Virus record (IMG/VR): IMGVR_UViG_3300010293_000006
Coordinates: 1-48,475 of that record
Length of the DNA: 48,475 bases
Direction: 5' to 3' (one strand)
Source: a virus
Part shown: piece after piece, positions 1 through 48,475 of the stretch
How the letters are laid out: every line of letters begins with the position of its first letter
Numbering within the stretch: the stretch's first letter is position 1
Made by a program: the position numbers and the translations under genes
Notes under the pieces: generated by a model
What the model was told of the DNA's origin: nothing
The model's input: only the letters and a program-made list of their open reading frames with translations
Database searches by the model: none

Positions 1-777
1 AATGCTCTTTGTTTTGATAGCAAGGATGTTCTATTTAACTATATCCAAAATGGCTATGCTTTTACGTTTGATTCTAGCACCACAAAGGAAAAAGACAGAA
101 TAGGAAATACTTTAGAAATAACTCATAATGATCTCTCTATTTCTGATCCTACCGCTGGAACGAAAGGACAGGGCGGGTTTAAGAGAGATATTTATCAAAA
201 TGCGTTTGATGATGCTGGCCCAAGAGCTATAAAGTTAAACCATTACTTGTCCGCTCTTAGTCTTACGTCCACGACTATAGCTGAAACTGATTTTACTATA
301 GATGCGTGGGTGAAAGTAAATTCTACTGGAAATACTACTGGAGCTAAAGTTAATATCTTTCGATCAGTTGGTGATGCCTTTAATAATGATGCAGGATATG
401 GAATTTCCATAAATGATACTTCTGACACAATTAGAATAACTCTTAATGGTAGCACGATTGCCGGTTCTGGAACTTGTTTATGGGAACTTAACAACACTAT
501 TCATCATAATGATTGGATTCATATATTTATTACCGGTGATAATGTCGGCCTGGTTACTACTCTTTATTATGCTCTTTATTCTGATGCAACTATAACCGCT
601 CATGCAACTACGTTTCCTGATGCCGCTACGATTGATGATCTTGCCCCAGTTTTCTTAATTGGTGAAGCCTTTGCTACTGAAAATTGCTTTCTTGGTGATG
701 TTGTTTATTACACCAGAATACTTACTGCTGGAGAAATGCTACACAACCATATCGTCACAAGATTATCACATTCTTAG
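1..777 (+). CDS. LamG-like (concanavalin-fold) virion protein, 5' end missing
   Basis: The reading frame is open from base 1 and has no ATG before the stop at 775-777, so the gene begins outside the window. The visible 258 residues contain the pattern of a LamG/pentraxin-type jelly roll: 'FTIDAWVKVN', a buried strand with 'GYGISIND', then 'RITLNG', 'HHNDWIHIFITGDN' and a terminal 'FLGDVVYYTRILTAGEM'. Such domains bind carbohydrate or serve as structural modules in phage tail and head-fibre proteins. The gene is rich in Ser, Thr, Asn and Asp, like other surface virion proteins. It lies 9 bases before the next late gene. A role in host-surface binding is inferred; a purely structural role is equally possible. 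Confidence 0.7.
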   Translation, partial: NALCFDSKDVLFNYIQNGYAFTFDSSTTKEKDRIGNTLEITHNDLSISDPTAGTKGQGGFKRDIYQNAFDDAGPRAIKLNHYLSALSLTSTTIAETDFTIDAWVKVNSTGNTTGAKVNIFRSVGDAFNNDAGYGISINDTSDTIRITLNGSTIAGSGTCLWELNNTIHHNDWIHIFITGDNVGLVTTLYYALYSDATITAHATTFPDAATIDDLAPVFLIGEAFATENCFLGDVVYYTRILTAGEMLHNHIVTRLSHS

Positions 778-786
778 GAGAGAGTC

Positions 787-1173
787 ATGCCAGAGCAAAG
801 ACGAGTGAACTGGAAAGAAGCTATTGTTATTTCACTTGCCGTTATGGGTTTTGTATTTACTTTACACATGGCTAGAACTGCGTATTTAGAGAAGGAATTT
901 GCGTTAAAGGCTAATCAAGAAAGTTTAGATGCTCATGCTGCATTATCTAAAATTAGATATGATGAACTTAAGGGATTAATAGCTCATCATCAGGACACCG
1001 AATTTGATTCTAGGGTTGGTGAACTTGTAATAAAGAAGCTTGATTTAGTTGCAGAGAGACAGGACGATCTCTTGCAAGAGGTAGGCGGGATTCGTGTAGC
1101 GATCAATGATGTTAACCTTAGACTTGATAGGTATGAAATTAGGTTACGCAAGCTGGAAGAAGGTGGAAAGTGA
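787..1173 (+). CDS. Small membrane-anchored coiled-coil protein (i-spanin-like)
   Basis: 128 residues. A good ribosome site (GGAGAG, 6 bases before ATG) fixes the start. A short basic N-terminus is followed by one hydrophobic segment at about residues 11-29 (IVISLAVMGFVFTLHMA). The remainder is charged, helical and probably coiled coil (for example 'VAINDVNLRLDRYEIRLRKLEEGGK'). One N-terminal membrane anchor plus a long external coiled coil is the architecture of inner-membrane spanins (Rz-type), and the gene sits directly before a predicted cell-wall hydrolase, which supports a lysis role. No o-spanin partner with a lipobox was recognised nearby, so a tail- or injection-related membrane protein remains possible. 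Confidence 0.6.
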   Translation: MPEQRRVNWKEAIVISLAVMGFVFTLHMARTAYLEKEFALKANQESLDAHAALSKIRYDELKGLIAHHQDTEFDSRVGELVIKKLDLVAERQDDLLQEVGGIRVAINDVNLRLDRYEIRLRKLEEGGK

Positions 1174-1190
1174 TGGCTGCGAGAGTGGTA

Positions 1191-1200
1191 GGTCGTATCC
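1191..1200 (+). repeat. GGTCGTATCC decamer, copy 1
   Basis: Exact copy in the short gap between the coiled-coil gene and the probable start of the papain-like gene. See the finding on the polar decamer. Confidence 0.8.
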
Positions 1201-1225
1201 ATTCCCAACGGAAGAAGAACTAGCT

Positions 1226-1780
1226 ATGCGCCCGGAAACTGGCTGGCTTGTGTTTTTCTTTCCGAAGAGAGGTCAAGTTGTTTCTTGGCTAATTGCTTTT
1301 GGTGAGATGCTTGGTAGAATAATTAAAACTAGAATTGTTCATAGAAAGATTCCTCATCATGTAGAGATTATGCAAAGGAAGATCGAGGGTGTCTATCTAT
1401 ATGGGGCTGATGCTCATTCTGGCTTTATTGGTAAGCCAGCAGCCAGAAGACTTGATGGACTCAAACAGGGCAGAGACTATTTAATCGTTGCAATACATAC
1501 TGAGAACTTAAGGCGCATGATTGCAGAGTGCATTAAGGAAATAGATGGAACTCCTTATGAGAATTGGGAAGATGTTATTAAGGTTTGGAGAGATGGTAAT
1601 AACACTGTTGGTGATGAGAAGTTGTTCTGTTCTGAGGCTTGTGTAAGAATCTATCAATATGCAAATCAACGCTGGGCTATGGATTTAGATGCTAATAATA
1701 CAAGTCCATTAGACTTAATGATCGAAGTGCTTAAGCTTCCAAATTCTGAGAGAGTTGCGACTGTAGATTGGGACGCCTAG
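1226..1780 (+). CDS. Permuted papain-like (NlpC/P60, YiiX/YebB-type) hydrolase
   Basis: 184 residues from the ATG at 1226. This start follows GGAAG with usable spacing and avoids the long overlap an upstream ATG at 1106 would create. The order of catalytic motifs is that of circularly permuted NlpC/P60 proteins: a His early ('KIPHHVEIM', His44/45) and a nucleophile Cys late in the family signature 'LFCSEACVRIY' (Cys135), followed by 'SPLDLM'. Family members are cysteine peptidases or amidases acting on peptidoglycan or lipids. Placed after a spanin-like gene and before tail genes, it may be a lysis enzyme or a virion-associated wall hydrolase. No signal peptide is visible. The fold assignment is fairly secure from motifs; the substrate is unknown. 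Confidence 0.65.
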   Translation: MRPETGWLVFFFPKRGQVVSWLIAFGEMLGRIIKTRIVHRKIPHHVEIMQRKIEGVYLYGADAHSGFIGKPAARRLDGLKQGRDYLIVAIHTENLRRMIAECIKEIDGTPYENWEDVIKVWRDGNNTVGDEKLFCSEACVRIYQYANQRWAMDLDANNTSPLDLMIEVLKLPNSERVATVDWDA

Positions 1781-1945
1781 GGGACTCCAGCTAAAGGCTA
1801 CACCCGATGACCTATCATCCCCCCAGCCCTTCCGTGGAACGCAGAAATGCTCCTGTGAGGCACGCAAACCTCGTGGCCTGCCCGTACCACTCCCTTAGTG
1901 AGATCGTGTCCTATATCGGCTCTCAGGTGGCAAACAGGAGGGTGT
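1781..1945 (+). other. GC-rich non-coding gap in the late operon
   Basis: 165 bases without a plausible gene, clearly richer in G and C than the flanking genes, with a C-run (CCCCCC) near 1820. No convincing stem with a U-tract was found. It could hold a promoter or processing site for the tail genes, but I see no recognisable element. Confidence 0.5.
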
Positions 1946-4900
1946 ATGCCTAAGAATCGACTCGAATTTACTCAGTTAAAAGGTGGTATTACTACTGAAG
2001 TTAGTACCACTGACGTAACAAGTGAGTTCCCTTACTATCTAATGAATGTTAATCCTAATCTTCAATTAGGAAAGATTGGTGGATATTATGAAGACGCTTC
2101 CATTAATTACGGAGGGCAAGCATCGTTTAAGGCTAATGTTATAACTACATATAATTTTGATGGCATTAACTACTTGATTTTTAATAGGTCTGTTACTGAA
2201 AGCGGGTTGGTTGCAGATAGACTTTATTCTATCGCGTTTCAGGCAGGTGGGCCTGCCGTTTCTACTCTCAGCAATACTAGGTTTTATGATCTTGAGAATG
2301 TTGGTCAATCTATTCGAGCGTTGAAATATTCTTCTAACAATATTCCTGATATTCCAATGTTTGTTGGTAAAATTAATCATGATTTCTTTGGCACCGCGCA
2401 GCCTAATGTCGTAGTTACTGATGCTAGACTTCTTCCTTTAGATGCTGATACTGGAACTATGTTTTATAAAATATGTAGGTTTACTGAGATGGGGCCTACT
2501 GGTGGGGATTATTCCGTTGCAATAAAATATGGTGATAATAAGGTTTACTTGCTTTATGATAATTATGTTATTGGGAATAGCCTTGATGACTGTGACATTG
2601 AGTTAATCAGTACCCAGGCTTTATGTGAACTAGACAAGTCTGGAATGACCTTTCCAGCTCACTGGGCTGTTTATGATAAAGATGAAACTGAAAGCGGAAC
2701 TGTTTATTTCTTTACTTTAGGCCCTTCGGCTGATGATCCTCTGGCTAGGGTATTGGTTTTACAGGGTTCGCTTCCTGTCGAGGGTCTTCTTTTAGACAAT
2801 ACTGATGAACAGAACATAACTGATATGATTGCTACTGACTCTCATATTGGTGCTCATCCTTCGTTTATTTTATGGTTTTCAGTTTATGATGAAGATACTG
2901 ATGGACAATTTAAGTGTTGTTATAAGAGATATGTCTCAAGAGCCGAGTATAGAAATGAGAATGCAGAAGGACAAAATGGAAATGGTTATTTAAGGAATGC
3001 ACAATTTTTATGGCGAGCGGTGCTTACAGAAGCTGGCGGGCATCCATTTTGGGTGAATGAAACGTCTGTTGCAGTTGTAAACATGAGTCCTTGTATGAAA
3101 GCTACTGATGACACTGTGAGAAGGCATGGAAGGCTTTGGATTGACCATGAAGTCGAAAGTCGTACTGAATATTTTTGGATGGAACAATTTAGAAAGCCTC
3201 TTCTTCGACATGGATATTCAGCTCTTGGTCACGGTGGAAATGATGGATATGAGTGGGTTGGTTATTTGTGTAACTTTTATGCAGATGAGAATGATGGAAA
3301 CGGAAAGGTTCCCCAAGTTTCGATTAACCACACCGACGATGGCTGGATGACTCTTACGATAAGTGGTCTTTGTGTATTATGGTGTTCTAGTAGTATTTCT
3401 GCTATAGATTATAATGAAACTTATACTAATCCTTTTGCTGATAGCAATTTGGATACAACTAGTGAAAGGTATGTTAGGGCTGGAACTAGAATCTATTTAT
3501 CTACTGAAGAACTTGTTGATGGTGAGAGTTTTTATGAGGATAGAACGGCAAGAAATAGACGCTATGGCAAGGACAAAGTATGCGGAGTCCAGAACATAGA
3601 CTATGGATCTCCTAGATTATTATTAATTGTGAATGGAATAGCTTATTTCTATGATTATGCTAATGGTAATCTTGCCCCAGGCACTACTTATTCATGGATT
3701 AGAAGCTTAAATCACACATCATTAACGACGGCGTACATAGCTGGCATAGAATATTATATTATTAAACATATTATCGGGCTTGGTTATCCTGCTAGACCAG
3801 GCTACCCAATAGGATTTCTCCCTATAGAGAATGTTAAAAATGAAGATGGAGTTTTCTTTCAAAACGGCTATCCAGGATTAATGTCTGCTGTTGGCGTTAA
3901 CCCTAAAATTTATAGAGTTGTTTCAGAACAAAGTGGTATGTGTAAATTAACTGCTTATTTTACCTCTTGGGGTGGATGGAGTACTGTCGGATTTTCCTTG
4001 ATACAAAATACTGGTAAATATTACTTTATAGAGCCTTCTGGTACAAATGCCATTGGGATAAGAAAGGGAGAAGCCTTTAAGTATTATACTTGTTCATGTT
4101 ATGATGGGAACCAGTATTCACCTCTTTCTCCTTCTTTTGGAGATACTGTTGCTCAAGTTGATGATGAGGGAACCAAGATTACAATTTATCTTAATAAGAA
4201 CCAAGTTGATGGTGGAAATGTTATGAGCAAAAGAGTAACTGATTTGCTTGTTTTTAAGTCAAGGGTTGGTGGGATTAGCGGAAGCTATGAGAGCATCCCT
4301 AGAGAAATAGCTAGAGTGTCTCTTATTGATAAGACCGGTGTTCATGAAAGGTTTGGCGTTAATTGCTATCGAATTATAGTTAAGGATAAGAATGAGCTTG
4401 GAGCAACCTATCAAGACATTTCTGGCTTTTCTCATTTGAGAGAAATCACTACTCCATACTATGCTGTTCAGCATTTTGACGGTTCTAGTCTTTATATTGG
4501 GAAATGTTCTGGTATTGAAAATTTTGAAGATGCTGATAGGGTTATTTTCAAGTCATTCCCAGGTAGGCCAGATCAATTTGATTTGTATGGTCTTTTCCGT
4601 CATCTTCCAAATGTTCCTACTTTTATTTCTGATTGGGGAAAGGATTTGCTTTGCTTTACTAATACTGCCATGCACATATTAGATAAGGAAACACTTGATA
4701 TTAAACATACATTTGAAGGTGTTCATGCTGTATCTGTAAAGAAGCTAGTTGATGGAGTTTATATTTGCACTTATGATGACATTTATTTTTACAATGGGCA
4801 ATTAAAGAAGATTTCTGGCAATCTTGAAAGTGGCGATTTCATCTATAAGGATGAAGCGTTTTCAGAGTATCCACCAGTTATTGAATATAATCAAAAAGAA

Positions 4901-5416
4901 GACCTTAGAATTATTACGCTTGTTACTGGTAGTCGGCCAGGTTATTCTGGCTATGCTTTGTGTTTTACAGCTTCTCATCAGGTGTTTCCTTGCACTTTAA
5001 GAGGACACCCAACAGCCTCTTATATTGATTTTGATACAGACAATGTTGTTATTTGTTCACCTACTGAAAATGCTTTGATGTTTGATGACCGATCTAGGTA
5101 TAGGCCTTTTAACTATAAAAGCCAGATGATTAATTTTGGTTCTAACCATGATTTTAAGAAGTTTTATTCTTTGTTCTTAGCCTTTAGTGATCCCTATGTT
5201 CCTAGCTCCACAGGGCCATCTGCCCAATTATTTTGTAAGGATGAACTTGGCATAACTGTTTCGCTTGCTTCTGGCGTTGGAGATGGAAATGTTGCAAATT
5301 ATGCTATTGGCAATACGAAGCATAAGGCAATTCAAATTGAAATGAGGGACATTCCTGGAGATAAGATTATTGATTCATTTGGTTTAATTTATAGACAATA
5401 CAGGAACCCAAGATGA
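1946..5416 (+). CDS. Large tail protein, probable nozzle/stabilisation (T7 gp12- or P22 gp10-like) component
   Basis: 1156 residues from the ATG at 1946, chosen because AGGAGGG lies 4-5 bases before it; an in-frame ATG at 1898 has no such site. The N-terminus ('FTQLKGGITTEV ... LMNVNPNLQLGKIGGYYEDAS') resembles the opening of tail nozzle and stabilisation proteins, where a short Gly-rich segment is followed by 'N-x(5-8)-G-x-(3)-GY'. The rest is beta-rich with repeated Tyr/Phe-Asp-Gly strands ('YYFIEPSG', 'VYICTYDDIYFYNG') suggesting a beta-propeller. It overlaps the fibre gene by 4 bases (ATGA). The position between the head-proximal module and the fibre fits a distal tail tube. The identification rests on pattern and context, not on a diagnostic motif. 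Confidence 0.6.
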   Translation: MPKNRLEFTQLKGGITTEVSTTDVTSEFPYYLMNVNPNLQLGKIGGYYEDASINYGGQASFKANVITTYNFDGINYLIFNRSVTESGLVADRLYSIAFQAGGPAVSTLSNTRFYDLENVGQSIRALKYSSNNIPDIPMFVGKINHDFFGTAQPNVVVTDARLLPLDADTGTMFYKICRFTEMGPTGGDYSVAIKYGDNKVYLLYDNYVIGNSLDDCDIELISTQALCELDKSGMTFPAHWAVYDKDETESGTVYFFTLGPSADDPLARVLVLQGSLPVEGLLLDNTDEQNITDMIATDSHIGAHPSFILWFSVYDEDTDGQFKCCYKRYVSRAEYRNENAEGQNGNGYLRNAQFLWRAVLTEAGGHPFWVNETSVAVVNMSPCMKATDDTVRRHGRLWIDHEVESRTEYFWMEQFRKPLLRHGYSALGHGGNDGYEWVGYLCNFYADENDGNGKVPQVSINHTDDGWMTLTISGLCVLWCSSSISAIDYNETYTNPFADSNLDTTSERYVRAGTRIYLSTEELVDGESFYEDRTARNRRYGKDKVCGVQNIDYGSPRLLLIVNGIAYFYDYANGNLAPGTTYSWIRSLNHTSLTTAYIAGIEYYIIKHIIGLGYPARPGYPIGFLPIENVKNEDGVFFQNGYPGLMSAVGVNPKIYRVVSEQSGMCKLTAYFTSWGGWSTVGFSLIQNTGKYYFIEPSGTNAIGIRKGEAFKYYTCSCYDGNQYSPLSPSFGDTVAQVDDEGTKITIYLNKNQVDGGNVMSKRVTDLLVFKSRVGGISGSYESIPREIARVSLIDKTGVHERFGVNCYRIIVKDKNELGATYQDISGFSHLREITTPYYAVQHFDGSSLYIGKCSGIENFEDADRVIFKSFPGRPDQFDLYGLFRHLPNVPTFISDWGKDLLCFTNTAMHILDKETLDIKHTFEGVHAVSVKKLVDGVYICTYDDIYFYNGQLKKISGNLESGDFIYKDEAFSEYPPVIEYNQKEDLRIITLVTGSRPGYSGYALCFTASHQVFPCTLRGHPTASYIDFDTDNVVICSPTENALMFDDRSRYRPFNYKSQMINFGSNHDFKKFYSLFLAFSDPYVPSSTGPSAQLFCKDELGITVSLASGVGDGNVANYAIGNTKHKAIQIEMRDIPGDKIIDSFGLIYRQYRNPR

Positions 5417-6756
5417 GCAACGATGTTTCATTTGAAGTAGTTAATGATACTCGTGGACAGGCAGTATTAAAGATTAAGATGAATGGAAGGACTTTTTATT
5501 CCCCTGTATCTACTACTGGCAGAGACCCGATGAGACAAGAAGCGTCTGGCCCTATGGACATGAGAGGACATCCTATATTAAATGCTGGCAAGGTTGAAGC
5601 GGAAGAAGTTCACGCTAGTGAGGATTCTATTTGGATTGGTAAGAATGTTAAGATTAGCCTCAATAAAGAAACTAATAGACTCCATCTTCATTCTTATGGT
5701 AAGCGTTATTTGATTGGTGTTATGGACGAGCTTGAGAACGATACGACGCCTACGCTTGGTGGTAATTTAGATGCCAATAATAAAGAGATTCAAAATGCTA
5801 AGAAGGTAACTACTGATAGTGTTACGACTAATGATGTTCAGACTAAGACAATCAAGGTAACTGATTCTGCCGCAACTGCTAAAAATGAATATTTGCTAGG
5901 TAAGACTAAGCCTGGTTCTGATCCGCTAGAGTATATTGGTGTTGGCGATACCCTTAAGGTAGAAAATGATGAGCTTGATGTTGACTTTTCCGTAGCTGCC
6001 CACTCTGCTCTTACTGGTCTTGGTAATGACGACCACTCTACTGTTTATGCTTTACTTGGTGATGTAAAGGCAAGTCGTTTAACTATGGCTACTGATAAGT
6101 TACTTGGTAGAGACACTGCTGCTACTGGTGCTGTTGAAGAACTTGGAGCTGGATTTGGATTATCTATTACTGGTGGCGAACTTGTAAATACTCAATATAG
6201 AAACTTTTGTATGAATCCTGCTGGGTTCCTTAGTGGTATATGGTATGACTTTTCTACGATTGCTTCTTCTGGTGCTACTCCTAGAGCAATCGTTAAAGAC
6301 TACTTGTATTTGTGGCCTGGCTTTGTTAACTTTAGTGTCGTACCGCAAAGCTTTGGTGTTTATGTAAGCACTGCTGATGCTGGCAAATATATTAGAATTG
6401 TTGTTTATCAAGGCTCTGCTACTACTGGTTTTCCTGATGTTAAGATATGGGAAAGTGCTAGTATATCTGTTGGTGCTACTGGTCATTCTAGTAACGCTAC
6501 TGGACTCGGTTTTACTTTCAGTCCAGGAGTCTTATATTGGGTTGGCGTGTGGAGCGATGGTGCGCCTACTCTATATGGGTTCCCTACCTATGGCACCTTG
6601 TCTCTTGGTCTTCAATCTACTTCTGGTAGTGCTTATTATGGCACTATTAGAAGAGCTGCTACTGCGTTTAGTGCTACTCTTCCTAGTCCGTTTTCGATGA
6701 CAAGTGCTGATCTTAATGCGGCTCAAAACGCAGCATCTATAAGGTTCCAAGCATGA
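5413..6756 (+). CDS. Tail fibre protein
   Basis: 447 residues starting at an ATGA overlap with the preceding tail gene. Residues about 1-130 are a short-repeat beta region ('GPMDMRGHPILNAGKVEAEEVHA', 'TPTLGGNLDANNKEIQNAKKV') typical of fibre shafts. A widespread phage-fibre motif, 'ALTGLGNDDHSTVYALL', follows near residues 197-214. The C-terminal 230 residues are Gly/Ser/Thr/aromatic-rich ('GIWYDFSTIASSGATPRAI', 'YYGTIRRAATAF') and probably form the receptor-binding tip. It lies between the large tail protein and the internal virion genes. Host-receptor recognition is inferred from the family. Confidence 0.75.
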   Translation: MSNDVSFEVVNDTRGQAVLKIKMNGRTFYSPVSTTGRDPMRQEASGPMDMRGHPILNAGKVEAEEVHASEDSIWIGKNVKISLNKETNRLHLHSYGKRYLIGVMDELENDTTPTLGGNLDANNKEIQNAKKVTTDSVTTNDVQTKTIKVTDSAATAKNEYLLGKTKPGSDPLEYIGVGDTLKVENDELDVDFSVAAHSALTGLGNDDHSTVYALLGDVKASRLTMATDKLLGRDTAATGAVEELGAGFGLSITGGELVNTQYRNFCMNPAGFLSGIWYDFSTIASSGATPRAIVKDYLYLWPGFVNFSVVPQSFGVYVSTADAGKYIRIVVYQGSATTGFPDVKIWESASISVGATGHSSNATGLGFTFSPGVLYWVGVWSDGAPTLYGFPTYGTLSLGLQSTSGSAYYGTIRRAATAFSATLPSPFSMTSADLNAAQNAASIRFQA

Positions 6757-6962
6757 ACATTAAGAATCCGAATGGAGATATTGTTCAGCAAAGTGTTGAA
6801 CTGCTTAGTGATATTGCAATCTTTCTTATTCCACGGATACCTGACGATAGTAAATATGGATACACTGGAGAAGATGATGATTATGTTTATACTCCTGTGT
6901 TCTTTATTGAGCAAGCTTGTAATGGCAAGTGCGCTGTTGTTTGTAAAAGAACATTAAAATAA
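6753..6962 (+). CDS. Small unknown protein after the fibre gene
   Basis: 69 residues, beginning at an ATGA overlap with the fibre stop, so translationally coupled. The N-terminal half is hydrophobic ('ELLSDIAIFLIPRI') but too short and too interrupted for a secure membrane helix. The C-terminus has two Cys pairs ('QACNGKCAVVCKR'). Small genes just after fibres can encode fibre chaperones or, more rarely, holins; nothing here decides between them. Confidence 0.6.
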   Translation: MNIKNPNGDIVQQSVELLSDIAIFLIPRIPDDSKYGYTGEDDDYVYTPVFFIEQACNGKCAVVCKRTLK

Positions 6963-6972
6963 GGAGAATCAA

Positions 6973-7920
6973 ATGGGATGGAATTGGGGAAAAGCTATAG
7001 GTGGAGCTGTTGCTGGTGGTTTATCTGCTGGGCCTTGGGGATTACTTGCTGGTATTCCTGCTGGTTTTGAGAAAGATGCACCTAATGTAGATGATGTATT
7101 ACCTGAAATTGATCCTGATGCTATTGCAAAAAAGACCATTGCAGGTAGCGGATTAGCAGGTACATACTCTAAAATGTTAGGTGGTAGTCGTTCTGCGGCT
7201 CGTAATTATGAAGGCTCGTTAATCGCTTCTGGTGTTGACCCTGTTACTGCTGCTAGGATTGCGGCAGAGAAAGAACAGTCTGGTGTCGCTGCTGCTCAAG
7301 GCCAAATGCTTGATACTGAACGTGAAATGACGACTAGCATTACTTCTCAGTTAAGACCTTTGCAGATGCAGAGAGAAGAAGAAAGACAATCTTATATTAA
7401 TCAGCAGAAGAATCAACCTAATGCGTTAGAGACTTTTGGCCCAGCAGTGCTGCAAGCTGGTCTTGGCAATCTTGCCGCTGGTCAAGGTTTCTTGGGTAAG
7501 GGCTTTATGAAGAGTACCGATGTTGCCAGCGTTGAGAACTTCACTGATGAGATGGGTGTTACAACTCCTAAATATCTTAATAAGTTTGGTTCTCAGATTA
7601 CCGATCAAGGAATCATTAACGCTTACAAGAATACTGCTGGTAAGCCTAGCATTTGGCAAACTCTTACCGGTGGGCCTGTTGAAATTACAAATACGAAGGC
7701 TGCCCCGCTTGGTGCTAATGAAAGGCTAATGAGGGGAATTCTTGATAGAGCTACAGTTAATGGCAATGTTGAATATAAGAAGGTTGCTGAGTATATGAAA
7801 GAAGCTGGTCTTGGCGGTGGATTGACAATGGACGAACTTACATCTGCTATTCAAACTATGCTTCCTAGTATTATTGAATCTCTTAAAGGTTTAACTCCCT
7901 CTGTTCAACCAGTTAATTAA
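6973..7920 (+). CDS. Internal virion protein with N-terminal glycine zipper
   Basis: 315 residues with an AAGGAG site before the ATG. The first 33 residues form a Gly/Ala-rich amphipathic stretch ('GGAVAGGLSAGPWGLLAGIPAGF') of the kind found in ejection proteins that insert in the host membrane during DNA entry. The middle is helical and Gln/Glu-rich ('QLRPLQMQREEERQSYINQQK'). It is the first of three consecutive genes (with 7932 and 8924) that look like the internal or ejection protein set of short-tailed phages, comparable in position to T7 gp14-gp15-gp16 or P22 gp7-gp20-gp16. No sequence identity to those is claimed. Confidence 0.6.
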   Translation: MGWNWGKAIGGAVAGGLSAGPWGLLAGIPAGFEKDAPNVDDVLPEIDPDAIAKKTIAGSGLAGTYSKMLGGSRSAARNYEGSLIASGVDPVTAARIAAEKEQSGVAAAQGQMLDTEREMTTSITSQLRPLQMQREEERQSYINQQKNQPNALETFGPAVLQAGLGNLAAGQGFLGKGFMKSTDVASVENFTDEMGVTTPKYLNKFGSQITDQGIINAYKNTAGKPSIWQTLTGGPVEITNTKAAPLGANERLMRGILDRATVNGNVEYKKVAEYMKEAGLGGGLTMDELTSAIQTMLPSIIESLKGLTPSVQPVN

Positions 7921-7931
7921 GGAGAAGACAA

Positions 7932-8912
7932 GTGGCAATCTACGTTCCAAGCCCTACTGATCGCACACTTGAGGCAATTACTTCTGTTATTTCTGAGTTC
8001 AACAAGGCAAAGCTTGCTAGAGAATTATCTACTGAGAATGCGAAGCTTAGAAGAGAAGAGATGGCGTCTAATGAAAGAATGCAAGGAAGACAGATTGACG
8101 CTGGAGCAATGAATAGCATTTTGAATTATATGGGACAGTCTCAAGCTACTAATGCTCAGTTAATGGGTACTGGTCTTCAAGCTGGTACGTCTATTGTTAA
8201 TACTGCTGGGACAAATGCTGCCAATGTTCAAGTTGCTCAGACTCAGGCTGGCGCTGATATTGCTGTAGCTAAAGAAGGTACTAGGCAAGCTGAAATTGCT
8301 GCTGAACCTGATAAGATGCAAGTTCAAGAAATGATTAATGAGAATGAAAGAAACTGGACTTTAAGAAATGATCTTATTAATGAAATCAAGAAGAAGAAGC
8401 AAGATGTTGCTGCTAAGTATGACGCTGCTGATGCTAATGTTGTTACAACAAGGGCTGGCTTAAAAGGTACTAGTGGCCTTCAGCTTACTCCTGAAGCCGA
8501 AACCGCATTAGGCCAAATTGAACAAATGTCTGCTGCTGATGTTTCTCAAGTTAAAGCTTTGATGCTTAAGGCTACCAAAGAAATTGAATCTCGTGGCGGT
8601 GGCGAGGATTGGTCTTGGGCTGACTTCTTTAATGGTGCGGGCATTGTGGCCTCTGGAGTTGCTGGCGTTGTTACTGCGAAAGTTGGTGGACTTCTTCTAT
8701 TTGGGCCTATTGCTGCTGGGCTAGTTGCCAATCAAGCAAGGATGGGTAATAATGCTAAGGCCGCGAGAGAGCAGGCAAGGGCCGTGCTTGCTTATGTTTC
8801 TGCTGTTGAATCTAGGAATAGTATTCTTGAGGAAGAGACTAAGGCTGATGAGAAGCTTTATGACTTAGTGTCTGGCGTTCAGACTGCTGCAACAGTTACT
8901 GGCGGAAGATAA
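7932..8912 (+). CDS. Internal virion (ejection) protein
   Basis: 326 residues from a GTG codon preceded by AAGGAG; no ATG near the frame start fits. The N-terminal two thirds are long helices ('ISEFNKAKLARELSTENAKLRREEMASNERMQ') with an Ala/Thr/Gln-rich repeat-like section around residues 75-120 ('GTSIVNTAGTNAANVQVAQTQ'). A hydrophobic Gly-rich stretch, 'GAGIVASGVAGVVTAKVGGL', lies near residues 235-255, followed by another helix. This composition suits a protein stored in the capsid that forms a channel with its neighbours. It follows the 6973 gene by 11 bases and precedes the giant gene by 11. Confidence 0.6.
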   Translation: MAIYVPSPTDRTLEAITSVISEFNKAKLARELSTENAKLRREEMASNERMQGRQIDAGAMNSILNYMGQSQATNAQLMGTGLQAGTSIVNTAGTNAANVQVAQTQAGADIAVAKEGTRQAEIAAEPDKMQVQEMINENERNWTLRNDLINEIKKKKQDVAAKYDAADANVVTTRAGLKGTSGLQLTPEAETALGQIEQMSAADVSQVKALMLKATKEIESRGGGEDWSWADFFNGAGIVASGVAGVVTAKVGGLLLFGPIAAGLVANQARMGNNAKAAREQARAVLAYVSAVESRNSILEEETKADEKLYDLVSGVQTAATVTGGR

Positions 8913-8923
8913 AGGAGTTAGCG

Positions 8924-11900
8924 ATGATAGACTTCGATCCCACCAAGTACGATCAAACCGAAGAGCAAGAAGCTACTATCGGGTCGATGTTCTGGCAGGG
9001 ATTAAACGGTTTCGTCGAAGGGTTCACTACATTAAATCTGCCTAATGTTGGTGCGCCTAAGAATGATGCCGAAGCCATTGCCAGGAAGGTTGGTGGCCTT
9101 CTTGGTTTTATTGGCTATATCCCCAACCCTTATACCCTTGCTACGAGTGCTGCTGTTAAGCTTGGCGGCAGATTTGGTGCAAAGGCTTTAGTTAATTGGG
9201 GAAATAAGCAAGCTATTAAGCAAGTATTGAAGACTGGTGAAAAGAGTGTAACTAAGCTTATGACTGAACTTGGTGAAGACGGAGTTCAGAAAGAAGTGCA
9301 AAAGCTTTTTAAGGAGCATGGAGCAGGACTACTTAGTACAAACGTGTTGGCTACTGGCGTTGGCAAAAAGAGAATTGGCGGATTTGTTGGGAAGACCTTG
9401 CCTCTTCCTAAATCTGTTTTTGGTGACCATAGGTTAAAGGTTAGCTCTATTCCGTTGATGTTCTCTGATCTAGCCATAAACAGCAAGGCAGGTGTTGCTC
9501 TTTCTGAAGCTGGAAAGAGGTTATTGCTTAAAACAAAGTTCTTAAACAATACTAATACATTCATTGGTAGAGAAGGTCAAACTCTTATTAAACAAACTGT
9601 TCATGGTAGTATAAATCTTGGTCTTGCTAATTCTTTAGCTGCTACCGGCATTGATCCGTTTCAATGGAAAGAAAGAATTGATGAAGCTCTTCCTGCCCTA
9701 TGGGGCGGAATGCAGTTTGGAGCTGGAGACGGTCTTATAGGTAATATGGGCAAAATCCTTACTCTTGCCGGAATGAAGGGTCAGGATAAGGTTATTGAAG
9801 GAATGTTAAAGACTATTGCTGGTTCTTTATGGAACGGTCTTCCTTCTACAATGCACGATGCTTCTACTCCTGAACAGATATATGAGTATTTATTAGGAGC
9901 ATGGTTTGGGTTCCATTCCGTTAATGCTAAGGCTTATGAGACAAATGAAGGTTTGCGGAAAGTTAATTCAAGAATAAATGCTGATGGCGGAAATATTGGT
10001 AGATTTTATAGAGATATGACCAATGATTATGCTTATCATAGAGAAAAATATGGATTAAAGGAAATTAATGATTACGATGTTGCTCATGGTAACTATGGTA
10101 TTGAGAAGAGTGTCTTTGAGATTATGACAGAAGGGATGATTCCGCCCGGTGCTGTTGATGCTTACATTAAGGGCGAGCATCCTAATAGTGATCTCCTTGC
10201 TACTGGTACTGTCCGCGTTGGGGATCATGAAGGGTATGAGAGGCACGTTGCTGTTCAAGATGTTCCGCCTGGGAGTAAGGAACACGCTGACATTGCAACT
10301 ACCGCTACTATCCTTAAGCCACTTACTACTAAGGCAAAGAATCCTGATGGTACGTTTGTATTAGACGCTGCTGGTAAACCTGTTGGTGCAGAGAACACTG
10401 ATCCTAGATATGTGGTGATTAGAAATATTGAGGGGATGAAGGCTGAAGCTCTTAAGAATAGTGCCAAAGATGGTGAGGGAATGAGGTCTAGCAATCCTGA
10501 TGTTATTGATATTCCTAGAGAACTTGTTGATAGCGTTGACCTTTATATGGACGTTCAGTTAGCCCATGAAGCCTATCATGCTAGATACCTTAATGAAGGT
10601 TTCAAAGATATAGCTAACAATGAAAACTTTATGACCCTGCTTGCCCTTCGTCAGACCGCTCAGGATCGTGGTGAATTTTATGTTGAAAGGCTTAAGAATA
10701 GCACAACCTATAAGAAGCTGGTTAATAGTCTTGACGGCAAAGCTAGGGCTGAATGGCGCAGAATGGTTGACCATGACAGTGCTGAGAAGTTCCAGCCTGG
10801 GGACGCTAGGGTTTATGAAATTCCTGATGGCAGTATTGTTAGGTACAACATTGGTGACGCTGAGGTTCAAGGTTCTAGGGCTACTCGTAAGGGAAGAATT
10901 GTTACTATTGACAAGAAGAATGGAACCGCTGTTGTTGAAAGAGTGAATTCTGTTGATGGTACTGTTCATACTGACCAGATTAAACTTGAACAAATTGACA
11001 TGAACTATGGTCTTAATTCTCACCTTAATGATGTTGTTGGCAAAAGAGTTGTAGAGAAGAAGACTGAACCTGTCGTTGCTCCTGAGCCTGCAAAGCCTGT
11101 TGAGCCTGCGAAGCCTGCTGAACCTGCTAGAAATGTTAGACCTATTAAGGATGTGTTGCCTAAGGTTGAAAGAGACGCTGAGAGGGTTAAGGGCGAAATT
11201 AACAAAGAATTACTGGAAGAGCTTGCGAAAGATGTTACAAGACCAGAAGCTTTCTTTGATGAAGTTCCTACTGCCGAGAAAAAGCTTGTTATTGAAAGAG
11301 AGCGCATTAGAGAAGCTGAAGGCAATGACGTTGGCCTTGATCCTGTTTATGTAGAAAGAGTTATTGAAGGGCTTAAGAAGAATGATGGCGAAAGAGGAAG
11401 AGCGTTAGACTATATCGCTAATGAAATGGCTAGTGGTAGGTCTAATGAATTGTCTCAGCTTGATATGTTTATTCGTGAAGCATTCCCTGAGCAGGTAGAG
11501 AGTAGATTAAGAGGAATGAAGGATAGGGCTGAACTTGCTGATGCCCCTGCTTCCACTAAGACAGACCATAGTGGCTACTTAGAGTCTGTCCCTGAGGTGC
11601 CTTCTACTCCTGAGTATGGATTCCAGTATAATAAGAATGCCTTTAATCTTGTGCCCAAGGAAGGTAAGGATTTCTCTAGCACTGATCCTAATGATTACTA
11701 TATCTACTCTGTTAAGACTGGAAAGGAAACCAAGTATGCTGGGAAAGAGAAGGCTAAGATTGTCTCTAAGGCTCTTAGTGAGATTCATAGCACTAAGGTT
11801 GAAGCCGCTTCATCCGATCCTACTGGTGCGGTTCCTGAGCCTAGACCTTCTGCTTTTGGTGATACTGCTCCTACTCCATTGCCCACTGAAGTTATAGAAT

Positions 11901-14900
11901 ATACGCAGAGAGTAAGAAAGAACTACAAGCGAATCAAAGATGCTCTAAATGATATTATAAACAATCCTAAGACTGGTGATGCTTATGCAGATCAATTAGC
12001 TCGTACCCAGCAAGTGCATGATGATTTCATTTTGCGCCATAAAGTTTTCCTGACAAAAGAGCAGAACTCTGATGCTATGATTGCTGAGTATAATGCTAGG
12101 AAACAAAGAAAAGCAACTGAGGCTAAGACTGAGAAGGTTGATCCTACTGCTCCGACTGAGGGAGAGGTCGTATCCACTCCTGCTGCTTCTGTTGCTGAAC
12201 CTAGACCGCTTACAGAATCTTTAGATAGACTTCTGAAGAATATGCGTGATCTTCAAGCGTCTTATGATAGAATGGATAAGACTGCTGCTGCAATGCAAGA
12301 AAATGCTGCTAAGATGGATGCTGCTCTTGAGAAGTTAGCTAATAAAGTAAGTGAAACTACTCCACTTAGTTCTCCTCAGGTTAGAGAAGTAATCGAGTCT
12401 ACTCCTTTAGGCGTTAGAGATGGTAAACTTGTCTATGCCGAGGGTTTAGCTGCCGAGTTAAATAATAGCTTCAGGGTTGGTGAAACTATTTCTAGCTTCA
12501 TTGATGATATGTCTCGCTTTAGGGATAGGCTTGACGTTGCCTCAGAGCTGGGCGGTGGGTCGTATCCAGTAGGTAAAGAAGTTCTAACTAACAAGATCGC
12601 TGATTCGTTGTATGAAGGAACTAAGCTTACTGGCATGGGTAAGCTTAGAGCATTTGCTAATAAGATTCGTGGTGCTGTTTTAACTATCACTGCTGCTGTT
12701 AGTTTTCATTCTGCTATTCCTATGTCTGAGTTTACAATGGTTAGGCAGTCTGAGATGGTTAGAGATATTGGGCCTAAGACAATTCATGTTGACCCATCAA
12801 TCAAGAGTAATGAAGTTAGAACCATTGCTGAGTTTGCTGTTGGTGGCGATGCTGGTGGGAAGCCATTCGTAGTTGTAGATAAGAGCAATGCTAGGATGAC
12901 AGTGTTTGACGCTAAGGGTAAAATTGTAGAAGAGACTCCTGCTCTTCTTGGTAAGAGCGTTGGAGATAGATTCAGCGAGGCTAGAAAGAACGCTAGAACT
13001 ATTGAAGAAGTAGAGGCTTCTGGTCAAAAGGTTACACCTGCTGGTAGATTCACTGGTCAAGTTACTCCTGATAGAGAGTATGGCTCTGTCCTTAGATTCA
13101 ATGAGACTAGCAATGGTGGAACTACTGTTGCTATCCATCAAACCTATACTGGTACTCCTTCTGAAAGAAGACCTGAAAGAATTGCTTCTTCTACTACATC
13201 TGACAATAGAGTTTCTTTTGGTTGTGTGAATGTACCTAAGGAAATCTATGATAGAAACTTCTCTAATATTGGAGATAGATTTACTGTTTATGTTCTTCCT
13301 GAGAAGAGTTCATTTGAAGAAGTCGGTTTGCCGAAACCCAAGGAGAAGGATGCGCCTGTCAGCACGGCAAAGGAGAGCTTGACCGATGCTCCCCCGTCCC
13401 CGCCTGCCAGACAAGCCACGGAGACGCCTAAGCCTGTCCAGCAGCCACTTACGACTCCACCCGCCACTCCTGTCACGGGAAGGCCGGATCGTGCCTCTAA
13501 GCCCGTCCCAGAGGCTAAACCGATTTCTGAAGGGCTGTCCCGTGTTATTCATAGTGGTGGTGCTAAAGGTTCTGATAGTGCTTGGGAAACGATAGGAAAG
13601 AAGTTTGGTTTTAAGACCAATCATTACTTCATAAGAGGATTTGGTACTCCTAGAGGTAACACTCCTATTGATGTTAATAAGCCTGAGGTTGACGCTGCAT
13701 TGGCTAGAGCGAATCAGCGTCTAGGAAGAAAGTTCCCAACGGCTAAGGAGTATGTTAACAATCTTCTGAGAAGGAATATCGCTCAGGTTACTAATTCTGA
13801 CATGGTGATTGCTATTGGCGAGGTGTCAAAGGATTTAAGGAATGTGGAAGGTGGCACTGGCTGGGCAGTTGCTTCTGCTATTATTGACACTAAGAATCCT
13901 GTCTTTGCTTTCGATCAAACTAATGGTAAGTGGTATGAATTTAATAGAGAGACTGATAGATTTGCTGAGTCTCGCGTTCCTACTCCTACGGATAACTTTG
14001 CTGGAATAGGCACTAGAGAAATTAATAAGCTTGGTCAAGAGGCGATTGAATCTGTCTTTGCACAGAGAGCCGATATTGCATTTGCTAAAGAACATCCTAT
14101 TGGCAAGATTGATACTGAGACTGCGTTTAGAATTAGAGAGACAGTTAGGCCCTTAACTGATTTCCTTGAGCGACATGGCTTTAAGGTTGAAGAACATAAA
14201 GACTTAATTATTGATTTGTCTAACAAGATGGTAGGCGTTGATCCTACTAATATTGAACAGGTTAGTAGAGCCATTGCTGCCCCTGTTGCTGAGATGATGT
14301 CTTACTCTCAATCATTCTATGATGTTCATGCTGCTATTTCTAAGAGTGAGTTCTACCAGAAGTTAAGACAGAATTATCTTGATAGAAACTATAGGCATCA
14401 GGCTGCGTCTAGGCGTGCCACTATTGATGTGTTTAGAAACCTTTTGGTTAGGGGATTCGCTGAGGGTATAGCTAAGAGAGCCAATATTGATCGGTCTATG
14501 ATTTCTAGGATTAAGAAGTTTGTCAGCAACTTGATTGACAAGTTCAAGATTGTTGATACCAAGTCTATTGAGCATTCAATTAATCAGATTGTTGACAATA
14601 CCTTTAGGGGCGAAGAGTTTATCAGGACTACTGAGAAAGAAGGATATAAGCAAGTACGGCTACAGGATGCTTTTGATTCTAGTCCGATAGCTAAGAGAGT
14701 TCTAACAAATCTAACAAATAAGAATAAGAATCTAATCCTTACTGGTAGCACCGCCTTTGCCGAGCAGGGTACTGTTTATCGTCCAGAGACAATGAAGATA
14801 CACGATGTTGACTTGGTGAATACTGGTACAAGAGAGTCTGCCATTAATGATATGATGGAGCTTTATCCTAATGCCTATCAAGCTTATAGGTTTGGTTCTA

Positions 14901-17900
14901 GTGGTGGCTATGATACTACTACATTTATTATTCCGCCTGAGGGTGGAAAGATCTCTAATGTTCAGAGAAGACCTGAAGGCAATAAGATTATCAGTTATGA
15001 AGTTGTAGACAGCGATGGCAGAGTTATTGGCACTTATAAACTTAATTATGAGGTCGCTCCTTCTGGAAGAATTATAAATGAAAAGGAGATTAAGACTGGT
15101 GAAGAGGGTACGTTTGTTGACTTCTTTACTACAACTGATGCGAGAGAGACTCTTGAGATTCCATTCATTGACTCTAATGGCCTGGAGAGAGGATTAAGAA
15201 TCTCTCATTTCGCTGATCCATTTGCTGCCAAGTTAGAGTATAGTCGATTCAAGGATATTTGGGATTACAATAGATTTATGCCTTTTGGAAGAGGCGGCAA
15301 GACTGAAGTAAAAGAAACGACTGGTGAGCGTGAGGTCGTCAGTCCTACGATTGTAGAAGCTCCCATTGAAGCTGAGAGAATGGATGAATATAGTAGCCTT
15401 CTTGCTGGTCAGCGTCCAGAGGATATGCCTGCTGCGTACTTTGAAGAGCCTGCATCTGCTGGTCATAAGGTTGATTCTACTCTTTCTACTGTCGCTGAAC
15501 CTGAAGCTCTTGATCGGGCCGAAGCCAGGAGAGAGCAGGCTGTTGTTGATAGTCAGGTTGAAGATGGTATGCCTAGAGACAATGATGGGATGACTTCTGA
15601 GTTTAAGTCTGGTTTGGCTGAAAAGGTCGCTCCTACTAAGAGAGATGGTGGACGTAAAGAAAGAGTAGTTGCCAGCCCATTTGAAGCCACTAGGATTCTT
15701 GGTCTTGAGAATGAGCGAGAGCTTATTGATAAGTATTTGCCGCCTGATGGAGCTACTAGAGCAGATTATGTTGCGGCAGCTAGAAGAATTATGGCCGACT
15801 CTATTGGCGATAATAATAGACCTAGAATTAGTGAGCTTGATGCTAGACACATCATCAATGTTCTTACATCTAAGAGTCCATCTGTTACTTACTATCTTGA
15901 TCCCTTTACTTCTGAAATCATTTCTGAGCGTGGGATTGGCAAAGCTTCTCATGCTGAGACTAGCACTGGTGTTGAGCATATCTTTGTAGAGAGCGGAATC
16001 GCAAGAGAGCTTGGCAAGGAAAGAGGCGACCTACTTGCTCTTGATATTTTAGAGGCTAAGGCTGATGGTGGAGAACTGTGGGCTGACATTGGTGTAATTG
16101 GCAGCAGAAGAATTATCGTTAAGGCCAACCCTGAACTTCAGGAAGAATTTAAGCAGACGTTCCCTAATGGTGTTCGTGGTGAAGATGTTGATGTGATTGA
16201 GCTTGAAAGGCTTAGAGGTGTAGCGACTCAGCGTTATTATGAGAAGCTGTTTGGTAAAGAGATGATCGAGAATGCCATTAAGAAGGGCGAGGTTGGTGTT
16301 CTTATCAAGAGAGCCAATGCACTATTTTCGCCTTCTATTGGATCCAAATTTGGAGTTAAGGCAAAGGCTGCGGTTATTGATGATGATGTTGCTCATAAGT
16401 TTGCTCCTCACGCTCCCATTACCCATAATGGAGTTGAGCTTACTTCTATCTATGCTGGTGAAGATGCCCCTTATGATAACCGTTTAGATGGATACTTATT
16501 TGTAACTAGAACTGGTGGTAAGTTGACTCGTCAGACTCACGGTGTTAGAACTAATTCTGACCAGTTCAAGATGATTGGCTTTGAAAATGATGGCAATAAT
16601 GTTTCTATGTTTAAGGGATTGGCCTCTGTTGACGGCAGATTGCATGATAGCTTTGACGCTGCTGGGATTTCTTATGTGATTCCCAAGAGTGTTGCTAAGA
16701 TTCTTTTCGGAGATAAGGCTGTCTATAATGAGCTTTCTGGTCAAGAGATCATTAACGGCACTGGTGACAGACAGTTAAATACTATTGATGTTAATACGGA
16801 TATGTTCAGGCTGTTGTTCGCTATTCCCAAGACTGGTAATCCTTCTGCTGCATTTGGTGTTCAGGCCATTGACTCTCTTTCTCCCAATACTGTTAGCACT
16901 GTGCTTGACTATTTGATTAAGCCTGCTCTTGCTGAGTATCATGGGTTGAATGGTGCTAAGACTTCTGCTGATTTTATGAAGATGATTATTGAAAAGCTTA
17001 ACCTTGATCCTGAAGATATGATGTTTAGTGGTGACACTTATAGAGAGAAGCGTCAAGCTGAATGGGCTAGAGCTATTCTTGAGAGAGGCGAGAGTCCGTT
17101 TAGTATTAAGAATCGTGGTGTGACTGAAGACCTTATGCTTAAGTATGTTAAGAACGTCATTTCTCCGCAGGTTACTAATGCTGGCTGGGTGTATTATGCT
17201 CCTGATATTACTGGCAAGTATCGTGAAAGAATGAAGTTTAAGAGAAAAGACGGCTCATGGGGAGTTACGCCTGCTCAGTCTGGCGTGCCTGTTGCCATGA
17301 AGAATCGTTTAATGGATTATTCTAAGATTATGTATTGGGATGAGAAAACTCTTAGTTATGGAAGACTTGAGAAGATTGGCGATAAGATTGACGATAAGTG
17401 GATCAAGCTTGGCGATGCTAAGGATATGGCTGATCGTCTTGGCGTGAAGATTGTGTTCATGTCTCAGAGAAGTCCGAAGCAGAAGTTTGAAGATAGCATT
17501 ATTGCCGAGCTGACAGAATTCAATGATAAGATTGATGGCAATGTTGTTGTTCTGCCTAGCGTTGAAGCTGTCTCTATTTCTGAAGGTGACTACGATGGCG
17601 ATGCTACTGCTATGTTCTTTGACATTCCACCTTCTGTTATTAAGGAGTATGTTACTAGAGTAATGGATACTGATGGCAGACCGATGACAGGTGCTACTAA
17701 GCTTGACAGTCCTAAGGCTACCCTTGTCCGTGATCCTGTTACTGGTGAAATGGTTACGCCTAGCTTCATTCAGGCATATAAAGAAGCACTGAAGAGAAAG
17801 CAAATTGCTAGTGGCATGGTTCCTGTTATCGTTAACAATAAGAGTACCCTAGATCAGCTAGTCGATAAGCAGTTCATTGTTCATGTTGGCGGCAAGCAAT

Positions 17901-20900
17901 ATGCTATTAGATATGATAGGCCAGTTAGAAATCAGTTCTCCAAGATGTTGCAGTCTGGTGTGGATCATGCCAAGAAAGAGCTTGAAGAACTGCTTAGAGA
18001 GAGTGATGGTCATATCCCATTCGTTGAACACGCTATTGTTCGTCAGGTATTCAATACTCCTATTGAGCCTGGCAAGCTGTATTCTGATGCCGATATTATT
18101 ATTGAAACCGTTCTTAAGCCTTTCAAGAATGTAACGTCTTCTACTAACCCTGGCAACTTTGACTCCAGCAGATCAAATGTCGATGCCTCTAATCTTATTA
18201 ACGCAATCAATAGAGCTAAGTCTATCATTGCTGGTATGGAAAAGGATGGTAGCAATACTGCCCTTGGTCTTATGTTCTATAGAGATTATCTTGATGCTCA
18301 GGCATATTTAGCTCGTGAAGTTCCTGGAACTGACTTTACCTTTGCCTCTCTTTATAGAAAGATTAAAGCTGAGTATCAAAGAACTGGCAAGATTCTTCCT
18401 AGAGATTATGCTCTTTATCGCACTGGTAGAATCGTTGAAGTTTATGATTCTATGCCTAAGCGCAAGATTGCTCTAACTGGTAGAAACGCTACACTCAATA
18501 GATCGTTCTATGATATTCTTGTGAAGGATGACTTTATCAACATGATTCCTTCTAATGAAATCTATCTGCCTATCATTCGTGTTGATGGTATTGATACTGC
18601 TATGGCTGGGTTCAATAGATTTAGAATCATATCGGACTTCCCTGAAATCTTTACTTCTGCTCCTGTGTCTGCTGTTAGGTTTGGTGCTGAAAGAAGGGAT
18701 CAGCCTGATACTAGAGCCAATAGACAGAATATGTCCTCTGCTGCTGCAATCAATAGAGGTAGAGTCTCTGATTATAGAACTATCATTCACAACCTTACCC
18801 TTATGAGGATGTACGCGAATAGGCACGGCAGTATTTCTGGTGCGGTGGATTATCTGCAAAGCCAGACTGGAGCTAATGTTAAGCTTCTTATTACTAAGTA
18901 TAGATTGCTTAAGAGAATGTCTGATATTATTACTTCTCGCGATAGAATGAGTGGAGCTGCTAAGGAAAAGATTGTTAGAAGAATGATTGCTGGAGTTCTT
19001 CGTTCTGATAATCCTAATGCCCTTACTTGGAAAATGGATATTAAAAATCCTGAAGTCATTGCTATGGGCGAAAGATTAATGGAGTTAGGCCGACAGGGTA
19101 GTTGGAAGAAGTCTGCGTTAGCTACTATTAGACTTGAGATGCTTAATATTGCTGAAGCTTTCCCTGCTGAATATCGTCCTCTTCTTTCCTTTGGTTTTGA
19201 TAAGTCTGCTGGTGGTGAGACAAGTATGTTCCAGTCACGCCTTACGCCTAGAGCGTTTGAGGTTGACGGGTATCTTACTGGTAGAGCTGCCATTGAGTAT
19301 AGAAAAGCTGAAGAGCAGATGATGGAAATTGGTAGGCGCAAGGAATTTGATTCTACTGAGACTAGACCTGCTTCTTTATGGAAACTTGTGCAGAGCAATC
19401 CTTGGTTGGTTGATAGTATTCCTTCTAAGAAGAGTCATGGTTCTAGGCTTATTGAGCGACTGCATCAGGGATATAAGGATGGTGAATTTAGAAGAAATGC
19501 TAATCAGATTGTTGATGTACCACCAGTTAAGAAAGAAAGATACGACCTACCTTATGACTTGACAGCTCATGCCCGTGTAGAGGAACTATACTTTACTGGT
19601 AATCCTAACTTCCAGCTTTCTCCGTTGCAGAAGCACATGATTAATAATATGATTGAAGTGTTCCCTGACATTGTGAACAACTGGCATGGATATTTGCAGC
19701 ACGTTCTTGGTAAGTCTTACATAGAAGACAGTGCTGATTTATACCGAGTTTATAGAACTGTGATGAAACACGCTACTGGTCAGGCTCAGATCAGCATTTG
19801 GGCTAGACAAATGTGGCCTGATGCTAATGATAGAAACTTCTTTGCTTATGACCAGAATTGGTTTGAGGTAGATTATTCTAGGAAGGATGCCTTTGCTTCA
19901 AGACCGATGAATCATTGGATGAAGAAGCATGAACTTAACGCTGCTCTCAAGTTGAAAGAAAATGGTGGAAGAGCTTTTGCTGGTAATGCCATCAAGTCCT
20001 TGTTCTATGATTTTGAAGAAGTAAGCAATAAGGAATTTGCTGCTGGGTTTGGCCCTATCTTCAAGGGTTTTGATCCTAACGCTGTTCCTGAAATGAAGAA
20101 GAGACTTAAGGCTGTTGTTGAGAGCGGAGACACCGCTAGACTTCTTGTTATTGCCGAAAGAAAGCTTCAGGGCAATCCGGCTGATAATGTTCGCAAGCCT
20201 ACTGAAAATGAGACTAGAAGATGGCAAGAGGTAGAAGCTGAATACAATGCCCTTGGTGCAGACAAGAAGGAGTATGTTGATTATTCACTGAAGCAGATTA
20301 GACGCCTTGCTAACTATGTCAGAACAAATGTTATTCCTAGAGTCCAGAAGCTCCAACAGCAAGCTACTATTCTTATGATGGCCGATCATCCTGAATATCT
20401 TACTCCTGAGAAAAAGGATGATCCACCTAATATTAAGATTAAAAAAAGATACTATAAGAAGCTGCTTGAGTATCGCAATAAGGGTCTGATCCATCCTTCG
20501 TTTAAGGTTGGTACTATCTATTCTTATTATCCTCGTGTTTATAATGACAGAGACTTATGGATTAAGAACATGATGGCAGAGAGAGATCGTCTTGTTGCCC
20601 TTCATCCCGATAGAGCAGCTAGACTCGATGAAGTGTTTAATGAGGCAATCAGAGAAGAGCTTGCTGAGAGCGGAAGAGATGGCGTACCTGTTCTTGATGA
20701 AAGAAGATATGCTAGCGACTTCTCTGTTAATAGAACTACTGCACACTTTAGGAAAAGAGTGTTAGACCTTGACGGATATTCTGAGAATGTGCCTAAGGTT
20801 CTTAGAGAGTACCTTGCACAGATGTTGAATTTGGAACACAAAATACGAACTGGTATTGTTCAAAAAAATCTTACTGACACCTTCCACGCAGGAATGCTTT

Positions 20901-22324
20901 CTCGTAATGTTAGCCCAGATCATGCAGATAGAATTAAACAAATGATGCAAGTGTATGACAGAGATGTGCTTGGCTTTATTAGTAGAGGGAATGTCAGACC
21001 TCAAATCCTTAAGTATCTGAAAGACAAGGTTAGCAAGAAGAAGCCCGAGGAAAGACCTTGGGAATATGAAACTGAATTCTCTGATCGCACTGCTATTGAA
21101 ACTGCTAGAAAGAACCTAAAGAGAATGGGATATAAGGGAGCTATTAATGATGATGCCGCTGCCGCATTCCAGAACTTAGAAGCTAAGTATGAAGTGATGT
21201 CATTGCTATTCCATCCCAAGACTTCTCTTGCTAATGCGGTTGGTGCTACACTTAATATTGCCAGCACCTCTAGCTTTGACGATATTAAGACGGCCAGAAG
21301 GATGCTTAGGGAAAGTAAGGAATGGAGAAGGTTTGTTGAGGAGCAAGGTATTTCTGCTGAGTTTTCTGAGAGCGAGCTATCTCTTGAGCCTCGGTTTGAA
21401 AAGCCTGAATATCTCCAAGCGTGGAAAGATGCACAGGGTCTTATTAAGGAATCCGCTACTAAGGCCGAAGCGATGCGAAGAGTCTATGCCATGCTTAAGG
21501 AAAGAGGAATTGACGCTAGTGTTATGAGAGTGGCATCCATGTTCATGCAGCCAGTTGAGCAGTATATGAGAGAGCTTAGTTTTACTATTGGATTTAATAA
21601 AGCTACTTCTTGGGGATGGACTGAAAGAGACGCTATTGAATTTGGCAGAAGAAGCGTGAAGGCTACTCAATACCTTTACAATAATGCTGAGAAACCTGAA
21701 TTTGCTAGAACTTCTATTGGTAAGATTCTCACTAGATTTATGACTTACTTCTGGTCAACTGTTGGATTCCAGAATAGAATGGCTGAAGAGGCAGATGTCA
21801 TTGGAGTTATTACAAAACCCAATGTCAATTCTGAGTTCCCCACCGATGCTTATGGAAAGTGGATGACTGCTATTGCTGTGATTATGGGGCTGTCAACCTT
21901 GTATCCATTCTCTATCTTTGACACTGCTACTCCGCCTCATATTGATTACCTTAAGGCTACTACTGAATTGATGTTTGGGCCTAAGGAAATTTCTGAAGAT
22001 GCGTTCTTTGGCTCTTATGGCTTGTCTCCATTCTTTGCACCATTGCCGTCTAAGCTTGTCCTTCGTCCCACACTTGCGGCTATGAGTGGAGATTGGGATA
22101 AGTATTTGGATCAGCAGGTTTGGACGCTATTCCCATTTGGTAGATTTGCTAGAAGTGTTACCAAAAGCGTGCAGAATCCATCGTATGTTCCTGAGATTTG
22201 GGCTGGTATTCCTCTCCATTCTGCTAGTAAAACTAATAGCGCGATCAAAAAGCTTGAAATGAAAGATGAGGATATTGACCAATACATCAGATCATATCTT
22301 GACAAATCGGAACCTGTTGAGTAA
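8924..22324 (+). CDS. Giant polyvalent virion protein with zincin, L,D-transpeptidase, SLOG-like and two-barrel RNA polymerase domains
   Basis: 4466 residues, AAGGAG-type site, ATG start. Visible modules in order: hydrophobic Gly-rich N-terminus (about 60-110); zincin motif HEAYH (548-552); charged/Pro-rich linker (about 700-1090); coiled coil (about 1095-1145); hydrophobic stretch (about 1248-1265); L,D-transpeptidase (about 1310-1465) with His1405 and Cys1434 in 'SFGCVNV'; GC-rich Pro linker; SLOG-like nucleotide-binding fold (about 1538-1690, 'SGGAKGSDSAWE' at 1544). A weak nucleotidyltransferase-like pattern follows (GS at 1941, DVD at 1961-1963). Next comes an RNA polymerase core (about 2480-3030): Lys2564 in 'MFKG', Arg2849 in 'QRSP', DYDGD at 2889-2893, 'GVDHAKKE' at 3012-3019. 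The last 300 residues carry amphipathic and hydrophobic helices ('MTAIAVIMGLSTLYPFSIF'). Position after two ejection genes and sheer size imply that it is packaged and injected. The RNAP, zincin and transpeptidase motifs are seen; packaging is inferred. Confidence 0.8.
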   Translation: MIDFDPTKYDQTEEQEATIGSMFWQGLNGFVEGFTTLNLPNVGAPKNDAEAIARKVGGLLGFIGYIPNPYTLATSAAVKLGGRFGAKALVNWGNKQAIKQVLKTGEKSVTKLMTELGEDGVQKEVQKLFKEHGAGLLSTNVLATGVGKKRIGGFVGKTLPLPKSVFGDHRLKVSSIPLMFSDLAINSKAGVALSEAGKRLLLKTKFLNNTNTFIGREGQTLIKQTVHGSINLGLANSLAATGIDPFQWKERIDEALPALWGGMQFGAGDGLIGNMGKILTLAGMKGQDKVIEGMLKTIAGSLWNGLPSTMHDASTPEQIYEYLLGAWFGFHSVNAKAYETNEGLRKVNSRINADGGNIGRFYRDMTNDYAYHREKYGLKEINDYDVAHGNYGIEKSVFEIMTEGMIPPGAVDAYIKGEHPNSDLLATGTVRVGDHEGYERHVAVQDVPPGSKEHADIATTATILKPLTTKAKNPDGTFVLDAAGKPVGAENTDPRYVVIRNIEGMKAEALKNSAKDGEGMRSSNPDVIDIPRELVDSVDLYMDVQLAHEAYHARYLNEGFKDIANNENFMTLLALRQTAQDRGEFYVERLKNSTTYKKLVNSLDGKARAEWRRMVDHDSAEKFQPGDARVYEIPDGSIVRYNIGDAEVQGSRATRKGRIVTIDKKNGTAVVERVNSVDGTVHTDQIKLEQIDMNYGLNSHLNDVVGKRVVEKKTEPVVAPEPAKPVEPAKPAEPARNVRPIKDVLPKVERDAERVKGEINKELLEELAKDVTRPEAFFDEVPTAEKKLVIERERIREAEGNDVGLDPVYVERVIEGLKKNDGERGRALDYIANEMASGRSNELSQLDMFIREAFPEQVESRLRGMKDRAELADAPASTKTDHSGYLESVPEVPSTPEYGFQYNKNAFNLVPKEGKDFSSTDPNDYYIYSVKTGKETKYAGKEKAKIVSKALSEIHSTKVEAASSDPTGAVPEPRPSAFGDTAPTPLPTEVIEYTQRVRKNYKRIKDALNDIINNPKTGDAYADQLARTQQVHDDFILRHKVFLTKEQNSDAMIAEYNARKQRKATEAKTEKVDPTAPTEGEVVSTPAASVAEPRPLTESLDRLLKNMRDLQASYDRMDKTAAAMQENAAKMDAALEKLANKVSETTPLSSPQVREVIESTPLGVRDGKLVYAEGLAAELNNSFRVGETISSFIDDMSRFRDRLDVASELGGGSYPVGKEVLTNKIADSLYEGTKLTGMGKLRAFANKIRGAVLTITAAVSFHSAIPMSEFTMVRQSEMVRDIGPKTIHVDPSIKSNEVRTIAEFAVGGDAGGKPFVVVDKSNARMTVFDAKGKIVEETPALLGKSVGDRFSEARKNARTIEEVEASGQKVTPAGRFTGQVTPDREYGSVLRFNETSNGGTTVAIHQTYTGTPSERRPERIASSTTSDNRVSFGCVNVPKEIYDRNFSNIGDRFTVYVLPEKSSFEEVGLPKPKEKDAPVSTAKESLTDAPPSPPARQATETPKPVQQPLTTPPATPVTGRPDRASKPVPEAKPISEGLSRVIHSGGAKGSDSAWETIGKKFGFKTNHYFIRGFGTPRGNTPIDVNKPEVDAALARANQRLGRKFPTAKEYVNNLLRRNIAQVTNSDMVIAIGEVSKDLRNVEGGTGWAVASAIIDTKNPVFAFDQTNGKWYEFNRETDRFAESRVPTPTDNFAGIGTREINKLGQEAIESVFAQRADIAFAKEHPIGKIDTETAFRIRETVRPLTDFLERHGFKVEEHKDLIIDLSNKMVGVDPTNIEQVSRAIAAPVAEMMSYSQSFYDVHAAISKSEFYQKLRQNYLDRNYRHQAASRRATIDVFRNLLVRGFAEGIAKRANIDRSMISRIKKFVSNLIDKFKIVDTKSIEHSINQIVDNTFRGEEFIRTTEKEGYKQVRLQDAFDSSPIAKRVLTNLTNKNKNLILTGSTAFAEQGTVYRPETMKIHDVDLVNTGTRESAINDMMELYPNAYQAYRFGSSGGYDTTTFIIPPEGGKISNVQRRPEGNKIISYEVVDSDGRVIGTYKLNYEVAPSGRIINEKEIKTGEEGTFVDFFTTTDARETLEIPFIDSNGLERGLRISHFADPFAAKLEYSRFKDIWDYNRFMPFGRGGKTEVKETTGEREVVSPTIVEAPIEAERMDEYSSLLAGQRPEDMPAAYFEEPASAGHKVDSTLSTVAEPEALDRAEARREQAVVDSQVEDGMPRDNDGMTSEFKSGLAEKVAPTKRDGGRKERVVASPFEATRILGLENERELIDKYLPPDGATRADYVAAARRIMADSIGDNNRPRISELDARHIINVLTSKSPSVTYYLDPFTSEIISERGIGKASHAETSTGVEHIFVESGIARELGKERGDLLALDILEAKADGGELWADIGVIGSRRIIVKANPELQEEFKQTFPNGVRGEDVDVIELERLRGVATQRYYEKLFGKEMIENAIKKGEVGVLIKRANALFSPSIGSKFGVKAKAAVIDDDVAHKFAPHAPITHNGVELTSIYAGEDAPYDNRLDGYLFVTRTGGKLTRQTHGVRTNSDQFKMIGFENDGNNVSMFKGLASVDGRLHDSFDAAGISYVIPKSVAKILFGDKAVYNELSGQEIINGTGDRQLNTIDVNTDMFRLLFAIPKTGNPSAAFGVQAIDSLSPNTVSTVLDYLIKPALAEYHGLNGAKTSADFMKMIIEKLNLDPEDMMFSGDTYREKRQAEWARAILERGESPFSIKNRGVTEDLMLKYVKNVISPQVTNAGWVYYAPDITGKYRERMKFKRKDGSWGVTPAQSGVPVAMKNRLMDYSKIMYWDEKTLSYGRLEKIGDKIDDKWIKLGDAKDMADRLGVKIVFMSQRSPKQKFEDSIIAELTEFNDKIDGNVVVLPSVEAVSISEGDYDGDATAMFFDIPPSVIKEYVTRVMDTDGRPMTGATKLDSPKATLVRDPVTGEMVTPSFIQAYKEALKRKQIASGMVPVIVNNKSTLDQLVDKQFIVHVGGKQYAIRYDRPVRNQFSKMLQSGVDHAKKELEELLRESDGHIPFVEHAIVRQVFNTPIEPGKLYSDADIIIETVLKPFKNVTSSTNPGNFDSSRSNVDASNLINAINRAKSIIAGMEKDGSNTALGLMFYRDYLDAQAYLAREVPGTDFTFASLYRKIKAEYQRTGKILPRDYALYRTGRIVEVYDSMPKRKIALTGRNATLNRSFYDILVKDDFINMIPSNEIYLPIIRVDGIDTAMAGFNRFRIISDFPEIFTSAPVSAVRFGAERRDQPDTRANRQNMSSAAAINRGRVSDYRTIIHNLTLMRMYANRHGSISGAVDYLQSQTGANVKLLITKYRLLKRMSDIITSRDRMSGAAKEKIVRRMIAGVLRSDNPNALTWKMDIKNPEVIAMGERLMELGRQGSWKKSALATIRLEMLNIAEAFPAEYRPLLSFGFDKSAGGETSMFQSRLTPRAFEVDGYLTGRAAIEYRKAEEQMMEIGRRKEFDSTETRPASLWKLVQSNPWLVDSIPSKKSHGSRLIERLHQGYKDGEFRRNANQIVDVPPVKKERYDLPYDLTAHARVEELYFTGNPNFQLSPLQKHMINNMIEVFPDIVNNWHGYLQHVLGKSYIEDSADLYRVYRTVMKHATGQAQISIWARQMWPDANDRNFFAYDQNWFEVDYSRKDAFASRPMNHWMKKHELNAALKLKENGGRAFAGNAIKSLFYDFEEVSNKEFAAGFGPIFKGFDPNAVPEMKKRLKAVVESGDTARLLVIAERKLQGNPADNVRKPTENETRRWQEVEAEYNALGADKKEYVDYSLKQIRRLANYVRTNVIPRVQKLQQQATILMMADHPEYLTPEKKDDPPNIKIKKRYYKKLLEYRNKGLIHPSFKVGTIYSYYPRVYNDRDLWIKNMMAERDRLVALHPDRAARLDEVFNEAIREELAESGRDGVPVLDERRYASDFSVNRTTAHFRKRVLDLDGYSENVPKVLREYLAQMLNLEHKIRTGIVQKNLTDTFHAGMLSRNVSPDHADRIKQMMQVYDRDVLGFISRGNVRPQILKYLKDKVSKKKPEERPWEYETEFSDRTAIETARKNLKRMGYKGAINDDAAAAFQNLEAKYEVMSLLFHPKTSLANAVGATLNIASTSSFDDIKTARRMLRESKEWRRFVEEQGISAEFSESELSLEPRFEKPEYLQAWKDAQGLIKESATKAEAMRRVYAMLKERGIDASVMRVASMFMQPVEQYMRELSFTIGFNKATSWGWTERDAIEFGRRSVKATQYLYNNAEKPEFARTSIGKILTRFMTYFWSTVGFQNRMAEEADVIGVITKPNVNSEFPTDAYGKWMTAIAVIMGLSTLYPFSIFDTATPPHIDYLKATTELMFGPKEISEDAFFGSYGLSPFFAPLPSKLVLRPTLAAMSGDWDKYLDQQVWTLFPFGRFARSVTKSVQNPSYVPEIWAGIPLHSASKTNSAIKKLEMKDEDIDQYIRSYLDKSEPVE
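12166..12175 (+). repeat. GGTCGTATCC decamer, copy 2
   Basis: Exact copy inside the giant gene, read there as part of Glu-Val-Val-Ser-Thr. Confidence 0.8.
12558..12567 (+). repeat. GGTCGTATCC decamer, copy 3
   Basis: Exact copy inside the giant gene, 392 bases after copy 2 and in a different reading frame, coding Gly-Ser-Tyr-Pro. Confidence 0.8.
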
Positions 22325-22355
22325 ATTAGAAATGCCTCTGCTTGGCTTGGCGAAC

Positions 22356-22398
22356 GAGGGGAAGCGTGGTTGGTTCCGGTTCCGGCCACGCTCCCCTC
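22356..22398 (+). terminator. Strong hairpin after the giant gene
   Basis: The arms GAGGGGAAGCGTGG (22356-22369) and CCACGCTCCCCTC (22386-22398) pair over 13 bases with one bulged A. The 16-base loop contains the tandem GGTTCCGGTTCC. No U-tract follows, so it may be an attenuator or an RNA processing/stability element separating the giant gene from the lysis genes rather than a classic intrinsic terminator. Confidence 0.6.
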
Positions 22399-22420
22399 AC
22401 TCCTAACGAAAGGGGATAGT

Positions 22421-22504
22421 ATGGCGAAAGCGACTAAGAAGCCCAAGAAGAAGAAGACAAGCGAACTGGTCAGTCCAACTAAGCCACCGAAGAAGAAGAA
22501 ATGA
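22421..22504 (+). CDS. 27-residue lysine-rich micro-protein
   Basis: Missed by length-limited gene finding. The ATG at 22421 follows AAAGGGG by 5 bases, and the TGA stop overlaps the next ATG (ATGA), a coupling seen throughout this genome. The peptide begins MAKATKKPKKKK, has a short neutral centre (SELVSP) and ends with a second KKKK run; about half the residues are Lys. Such a chain could bind nucleic acid, membrane or peptidoglycan. Its coupling to the endolysin-like gene suggests a helper role in lysis, or simply a leader that opens the mRNA for that gene. Function unknown. Confidence 0.6.
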   Translation: MAKATKKPKKKKTSELVSPTKPPKKKK

Positions 22505-22815
22505 TTATCCTCGACAGAGTAAGAATGCCTAACCAGCTAGTAATGCGTAAGGTACTTATTGAAGCTGATAGAATCTGGAAGAATCACGGCAAGGAACTCG
22601 TAGTTACATCTGGAATGGACGGCACCCACTCTGCTGGAAGTTATCATTATTACGGATATGCACTAGACTTCAGAAGCTTCTACTTCAAGAACGATAAGGA
22701 ATGCGAACAAGTTGCACAGGAATTGCGTGACGTTCTTGGCAAGGCTTTCTATGTGAAGTACGAGAAGGTTCTTACTGGCGCACACATCCACTGTCATTAT
22801 ATCCCGAATCTCTAA
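22501..22815 (+). CDS. M15-family peptidase, probable endolysin
   Basis: 104 residues. The metal-site pattern of the peptidase M15 family (D-Ala-D-Ala carboxypeptidase / L-alanyl-D-glutamate endopeptidase) is present: 'SYHYYGYALDF' gives His49 and Asp56, and 'GAHIHCHY' gives the third ligand (His97 or a neighbour). At about 100 residues it is a minimal catalytic domain without a cell-wall-binding module, as is usual for phages of Gram-negative hosts. No signal peptide or anchor is visible, so it needs a holin, which I could not identify with certainty. It is the last gene of the late operon. Confidence 0.75.
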   Translation: MIILDRVRMPNQLVMRKVLIEADRIWKNHGKELVVTSGMDGTHSAGSYHYYGYALDFRSFYFKNDKECEQVAQELRDVLGKAFYVKYEKVLTGAHIHCHYIPNL

Positions 22816-22838
22816 TCCGCTCACCCCCCCCCGGTACA

Positions 22839-22878
22839 GTAAGGCCCCCCGGATTGTCAGTCTTCCGAGGGGCTTTAC
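22839..22878. terminator. Terminator between convergent operons
   Basis: GTAAGGCCCCCCGG (22839-22852) pairs with CCGAGGGGCTTTAC (22865-22878) over 14 positions with one wobble and one mismatch, loop 12. It lies between the last + gene and the last - gene, so it can stop transcription from both sides. A run of nine C lies just upstream (22824-22832). Confidence 0.7.
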
Positions 22879-22890
22879 CTTTAAGGGGAG

Positions 22891-23259
22891 CTACACGATT
22901 ACTTTATCATCCCAAGGGTCTTCATCAGAACCCATCTGCGACATTGCTTCCCGATATAAATGCTCAAGAAGTTTAATATGCTCCTTAAAGAAGAATGCTC
23001 CGCAAAGATGATCTTCAAACTTTATCTCTGAGCATCCATCCCATTTAATAAGACCTGACATATATTCTTCAGCTTCTTCGAGTTCTGTTGTTGAATCTTT
23101 TGGAAGGCTATTCCAGTCTTTGGCAGCATATTCTCTCTTTATTACCTTGTCATTTTCAACAACATCGTTAAGAAGTTGATATACCTTAAAGCTACAATGA
23201 TTCGGTGCAAATGTCCAGACTATTGTAAATATATTACCTGTCCCAAATAACTCAATCAC
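22891..23259 (-). CDS. Unknown protein, last gene of the minus-strand operon
   Basis: 122 residues, GTG start overlapping the dUTPase stop (GTGA). Soluble, mixed alpha/beta and acidic at the C-terminus ('MGSDEDPWDDKVIV'). 'DHLCGAFFFKEHIKLLEHLYREAM' suggests a helix packed on a strand. No family recognised. Coupling to dut places it in the early nucleotide/DNA metabolism unit. Confidence 0.6.
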   Translation of the reverse strand: MIELFGTGNIFTIVWTFAPNHCSFKVYQLLNDVVENDKVIKREYAAKDWNSLPKDSTTELEEAEEYMSGLIKWDGCSEIKFEDHLCGAFFFKEHIKLLEHLYREAMSQMGSDEDPWDDKVIV

Positions 23260-23696
23260 TTTCCAGTGCTTCCAAACCCGCCCTTGCCACGCTCAGTTAC
23301 TCTAAGCTCAGTCTCATCAACATGAACAAGGGCAGGCGAAGAGATTTCACAAAAGACAATCTGACCAATTCTATCTCCAGGTTCAATCACATAAGGAATG
23401 TTACTAAGATTTAGATACTGAAGCTTCACAGTACCACGATAGTCGGAATCAATGGTGCCAATACTATTAACTAAGATTACCTTATTTCTACCCATGCTGC
23501 TTCTAGGTCTGACTTGACCCTCAAAGCCAGGCGGAATCTCAAATATAACATAAGTATCAATGATCTCAACGCAGCCAGGTTGGATGACAATGTGATCGAC
23601 AGCAGTTAGGTCGTATCCAGAAGCACCAAGGGTAGCCCGATACGGCCCGATAGCTTTGACATGAGTAGCAGAATATTTAATAGAAAGCAGCTTCAC
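23256..23696 (-). CDS. dut: Deoxyuridine 5'-triphosphate nucleotidohydrolase (dUTPase)
   Basis: 146 residues, the usual length for trimeric dUTPases. All five motifs are present in order: 1 'ASGYDLTA', 2 'GQVRPRSSMGRN', 3 'GTIDSDYRGTVKL', 4 'GDRIGQIVF', 5 'RGKGGFGSTGK'. The enzyme hydrolyses dUTP to dUMP and pyrophosphate, keeping uracil out of phage DNA and supplying dUMP for thymidylate. The start is GTG, overlapping the stop of the upstream gene (GTGA). Motif 1 in this gene is encoded across a GGTCGTATCC decamer read on the opposite strand. Confidence 0.95.
   Translation of the reverse strand: MKLLSIKYSATHVKAIGPYRATLGASGYDLTAVDHIVIQPGCVEIIDTYVIFEIPPGFEGQVRPRSSMGRNKVILVNSIGTIDSDYRGTVKLQYLNLSNIPYVIEPGDRIGQIVFCEISSPALVHVDETELRVTERGKGGFGSTGK
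23609..23618 (+). repeat. GGTCGTATCC decamer, copy 4
   Basis: Exact copy on the + strand inside the minus-strand dut gene; its complement encodes the Gly-Tyr-Asp of dUTPase motif 1. Confidence 0.8.
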
Positions 23697-24073
23697 TGTA
23701 AATACTTTTCTATCAGATTGACTAGTGCCTGAAGATTGCCGCTTCTATTGTAATGGGCTGCACCTTTAATATCATTCACAATAGCCCATTCATCAGGAGT
23801 CATTACAGGGGCAGGCAACGCAGGCTCTTTCTCTTCTTTAATAGTTTCATTATGAAAATTAACAATAGCCTCTGCTACCGTAACATCAACACACATTCCT
23901 AAATGAAAAGCATTGGAGTCCTTGTTGAACATGATGGCAGCACCAGAACGATACCACGGAAGACTCATATAATCAACTGTCTGAATGTAAATCAATTTGT
24001 GATCTCCTTCTAGTTGTTTTTTTGTTATCTTTCTACCTACAATTACAAGTCTATACGGCGGACTGTTTGGCAT
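23693..24073 (-). CDS. Unknown protein upstream of dut
   Basis: 126 residues, GAGG before the ATG. The N-terminal part is beta-rich ('YRLVIVGRKITKKQLEGDHKLIYIQTVDY'). A hydrophobic middle follows ('AAIMFNKDSNAFHLGM'), then a Pro-rich hinge ('EPALPAPVMTPDEW') and a C-terminal helix. No family recognised. Its stop overlaps the GTG of dut. Confidence 0.6.
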   Translation of the reverse strand: MPNSPPYRLVIVGRKITKKQLEGDHKLIYIQTVDYMSLPWYRSGAAIMFNKDSNAFHLGMCVDVTVAEAIVNFHNETIKEEKEPALPAPVMTPDEWAIVNDIKGAAHYNRSGNLQALVNLIEKYLQ

Positions 24074-24192
24074 CTAGGAGCCTCGTAGCGGGGCTTTCGT
24101 CAGAGGGTTGGTGTCAAGGGCAGGGGAAAGGGGCATCGTTGCTCCTGGGCGACGCTAGGCCACTCTATCGCAGCCTTAGCTTTGTGGCGTGG
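24074..24192. other. GC-rich gap with hairpin and shared motif
   Basis: 119 bases, strikingly G-rich on the + strand. AGCCTCG and CGGGGCT (about 24079-24096) form a 7-pair stem with a 3-base loop just before the 24073 start codon. The segment 24135-24151 shares an ATCGTTGCTC-[CT]TGG-[GA]-CG block with the gap at 30912-30928. No gene is seen. Confidence 0.5.
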
Positions 24193-24783
24193 TCATTCTC
24201 CAGTCAGGGTCAGGGGCGGTCTAGGAAGGTGCATCTCAAAGTTCTTAACATTAACCATCATAAGATAAGTAGCCATTAAGTAAGCGTCACATTTTCCATA
24301 ATTATCTCCACCTCTAGGGCCTTTGAAATCTACAGTAGGCCAAAGCTCCTGACAACGAATGAAGCTTCTAACCTTGGGTTTCTGATTAGATGGAGTCCCT
24401 TTTAACATAAGAGCTTGCCAAGTCTTTGCATAATCTAAAGTATAGCGAACTTCATTAGCAACTAGAATACCTCTGATAGTAAATGCGTTCTCGAACTGGG
24501 TAGCAGCAGCCTTGGCACTTTGACCGGGAAGCATATTCCATTCACCATTATCACTCTTAGACCATCTACCAGGAACCATAAACGGACGCTCTAAGAAATA
24601 CTCTGCACAGGGAAAGTTCTTATCAATAAACTTGATGATAGTATCTACTTCACCAAAATTAATAACAGTAGAAGAGGCTACCAAAGGCATCTTGAACTCT
24701 GCCTGCGGTTCTCTCGCATGATTCAATACAGCAATGTAACCTTTACTATCAGGGTCTATACCTACATAGTAAAAATCAGCCAT
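24193..24783 (-). CDS. RuvC-like Holliday-junction resolvase
   Basis: 196 residues. The RNase H fold acidic residues are in place: Asp10 in 'YYVGIDPDSKGYIAVL', Glu65 in 'EYFLERP', and Asp166 in 'GKCDAYLMATYLM'. The spacing matches bacterial and phage RuvC-type nucleases, which cut branched DNA during recombination and before packaging. The last residues ('LPRPPLTLTGE') are encoded in GC-rich DNA continuous with the gap below and look unlike the rest, so the end may have been replaced. It overlaps the 24776 gene by 8 bases. Confidence 0.8.
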   Translation of the reverse strand: MADFYYVGIDPDSKGYIAVLNHAREPQAEFKMPLVASSTVINFGEVDTIIKFIDKNFPCAEYFLERPFMVPGRWSKSDNGEWNMLPGQSAKAAATQFENAFTIRGILVANEVRYTLDYAKTWQALMLKGTPSNQKPKVRSFIRCQELWPTVDFKGPRGGDNYGKCDAYLMATYLMMVNVKNFEMHLPRPPLTLTGE

Positions 24784-25045
24784 CTAATTCTACAAAGATG
24801 ATGTCATTGAAGTTTTGCTCAGTGAAAATGTCCTGGAATACATAAGCAAGATTATCCATAATCATTTGCTTCTGCTCTTCTAACACTTCCTTAACATCAA
24901 TATCAGATTCTATTGTGATACTTACTCCTACTCCAATCTTAGGCTGAGGAAGGGCAGGATTACCACCATATTCTGCTGGCTTCTCAAGAAATACTTGCTC
25001 AGAAACGGAACTTAACCGAATGACGTATGTGTGCTGTGCCGACAT
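24776..25045 (-). CDS. Unknown protein upstream of the resolvase
   Basis: 89 residues, site AGGGGAG, ATG start. A mainly beta N-terminal half contains 'IGVGVSITIESDIDVKEVLEEQKQMI', and the acidic C-terminus is 'QNFNDIIFVELDG'. Short and soluble, with no recognised family. The 8-base overlap with the resolvase gene suggests co-expression. Confidence 0.55.
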   Translation of the reverse strand: MSAQHTYVIRLSSVSEQVFLEKPAEYGGNPALPQPKIGVGVSITIESDIDVKEVLEEQKQMIMDNLAYVFQDIFTEQNFNDIIFVELDG

Positions 25046-25059
25046 AACGACTCCCCTTA

Positions 25060-25106
25060 GTTAAAAACTAAAGAAGGCGGTAAGAGTATCTCATCCTACC
25101 GCCTTC
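25060..25106 (-). terminator. Intrinsic terminator on the minus strand
   Basis: Perfect 10-base arms GAAGGCGGTA (25073-25082) and TACCGCCTTC (25097-25106), followed in minus-strand sense by TTTAGTTTTT. It closes the unit ending with the 25136 gene. Confidence 0.8.
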
Positions 25107-25135
25107 CACGACTGGAGCTGCTGCCAGTTCAGATT

Positions 25136-25444
25136 TTACAATGTGCGCCAAAGCTGCACAACACCGCTCTTCTTCGAGGACTTCAGGGTAAAGTCCTTAC
25201 CATTCTTCTTCTCATTGTTCACAGCATTCTGCACGATGTTACGAGAATAAATGTTAATATCAAAAGTCCAACGCTCACCAACATTCATGCCACTGATGTC
25301 AAGAGTCTCACTGCGAAGCTTGGGGATGGGCACACCCATCTCAACGACCACGCCACGAGGAACACTACGCTCCCCAGCCACGGACCCATCAGTAAAGGAC
25401 GGGGCGGCTTCGGCTGCCTTGGTGGTCTTCTTGTCAGAACTCAT
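25136..25444 (-). CDS. Unknown, probably abundant early protein with GC-rich codons
   Basis: 102 residues from the ATG at 25444, chosen because GGAGG stands 5 bases before it; longer in-frame extensions have no such site. A Lys/Ala-rich start ('MSSDKKTTKAAEAAPSF') leads to a beta domain ('GERWTFDINIYSRNIVQNAVNN') and a basic C-terminus ('FTLKSSKKSGVVQLWRTL'). Codons end in C or G far more than in the neighbouring genes, as in the 34520 and 37979 genes, consistent with strong expression. It has its own strong terminator. Basic tail and likely abundance would suit a DNA-binding protein; this is a guess. Confidence 0.65.
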   Translation of the reverse strand: MSSDKKTTKAAEAAPSFTDGSVAGERSVPRGVVVEMGVPIPKLRSETLDISGMNVGERWTFDINIYSRNIVQNAVNNEKKNGKDFTLKSSKKSGVVQLWRTL

Positions 25445-25545
25445 GCGGTCCTCCGTTCGGCTTGTTGCTTGCCTGACCTTCAGGCTTGCGTGTCCAATAT
25501 AAGCAGTCTCCAGTCTAAAGTCAAGAGGCAAAGAGCGATTTTTTG

Positions 25546-25896
25546 CTAGAAGGGCAGTTTTTCTTCAGGATTATAGTTCAGAATCTTGTCCCTTGCCTTG
25601 GCATTGTAGAACCATGATGCGTCTAGCCATTGCGAATCGGGTTCACACTCAATAAAGAAGGGGATTTTGGGAATAGGATTTACAATAACTCTTCTACCAC
25701 TCTGACAATTAGGATCAACTTCAGAAGCTACGATATTATATTCTTTCCACTCATGCGATTTAGGATCATTCGTTGACACTACACAAGGGCTATTAAGAAT
25801 ATACTCAACATCAGAATAAACAGTATCACCAACCTGATGTCGTGGTCTATATCTAGGCGAAAAGTAAAACGCTGCATCGCCAATAGTTTTATTCAT
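25546..25896 (-). CDS. Unknown protein
   Basis: 116 residues from the ATG that overlaps the upstream stop as ATGA; an earlier in-frame TTG is less likely. Rich in aromatic residues and Pro ('FYFSPRYRPRHQVGDTVYSD', 'SQWLDASWFYNAKARDKI'). 'GDTVYSDVEYILNSPCVV' resembles an SH3-like small beta barrel. No family recognised. Confidence 0.55.
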   Translation of the reverse strand: MNKTIGDAAFYFSPRYRPRHQVGDTVYSDVEYILNSPCVVSTNDPKSHEWKEYNIVASEVDPNCQSGRRVIVNPIPKIPFFIECEPDSQWLDASWFYNAKARDKILNYNPEEKLPF

Positions 25897-26213
25897 ATAC
25901 AAGACTCAAATTGCCATTTAGATGCAAGATCAAGAACCTTAGATAATTTATAATACGAATTACCATAAGGATAACGATGTGCTGCTTCTTGTACCGCTCT
26001 AAAATGTTTCATACTAGAACACCCATAATATCTAATTACAATTCTAAACCTATCGTGAGGTTGCCATATCATATTCAACACATTTTCAAGTTCTTCTAAA
26101 TCTTCAATCGACCTTATGTTAACCATTACTTCTGGGTTCTTTTCTCTATCCACTTTGATTATTGCATAGTGCCTAAATATAAAAAGGTTTCTTTTGCTTT
26201 TCTTAGGTATCAT
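25893..26213 (-). CDS. Unknown protein
   Basis: 106 residues, ATG overlapping the upstream stop (ATGA). Basic N-terminus 'MIPKKSKRNLFIF', a 'SIEDLEELENVLNMIWQPHDRFRIVIRYYG' alpha-beta unit, then a Tyr-rich helix. No recognised family. Coupled at both ends to its neighbours. Confidence 0.55.
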   Translation of the reverse strand: MIPKKSKRNLFIFRHYAIIKVDREKNPEVMVNIRSIEDLEELENVLNMIWQPHDRFRIVIRYYGCSSMKHFRAVQEAAHRYPYGNSYYKLSKVLDLASKWQFESCI

Positions 26214-26431
26214 GCTATAAACTCGTCTTGCATTTTCTTTGTCTTTCCAACTTCAATAGCTTCAACACTAGAAACAGTAACCCAGTTGTCTTCTCTCAAT
26301 CCTTCAAGGAATCTAATAACATGATTAACCTTATTCCACGGCATTGAACCAAGGTACTCAATCAATTCATTGTAGTGACCATTAGTTAAAATACGTCCCT
26401 GAATGCCCATCTGAGAGATGCTTTCGCTCAT
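26210..26431 (-). CDS. Small unknown protein
   Basis: 73 residues from the ATG at 26431, which follows TTAGGAGAATCT; the frame opens upstream but has no site there. Helical ('HYNELIEYLGSMPWNKVNHVIRFLEGLRED'). First gene after a terminator and head of the 26213-25546 coupled set, so a promoter may lie nearby. No family recognised. Confidence 0.55.
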   Translation of the reverse strand: MSESISQMGIQGRILTNGHYNELIEYLGSMPWNKVNHVIRFLEGLREDNWVTVSSVEAIEVGKTKKMQDEFIA

Positions 26432-26444
26432 AGATTCTCCTAAA

Positions 26445-26474
26445 GCAAAACGCCCCAATTAAGGAGCGTCTTGC
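26445..26474 (-). terminator. Intrinsic terminator after the decoration-like gene pair
   Basis: In minus-strand sense GCAAGACGCTCC pairs with GGGGCGTTTTGC around an ATTAA-type loop, followed by TTT. It separates the virion-like pair (26496-27367) from the downstream early genes, and with the promoter at 27407-27435 makes them a small independent unit. Confidence 0.65.
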
Positions 26475-26495
26475 AGGGTTGAGGAAACTGTGTGT

Positions 26496-26960
26496 TTAGT
26501 TTGTATTCGTGTTATACTGCCTGGTGTTGATAAATATTGTTCCACCCATAGCAGGAGTAGCCCCTTTAGTATCATGCTTGAATCTAAATATAGCTCCCTT
26601 TAGCATTGAAGTATGAAGATGATTTGTCTTAGTTCCTTTTGTGCCATTAGGGATGACAGTCTTATAGATAGCCTCAGGTACATCATACCATGTATTCCCA
26701 TTGAAACTATATTGCAATGTCAATGTGATTTCACAAGTTACAGTTGCATCGTTCCAGCTAGTGATAGAGAGTCTTGGAAGATCAAAGTTAATTGGAAATG
26801 TTGGTGAGTATGTAGTGTCTGATCCACCTTGAGGAAATGCGAAGACAGAGCGGCCAAACTCTTGTGTGGTCGTATCCACAGAACCAGTAGTACGACTACC
26901 CAAAGAGCTTCGTAGGTCGCCCCGCACTCTACTAACAGAATAGGTAGCGTTAGCAGCCAT
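26496..26960 (-). CDS. Decoration-like virion protein paralog, minus strand
   Basis: 154 residues. The core 'LTLQYSFNGNTWYDVPEAIY ... LKGAIFRFKHDTKG' parallels 'LTLQCSFDTGSTWYDISSSWF ... DAPLYRLKSVEG' of the next gene and 'LYLQTSYDGTTFNTVSTTFW ... PAPYYRFIITPG' of the + strand gene at 45773, which follows the capsid gene. All three are small beta sandwiches rich in Thr and Ser, as expected for capsid decoration or fibre-base proteins. Its ATG overlaps the stop of the upstream paralog (TAATG). It carries an extra N-terminal segment of about 45 residues with 'FGRSVFAFPQGGSDT'. Confidence 0.65.
   Translation of the reverse strand: MAANATYSVSRVRGDLRSSLGSRTTGSVDTTTQEFGRSVFAFPQGGSDTTYSPTFPINFDLPRLSITSWNDATVTCEITLTLQYSFNGNTWYDVPEAIYKTVIPNGTKGTKTNHLHTSMLKGAIFRFKHDTKGATPAMGGTIFINTRQYNTNTN
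26868..26877 (+). repeat. GGTCGTATCC decamer, copy 5
   Basis: Exact + strand copy inside the minus-strand decoration-like gene, where the complement encodes Val-Asp-Thr-Thr. Confidence 0.8.
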
Positions 26961-27367
26961 TAGGAACTCCGCTGCGTGATCTTAACGACTGCGGTATTTG
27001 TAGTGTCAAAAGCTCCACCTTCAACACTCTTCAATCTATAGAGAGGAGCATCAAAGTTAGCAGGAGTCATTGTGAAGCTATTGCCAGCAACAGCAGAAGC
27101 AATGGCATCAGTAGTAAACCAGCTACTAGAAATATCATACCAAGTGCTACCAGTATCAAAGCTGCACTGAAGGGTAAGGGTAAGAGTATTACCTAAAGCA
27201 ACAGCAGTGTAAACATTAAGCAACGCAAGCTTAGTAGTATCAAGAGAGAATGTTTCGCTATAGGTGTCATCAGTACCAGCAGCAGAAGCAGTGAAAGTAG
27301 CGGTTTTAACAGTATAACTATCAACAGCCGAAGTAGCCCAAGCAGTCCAAGTGCCGTTAACTGCCAT
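26960..27367 (-). CDS. Decoration-like virion protein paralog, minus strand
   Basis: 135 residues, site AGGGGA before ATG. 'YSETFSLDTTKLALLNVYTAV ... LTLTLQCSFDTGSTWYDI ... FTMTPANFDAPLYRLKSVEG' aligns along most of its length with the + strand 45773 product ('FEMDTRKNAMVTLYAGG ... FLMTPASYPAPYYRFI'). The fold is therefore probably the same, most likely a capsid decoration protein. It is odd for a virion gene to lie among early genes on the opposite strand. A sigma70-like promoter directly upstream gives it independent control. An alternative is that these proteins act before assembly, for example outside the virion. Confidence 0.65.
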   Translation of the reverse strand: MAVNGTWTAWATSAVDSYTVKTATFTASAAGTDDTYSETFSLDTTKLALLNVYTAVALGNTLTLTLQCSFDTGSTWYDISSSWFTTDAIASAVAGNSFTMTPANFDAPLYRLKSVEGGAFDTTNTAVVKITQRSS

Positions 27368-27406
27368 TTTACTGTCCCCTTTTCTTGATGTTTCCAGCCA
27401 TATTAG

Positions 27407-27435
27407 AATATAACAAATCTGTTTCTAGGAATCAA
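27407..27435 (-). promoter_or_regulatory. Sigma70-like promoter for the decoration-like pair
   Basis: Minus-strand TTGATT (27430-27435), 17-base spacer, TATATT (27407-27412), about 40 bases before the 27367 start codon. The -10 box and spacing are identical to those of the late promoter at 38730-38758. The -35 box overlaps the stop codon of the 27432 gene. Confidence 0.6.
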
Positions 27436-27665
27436 GTCCCTTCAGCCTTATCACCATCATTCTTAAAAACAACTTCAAGAATAAACTTATCGCTGAGTGT
27501 TTCGCTACCACAATGAATGTGATGAAGACCAACAGTTATTTCATTGGCTGCGGCTTCAACTGCATTCTTTATTATCGGAGCAATCTGTTTCAATAATTCG
27601 TGCTCTATGTGTCTTTTAATCATCTCAGTTATACCAGAAGCAGTGAATTTTGCTATGCTTCTCAA
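27432..27665 (-). CDS. Small unknown protein
   Basis: 77 residues if read from a TTG at 27665 (weak AAGAG site); an internal ATG at 27623 is the alternative. Amphipathic helix 'HELLKQIAPIIKNAVEAAANEI' then a beta segment 'LSDKFILEVVFKNDGD'. No recognised family. The weak start lowers confidence. Confidence 0.45.
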   Translation of the reverse strand: MRSIAKFTASGITEMIKRHIEHELLKQIAPIIKNAVEAAANEITVGLHHIHCGSETLSDKFILEVVFKNDGDKAEGT

Positions 27666-27736
27666 CTCTTAAAGCATTTTGTCCAATGTTTCTTGGTTTG
27701 TAAATGTAGATCGTGCTAATCTCCTTGACTTGTGGA

Positions 27737-27809
27737 TGCACCCAGTAGGACTCGAACCTACAACCTACGGCTTAGAAGGCCGGTGCTCTATCCATTGAGC
27801 TATGAGTGC
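27737..27809 (-). tRNA. tRNA-Arg (anticodon UCU)
   Basis: 73-base cloverleaf in minus-strand sense: acceptor GCACTCA/TGGGTGC (7 pairs, one wobble), D-stem GCTC/GAGC, anticodon loop CTTCTAA (anticodon TCT), T-arm GTAGG-TTCGAGT-CCTAC. The top pair of the anticodon stem is mismatched. The 3' CCA is not encoded directly after the discriminator. It reads AGA and AGG, which are the dominant Arg codons throughout this genome. Confidence 0.9.
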
Positions 27810-27820
27810 TGCTAACTATA

Positions 27821-28249
27821 TTACCTTCTCCCAAAGATTCTACCACCAGCGGGCGCGGCAATAGCATCAGGCCCATTAGGAATAGGGTCTTGCGCTGGTG
27901 GTGGTGGTGATGATGGTGGCGCAGGAACTCTTAGCTCTTCTTCCATATACTTATTATAGGCCCCACTAGGATCATCAATATAAGCACAGAACTCTTTCTT
28001 GATAGATTCATTGCCTTCAAATACAAACGTCTGACATCCAACCTTTACAATCCAGCCATTTCTTGCTTGCGTGATTTGCATTTGGGTTTCGTGCATTCTC
28101 GGTTCTCCTAATCCTAACCCTGGTGTGACTCTTTTCATGATTGGCGATAAGAAATAATAATCTGGCTTAGTATGTCGTAGTTTTCCTAGTCTAGCTATAA
28201 GTTCTTCAACTCCTTCTCTAAGTTTTGTTCCTGTTATTTTAAGCTCCAT
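27821..28249 (-). CDS. Unknown protein with Pro-rich tail
   Basis: 142 residues, GAGGAAAG before the ATG. Residues about 1-95 look like a compact alpha/beta domain ('MQITQARNGWIVKVGCQTFVF'). The C-terminus is a Pro-rich linker ('VPAPPSSPPPPAQDPIPNGP') ending 'GGRIFGRR'. Such tails are often disordered. No family recognised. The gene starts inside the end of the 28234 gene. Confidence 0.55.
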   Translation of the reverse strand: MELKITGTKLREGVEELIARLGKLRHTKPDYYFLSPIMKRVTPGLGLGEPRMHETQMQITQARNGWIVKVGCQTFVFEGNESIKKEFCAYIDDPSGAYNKYMEEELRVPAPPSSPPPPAQDPIPNGPDAIAAPAGGRIFGRR

Positions 28250-28500
28250 ACTTTCCTCATCTTCTTTGGCTTCATAGAGTCACGAAGGAAATCATCTATA
28301 AGTCTAGTATGATTGTTTCTATCAATGATAGGCCATTGTCCTCTTGCGTCAATCAAAATCATTTTAGGATAGGATTCTCTTAGAAGTCTAACATACGCCT
28401 TAATATCTTTCATTTTTCTTCTTGTTCCAGGACTCCACACTGCTACATGATAGAGAGTGCCACCCTCTCTGTTAGTAAATAAAAGGTATCGTTTCCTCAT
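28234..28500 (-). CDS. Small basic unknown protein
   Basis: 88 residues, strongly basic ('SPGTRRKMKDIKAYVRLLRESY', 'DSMKPKKMRKVWSLK'), with GAGG eight bases before the ATG. 'RYLLFTNREGGTLYHVAVWSPGT' suggests a small beta domain. It follows the 28501 gene with no gap. Family not recognised. Confidence 0.55.
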   Translation of the reverse strand: MRKRYLLFTNREGGTLYHVAVWSPGTRRKMKDIKAYVRLLRESYPKMILIDARGQWPIIDRNNHTRLIDDFLRDSMKPKKMRKVWSLK

Positions 28501-28767
28501 TCAATATTCCTCCCAGTTATCCTCAAGTTTCAGCAATGCCTTACAACAAGCAATAGCAAACATATAATATTTAGCGTGTTTGTCTCCATAAGCGACAAGA
28601 GGCTCACAATGATCCAAAAGCTTATCAAAGATCACAATATAGTCTTCAATACGATAAGGATAGATATTGACACGTTGATGAATCGGAACATGATCCATCT
28701 CCATGTAACGATCAACGGCTGCTTGAACTACAATAGCCATATCCTCAAGTGCTGGTCTGCTGTTCAT
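28501..28767 (-). CDS. Small helical unknown protein
   Basis: 88 residues, ATG overlapping the upstream stop (ATGA). Mostly alpha-helical ('MAIVVQAAVDRYMEMDHVPIHQ', 'DYIVIFDKLLDHCEPLVAYGDKHAKYYMFAI'). No recognised family. Confidence 0.55.
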   Translation of the reverse strand: MNSRPALEDMAIVVQAAVDRYMEMDHVPIHQRVNIYPYRIEDYIVIFDKLLDHCEPLVAYGDKHAKYYMFAIACCKALLKLEDNWEEY

Positions 28768-29207
28768 AGATTATTTCCTTTCCACTCTGTGATACAGTCT
28801 CTATTCAAAACATTCCATTCAATGCTACCTGGATCACCAACAAACTCAGCATTAACATGAAACAGATGATATAAATGCGGCGGGATCGTACCCTGATGCC
28901 ATAGATTTGTTGTAGTAAAATCTCTTCCATCCTTGAAGCGAATGAAAAATCTCTGCCCATAATACCCTCTAAAGGTTGGATGTTCTATTGAATCTTCCGC
29001 ACAAATAATGTGTTGACTACGGGTATAACCATCGTGATCTGAATGCTCTGTAATAACTCGATAGGGACTTGCATCTTTTTCCCATTCAAGCCAGTGGTCA
29101 CAGACGAAACAACGATTATCTTCAATCATTCTATCTTTAATTGGAGAACTATAACAGGCTTTGTCATTCTTTCCACAATGACGACAAGTGATCTCTTTCG
29201 GTTCCAT
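28764..29207 (-). CDS. Zinc-ribbon-containing unknown protein
   Basis: 147 residues from the ATG at 29207, which follows AGGGAG by 7 bases. A longer frame starts 33 codons earlier, inside the neighbouring gene, without a site. Two Cys pairs near the N-terminus ('EITCRHCGKND' and 'NRCFVCDHW', about 22 residues apart) form a likely zinc ribbon. The rest is a beta-rich domain with 'YYGQRFFIRFKDGRDFTTTNLW'. Its role is unknown; nucleic acid binding is possible. Confidence 0.6.
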   Translation of the reverse strand: MEPKEITCRHCGKNDKACYSSPIKDRMIEDNRCFVCDHWLEWEKDASPYRVITEHSDHDGYTRSQHIICAEDSIEHPTFRGYYGQRFFIRFKDGRDFTTTNLWHQGTIPPHLYHLFHVNAEFVGDPGSIEWNVLNRDCITEWKGNNL

Positions 29208-29217
29208 CGTTATCTCC

Positions 29218-29544
29218 CTAAATTCTCTCGACCTTGCGTCCGCATCTTGGGCAGTACCGAACCTCATCCTTCTTCTTTTCATCAGTGAACTCAAATTCAC
29301 CACCACAACTTCCTTTCATTTGTCCTGACACTCCTTCTTCCCAAATACAATGATTTGGCATAGGTATTACTCCTAAAGCAAACCCATTTGGGAAATCATT
29401 AATTGTCATATATTCAGGGCGACACTCTTCATTTAGAAGTCTTATAATGATCGCTGCCAGTTTTGATTCTACGGCGTCCCCACCAATCAACACCAGCCTT
29501 ACCATCTCCCACTCTTCTTCCGTCAGTCTCGGATCGTTCAGCAT
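29218..29544 (-). CDS. Small protein with C-terminal zinc ribbon
   Basis: 108 residues, AGGGGA before ATG. N-terminal helices ('LTEEEWEMVRLVLIGGDAVES') and C-terminal Cys residues 'GSCGGEF' and 'VRYCPRCGRKVERI' give a C-x(n)-CPRCG knuckle common in small phage proteins. It probably binds zinc and a protein or nucleic acid. The next gene downstream (28764) also carries a zinc ribbon. Confidence 0.6.
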   Translation of the reverse strand: MLNDPRLTEEEWEMVRLVLIGGDAVESKLAAIIIRLLNEECRPEYMTINDFPNGFALGVIPMPNHCIWEEGVSGQMKGSCGGEFEFTDEKKKDEVRYCPRCGRKVERI

Positions 29545-29594
29545 TGCTTTCCCCTAGTTTTATCTTTGTCTTGAATATCTGATATGGAGAATAA

Positions 29595-30032
29595 TTACTT
29601 AGTAGATTTTCTATGAACTTTAACTTCGACATCGCGCTTGTCAATGGTTATCTTTCGGGCCACAATGTCATTCCTGTCTCCAAAAGCAATGATGTCTTCC
29701 TTCTTGATTGTAACTCTAACCGTGTGAACACTGTCAATATCATTACCACTCAGATACCTTTTAGCAAAATCATTCTTATCTAAATAACAATGAATACCAG
29801 CGTGAACAATGTTAGCAAAAGGAGATATTGTTGCTTTAATAGAAGGATTATGAGGTTGCTCTTTTGGAGTGGTATAAAACTCATAATCTTCAGTCAATAG
29901 GCATTGAGTATTCATAAAGTATGATCGCAGATTATTTGTATTTTTATCAACAGCAAATGTCTTGAAGCAATGAACAACATCAGGTGAATCATTAATCATT
30001 TTGTCACTGTTTTCATGAACGTACAAACACAT
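29595..30032 (-). CDS. Unknown protein after the tRNA-Leu gene
   Basis: 145 residues from the ATG at 30032 (AGAGAGG site). A longer frame would run through the tRNA-Leu gene and is rejected. Beta-rich, with 'VVHCFKTFAVDKNTNNLRSYFM', 'NIVHAGIHCYLDKNDFAKRYL' and a C-terminal 'VHTVRVTIKKEDIIAFGDRNDIV'. The 'GIHCY' strand and overall order recall a group of small phage proteins of unknown function (DUF7666-like); this is only a weak resemblance. Confidence 0.55.
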   Translation of the reverse strand: MCLYVHENSDKMINDSPDVVHCFKTFAVDKNTNNLRSYFMNTQCLLTEDYEFYTTPKEQPHNPSIKATISPFANIVHAGIHCYLDKNDFAKRYLSGNDIDSVHTVRVTIKKEDIIAFGDRNDIVARKITIDKRDVEVKVHRKSTK

Positions 30033-30066
30033 GGGAACCTCTCTGCTTTGTTGCTTGGGTGGACAA

Positions 30067-30149
30067 TGCCGGGAACGGGACTCGAACCCGTACACCATTA
30101 CTGGTGGCGGATTTTAAGTCCGCCGTGTCTGCCATTCCACCATCCCGGC
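30067..30149 (-). tRNA. tRNA-Leu (anticodon UAA)
   Basis: 83-base class II tRNA in minus-strand sense: acceptor GCCGGGA/TCCCGGC, anticodon stem GCGGA/TCCGC with loop CTTAAAA (anticodon TAA), a long variable arm CACC-AGTAAT-GGTG, T-arm ACGGG-TTCGAGT-CCCGT. It reads TTA and TTG, frequent Leu codons in this genome. The 3' CCA is not encoded. Confidence 0.93.
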
Positions 30150-30156
30150 ACCAATA

Positions 30157-30825
30157 CTAGCCGAAAATTCTGACGTATGCCTTGACTCTCTGAACAATCA
30201 AGTCAGTGAATTGACCAGCAGCAAACAATTTCTTCATCTTTTCCTTATCCAGCTCTTTCTTAATTCTAATCATATCAAGCGGAAGTTTATCAATGTCCGG
30301 TTCGTTGGTGTCATAGCTCTTGGAGTGCATAATTCTAACCTTCGTCTCATTGATAATAGCAATCTTTCCATCAGGGTCAGAATCAGTAGGAGAAGGCTTA
30401 CCAAATCTATCAACAATAGCCATCAACAAGAAGTCCTTGAGATAGGCTTTCTTCCTCTCATGTCTTGCAGCAATCTTCTTATAGTTTTCGTACATCTGCT
30501 TGTAAGACTCAGAAAAGGCATTAGCAGCATCAGCTCTAGCGTCAAGTTCAGTGACAACATGAAGAATATTCTCACCCTTCTGATATAGCACTTGGAACCA
30601 CTCAGCCAAGTTAGCCTTAACTGCCTCTAACAGATTCTCAGGATCAAGGACAGCGGCAACACCATCATAATATCCATCAAGCATATCCATCTCATTAAGA
30701 TACTCGTCTCTACTGATTTCTCCATTGATATACGATTGGATAATGAAAATAACATCAATCTTACAACTCACTGCATCAATCAACTGCATTGTATTCGATT
30801 GCGTTGCAAATAAAGGCAGGGACAT
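30157..30825 (-). CDS. Gp157-like phage protein
   Basis: 222 residues, GGAGGG site before ATG. A long central helix 'YKKIAARHERKKAYLKDFLLMAIVDRFGK' is followed by a beta unit ('GKIAIINETKVRIMHSKSYDT') and 'DIDKLPLDMIRIKKELDKEKMKKLFAAGQF'. This matches the layout of the siphovirus Gp157 family: an N-terminal coiled coil, R-K-x(2)-L-K-x(2)-L, then a D-x(2)-x-LP...K...DK...I/L...G segment. In other phages these proteins travel with recombination genes. It has about 50 extra N-terminal residues with a hydrophobic 'CKIDVIFIIQSYI'. Confidence 0.7.
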   Translation of the reverse strand: MSLPLFATQSNTMQLIDAVSCKIDVIFIIQSYINGEISRDEYLNEMDMLDGYYDGVAAVLDPENLLEAVKANLAEWFQVLYQKGENILHVVTELDARADAANAFSESYKQMYENYKKIAARHERKKAYLKDFLLMAIVDRFGKPSPTDSDPDGKIAIINETKVRIMHSKSYDTNEPDIDKLPLDMIRIKKELDKEKMKKLFAAGQFTDLIVQRVKAYVRIFG

Positions 30826-30941
30826 GAACCCTCCAGAAAAGTGTTTAGGCTCTTAGGGGCTTTATAGGGGCGGCTCATCGGTCGGGGATGCCTTGACCTA
30901 GGCTTGGGCCAATCGTTGCTCTTGGACGGCCCTACACCTCT
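30826..30941. other. GC-rich gap with shared motif
   Basis: 116 bases, G-rich on the + strand, with no gene. It contains ATCGTTGCTCTTGGACGG (30912-30929), closely similar to 24135-24151. Both copies lie just downstream of minus-strand stop codons. A related CGTCCAGGAGCGA lies in the opposite orientation at 38636-38648. Confidence 0.5.
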
Positions 30942-31424
30942 TCAAATGGGTCTTGGCTTGTGCTGTGGTAGTTTGTCTCTTTCAACCCAAGCGACCAAGG
31001 CATCGAAATCAATAATAACACCAACACCTGTGATATACTCATCTACAACTCGAAGGAACTTGACGAAGCTATTGGACGGATGCTTGTTAAGAAATAAGGT
31101 AATATCATCTATCATCTTATGATCGCCAATTAGAACCATGTCAGCCTTATCGTTTGCAAATGCAGTCTTACTATAGGTGGGGATAATGATAACAGACCGA
31201 TCATCAACGAGCCTCAGTCTCAAGCCGAAGCGAGCAGATTGGTCGTATCCCTTAATCTCCACATTGAACACTTTATTCAAATGCTCAAGACTACCAAGGT
31301 CAGCTCCAATGTCAGACAAAGACTCCCTATCAACTACATGAGTATGAAGTCGCCTGATGTTTTCTTTTGTTGCTGCCTTTTCCATGTATTCCTTAGCCTG
31401 TTTCTTGGTTGGCTTCACTCTCAT
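30942..31424 (-). CDS. Unknown protein
   Basis: 160 residues, GAGG site before ATG. Helical N-terminus ('KKQAKEYMEKAATKENIRRLHTHVV') then an alpha/beta domain ('RSVIIIPTYSKTAFANDKADMVLIGDHKMIDDITLFL'). The C-terminus ends 'LPQHKPRPI' in GC-rich DNA that runs on into the gap, as with the resolvase gene. It overlaps the upstream gene by 32 bases. No recognised family. Confidence 0.55.
   Translation of the reverse strand: MRVKPTKKQAKEYMEKAATKENIRRLHTHVVDRESLSDIGADLGSLEHLNKVFNVEIKGYDQSARFGLRLRLVDDRSVIIIPTYSKTAFANDKADMVLIGDHKMIDDITLFLNKHPSNSFVKFLRVVDEYITGVGVIIDFDALVAWVERDKLPQHKPRPI
31241..31250 (+). repeat. GGTCGTATCC decamer, copy 6
   Basis: Exact + strand copy inside the minus-strand 30942 gene; the complement encodes Gly-Tyr-Asp-Gln. 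Confidence 0.8.
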
Positions 31425-31836
31425 CTGTACCTCTATTCCTTAAACCTTGATTCGAGTCATTGTAAGTCTTCATATCTACAGGCTCAATAAAGAAACCATC
31501 ACTGCCAGCAACAAACGAAGAAAACCTTTCTAGCACATCCTGAATATCATAAAGAGAGATACCAGTTCTAACCATCACACCTTCTACTTGCCTCTCATAT
31601 TTGAGTGGGTTGTCTAAGAATTGATTGACAACTCTTTGTATGACAAGTGCGTGTGGTGAAAGAACATGGATAGCACAACCTTTAACAGTAGGATCAATTT
31701 GGAAACCATTGGTAAATAACATAATAAAAGACCAGATGGCTTTCCAATAGCCTTCTGGCAAGTGCAGGCAAAATCCAAGTTGAGTCCTTGGATTCTTGCC
31801 ATATAAATCAAAAATATTATCCTGAGAAGGCGTCAA
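31393..31836 (-). CDS. Unknown protein with uncertain start
   Basis: Up to 147 residues if read from a TTG at 31836 inside the end of the DUF932-like gene. No ATG lies near the start of the frame and no clear ribosome site is present; an ATT near 31816 behind CAGGAT is another option. Contents: 'FCLHLPEGYWKAIWSFIMLFTNGF', 'VIQRVVNQFLDNPLKYERQVEGVMVR', Asn/Asp-rich tail. No recognised family. The coding frame itself is well supported by its position and length; the exact start is not. Confidence 0.5.
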   Translation of the reverse strand: MTPSQDNIFDLYGKNPRTQLGFCLHLPEGYWKAIWSFIMLFTNGFQIDPTVKGCAIHVLSPHALVIQRVVNQFLDNPLKYERQVEGVMVRTGISLYDIQDVLERFSSFVAGSDGFFIEPVDMKTYNDSNQGLRNRGTDESEANQETG

Positions 31837-32629
31837 AGTAGAACTCGCTAACCTTTCGATTCATGTCATCAGCGCGAATGCTATTGTTCCTGCTCAAGAC
31901 GGCAGTGAAGCCATTGTAAGTATCCCAAGCAGTAACACCTTCCATTGCAAGGATGGCGTCATTCAACAGGTTATTGGGGATATTCGTAGCATTGATAAGA
32001 TTACGGAAGAACATGGCATCAGTATTAACTTGACCCATTCTGTCAATAGAAGGAAGAACTTGATGAGTCATGATTCCATTAACGCGAGCCATTCTATCCC
32101 TGAAGGCATTACGCTCGTCGTTCATCTGCTTGGTAAGGTCAAGATCACCCAACATACCATAATGCTTAATCTCAATACTGCCAAGCATCTTGGTAATACA
32201 CATACCATTTAAGCAGGAAAGAACACGGGCAGAAATAGAAAGTGAACGCTTCTTTGTGCCATCATAGCTATTGATACCAATGGCTTCAATATTAATTACA
32301 TCTCCAATCATTCTAGCCCCAGGGATAATATACCTGTTAAGCTGGTCAGATTCAATAGAATACACAGCTCTAAACTGCCTGCCATTAGAAGTAATACGAT
32401 CTTCAGCAACGTGGACATCAAAGCCACTGTCGTTCAACAAAGAAATGAAACCTTCATGTGCGTCCTTATTGCTAACCAAAGAATAGCCATCAGAAACAGT
32501 GCCAACAGCTTCAAGTTGTCCCATGTTATTGATTGTAACAGCCTTACCAACAGGAATGCCACTCTCTGTCCTGACATCTTCAATGATGACATCACAGAAG
32601 GGATCGTACTGCCCGGTTCTCCTACTCAT
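31817..32629 (-). CDS. DUF932-like protein
   Basis: 270 residues. 'LEAVGTVSDGYSLVSNKDAHEGFISLLNDSGFDV' is the characteristic N-terminal signature of the DUF932 / phage-plasmid family (G-x-V-s-d-x-Y-x-l-v-x-N). It is followed by a beta region on which 'RSLSISARVLSCLNGM' sits where family members have 'R-...-C-x-N'. The function is unknown; the family is common in phages and plasmids and is often located near recombination genes. It overlaps the primase-helicase gene by 8 bases. Confidence 0.7.
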   Translation of the reverse strand: MSRRTGQYDPFCDVIIEDVRTESGIPVGKAVTINNMGQLEAVGTVSDGYSLVSNKDAHEGFISLLNDSGFDVHVAEDRITSNGRQFRAVYSIESDQLNRYIIPGARMIGDVINIEAIGINSYDGTKKRSLSISARVLSCLNGMCITKMLGSIEIKHYGMLGDLDLTKQMNDERNAFRDRMARVNGIMTHQVLPSIDRMGQVNTDAMFFRNLINATNIPNNLLNDAILAMEGVTAWDTYNGFTAVLSRNNSIRADDMNRKVSEFYFDAFSG

Positions 32630-34517
32630 CTTCTCTCCACAAAATTGGTGCCTTCGACCTTGGCCTTATGACGGGGGAAGCTTGGACGGGCTTTTTCTTT
32701 CTCGCTTCCTTAGCAACTTGTTCTTTTCCAGCTACATCAAGAATAAGCTTAGGCCCGTCAACAATAAAGAACTGTCTAAACCTATCACCATCTCTATTCT
32801 TGTGGATTCTAAGCTCTCTGATTTGACTGTCTTCATCACCACTAATGGACATCACAATATCAGAATCTTCCTCAGTGCCAGCAGTTCCTGAGCCAGCGTG
32901 CATATCTAGCTCTTGGTTGCCTCTGCCATACTCTCTGCCAACCTGAGAAAGAACAATGATAAGATAACCTCTACGATTAGCTAACTGCTTTAACTGCTTA
33001 GTATAGACAGCTAACTCTTGGAATAGTTTAGCAGCACTCTGAGCTTTCAACAATTTCAAGTGGTCGATAACAATAATCTTATATTCTTTCTTACTGATGA
33101 TCTGTTTGATTCCTTCCATATCCAATGTAGTTGTGACCATATCAATATGTTCAAACTCTTTAGTTGACAAGTCACCACCATTGGCATAAATATCAACAAC
33201 TTCTTGCTTTGTAAGGTTATGCGATATTTGCTGGAACCTTCTAAACATCTGCTTCTCGCTCATCTCTAAGCTAAGGAACAGAGTAGAAACCTTATTCTTA
33301 ATTAGAAGGTTCTGAACCAATGCAGTCTTATTGCGTCCAGGTGGGCCAAGCAATACAACAAGATTCTCACGCTCAAGCAATAGGTCTTTATCATCATACC
33401 CACAGAATGAAGCAAAATCAATAAGAGCCGAGTCACCTGCTAGAATCTTCTGCCTAAATCTCTCTTCAGCAGTACCAGCATCAATGACTTCAACTGAACT
33501 ATTCAAATCCTTATAGAACCTGCACGATTTATCACAGTGTCCTTGCATAATTTTAGAAAGAGTAGATGCACCATCACAAGCAGGAGTATAGCCACGCTTA
33601 TAGGCATCTGTCACCATCTTATCCAATTCTCTAACACTATAATCAGGATACTCACTCAATACCTTTTCACGCAATCCAGCTTTAGCCAAATGCAACGGAG
33701 TACCTTGTCTCCATATAAGGGATGCCATTGTAATAATAGTTACATGACGCTTGCCTTGTTCTAATGGAGCCTCAAACATATTATGCAAACAAGTGTTGAC
33801 AGAGCGATTAGCAAACCTACCATCTAATGTTCTAGGTTGATAATTACCATCTACAACAACTATCTTCTTTCCATACTTCTCGACATCGAATTTGGGCTGG
33901 GCAACAAAATCAGGAAAATCTGATACATCCCTAGGCTCTCTTGCCAAGTCACGATAGTCACTAAAATCAAATTCTTCAACTTCTTTCCTTGTTATTCTTA
34001 CCTTGAACAATTTTCTCTTATTATTAAATGTATTCTCTTCTCTCATTAAGCGCATACGAGAATATGCAGTCTCATCGACAGTATTACCAAAGTTATCTAT
34101 AACCCATTGCCCATACTCTGCATATAAGGATTTGCTGGGCTTCCAGTTAAATAAATCTTTGTGTAAATAAATATGGAACCCGCCACCAGAAAACTGGTAG
34201 CGGATTCCACGAATGTCAACACCAAGGTGATCTATCTTTTCTACTAATTTATGCAATGCGTTGATTGTCTCAATATCACCAACATAATCAATATCAAGAA
34301 CTAGGTGATCTGGATGATATGTACCGCTATAGCTTTTAACAGAATTATACACATCAAGGTGAGCAAGGATGGACTCGTCAAAGTAGAAAACAGAACGATA
34401 CAGTTCATCCTGCTTTTCCCTTGCTACCCTTACAAGTGAATCGTAATACCGCTCGCTGGTAGCTATATGATTTCTTCCCGAAGCAGACCCTATAGCGTAC
34501 TCAACGAGCAATCCCAT
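32622..34517 (-). CDS. Primase-helicase fusion (archaeo-eukaryotic primase fold plus DnaB-type helicase)
   Basis: 631 residues, GGAG site before ATG. The N-terminal part has AEP primase motifs: 'LVLDIDY' (Asp75, Asp77), 'QFSGGGFHIYLHKDLF' (110-122) and a basic third motif ('AYSRMRLMRE'). A Cys cluster (314, 328, 332) may bind a metal and joins the domains. The C-terminal part is a RecA-fold DnaB-type helicase: P-loop GPPGRNKT (391-398), 'LFLSLEMSEKQMFRRF', Walker B 'IIVIDHLKLL' (Asp485), 'IIVLSQVGREYGRG'. The invariant Gly before Lys in the P-loop is Asn here. It should unwind and prime phage DNA at the fork. No DNA polymerase gene is present in the window, so the host enzyme, or one outside the window, or the AEP domain itself must extend DNA. 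Confidence 0.85.
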   Translation of the reverse strand: MGLLVEYAIGSASGRNHIATSERYYDSLVRVAREKQDELYRSVFYFDESILAHLDVYNSVKSYSGTYHPDHLVLDIDYVGDIETINALHKLVEKIDHLGVDIRGIRYQFSGGGFHIYLHKDLFNWKPSKSLYAEYGQWVIDNFGNTVDETAYSRMRLMREENTFNNKRKLFKVRITRKEVEEFDFSDYRDLAREPRDVSDFPDFVAQPKFDVEKYGKKIVVVDGNYQPRTLDGRFANRSVNTCLHNMFEAPLEQGKRHVTIITMASLIWRQGTPLHLAKAGLREKVLSEYPDYSVRELDKMVTDAYKRGYTPACDGASTLSKIMQGHCDKSCRFYKDLNSSVEVIDAGTAEERFRQKILAGDSALIDFASFCGYDDKDLLLERENLVVLLGPPGRNKTALVQNLLIKNKVSTLFLSLEMSEKQMFRRFQQISHNLTKQEVVDIYANGGDLSTKEFEHIDMVTTTLDMEGIKQIISKKEYKIIVIDHLKLLKAQSAAKLFQELAVYTKQLKQLANRRGYLIIVLSQVGREYGRGNQELDMHAGSGTAGTEEDSDIVMSISGDEDSQIRELRIHKNRDGDRFRQFFIVDGPKLILDVAGKEQVAKEARKKKPVQASPVIRPRSKAPILWREDE

Positions 34518-34519
34518 AC

Positions 34520-35017
34520 TTACTCCGAATCGCCACCAGCCCAGAGCCGGACATAGCCATTCTTGACATCCTTCTTGAAGACATCTTCCAGCTCTTCAAT
34601 GGTTTCAATAGGAGCATCAACAGGAGCGAAACGAGAATACACACGATGGAAACCACGATCATCCTTATAGATACGAGCCTTGATACGATTTCCAGGGATG
34701 TCATCCTCATCAAATTCCTCGTCCACAACAGGAACACCAGCAGCCGAAGCCAGATCAGCAAACTGACGCATGGTGCCAGCAGTGGGACGACCATTATACA
34801 AACCATAACGACCATACAAACGCGAGTTAATCACCTCACCACCGTCACCAGAGAACACGATTTCCCAAACAGCATTCCAATCGTCCTTGGTGGTGCCGTT
34901 CTTCTCATTGTCAGACGCGACCTTCTCATTGACCTCATCAGTCAAATCCTTGATCTCATCAATCGACAGGATTTGCCAGCCGCTGCGGGCCTGCTTGCGG
35001 TAATTGGACACCTTCAT
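34520..35017 (-). CDS. DUF669-like putative single-stranded DNA-binding protein
   Basis: 165 residues, GGAG before ATG. 'AVWEIVFSGDGGEVINSRLYGRYGLYNGRPTAGTMRQFADLASAAGVP ... GNRIKARIYKDDRGFHRVYSRFAPVDAP' follows the order of DUF669 proteins: a strand, then a short helix, then 'G-x-(5)-V/I-x-(3)-D-x-G...N...V..F.P'. These are thought to bind single-stranded DNA and usually sit beside a Sak4-type ATPase, as here. The acidic tail (FDEDD, WAGGDSE) is also typical of SSBs. Codons end in C/G more than in neighbouring genes, suggesting high expression. Its ATG overlaps the stop of the ATPase gene. Confidence 0.6.
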   Translation of the reverse strand: MKVSNYRKQARSGWQILSIDEIKDLTDEVNEKVASDNEKNGTTKDDWNAVWEIVFSGDGGEVINSRLYGRYGLYNGRPTAGTMRQFADLASAAGVPVVDEEFDEDDIPGNRIKARIYKDDRGFHRVYSRFAPVDAPIETIEELEDVFKKDVKNGYVRLWAGGDSE

Positions 35018-35835
35018 CGCTTCACTCCTATAACTTTGCGTTGAACCTCATCTCCAGTCTTAGGAGCTTGAGGAGTTTTGTCGGCAAACAGCGTTCTCAA
35101 ACTATACGTCTTACCAGTGCCAGAATTACCAAATATAAGAATCTTCTCAGGGCTAGTATTACCACTCTCCCTGTGGGCGTTGAAGATTAGCTGAAAGTCT
35201 TGTGGAATTGCCGGTTCCAAAAGGTCTGACCTATCTTTACAATCATAACGGACTGTCGATTGGGTCTTCCAAACATAATGAACACCTTTGGTTTTCGCAA
35301 CACATTCAGCTTTCAGGATATAATCGAATTGATTTGGATAATCTTTCATGGGTTGCCCATTTAGATTCAATCTTTCATAAATAATACCACTATCTTCATC
35401 TTTCTTGTCTGCAATATGACACAAGAAGATAATTCTACAAGGAGCATCAACCATAGCAACAAGCGATTCTTCTAATTCATTGCCAATCTTATCCCAATCA
35501 TCCCACGATAACTTAGCTTTGGTACGTCTCCTAAGATCCGACCTAAGCCTACGATTAAGAGATGAGATAGTGTCAATTACGATGGTGTCAATGCCAAGCT
35601 TACCTGCATCCACACTTAGATCGTATACTTCAGTAGGAGATTCACCAATGAAAGCATCTTCACGACGCTTAATTCTACGATAAAATGCTTTCTCTCTAAC
35701 CTTACGCCATGAATCAAAATCAAATACTTCAGTCAATATAACACCAGCCTTCTCAAGACTAGGATAACCCATTTTACGAAGCTGGGCAATAAGAGTAGCC
35801 TTACTATTCTCAGTGTGAATATAGAGAATTGCCAT
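35014..35835 (-). CDS. Circularly permuted Sak4/AAA_24-type RecA-fold ATPase
   Basis: 273 residues. The chain opens with what is normally the second strand of the fold ('ILYIHTENSKATLIAQL'). It continues with Walker B 'IDTIVIDTISSL' (Asp88), the sensor strand 'RIIFLCHIADKKD', and the late family segment 'LNGQPMKDYPNQFDYILKAE', and ends with the P-loop 'KILIFGNSGTGKTYSLRTL' (GNSGTGKT at 236-243). In Sak4-like recombinases and the AAA_24 family the P-loop comes first. No second P-loop is present, so this is a rotation and not a duplication. Start: GAGG site and ATG at 35835. Probable role: single-strand annealing or recombination ATPase working with the adjacent DUF669-like SSB. Confidence 0.8.
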   Translation of the reverse strand: MAILYIHTENSKATLIAQLRKMGYPSLEKAGVILTEVFDFDSWRKVREKAFYRRIKRREDAFIGESPTEVYDLSVDAGKLGIDTIVIDTISSLNRRLRSDLRRRTKAKLSWDDWDKIGNELEESLVAMVDAPCRIIFLCHIADKKDEDSGIIYERLNLNGQPMKDYPNQFDYILKAECVAKTKGVHYVWKTQSTVRYDCKDRSDLLEPAIPQDFQLIFNAHRESGNTSPEKILIFGNSGTGKTYSLRTLFADKTPQAPKTGDEVQRKVIGVKR

Positions 35836-36016
35836 GCGTAGCTCCTCTCACTACTTCCCATCTGAACTCAACCTCATTAGTCATAATATCATTTGGTACA
35901 ACTAAATCATTCTCATCCAAATACCTCATCAATGATAATCTTTCAAATTCAGTAAGAGCTTGTGAACTTTCATTCTCTTGGTCACTGGTACTTGAACTGT
36001 CATCCATACGTTCCAT
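35810..36016 (-). CDS. Small acidic unknown protein
   Basis: 68 residues, AAGGAG 6 bases before ATG. A Ser/Asp/Glu-rich start ('MERMDDSSSTSDQENESS') is followed by helix 'ALTEFERLSLMRYLDENDLV'. The last 26 bases overlap the permuted ATPase gene. No recognised family. Confidence 0.5.
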   Translation of the reverse strand: MERMDDSSSTSDQENESSQALTEFERLSLMRYLDENDLVVPNDIMTNEVEFRWEVVRGATHGNSLYSH

Positions 36017-36156
36017 TTCTTGCTCCTTACCCAGTGCATTAATGATTTATTAGCTCTCCAAGCGTTACCTCTATGTATATTCATGTATTCTTTATACTTA
36101 ATCCTACATATAAATAACCTAACAGCCAGGATTATCAGTTTGATCTTCCAGCCCAT
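35929..36156 (-). CDS. Small basic protein with N-terminal hydrophobic helix
   Basis: 75 residues. An excellent site (TAGGAGATACTAA-ATG) supports the start. The N-terminus is a likely membrane helix ('IKLIILAVRLFI') followed by a basic, Trp-rich region ('MHWVRSKKWNVWMTVQVPV'). It overlaps the 36016 gene by 88 bases in another frame; both have good ribosome sites, so an unusual overlapping pair is likely, or only the N-terminal part matters. Function unknown. Confidence 0.45.
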   Translation of the reverse strand: MGWKIKLIILAVRLFICRIKYKEYMNIHRGNAWRANKSLMHWVRSKKWNVWMTVQVPVTKRMKVHKLLLNLKDYH

Positions 36157-36171
36157 TTAGTATCTCCTAAT

Positions 36172-36225
36172 AAAAACTACCCTGCCTCACTGAACCTCAT
36201 GATCGTCCAGCACTAGACAGGGTAG
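36172..36225 (-). terminator. Intrinsic terminator on the minus strand
   Basis: CTACCCTG (36177-36184) and CAGGGTAG (36218-36225) are perfect 8-base arms; in minus-strand sense they are followed by TTTTTATT. The long loop (33 bases) may fold further. It closes the first early unit after the 36232 gene. Confidence 0.65.
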
Positions 36226-36231
36226 AATGTA

Positions 36232-36474
36232 TCATTTCAAACGACCATAAGAATGCAGGTTGACTGTATCCTTAATGTCGTTCAATAGACACACGGCAGT
36301 CATGTAATTAATGTCACTCAATCTGCTACACATATCCATATACATAAGTAAATCCTTATACCACTTACAATCATAATGCTGTCTCATGTTATACAATTTC
36401 ATGTAAATGTAATCAATCAGATTGATGATTTGAAGCCTTGCGACCTCGTCTAGGCTAATAATCCAGTTTTTCAT
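36232..36474 (-). CDS. Small helical unknown protein
   Basis: 80 residues; GGAG lies 12 bases before the ATG, which is rather far. Helical throughout, with many Tyr, Met and Cys ('LIDYIYMKLYNMRQHYDCKWYKDLLMYMDMC'). No family recognised. Last gene before a terminator. Confidence 0.5.
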   Translation of the reverse strand: MKNWIISLDEVARLQIINLIDYIYMKLYNMRQHYDCKWYKDLLMYMDMCSRLSDINYMTAVCLLNDIKDTVNLHSYGRLK

Positions 36475-36493
36475 ATTGTGTCATTGCTCCTAT

Positions 36494-36892
36494 CTACAGG
36501 GTTCCTTGTGTGAAGAACAGCGCACTGTCAGTACGACGAATGAAAGCATCACAAGAATGCCTAGATGGTTTCACATACATTTCATGATGACATATACTAC
36601 CACAACATCCCTTGCCTTCAGGACAATTAGCTGGTGCTTCATCATAGAAATAACACTCACCACAAACATTAGATAATGCCTTATGCGTCTCATCATAAAC
36701 AAGCTTGATACCAGTTATTTTTACGATATGAAATATGCTAAAGATATAATCAAGAACATCATCAATGCCAGGCCGAACATCATCAAACACAAAATACACA
36801 GTATTATCCTCATCACAATTAGCATCAGGGTTGAATGATGTGAACGATACGTCCACACCTTTAGCCCCAAGTTGTGAAAGAAAGGATTTCAT
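36494..36892 (-). CDS. Cysteine-rich unknown protein
   Basis: 132 residues, GAGG site before ATG. Beta-rich N-terminus ('NTVYFVFDDVRPGIDDVLDYIFSIF') then a cluster of Cys and His ('VCGECYFYD', 'NCPEGKGCCGSICHHEMYV', 'HSCDAF') that probably binds zinc or forms disulphides. Similar small C-x2-C-YFYD proteins occur in other phage early regions, without known function. Confidence 0.55.
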   Translation of the reverse strand: MKSFLSQLGAKGVDVSFTSFNPDANCDEDNTVYFVFDDVRPGIDDVLDYIFSIFHIVKITGIKLVYDETHKALSNVCGECYFYDEAPANCPEGKGCCGSICHHEMYVKPSRHSCDAFIRRTDSALFFTQGTL

Positions 36893-36894
36893 AC

Positions 36895-37374
36895 TTACCT
36901 CACAACAGTTGAATTGATGAATTCATACGCATCAATGATACGAGTCTTCATTATATCCGAATCAAACCTATCAAACCTATCGTTACACTGAGATGCCAAC
37001 TTAATATTATCATCACTTACGACATCAATAGGAACTTGAACACCAAGCTGCTTGGCCCACAGAATCAATGCAGAACACTTTATGACATTAAGCATAGTGC
37101 AAATCTTAGAGAGCGTAATTATATTATCATAATTATCTTTAACAGTGATACCAGAAACAGTAGTAATCATACAAGCTAGGTCAGTTGTATCCTCGAATTT
37201 GTTAAGCATATCTTTTACCATCTTAGATGTGACATCAATAAGGGCAATCTTCTTGCTAAACGTTGCAAAGCTATCATCATTCTGAAGCTCATCATCTTGA
37301 AATGCGTTGTCCAAGAAGAGCATAATCTCGGCTACAGTAGAAGTAGCTGCTGAGTTTCCGTTGCTACTGAGCAT
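36895..37374 (-). CDS. Unknown early protein
   Basis: 159 residues, GGGATC site before ATG. Helical with an Asp-rich surface ('DNAFQDDELQNDDSFATFSKKI'), a Leu/Cys-rich middle ('ITLSKICTMLNVIKCSALILWAKQLG') and 'QCNDRFDRFDSDIMKTRIIDAYEF'. No family recognised. It overlaps the first early gene by 43 bases. Confidence 0.55.
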   Translation of the reverse strand: MLSSNGNSAATSTVAEIMLFLDNAFQDDELQNDDSFATFSKKIALIDVTSKMVKDMLNKFEDTTDLACMITTVSGITVKDNYDNIITLSKICTMLNVIKCSALILWAKQLGVQVPIDVVSDDNIKLASQCNDRFDRFDSDIMKTRIIDAYEFINSTVVR

Positions 37375-37532
37375 TGTCTGATCCCTTTCTTGAAGACTAT
37401 TGGTTTGGAGTTCATATCAGTATACAATCTAATCATATCTTTATAAAATAATCTCATACAATGATTCTTCTCATGCGACAACTTATCTGTCCAATATGAT
37501 ATACCTTTCATAATATCTTGTGCTTCAAACAT
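37332..37532 (-). CDS. First gene of the minus-strand operon, unknown
   Basis: 66 residues, AAGGAG site before ATG. Helical ('EAQDIMKGISYWTDKLSHEKNHCMRLFYKDMIRL') with a polar tail ending in LLLL. As the promoter-proximal early gene it may be a host-takeover factor, but the sequence gives no direct evidence. Confidence 0.5.
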   Translation of the reverse strand: MFEAQDIMKGISYWTDKLSHEKNHCMRLFYKDMIRLYTDMNSKPIVFKKGIRQCSVATETQQLLLL

Positions 37533-37651
37533 GATACTTCTCCTTCATGTCTTTGTTATCTAATACGCTGGGGGACAGGGTGAACGGGTAGGAGATACTA
37601 TAGAAGACTATAAGATATTATATTTAATTATTTATAAATATAAAATAATAA

Positions 37652-37685
37652 GATACTCCCCTAGGGTTAAATCTAAGGGAGTATC
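37652..37685. repeat. Inverted repeat (hairpin) upstream of the early operon
   Basis: GATACTCCCCTAG and CTAAGGGAGTATC pair over 13 positions with one mismatch, loop 8. It sits directly beside the A/T-only stretch. It could be an operator, a terminator of readthrough or an origin hairpin. Confidence 0.7.
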
Positions 37686-37762
37686 AATACTATAAAACAC
37701 CATATCTATCTTCACCAGTTATTACACTGGACATTAAGCTATTTAGTATTAACATAAAATAT

Positions 37763-37811
37763 ACTGTGTAGTATCACCTGTCCCTCTTGGAATCAGATAA
37801 TGCTACACAGT
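37763..37811. repeat. Inverted repeat with 9-base arms
   Basis: ACTGTGTAG (37763-37771) and CTACACAGT (37803-37811) are perfect inverted arms 31 bases apart, with partial extension of the match outside them. The spacing suits paired protein-binding sites. Confidence 0.6.
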
Positions 37812-37929
37812 GTTATACTATCCATCAGCACTACATGATTAATCCTTCATGGACTTACCTACTGCCATGTTTTATCGGATACGATCATACAAAGCCTAGG
37901 ATTTATGATCCTATTTAATATCAATGCTA

Positions 37930-37969
37930 TAAGTATCCCGACCACACCTGGATGGCATGGCCGGGATAC
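37930..37969 (-). terminator. Terminator of the 37979 gene
   Basis: GTATCCCG near 37932 pairs with CGGGATAC ending near 37967 (8 bases), located just past the stop of the minus-strand gene. In minus-strand sense it is followed by only a weak T stretch (TTAT). Confidence 0.55.
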
Positions 37970-37978
37970 CGTGGAAGC

Positions 37979-38236
37979 CTAGAAGTGGGCGCCAGCTTGG
38001 ATGGGCGTGATCTTGCCCATCGCGTTGAAGACGTTCTGCCCATTCTTGTTGGTGATGGGCTTTCCGTCCTTTGTGGCTTGTACGGCTTCGCTTTCCACGA
38101 TGCAGAACTGCGTCAGCCACGCTGGCAGTTCCACATCAGCAGGCATGATTGCGCTGACCATCTCGCCAGCTTCCGTGTTGCCAACGAGAATTGTGTTCTT
38201 CTCGTTCTCCAGGATGGCATTGACCTTCCACTGCAT
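37979..38236 (-). CDS. Small unknown early protein with GC-rich codons
   Basis: 85 residues from the ATG at 38236, which follows GAGGTG by 6 bases; the frame extends 41 codons upstream without a site. A compact beta-rich domain is likely ('NTILVGNTEAGEMVSAIMPADVELPAWLTQFCIVESEAVQ') with 'NKNGQNVFNAMGKITPIQAGAHF' at the end. Its codons are far richer in C and G than those of nearby genes and match those of the 25136 and 34520 genes. It stands alone with its own terminator in the regulatory region, so it may be strongly expressed or regulatory. No family recognised. Confidence 0.6.
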   Translation of the reverse strand: MQWKVNAILENEKNTILVGNTEAGEMVSAIMPADVELPAWLTQFCIVESEAVQATKDGKPITNKNGQNVFNAMGKITPIQAGAHF

Positions 38237-38342
38237 GATGCACCTCGATACTAGATGATAGCTGGCGTTGTTGCCAGCCAAGGGAACCAGAAGCGGGACG
38301 GCGAACCCAGCAGACAAGCGGGGACGCGGAGCTATAGACATG

Positions 38343-38387
38343 GGACGCCTAATAAACATTCATATAGCATTAAGTCGAACGGCGTCC
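38343..38387. repeat. Inverted repeat with 7-base arms
   Basis: GGACGCC (38343-38349) and GGCGTCC (38381-38387) are perfect inverted arms; the loop and right flank also contain a TTCATAT/ATATGTGAA match. It may be an operator between the divergent units. Confidence 0.5.
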
Positions 38388-38571
38388 GAATATGTGAATT
38401 CCGCAAAAGACCGGGGGCGGGCGATGTAGAGGGAGTCTCTCACTCACACAAATTTTCACATATACTCTCTCAACCTTTTCTACAAATACCTAGTCATCCT
38501 CCTAATAGATAAACTGATACTTCTTTTATCGCTATTTCTACCGCAAATCTGCTGACCTGTGGCAGAGGGTG

Positions 38572-38581
38572 GGTCGTATCC
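38572..38581 (+). repeat. GGTCGTATCC decamer, copy 7
   Basis: Exact copy in non-coding DNA about 200 bases before the late operon; the only copy clearly outside the body of a transcription unit. Confidence 0.8.
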
Positions 38582-38729
38582 TGCCTTTGCCTAGGGTGGG
38601 CTTGAGCGGCAGTGGGGCTAGGAGTGCGGTAAGAGCGTCCAGGAGCGAGGCTTAGGGCTTGGGAGGGTCAGGACATGGGTAGGCTAGAATGAGCCAAATT
38701 CACCGATCTGAGAGGGTCGGGTGTGGGAC

Positions 38730-38758
38730 TTGCGTTAGTGTGGGATTTTGGTTATATT
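38730..38758 (+). promoter_or_regulatory. Sigma70-like promoter of the late (head) operon
   Basis: TTGCGT (38730-38735), 17-base spacer, TATATT (38753-38758), 24 bases before the first late start codon. The -35 box is weak, which would fit a need for an activator or another polymerase. Confidence 0.55.
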
Positions 38759-38782
38759 GGCAGAAAGTCATAGGGGGAAAGA

Positions 38783-39856
38783 ATGCGTGGTGTAACAGTT
38801 GGTACTGATGAATATATTGTCAGACAATACTTCCCTTTGGGACTTTCTGCTGAGGCTGGTGAGGAATTAATAAAGGCTGGTGTTGATTATCGAATGGTAG
38901 AAAAGAATGAATTAGATGATGAAGATAGGATAGTCAGAGAGTATCATTTGTTGCTAAGTCAAGCTGATGCTGATTCTTATGGGATAACTTATTTTATTGG
39001 AGAATGGTGGAAGTTAAAGAAGAGTGACCTGCCTTATAATCTGCTTTGTAATGATGGTAGGGTTTTGACCATTACAGGGTTATCTAACGAAAGGGTATCT
39101 AAGAAGCTGGCTAATGGGAAGTGGGGGCCAGTAGCTCATCATATTATTAGGCATTATGGGGCTATATGTCATGGGACGTATGAGCCTCTTTTCCATTGGA
39201 TCGGGTATCATAGAGATATAGCTTTCCTTGAAGGTTCTATTATGAGAAGGGATCAGCTTATTAGGCAGTGGTATAAGTATGCGAAGAACCCTGTTGACGA
39301 TCCTAGACTGAAGGCATTTTGTGAAATTGTCATGGCTACTGGAGATAGCGTTTATGCTGTTATGATGGCATATAGGATTAACAGTCATGCGGAAGCAAAC
39401 GTAAAAGCTAGACTGCTTTTAGAGCTAGAGGAGACACAGAGATACATGAACGAACTAGGGAAAGAAGTTGTAGAGAAGGCCCTTAGAAGACGAAATATCT
39501 CTGACGTTGATCCTGAGCAGTGGATTTTGGAAAGGTATATCGAAGTCGTTCAAACAGTTGATGCAAATGCTAAGGCGGCTGGTACTAGAATTGCTGCTCT
39601 TAAGGAGATTACTGCACTGCTGGGATACGGGAAGAAAGAAAGAAAGGGAACAACCGCAGGCGAAGTTCCCGAGCAAAGTGCTGAAGGAACGCTTACTCAG
39701 GAAGATGTGGACAGAATTAAGAAAGAAACTCAAGAGGATATAAATGCTACCAGAGGAACGGAGACGACTACAGGAAGCGATTCTTCGACAGCCGAGACTT
39801 CTGGGGGAAACTTGTTTAAGCTCAATGATGAGGGTAAAAAGTCCGCCGTTTCATGA
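38783..39856 (+). CDS. Putative small terminase subunit or packaging accessory protein
   Basis: 357 residues, GGGGGAAA before ATG. It is first in the late operon and directly before the large terminase, the usual place of terS. The N-terminal 170 residues are alpha/beta ('SYGITYFIGEWWKLKKSDLPYNLL', 'GPVAHHIIRHYGAICHGTYEPLFHWIG'). The middle is helical ('AEANVKARLLLELEETQRYMNELGKEVVEKALRRR'), and a 'NAKAAGTRIAALKEITALLGYGKKERKG' helix precedes a Thr/Ser/Glu-rich disordered tail. It is about twice the length of ordinary small terminases. Its tail overlaps the terL start by 113 bases. The assignment is from position only. Confidence 0.45.
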   Translation: MRGVTVGTDEYIVRQYFPLGLSAEAGEELIKAGVDYRMVEKNELDDEDRIVREYHLLLSQADADSYGITYFIGEWWKLKKSDLPYNLLCNDGRVLTITGLSNERVSKKLANGKWGPVAHHIIRHYGAICHGTYEPLFHWIGYHRDIAFLEGSIMRRDQLIRQWYKYAKNPVDDPRLKAFCEIVMATGDSVYAVMMAYRINSHAEANVKARLLLELEETQRYMNELGKEVVEKALRRRNISDVDPEQWILERYIEVVQTVDANAKAAGTRIAALKEITALLGYGKKERKGTTAGEVPEQSAEGTLTQEDVDRIKKETQEDINATRGTETTTGSDSSTAETSGGNLFKLNDEGKKSAVS

Positions 39857-41258
39857 TTCAATCTATAGAGATTACTTAGATACTTCTCTTAGGAGAGTAG
39901 CTTATGAAGCTCCCCGAGGTCATGCTAAGACCACACTTTTTGGTAAAGCTATTCCTCTTCATTATATATTCTATGGTGGTGATAATCGGGTTCTTCTTAT
40001 TATTAGTAGAACAACTAAGCACGCGGTAAAAGTATCTACGTCTATTAAAAATAATCTAAATAGGAATGTAAAGCTTAGAGAGATATATGGCGATTGGGGA
40101 CAGAATACTGCTCAGAAGTGGACAGAGGATGAGACTGTATTAAAGAATGGCACTGCTATCATTCCTATTGGTCAGGGGATGCAGGTTAGAGGTGTGTTCT
40201 CTGATGACTATAGACCTACATTCGTGTTGATTGACGATATTGAGGACAAGGAGAATACGCGATCTAGGGATATTATGGAGTTCAATTTTGACTGGTTTTT
40301 GTCTGAAGTATTGCAGAGCATGGATCCCCAGATAGGTAGAGTATTCGTTATCGGCACTATGATTTGTCACGATTGCACTCTTGATAGGATTCGCAGGCTT
40401 AAGGGCTGGACTTATAGAAAGTTTCAAGCTGTAACGAATTGGGAAAAAAGAGAAGTATTGTGGCCTGAGTGGTGGCCTTATGAACGTCTGATGGAAGAAA
40501 AAGAAATGATGGAGTCTGAAGGTAAAGGCTCTTTATGGTGGCGTGAATTTCAGGGAGAATTGAGAACTGGTGGGGACTCACTTTGTAATATCAGTGATAT
40601 AAAGCGGATCAAGGATTATAGTATTAGATTGTTGCCTGATAAGGATTTCAAGTTGCTTGGTGTTACACATGAGGATGGGCATATTGAGACGAATATCCCT
40701 GTGTTTACTTTTGGTGGCGTCGATCCTGCTGTAAGTGTTGAGAGTTCTGCTGACTATAGTGTGATATTTTTGCAGGCAAGAGCGCAGAATAGAACCTTTG
40801 ATTTAGATATGTTTAGAAATAAAGTTCCACCAATGGGTCTTGCAGCAGAGATTGTTAGATGGAATAATAGGTTCCAGTTTAACGGAATTAATATTGAGAC
40901 TAACGGCTATCAGCAGATGTTGAGAGATAAGCTTATTGAGGATGGATGTTACATTCCTGGGATGGAGAGACAAAACACCGCTAGAACTTCTAAGAATGAA
41001 AGGCTGAGAGGGCTTTATACTCCGCTTATGTTTCCTGGACATTATATCAATAATACTACTTTAGGGCCATATCTTGATGAAATAGATAGGTTTCCTTACG
41101 GGAGACACGATGATACTCTTGATGGGAAGTGGTACGCACACAAACATTCATATCCCTGTCTTGAAGAATACAGGGAACAAAAGGGGGACTCGAAATTGAG
41201 TGAGAAGAGGCTTGGTACGAATTGGGTCACTGGTCGTCCAATTTCGGTTCCTCAATAA
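39744..41258 (+). CDS. Terminase large subunit
   Basis: 504 residues; AGAGG lies 7 bases before the ATG at 39744. ATPase domain: Walker A 'APRGHAKTT' (56-64), Walker B 'FVLIDDIED' (160-168) and a motif III-like 'FVIGTMICHDC'. Nuclease domain: 'FGGVDPAVS ... ADYSV' (Asp327), 'GINIETNG' (Glu385), 'RHDDTLDGKW' (Asp456/457). This is the standard two-domain motor that cuts and packages DNA. The first 40 residues share DNA with the end of the upstream gene. The stop overlaps the portal start (TAATG). Confidence 0.92.
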   Translation: MLPEERRRLQEAILRQPRLLGETCLSSMMRVKSPPFHDSIYRDYLDTSLRRVAYEAPRGHAKTTLFGKAIPLHYIFYGGDNRVLLIISRTTKHAVKVSTSIKNNLNRNVKLREIYGDWGQNTAQKWTEDETVLKNGTAIIPIGQGMQVRGVFSDDYRPTFVLIDDIEDKENTRSRDIMEFNFDWFLSEVLQSMDPQIGRVFVIGTMICHDCTLDRIRRLKGWTYRKFQAVTNWEKREVLWPEWWPYERLMEEKEMMESEGKGSLWWREFQGELRTGGDSLCNISDIKRIKDYSIRLLPDKDFKLLGVTHEDGHIETNIPVFTFGGVDPAVSVESSADYSVIFLQARAQNRTFDLDMFRNKVPPMGLAAEIVRWNNRFQFNGINIETNGYQQMLRDKLIEDGCYIPGMERQNTARTSKNERLRGLYTPLMFPGHYINNTTLGPYLDEIDRFPYGRHDDTLDGKWYAHKHSYPCLEEYREQKGDSKLSEKRLGTNWVTGRPISVPQ

Positions 41259-43414
41259 TGAAAGAGACTGGTTCTCTTAGTAATGAGATTTATGATAAGG
41301 CTGTAAATTATACTGAGAAGTTTAGTACGCTGCATTCTAATATGAGAACTTGGACACAGTTTAGGCATGGGAAACAGTGGAAAGCTACTGATGAGCAAGA
41401 CCTTCTTGAAATCGGTCACGCTCCGGTTGTTGTGGATTATACTGATCCTTGCATTGAGCATTTGTGTTCAAATCTTACTGCTAATAATCCTAAGTTTTCT
41501 GCTGTCGGGAGAATGGATGCTGATGTTAAGATAGGTAGAATGTGGGCAAATTGGCTTGCTTATATGTTTGACATTTCTGAAGGTAGAGCGCAACATATGT
41601 TAGCTACGTCTGATTTTGCTGAAAGAGGTGTGGCGTGGTATCAGCTTAATGATGATGGCGACTCTTCTTATGGTTTAGGTGATTTGAAGTTTAGGAGAGT
41701 TGACCCATTTATGGTATTCCCTGATTATACGTCTAAGCACGTTTTTGCTGATGATGCTGATGAGATTATTCTTCTTGATAATTTCAACGCAAAGCAGTGG
41801 AAGAAAGCTTATCCTGACTATGTTGACGCTTTCAAATCAAGTAGTGCAGACCAGTTTCTTTCTGCTCCTGAGGATAAGTCTTTGTATGATTATGGGGATA
41901 GAAGTGATACTGGAGATGTTGTTTTTCCTTGGGAATACTATGATGGCTCCGATGATATTAAGACTGCCATTTGTCACTATTCTTTAGATAGAGTTCATTT
42001 GTATTATGTATTTAATGCTTCGTTTAATAGAAGCAAGGTTATGGATTTCAAGGAATTAAAAGCTTATATGAAGGAAGTTGTTCCTATCTTTGAGCTTAAT
42101 AATAATGGTCAACCTGTTTATTTTGAAGCCCCTATTGACGAACGGATTGTGCAAATGATGAGTGCTGGATATAAGGAAAAGGGTATCGAGCATAGAATCA
42201 TCCCAGCCACTAGAGAGATTCTTGTTCAGTATGGTGTTGTGAATATTAGAAAGTTCAGCAATTTCAGAGCAAGAAAGCGTGTTCAGCTTGGTAAGGATCA
42301 GATATACGACGTTGAGCTGCCTATTAGCCGTTATCCTGTTATTCCTGTCTATGATAGATTTACTGGAAGTCCATTAGGAAGTAGGAGTAGAATCGCTGAT
42401 GTTATCAATATGCAGAGGTATAGCAATAAGTTTATGAGTTTGACTATGGCTTATATGCAATCTGCGGTTGGCGTTAAGGTTATGACTCCTCGTGGTTCTC
42501 TTATGGGCAAGAGAGATGAATTTGATATGAAGATTCTTAAGCCGTCATTTAATATTGAATTTGATGCTTCTCTTGGTAGTCCTTTTGCTTTCCAGTTACC
42601 GCCCCTGCCTTCTCAGATTTTCGTCATCATGCAAAACCTGAAGCACATGATTGAGTATCACATTGGCACATTTGAAGGTTCGATGGGTAATCCTGAAGCT
42701 TTACCTGAGACGTTCAGGACCACTGTGGCTGCTGATAATTATGCCATGAAGAGGATGGCTTATATTGTGAAGAGAAGCGATGATGCGTTTAGTAGATTGG
42801 CTTCTGTTGCTATTGAGTGGGCTGGACAGTATTACAATGGCGATAGAATGTTTAGGATTCTGAGTGATAAACCTACTGAAGAGTCTCAGTTCGTAGTGAA
42901 TCAGCAGATCAACTTTGATGACTATAGAGCTACGATTGCCAAGGCTGATGACGCTGAGGCTAGAATTGTAGATGTTATTACGGTTGCTGGTAGTTCGCTT
43001 CCTTCTAATAAGATGGCTGAGTACCAGATGGCGTTACAGGCTTATAAGGAGAGTGGTGGTCAGATTGTTGATGCCTATGAAGTTAGGAAGAAGGGCGAGT
43101 TCTTTGATGTTGATGGAATTACAGCCAGAATTGATGAGAAGAATAGATTGATGGCTAATATTGAAAGCCTTGAGACAGAATTGAAGAAGGTTAATGGTGA
43201 TTTGCAAACTGCTCAAAGAGAAGCCGTTCATGCTAAGATGAAGGTTGAAGTTAATAATTTTGAGACTGAGCTTAGTAAAGAATTGCTTAGAATTAAAGCT
43301 ATGGGTACTGAGGCTGCTTCAACTGTGATTAAGAAAATTGAAGGAGAGCTTGACAAATTCAAGGCGGAATTGGTAACTTTGAAGCCAGCAGAGGAAACGC
43401 CAAGTCAACAGTAG
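41258..43414 (+). CDS. Portal protein (P22-type)
   Basis: 718 residues from the ATG coupled to the terL stop (TAATG). 'HLCSNLTANNPKFSAVGR' near the N-terminus, 'MQRYSNKFMSLTMAYMQSAVG' and 'IEYHIGTFEGSMGNPEALPETFRT' in the middle (a Pro/Gly-rich loop like that of P22-family portals) and a long C-terminal coiled coil ('MANIESLETELKKVNGDLQTA') together indicate a podovirus portal. The dodecameric ring forms the DNA gate and docks terminase, then the connector. Order terminase-portal-scaffold-capsid agrees. Confidence 0.82.
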   Translation: MKETGSLSNEIYDKAVNYTEKFSTLHSNMRTWTQFRHGKQWKATDEQDLLEIGHAPVVVDYTDPCIEHLCSNLTANNPKFSAVGRMDADVKIGRMWANWLAYMFDISEGRAQHMLATSDFAERGVAWYQLNDDGDSSYGLGDLKFRRVDPFMVFPDYTSKHVFADDADEIILLDNFNAKQWKKAYPDYVDAFKSSSADQFLSAPEDKSLYDYGDRSDTGDVVFPWEYYDGSDDIKTAICHYSLDRVHLYYVFNASFNRSKVMDFKELKAYMKEVVPIFELNNNGQPVYFEAPIDERIVQMMSAGYKEKGIEHRIIPATREILVQYGVVNIRKFSNFRARKRVQLGKDQIYDVELPISRYPVIPVYDRFTGSPLGSRSRIADVINMQRYSNKFMSLTMAYMQSAVGVKVMTPRGSLMGKRDEFDMKILKPSFNIEFDASLGSPFAFQLPPLPSQIFVIMQNLKHMIEYHIGTFEGSMGNPEALPETFRTTVAADNYAMKRMAYIVKRSDDAFSRLASVAIEWAGQYYNGDRMFRILSDKPTEESQFVVNQQINFDDYRATIAKADDAEARIVDVITVAGSSLPSNKMAEYQMALQAYKESGGQIVDAYEVRKKGEFFDVDGITARIDEKNRLMANIESLETELKKVNGDLQTAQREAVHAKMKVEVNNFETELSKELLRIKAMGTEAASTVIKKIEGELDKFKAELVTLKPAEETPSQQ

Positions 43415-43430
43415 CAAAACGGAGCTTACG

Positions 43431-44348
43431 ATGAAGCACTCAGACGGATTCGATCAGAATGATTTTTCGTTTGATGACTTTGGTACAGGCGATAAAGCCT
43501 CCATGCCGACAAGTACGCTTGCTGATGATGGCAGCGTTGTTGGCGATGGTCATAGTACCGAAGAAGTTGAACATGATTATCCTGATCCTGGGCCTCGTCC
43601 AACCGAATGGGATGGTGAAACTGTCCCTGATGGTGAGGACGGCGTAGAAGCAAAGCCAAAGGAAGAAGTAACTCCTGCGGCTACGACCGAGACTGATGTT
43701 ACTGAAGTTACTGATGTTGATTATAAGGCTAAATTTGAAGAGCTTGATACTCAGTTTAAGGGTTTGTCCGCATTAGATAAGCTTGTCAAGACGCACGATG
43801 GTCTTAGAGCTTATGTTAGGGCTGTCCTAACCGGCGGTGATACCAAGGAATTTGAGGTTTCCCATAAGGATATAGGCTTTGATGACAAGCTGCCTGATGA
43901 CTTCGATCCATTTCAAGCTTTCGAGGATGAGAATTCTCCTAGCCGAAAGTGGCTGCTGGAAAGAGATCAGGCTATTGCCAAGGCTGCTTTGACTAAGTAT
44001 GGTGATACTATTCGGTCTGAATTTGAAGAGAAGAACAACAAGACTACTCAGGAAAATGCTACCGCTAGAGAAACTATGGTTGCCGAAACTAAGGGTGTAT
44101 TAGATAAGCTTGGTTTTACTGAAGAGCAGAAGGCGATGTTCTGGGCCTGGAACGACGCTGGAGCTTTTAAGAATGCTGAAGAATATGTCAAGGCTTCTGC
44201 TGCTGTTCTTGGCATTTCTCTTAAGGCTGCTCCTAAGCCCGCTGGGAAGAATGGCACTGAGAGAGTAAATGCTACTGAAATTAGGGAGCCTGAAACTATT
44301 TCTATTGAAGCGCAGTTTGCTGGTAGGCCGAACAGCTTTAGGTACTAA
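43431..44348 (+). CDS. Scaffolding protein
   Basis: 305 residues, GGAG site. Extremely acidic and disordered N-terminus ('DGFDQNDFSFDDFGTGD'), a Thr/Glu/Val repeat region ('EVTPAATTETDVTEVTDVD'), helical centre ('EFEEKNNKTTQENATARETMV') and a C-terminal segment that may bind the coat ('ETISIEAQFAGRPNSF'). Location between portal and capsid genes is the scaffold slot. The protein would guide procapsid assembly and leave before or during DNA filling. Confidence 0.7.
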   Translation: MKHSDGFDQNDFSFDDFGTGDKASMPTSTLADDGSVVGDGHSTEEVEHDYPDPGPRPTEWDGETVPDGEDGVEAKPKEEVTPAATTETDVTEVTDVDYKAKFEELDTQFKGLSALDKLVKTHDGLRAYVRAVLTGGDTKEFEVSHKDIGFDDKLPDDFDPFQAFEDENSPSRKWLLERDQAIAKAALTKYGDTIRSEFEEKNNKTTQENATARETMVAETKGVLDKLGFTEEQKAMFWAWNDAGAFKNAEEYVKASAAVLGISLKAAPKPAGKNGTERVNATEIREPETISIEAQFAGRPNSFRY

Positions 44349-44363
44349 AGGAAGGAATAAAAA

Positions 44364-45743
44364 ATGGCAACGAATAACGCCACCAAACTTATTAATACTG
44401 GTGTATTATACACTGATCGTCGGAAGATGTATCTTAATGAGAACCGAATGGCCGAGGTTTTTGCTAATGTAAACGTATTTACTGCTTTTAGCAAGAAGCT
44501 GAAGATGATTAAGACGCCTGATCCAGACTTTAAGATTTTTGATTATGGTAATGACTATTGGAATCCTACTGGTACTTTTGTTATTGGCGGCTCTCAAACA
44601 ATGGCTACCGCTAATACTTTGGCCGCTTTGCTTACTGGTATTGTCACTGTTGGAACTGTTGTTACTGGCGAAACCGAAGTTGCTGGCACGAACTTTCAGC
44701 CTGGAATGAAGCTTAATGTTTATAGAACTAGCGATAAGACTTTTATTTTCCAAGGCGTTGTCCAAAGCAGCACTACTATTCTTCCCACTTATGTTGCTAA
44801 GGGATTTTGGAGTGCGACCACTGATGTTCAAAATCTTGGTTGCACTTATTATGTGATTGGTGATTCTCAACCTGAAAATGGTTTATCTCAAACTCCGTGG
44901 TCTGATGAGATGTCTGTGCTTTGGAATAGCTGCGGCATCAACAAAACTCCTTTGGCAATTTCTGGCACTATGCTTGCTGCTGCTCTTCGTGGTGAAACGA
45001 ATGAATTGAAGTGGCTTCGTGCTAAGAAGTTCCGTGAGCATACGATTAAGAATGAGAAGGATTATATTTGGTCGCGCAGAATTGGTGGCTTTGTTGCTGC
45101 TCCTGCTGGCACTTATGGGCATCACACTGATGGAAACGAAAGTGGTTCTGTAATTCGCACGACCCATGGTGTTTTATCTTGTATTGAAGACTGGGGATCG
45201 ACTGACTCTAGCTCTTCTACTCCTAACGGCGGTTATAGGGATGGAACCAATGTTATCAATATGAATGTTGGTAGCTACGGGTGGAATGCTTTTAAGAATG
45301 ACATGAAGAGGGTGTTTAAGTTTAGCAATGAAAACGGCGTGAAGTATGCCTTCTGTGGTGATGAATTCCTAAGCTTTATGAACGATCTGACTTCCGGGCC
45401 GATGGGCGGGTTGACTGGTCGTGTTATGATTAATCAGGACATTAAGGCTAGTGAGAGATTTGGTTTTGCTGTTAAGGCTTTCGAGACTCCGTTTGGCGTC
45501 TTGAAGCTTGTGCGTTCTCCGCTGATGACTCTGAGCGAAGGCGGCCTCTATAGTGGTACTGCTATTATTATTGATCCTGAGTATTGCGGTCATGTTACCT
45601 ATCGTCCTTCCAAGTATGAAACGGCGATTCAAGAGAATGATCGTGACGGCATTAAGGATCAGTATTTCTCTGATAGTGGTATTTGGCTCGGTACTCTGAA
45701 GGCGCACTTCGCCATGAAGATGTCCTCGATTCCGGCTGCGTAA
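44364..45743 (+). CDS. Major capsid protein
   Basis: 459 residues, GGAAGG site. 'LYTDRRKMYLNENRMAEVFANVNVFTAF' resembles the N-arm/E-loop region of N4 gp56- and SU10-type HK97-fold coat proteins. 'RAKKFREHTIKNEKDYIWSRRIGG' follows (spine-helix region), then a long beta domain with an inserted Gly/Ser-rich loop ('EDWGSTDSSSSTPNGGYRDG') and 'FGVLKLVRSPLMT'. Most codons end in T, as in other late genes. Confident from context and length; exact coat family not settled. Confidence 0.82.
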   Translation: MATNNATKLINTGVLYTDRRKMYLNENRMAEVFANVNVFTAFSKKLKMIKTPDPDFKIFDYGNDYWNPTGTFVIGGSQTMATANTLAALLTGIVTVGTVVTGETEVAGTNFQPGMKLNVYRTSDKTFIFQGVVQSSTTILPTYVAKGFWSATTDVQNLGCTYYVIGDSQPENGLSQTPWSDEMSVLWNSCGINKTPLAISGTMLAAALRGETNELKWLRAKKFREHTIKNEKDYIWSRRIGGFVAAPAGTYGHHTDGNESGSVIRTTHGVLSCIEDWGSTDSSSSTPNGGYRDGTNVINMNVGSYGWNAFKNDMKRVFKFSNENGVKYAFCGDEFLSFMNDLTSGPMGGLTGRVMINQDIKASERFGFAVKAFETPFGVLKLVRSPLMTLSEGGLYSGTAIIIDPEYCGHVTYRPSKYETAIQENDRDGIKDQYFSDSGIWLGTLKAHFAMKMSSIPAA

Positions 45744-45772
45744 TAGGTAAAGAAGAAAAGGAGAACTGAAAC

Positions 45773-46192
45773 ATGGCAGCGTCCAAACTTGTTAGCACTA
45801 TTATTTCTCAGGACAGAGGCTTTAAGCACACTGCTATTAATTATACTACTTCTAATACTGAATCTACTACTGCTTGGTACGGGCCTACGTTTGAGATGGA
45901 CACAAGAAAGAATGCTATGGTTACACTTTATGCTGGTGGCACTGCTCCTGCTTCTACGCTGAGACTTTATTTACAGACTTCTTATGATGGAACTACGTTT
46001 AACACTGTCAGCACTACTTTTTGGTTTGATACTGGCGCTGTTCAGCTTGTGACTCTTGTTGGTCAGACGTTCTTGATGACTCCTGCTTCTTATCCTGCTC
46101 CTTATTATAGATTTATTATTACTCCTGGTGCTAACCTTGGCGCAAGCGATCGTCCTTATAGCCTTACGGTTTCCCAGCAACTTGATGTGTAA
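45773..46192 (+). CDS. Capsid decoration-like protein
   Basis: 139 residues, AAAAGGAG site. Thr/Ser-rich beta sandwich: 'LYLQTSYDGTTFNTVSTTFWFD', 'FLMTPASYPAPYYRFIITPG'. Directly follows the capsid gene, the common place for decoration proteins. Two related genes lie on the opposite strand at 26496-27367. It probably binds the outside of the capsid and stabilises it; a neck role is possible. Confidence 0.65.
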   Translation: MAASKLVSTIISQDRGFKHTAINYTTSNTESTTAWYGPTFEMDTRKNAMVTLYAGGTAPASTLRLYLQTSYDGTTFNTVSTTFWFDTGAVQLVTLVGQTFLMTPASYPAPYYRFIITPGANLGASDRPYSLTVSQQLDV

Positions 46193-46201
46193 GGCTGAGA
46201 A

Positions 46202-46627
46202 ATGCCTGACGCATACAAGTCTGGTAAAGTATTAGATGTTGGCAACCAAAGGTCTATTGAAGTTCTTTTTGACACTGGCGCTACAAGTTTTGCAACACCT
46301 AAGCTTCACTTAGAAAAGAATAAAAAGTATCATGTTAGATTTCGTGTTAGCACTACGTTTGATGTAGTTGGTACTGGTGGACAAATTGAGCTTTATGGTC
46401 TTCCTACAAATGGAATTCCTCAGAAGGTTGGAAAACATCTTAATGCTAATGGGGCGACCACTAGTATTTTAGTAACTGACACTACTGGGACTATTCCAAC
46501 TATAAACAGATATTTCATTTATGACACAAGTATTGATCCTACTATTGTTTGGCTTAATTGTGTTTCTGATGGGGCTGGTGGTGGTTCAACTGGAAGGTTA
46601 ATCATTATCTTTTCTCAGTTAAACTAA
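46202..46627 (+). CDS. Beta-rich structural protein
   Basis: 141 residues, weak GAG site. Almost entirely beta strands with Thr and Gly ('KNKKYHVRFRVSTTFDVVGTGGQIELYGL', 'TIPTINRYFIYDTSIDPTIVWLNCV', 'GRLIIIFSQLN'). Follows the decoration-like gene by 9 bases. It is not clearly similar to the 45773 protein. A decoration, head-fibre or completion role is inferred from position. Confidence 0.6.
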   Translation: MPDAYKSGKVLDVGNQRSIEVLFDTGATSFATPKLHLEKNKKYHVRFRVSTTFDVVGTGGQIELYGLPTNGIPQKVGKHLNANGATTSILVTDTTGTIPTINRYFIYDTSIDPTIVWLNCVSDGAGGGSTGRLIIIFSQLN

Positions 46628-46647
46628 ACATATATGGAATAAGCGTG

Positions 46648-46677
46648 GCTGGGTAGGGTAGTGTTGCTCTACCCAGC
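46648..46677 (+). terminator. Hairpin between capsid and connector genes
   Basis: Perfect 9-base arms GCTGGGTAG (46648-46656) and CTACCCAGC (46669-46677), loop 12, in a 70-base gap. Only a short T/A stretch follows. It probably lowers transcription downstream so that coat proteins are made in excess over connector proteins. Confidence 0.7.
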
Positions 46678-46697
46678 TACTCATTAAGGGGGAAAAG

Positions 46698-47987
46698 ATG
46701 GCATGGCGAGATGACCTTACGAAAGCTGTTGGCATAGCATTCGCTCCTTATGACAGCAATGATGAAGTCAAGACTTGGACTAATACTGGAATTAGAATTA
46801 TTGTTGACACTCTTGCAGAAGTTAGACAAGACTTGCTTGATGATCTTGTTGTAGAAGAAACTGCCGTAGACTCTTTTACTGGTGCATTGGTTATTACTGG
46901 CAAGAAAATATTAAAAGCTATTGGAACTAAAGCTTCTCCATCTAATGCTATGAGAGTAGCTAGTTATGTTCCAAATAGTCTAAAGGGATATTTGTCTTAC
47001 GCTTCTAGCATTTATTATGCTGACGCTGACCATCCTGTTTATTATATTAACAGAACCTTTGTTAATAATGCAGAAGTTCTTACCGCTTATTTCGTCCCTG
47101 CGCCTGGAAGTCCTACTGCTGTTATTAGTTATAAGGTCTATTTGGTTTCTCCTGCTGTTTACTTAAATGGTGGCGAGTTGAATTTTCCAGTTAAATTAAA
47201 AGATATTCTTACTGCTTATGTTGCTTATTCGTATTATGAATATAGAGCTGGAGCGTTTGCTACTAGTTATGCTACCGCTCTTGGTACTACGGCTTCAATT
47301 ACTACTCTATCTGAAGCTGACGACATTTTGATAAATCTTCTTAGTTCTGGCGAAATGAGCATTCTTGATGGCTTAGATGACGCTGACGCTAATCTGACCG
47401 CTCTTCTTACTCTTAATACTGAGATTACACACTTATTGACAAGACCAGACCTTTATACGATTTTGACTGACGCTAGTACGTCGTATCCTGCTAGTGCTGA
47501 TTATGGTGACGCAAACCTTGATGCCTTGAATACTGTTGCTGGTCTTTCTGGAATGACCGCCGCTCTTGCTGATGAAGACCAAGAATTGCATGGCATGAAT
47601 GCTGCTCAACGTCAAAATATTCTTCAGACAAACATTGCCGTTAGAAATGAAAAGCTTAACGCTGCTATTGCTTTAAGAAATGATATTCTTAAGACACATC
47701 TTGGAATTAGACAGGAAATCTTCCAGACTAATGTTGGTGTTAGAAAGGATAGAATCGAAAGAGTTCTTGGGATTAGGGCTGAGAAAATGCGGTCTGCTAT
47801 TGAATTGAGAAGAGATGATCTTAATAATCAACTTACTTTAGCCAAGACTGCTGTTGAAGTTTTAGGCCAAGGTGTGAAAACGCATACTGAGCTTGCAATG
47901 AAATGGTATCAGACTTTTGCTGCAAAGATGAAGGATATTGGGGCTAGTGTGGTCTTAGAAAGAGCAGGAGACAAATATGTCAAGTAG
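46698..47987 (+). CDS. Head-to-tail connector protein with C-terminal hendecad coiled coil
   Basis: 429 residues, AAGGGGGAAA site. The N-terminal 240 residues look like an adaptor ('KTWTNTGIRIIVDTLAEVRQDLLDDL', 'KLKDILTAYVAYSYYEYRAGAF'). Residues 306-382 are seven consecutive 11-residue units, most ending in hydrophobic-x-hydrophobic-Arg ('QNILQTNIAVR', 'NEKLNAAIALR', 'NDILKTHLGIR', 'QEIFQTNVGVR', 'KDRIERVLGIR', 'AEKMRSAIELR'). Such hendecads give nearly straight, barrel-forming helices and could build a channel wall in a ring. The gene sits after the capsid and before a second small connector gene, which it overlaps by 11 bases. Confidence 0.6.
   Translation: MAWRDDLTKAVGIAFAPYDSNDEVKTWTNTGIRIIVDTLAEVRQDLLDDLVVEETAVDSFTGALVITGKKILKAIGTKASPSNAMRVASYVPNSLKGYLSYASSIYYADADHPVYYINRTFVNNAEVLTAYFVPAPGSPTAVISYKVYLVSPAVYLNGGELNFPVKLKDILTAYVAYSYYEYRAGAFATSYATALGTTASITTLSEADDILINLLSSGEMSILDGLDDADANLTALLTLNTEITHLLTRPDLYTILTDASTSYPASADYGDANLDALNTVAGLSGMTAALADEDQELHGMNAAQRQNILQTNIAVRNEKLNAAIALRNDILKTHLGIRQEIFQTNVGVRKDRIERVLGIRAEKMRSAIELRRDDLNNQLTLAKTAVEVLGQGVKTHTELAMKWYQTFAAKMKDIGASVVLERAGDKYVK
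47479..47488 (+). repeat. Decamer variant CGTCGTATCC, copy 8
   Basis: Nine of ten bases match the GGTCGTATCC decamer (first base C), again on the + strand, inside the connector gene where it codes Thr-Ser-Tyr-Pro. Confidence 0.55.
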
Positions 47988-48315
47988 CACCGAGAATGTG
48001 TGGTGGCTTTCTGGTAACAATCTTGGAGTGGGTTCTTGGGATTTAAGCCTTGAGACTGTTTCTGCTATTTTGACTACTGGCTCTGTTTTGTCGATTCATT
48101 ACAATGGTATTCCTACTTTCTCTAATTTGGATACAGCTCTTGAGATTCCTGAGGATGCGCTGCTTGGTGTTGTCTATGGTGTCCTTGCTGATCTTGGTGA
48201 TGAACCAGAATTGAATGAGCAGAAGTTTAACCGCGCTGTTATGAATATGAAAAGAAGAGGGAATGTAACGTCTAATTCTTCTGCTGGGCCTGTGCCTTTG
48301 AGGTTTATCCAATGA
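47977..48315 (+). CDS. Small head-completion or adaptor-like protein
   Basis: 112 residues, AGGAG site. 'TVSAILTTGSVLSIHYNGIPTFSNLDTALEIPEDALLGVVYGVLADLGDEPELNEQKFNRAVMNMKRRGN' reads as one beta unit plus two helices ending in a basic patch, followed by a flexible tail. Size and place (after a connector) suit a head-completion protein. Overlaps genes on both sides. No specific family recognised. Confidence 0.55.
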   Translation: MSSSTENVWWLSGNNLGVGSWDLSLETVSAILTTGSVLSIHYNGIPTFSNLDTALEIPEDALLGVVYGVLADLGDEPELNEQKFNRAVMNMKRRGNVTSNSSAGPVPLRFIQ

Positions 48316-48475
48316 CAGCCCATACTATGCTTGAGCTTATTTCGTTAAGAAAGAACATTAATCCTAGACTGGCTGAGACGTTAATCAATGCTAGACTGTC
48401 TATGATGTTTGGTGAATCTGGTGGCGTCAAGCTTATTTGGAAACCTTCATCTACTAATGGTCAAATTTATAGAGC
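48312..48475 (+). CDS. Late gene, 3' end missing at window edge
   Basis: The ATG overlaps the stop of the previous gene (ATGA). 54 residues are visible ('MTAHTMLELISLRKNINPRL', 'MMFGESGGVKLIWKP'), an N-terminal helix then a strand. The frame is open to the last base. If base 48475 is joined to base 1 the frame stops after about 100 bases and does not enter the LamG gene frame, so the true continuation is not in the window. Function unknown; late virion gene by position. Confidence 0.5.
   Translation, partial: MTAHTMLELISLRKNINPRLAETLINARLSMMFGESGGVKLIWKPSSTNGQIYR

Follow-up and report, generated by a model that had tools for sequence, protein, structure and literature searches.

The window, i.e. 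the entire 48,475-nt stretch of viral DNA analysed here, carries a giant open reading frame (ORF), which a gene-order comparison placed at the end of the structural gene block, in the same position as the gene of the virion RNA polymerase (vRNAP) of phage N4 (Table 1). By analogy to N4 gp51 and gp52, which lie upstream of the vRNAP, the two proteins encoded upstream of the giant ORF are candidate ejection proteins. The terminase resembles those of podoviruses and N4-like phages, and this uncultured phage looks to be of the short-tailed type.

Table 1. Features of the giant ORF and its upstream genes; L190 and L191 are the two nearest relatives, "34 cores" refers to the alignment of divergent cores (A4).
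Feature	Residues	Position	Strand	Remarks
Candidate ejection protein, 315 aa		6973..7920	+	Glycine-rich N-terminus, 0 Cys, directly upstream of giant ORF
Candidate ejection protein, 326 aa		7932..8912	+	0 Cys, upstream of giant ORF
Giant ORF, proposed ejected virion RNA polymerase fusion		8924..22324	+	4,466 codons, without internal stop
Conserved N-terminal domain of giant-protein family	25-336	8996..9931	+	blastp to G002 giant protein, E 3e-24
HEAYH, zincin-like motif	548-552	10565..10579	+	Motif level only
L,D-transpeptidase (YkuD)	1315-1444	12866..13255	+	Pfam PF03734, E 6e-6, above cut-off
SLOG (DprA/cpYpsA-like)	about 1526-1713	13499..14062	+	PHROG 768, E 2e-9
Two-barrel RNA polymerase core as modelled	2430-2921	16211..17686	+	AF2, Foldseek, VIA
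Lys2549, DPBB-B side	2549	16568..16570	+	Invariant in 34 cores, kept in L190/L191
Lys2564 (MFKG), DPBB-B side	2564	16613..16615	+	Invariant in 34 cores, kept in L190/L191
Lys2592 (S-V-A-K), DPBB-B side	2592	16697..16699	+	Invariant in 34 cores, kept in L190/L191
R-S-P, counterpart of beta-prime R-A-P	2849-2851	17468..17476	+	R and P invariant in 34 cores
DYDGD, catalytic metal-binding loop of DPBB-A	2889-2893	17588..17602	+	Asp invariant in 34 cores
V-D-H-A-K, counterpart of [AV]VDxxK	3013-3017	17960..17974	+	Aligned in L190/L191
Conserved C-terminal region of giant-protein family	3560-4450	19601..22273	+	E 2e-100 to L190, 2e-92 to L191

Three further domains are joined to the putative polymerase core. 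The zincin assignment remains at the motif level because there was no Pfam match; the motif recurs as HEFYH at residue 501 in L190 and as HEAYH at 553 in L191. The L,D-transpeptidase contains the sole cysteine of the giant protein, Cys1434 in the sequence SFGCVN. In tblastn searches the SLOG domain matched the crAss-like phage cr113_1 (48.7%) and the vRNAP of Klebsiella phage Pylas (46.8%). A preliminary description, made from the sequence alone, had regarded this fusion as a combination unknown from described phages. That does not hold for SLOG, which is present in the Pylas vRNAP (41% identity over 227 columns) and is also fused in two-barrel relatives, nor for HExxH, which occurs in both closest relatives and in N4-type giant proteins; the two-barrel vRNAP of Thermus phage P23-45 is likewise fused to a metallopeptidase (PMC10770324). 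It does hold for the L,D-transpeptidase, which among the proteins examined was found only in that of the window and looks to be the sole peculiar part of the fusion.

The motifs from which a two-barrel RNA polymerase had been proposed were located exactly where described, with MFKG at residues 2562-2565, QRSP at 2848-2851, DYDGD at 2889-2893 and GVDHAKKE at 3012-3019. The spacing between RxP and DxDxD is 40 residues, compared to 38-39 in P23-45 gp96 and crAss gp66. Among 3,000 shuffles of the giant protein, DxDGD taken alone arose in 208, and the pair of RxP and a DxDGD placed 34-42 residues after it in four; arising about once in 750 shuffles, the motif pair is by itself only suggestive. Conservation takes the motifs far above chance, since K2549, K2564, K2592, D2889, D2891 and D2893 were invariant in all 34 aligned cores, whose members are otherwise 13-18% identical to the window, and were also kept in L190 and L191. 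The place of DYDGD is taken by DWDGD in both of these relatives, and VDxxK appears at the aligned place as VDAIK in L191 and VDGPK in L190. R-S-P is replaced by S-S-P in L191 and T-S-P in L190. Hence, among the residues singled out by the preliminary description, Lys2564 and the three aspartates proved invariant, Pro2851 was found in all cores and Arg2849 in 34 of 36, while the suggested VD-x-x-K was recovered in both closest relatives. Computation thus establishes conserved sets of catalytic Lys and Asp residues in the core, for which there are no activity data.

Structure prediction followed by a search against QDE-1 and gp66 had been named beforehand as a test, and it was positive for both barrels in the window and in a sister family. 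The AlphaFold2 model of the window core had a low overall pLDDT of 56.6, but the two barrels were confident, most of their length reaching values of about 65-95; pLDDT was <50 beyond about residue 2925, in the bridge helix/trigger loop region that includes VDxxK. Its best PDB matches in Foldseek were all two-barrel RNA polymerases, namely 6vr4 (E 5.5e-9), QDE-1 (E 1e-7) and RDR2 (E 3e-5). The VIA Z score was 17.0 for QDE-1 (2j7n), over model residues 31-522 (residues 2430-2921 of the protein), 15.3 for RDR2 and 10.3 for both gp66 and P23-45 gp96. The core of the sister family was modelled with a pLDDT of 84.6 and a pTM of 0.84, matched 6vr4 in Foldseek (E 4.6e-8) and reached a Z score of 18.3 to QDE-1 across 430 residues. 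The top Foldseek match of both models was therefore 6vr4, the crAss gp66 structure. L190 and L191 were identified only after both models had been made. As far as predicted models can carry it, the computation demonstrates two double-psi barrels in catalytic arrangement in the window core.

This polymerase design is invisible to ordinary annotation. Sequence searches of Pfam, PHROG and PDB recognized no RNA polymerase in the core, also when fragments were used (Pfam/PHROGs), and nothing was obtained by tblastn of the core against phages or by scanning IMG/VR with single sequences of the core, the MCP and the terminase. No relative was found in scans of bacterial genomes. Alignments by hhalign to the single gp66 and gp96 sequences were not significant, the best p being 0.015 for gp66, at DxDxD. 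A Pfam RdRP match (0.0013) of one unidentified member of the 34-core alignment was not used because it was one among 26 families at that level. Pseudoalteromonas phage Y7 was likewise set aside: it has only a C-terminal stretch in common, with a DarB-like protein, and no such core was seen by eye in the translation. Repeat and promoter scans gave no clear repeated or convincing phage promoter.

The successful route led from a terminase alignment to relatives, their giant ORFs and finally profiles, and revealed the same design in about 100 related environmental phage contigs. Scans with alignments of the shared N-terminal region (A7) and the shared C-terminal region (A3) yielded 79 and 46 loci. 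Among the giant proteins recovered by searches with only the N- or the C-terminal region and long enough to be judged, DxDxD was present in 71 of 71 and 35 of 35; selection here rested on other domains, making these scans independent evidence. The same cannot be said of the DxDxD in group B, because its members were partly picked by the pattern EGD[YF]D[GI]D. In hhalign comparisons the window matched group B (E 1.9e-10) and group B matched group C (E 1.5e-15), and blastp of the window against the L191 core gave E 6e-29. The group C profile was not significant against the window alone, so that the link between them requires group B or L190/L191. The middle of the giant protein was seen to diverge fast.

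We consider residues about 2430-3020 to constitute the catalytic core of a two-barrel RNA polymerase that consists of a single chain, is of the QDE-1/crAss gp66 type and sits within a giant, almost cysteine-free ejection protein, and assign this reading, in which RNA synthesis and injection are inferred, a probability of roughly 0.85. The giant protein would be packaged alongside the phage DNA, thread through the tail at ejection and refold in the host cytoplasm; the lack of disulfide-forming cysteines is proposed to follow from this threading. Once injected, the polymerase might transcribe minus-strand genes at about 38-23 kb first, independently of the host polymerase. The terminal regions conserved at both ends of the protein may serve packaging and ejection, while HExxH, the L,D-transpeptidase and SLOG could act on processing, wall and nucleotides at entry.

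Storage in the particle and injection with the DNA are probable, on indirect support: they are inferred from the N4-like gene position, the shared terminal regions and the near-total loss of cysteine. There is one cysteine in 4,466 residues, compared to 0.94% in 15 other proteins of the window; the counts are 0 in 3,500 for the N4 vRNAP, 0 in 3819 for the Pylas vRNAP and 0 in 5,002 for P23-45 gp96. In the absence of virion data, a genuine two-barrel polymerase that is synthesized during infection and works late, as a non-virion enzyme, retains a small chance. Such enzymes have precedents in the separate non-virion two-barrel RNA polymerase of P23-45 (PMC10770324) and in SP-beta YonO, a known single-chain two-barrel enzyme (PMC5467207), but a gene closing the structural block, terminal regions conserved across the giant proteins and a cysteine loss otherwise seen in proven ejected polymerases are at odds with it. 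Still less probable is a two-barrel domain that has degenerated or been repurposed, lacks polymerase activity and either plays a structural part or binds nucleic acids. The fast divergence of the middle part, the loss of Arg2849 in the nearest relatives and the lack of a usable model for the downstream elements would fit such a domain, yet the strictly conserved positions are precisely the catalytic Lys and Asp residues, in cores that otherwise have low identity to the window. That the motifs are a chance resemblance in an unrelated giant structural protein, as the four shuffles and the missing family-database match might allow, is contradicted by the fold matches and by conservation in independently selected relatives and can practically be dismissed.

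The window protein represents a new family within an already known class, the giant virion-borne two-barrel RNA polymerases, its virion location being inferred. The crAss-like phages and P23-45 have been discussed as examples of injected single-chain two-barrel enzymes (PMC10770324); we found no published description of the large family added here. It is conceivable, though doubtful at present, that a modular chassis of giant ejection proteins (N- and C-terminal regions, HExxH, SLOG, no cysteine) has been combined with polymerase engines unrelated to each other, the T7-like one of N4-type phages and the two-barrel one of the window. If so, the family would be a third lineage of injected two-barrel polymerases, widespread in the environment, beside crAss-like phages and P23-45. 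A phage that injects its polymerase can begin transcription independently of the host enzyme, and two-barrel enzymes that have diverged strongly are relevant to how all RNA polymerases originated. As a cheap diagnostic we suggest that a cysteine-depleted giant protein whose gene closes the structural block, with R-x-P about 40 residues before DxDxD, be treated as a candidate injected polymerase; many may be lodged in metagenomes as hypothetical proteins.

Among known systems, QDE-1 and plant RDR2 gave the highest structural Z scores and have the Lys/DxDxD layout and VDxxK in common with the window, but they are eukaryotic cellular RNA-interference polymerases with only 14-16% identity in the structural alignment. 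SP-beta YonO is a stand-alone enzyme of about 100 kDa, in contrast to the fused core described here. The vRNAP gp66 of the crAss-like phage phi14:2 is packaged and injected (PMC7886860); its gene lies among virion genes and its RxP stands about 39 residues before DFDID, similar to the window layout. However, gp66 is a separate protein of 2,180 aa with 2 Cys beside other RNAP-associated proteins, whereas the window core is part of a 4,466-aa chain; there was no significant sequence-profile match, and the window terminase is podovirus-like. P23-45 gp96 (8h2m) is comparable as a giant virion protein without cysteine that combines a two-barrel core and a metallopeptidase domain (PMC10770324), but it is the tape measure of a long tail with the polymerase N-terminal (DFDGD at 779 of 5,002), whereas the window core is central in a phage that looks short-tailed; the giant ORF has no assignment as a tape measure, and no sequence similarity was detected. 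N4 gp50 and the Pylas vRNAP (Schitoviridae) are giant, injected and cysteine-free, with HExxH (PMC12633501) and a gene that closes the structural cluster; the window protein resembles them, its injection being inferred and its cysteine loss all but complete. By blastp the window giant did not match N4 gp50, nor the N4/Pylas vRNAPs outside SLOG. The engine of N4 gp50 is a T7-like single-subunit RNA polymerase, whereas the best fold matches of the window core are two-barrel enzymes.

The preliminary description had recognized the catalytic motifs of a two-barrel RNA polymerase within the giant protein, and each of these motifs was indeed located at its assigned position (features are compiled in the table). 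RxP followed by DxDGD 34–42 residues further on was obtained in 4 of 3,000 shuffles of the protein. The YkuD L,D-transpeptidase (E 6e-6) was the sole Pfam match above the cut-off, while PHROGs recognized a DprA/SLOG domain (E 2e-9). At residues 2450–3050, Pfam, PHROGs and PDB sequences gave no sign of an RNA polymerase, and neither did a tblastn search of 50,697 phage records. The sequence GSTAFAEQG...IHDVDLV resembles the nucleotidyltransferase signature G-S...D-x-D; a pattern search did not find this motif in L190 and L191, the closest relatives.

Coordinates of features in the window and in related records
Feature	Record	Position	Strand	Residues
Giant ORF (4,466 residues)	window (linear, 48,475 bases, IMG/VR virus)	8924-22324	plus	
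N-terminal region matching the G002 giant	window			25-336
YkuD L,D-transpeptidase	window			1315-1444
DprA/SLOG domain	window			1541-1661
Nucleotidyltransferase-like motif	window	about 14744-14850		1941-1975
C-terminal region matching the G002 giant	window			3948-4436
30-base repeat, one copy	window	24135-24164	minus	
30-base repeat, other copy	window	30912-30941	minus	
Putative early block	window	about 38-23 kb	minus	
Pylas vRNAP	L187	6043-17502		
Split-giant pair	L091	ORF1 end 4432	minus	
Split-giant pairs	L179-L182, L184, L185			

A terminase alignment led to 80 IMG/VR relatives with 23–37% identity, and reading through the larger of their records revealed giant ORFs with R-x-P, then D-x-D-x-D. 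The core matched a 2,904-residue ORF of the relative G034 (E 1.4e-5), and both termini matched the giant of another relative, G002 (N-terminus, E 3e-24; C-terminus, E 1e-43). Scans with the terminal regions, which share some contigs and did not use the core as a selection criterion, yielded 46 C-terminal and 79 N-terminal loci. The DxDxD core lies upstream in 35 of the former, and in the remaining 11 the contig end truncates the ORF short of the core position; among the latter, it is present in 71 of 71 long ORFs, with RxP in 69 and S/T-x-P in 2. The variants DNDFD and DKDGD occur in L172, L177, L240–L242 and L262, where the flanking pattern is kept.

Scanning with the window and G034 cores yielded seven further relatives (group B). 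By hhalign, group B matched the window (E 1.9e-10, 802 columns) as well as the sister family, group C (E 1.5e-15, 668 columns). The only invariant columns in the 34-row core alignment were K2549, K2564, K2592, G2596, R2849, P2851, D2889, D2891 and D2893. For L190 and L191, respectively, E values of the match to the window were 2e-18 and 6e-29 in the core and 2e-100 and 2e-92 in the C-terminal region; both retain the lysines, the aspartates and VDxxK, with R2849 replaced by S/T.

The group C core model (25 sequences) reached a pLDDT of 84.6 and a pTM of 0.84. Its top Foldseek PDB match was the packaged polymerase of the crAss-like phage phi14:2 (E 4.6e-8), and VIA-align gave Z 18.3 over 430 residues for QDE-1, 13.3 for P74 gp62 and P32 gp64, 12.2 for phi14:2 gp66 and 11.3 for P23-45 gp96. 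The window core model had an overall pLDDT of only 56.6; values within the two barrels lay mostly between 65 and 95, and beyond about residue 2925 there is no model. Its best structural matches were 6vr4 (phi14:2 gp66; E 5.5e-9), QDE-1 (1e-7) and RDR2 (3e-5), and the alignment to QDE-1 (model 31–522) gave Z 17.0 and an rmsd of 5.0 over 308 residues. Computation shows both the two-barrel fold and the catalytic residues in the giant's core, which by these features is a member of the two-barrel superfamily.

No direct evidence exists that the giant is a virion protein, but three indirect points favor it. Tail-type genes are followed by two small cysteine-free proteins and then the giant, matching the order of gp52, gp51 and vRNAP in N4. 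The N- and C-terminal regions are common to the giant family, whatever sequence lies in between. Finally, the giant contains 1 cysteine in 4,466 residues, compared to 61 in 6,459 in 15 other window proteins; no cysteine occurs in 67 of the 71 long ORFs from the N-terminal scan, nor in the vRNAPs of N4 (0/3,500) and Pylas (0/3,819) or in P23-45 gp96 (0/5,002). The single residue, Cys1434, lies within the transpeptidase motif SFGCVN, presumably at the position of the catalytic cysteine of the YkuD family.

In group B the giant is split into ORF1 (2.8–3.1k aa), containing the polymerase core, and an overlapping or adjacent ORF2 (475–951 aa). ORF1 has one cysteine, in its last two residues, and ORF2 one, in its first nine. 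This placement in 7 of 7 pairs suggests that the halves are joined by a disulfide or other clip.

Judged from fold and residues, the core would perform DNA-dependent RNA synthesis. By inference from N4 (PMC12633501), crAss (PMC10172136) and P23-45 (PMC10770324), the giant may be packaged, unfolded through the tail and refolded. The gene layout suggests that the minus-strand block might be transcribed early; window scans found no promoter for it. Two copies of a 30-base repeat (77% identity), 60–120 bases upstream of two minus-strand genes, are a possible promoter element. For the HExxH motif, the transpeptidase and the SLOG domain, putative roles are inferred from polyvalent phage proteins (PMC5512222).

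No published description of the giant family was found in open-access papers, and tblastn with these cores returned zero matches in the phage record collection. The preliminary description knew the combined fusions from no described phage; those to SLOG and HExxH are not unique, since HExxH occurs in both L190 and L191, and SLOG in L140 (cpYpsA type, E 3e-22) and, as an internal domain 41% identical to the giant's, in the N4-type vRNAP of Klebsiella phage Pylas. Membership of the core in the gp66 or gp96 family was not shown by sequence. The giant does not belong to the N4 type, from which its polymerase engine differs; its mode of working, with RNA synthesis and packaging both inferred, resembles that of gp66, gp96 and N4 vRNAP.
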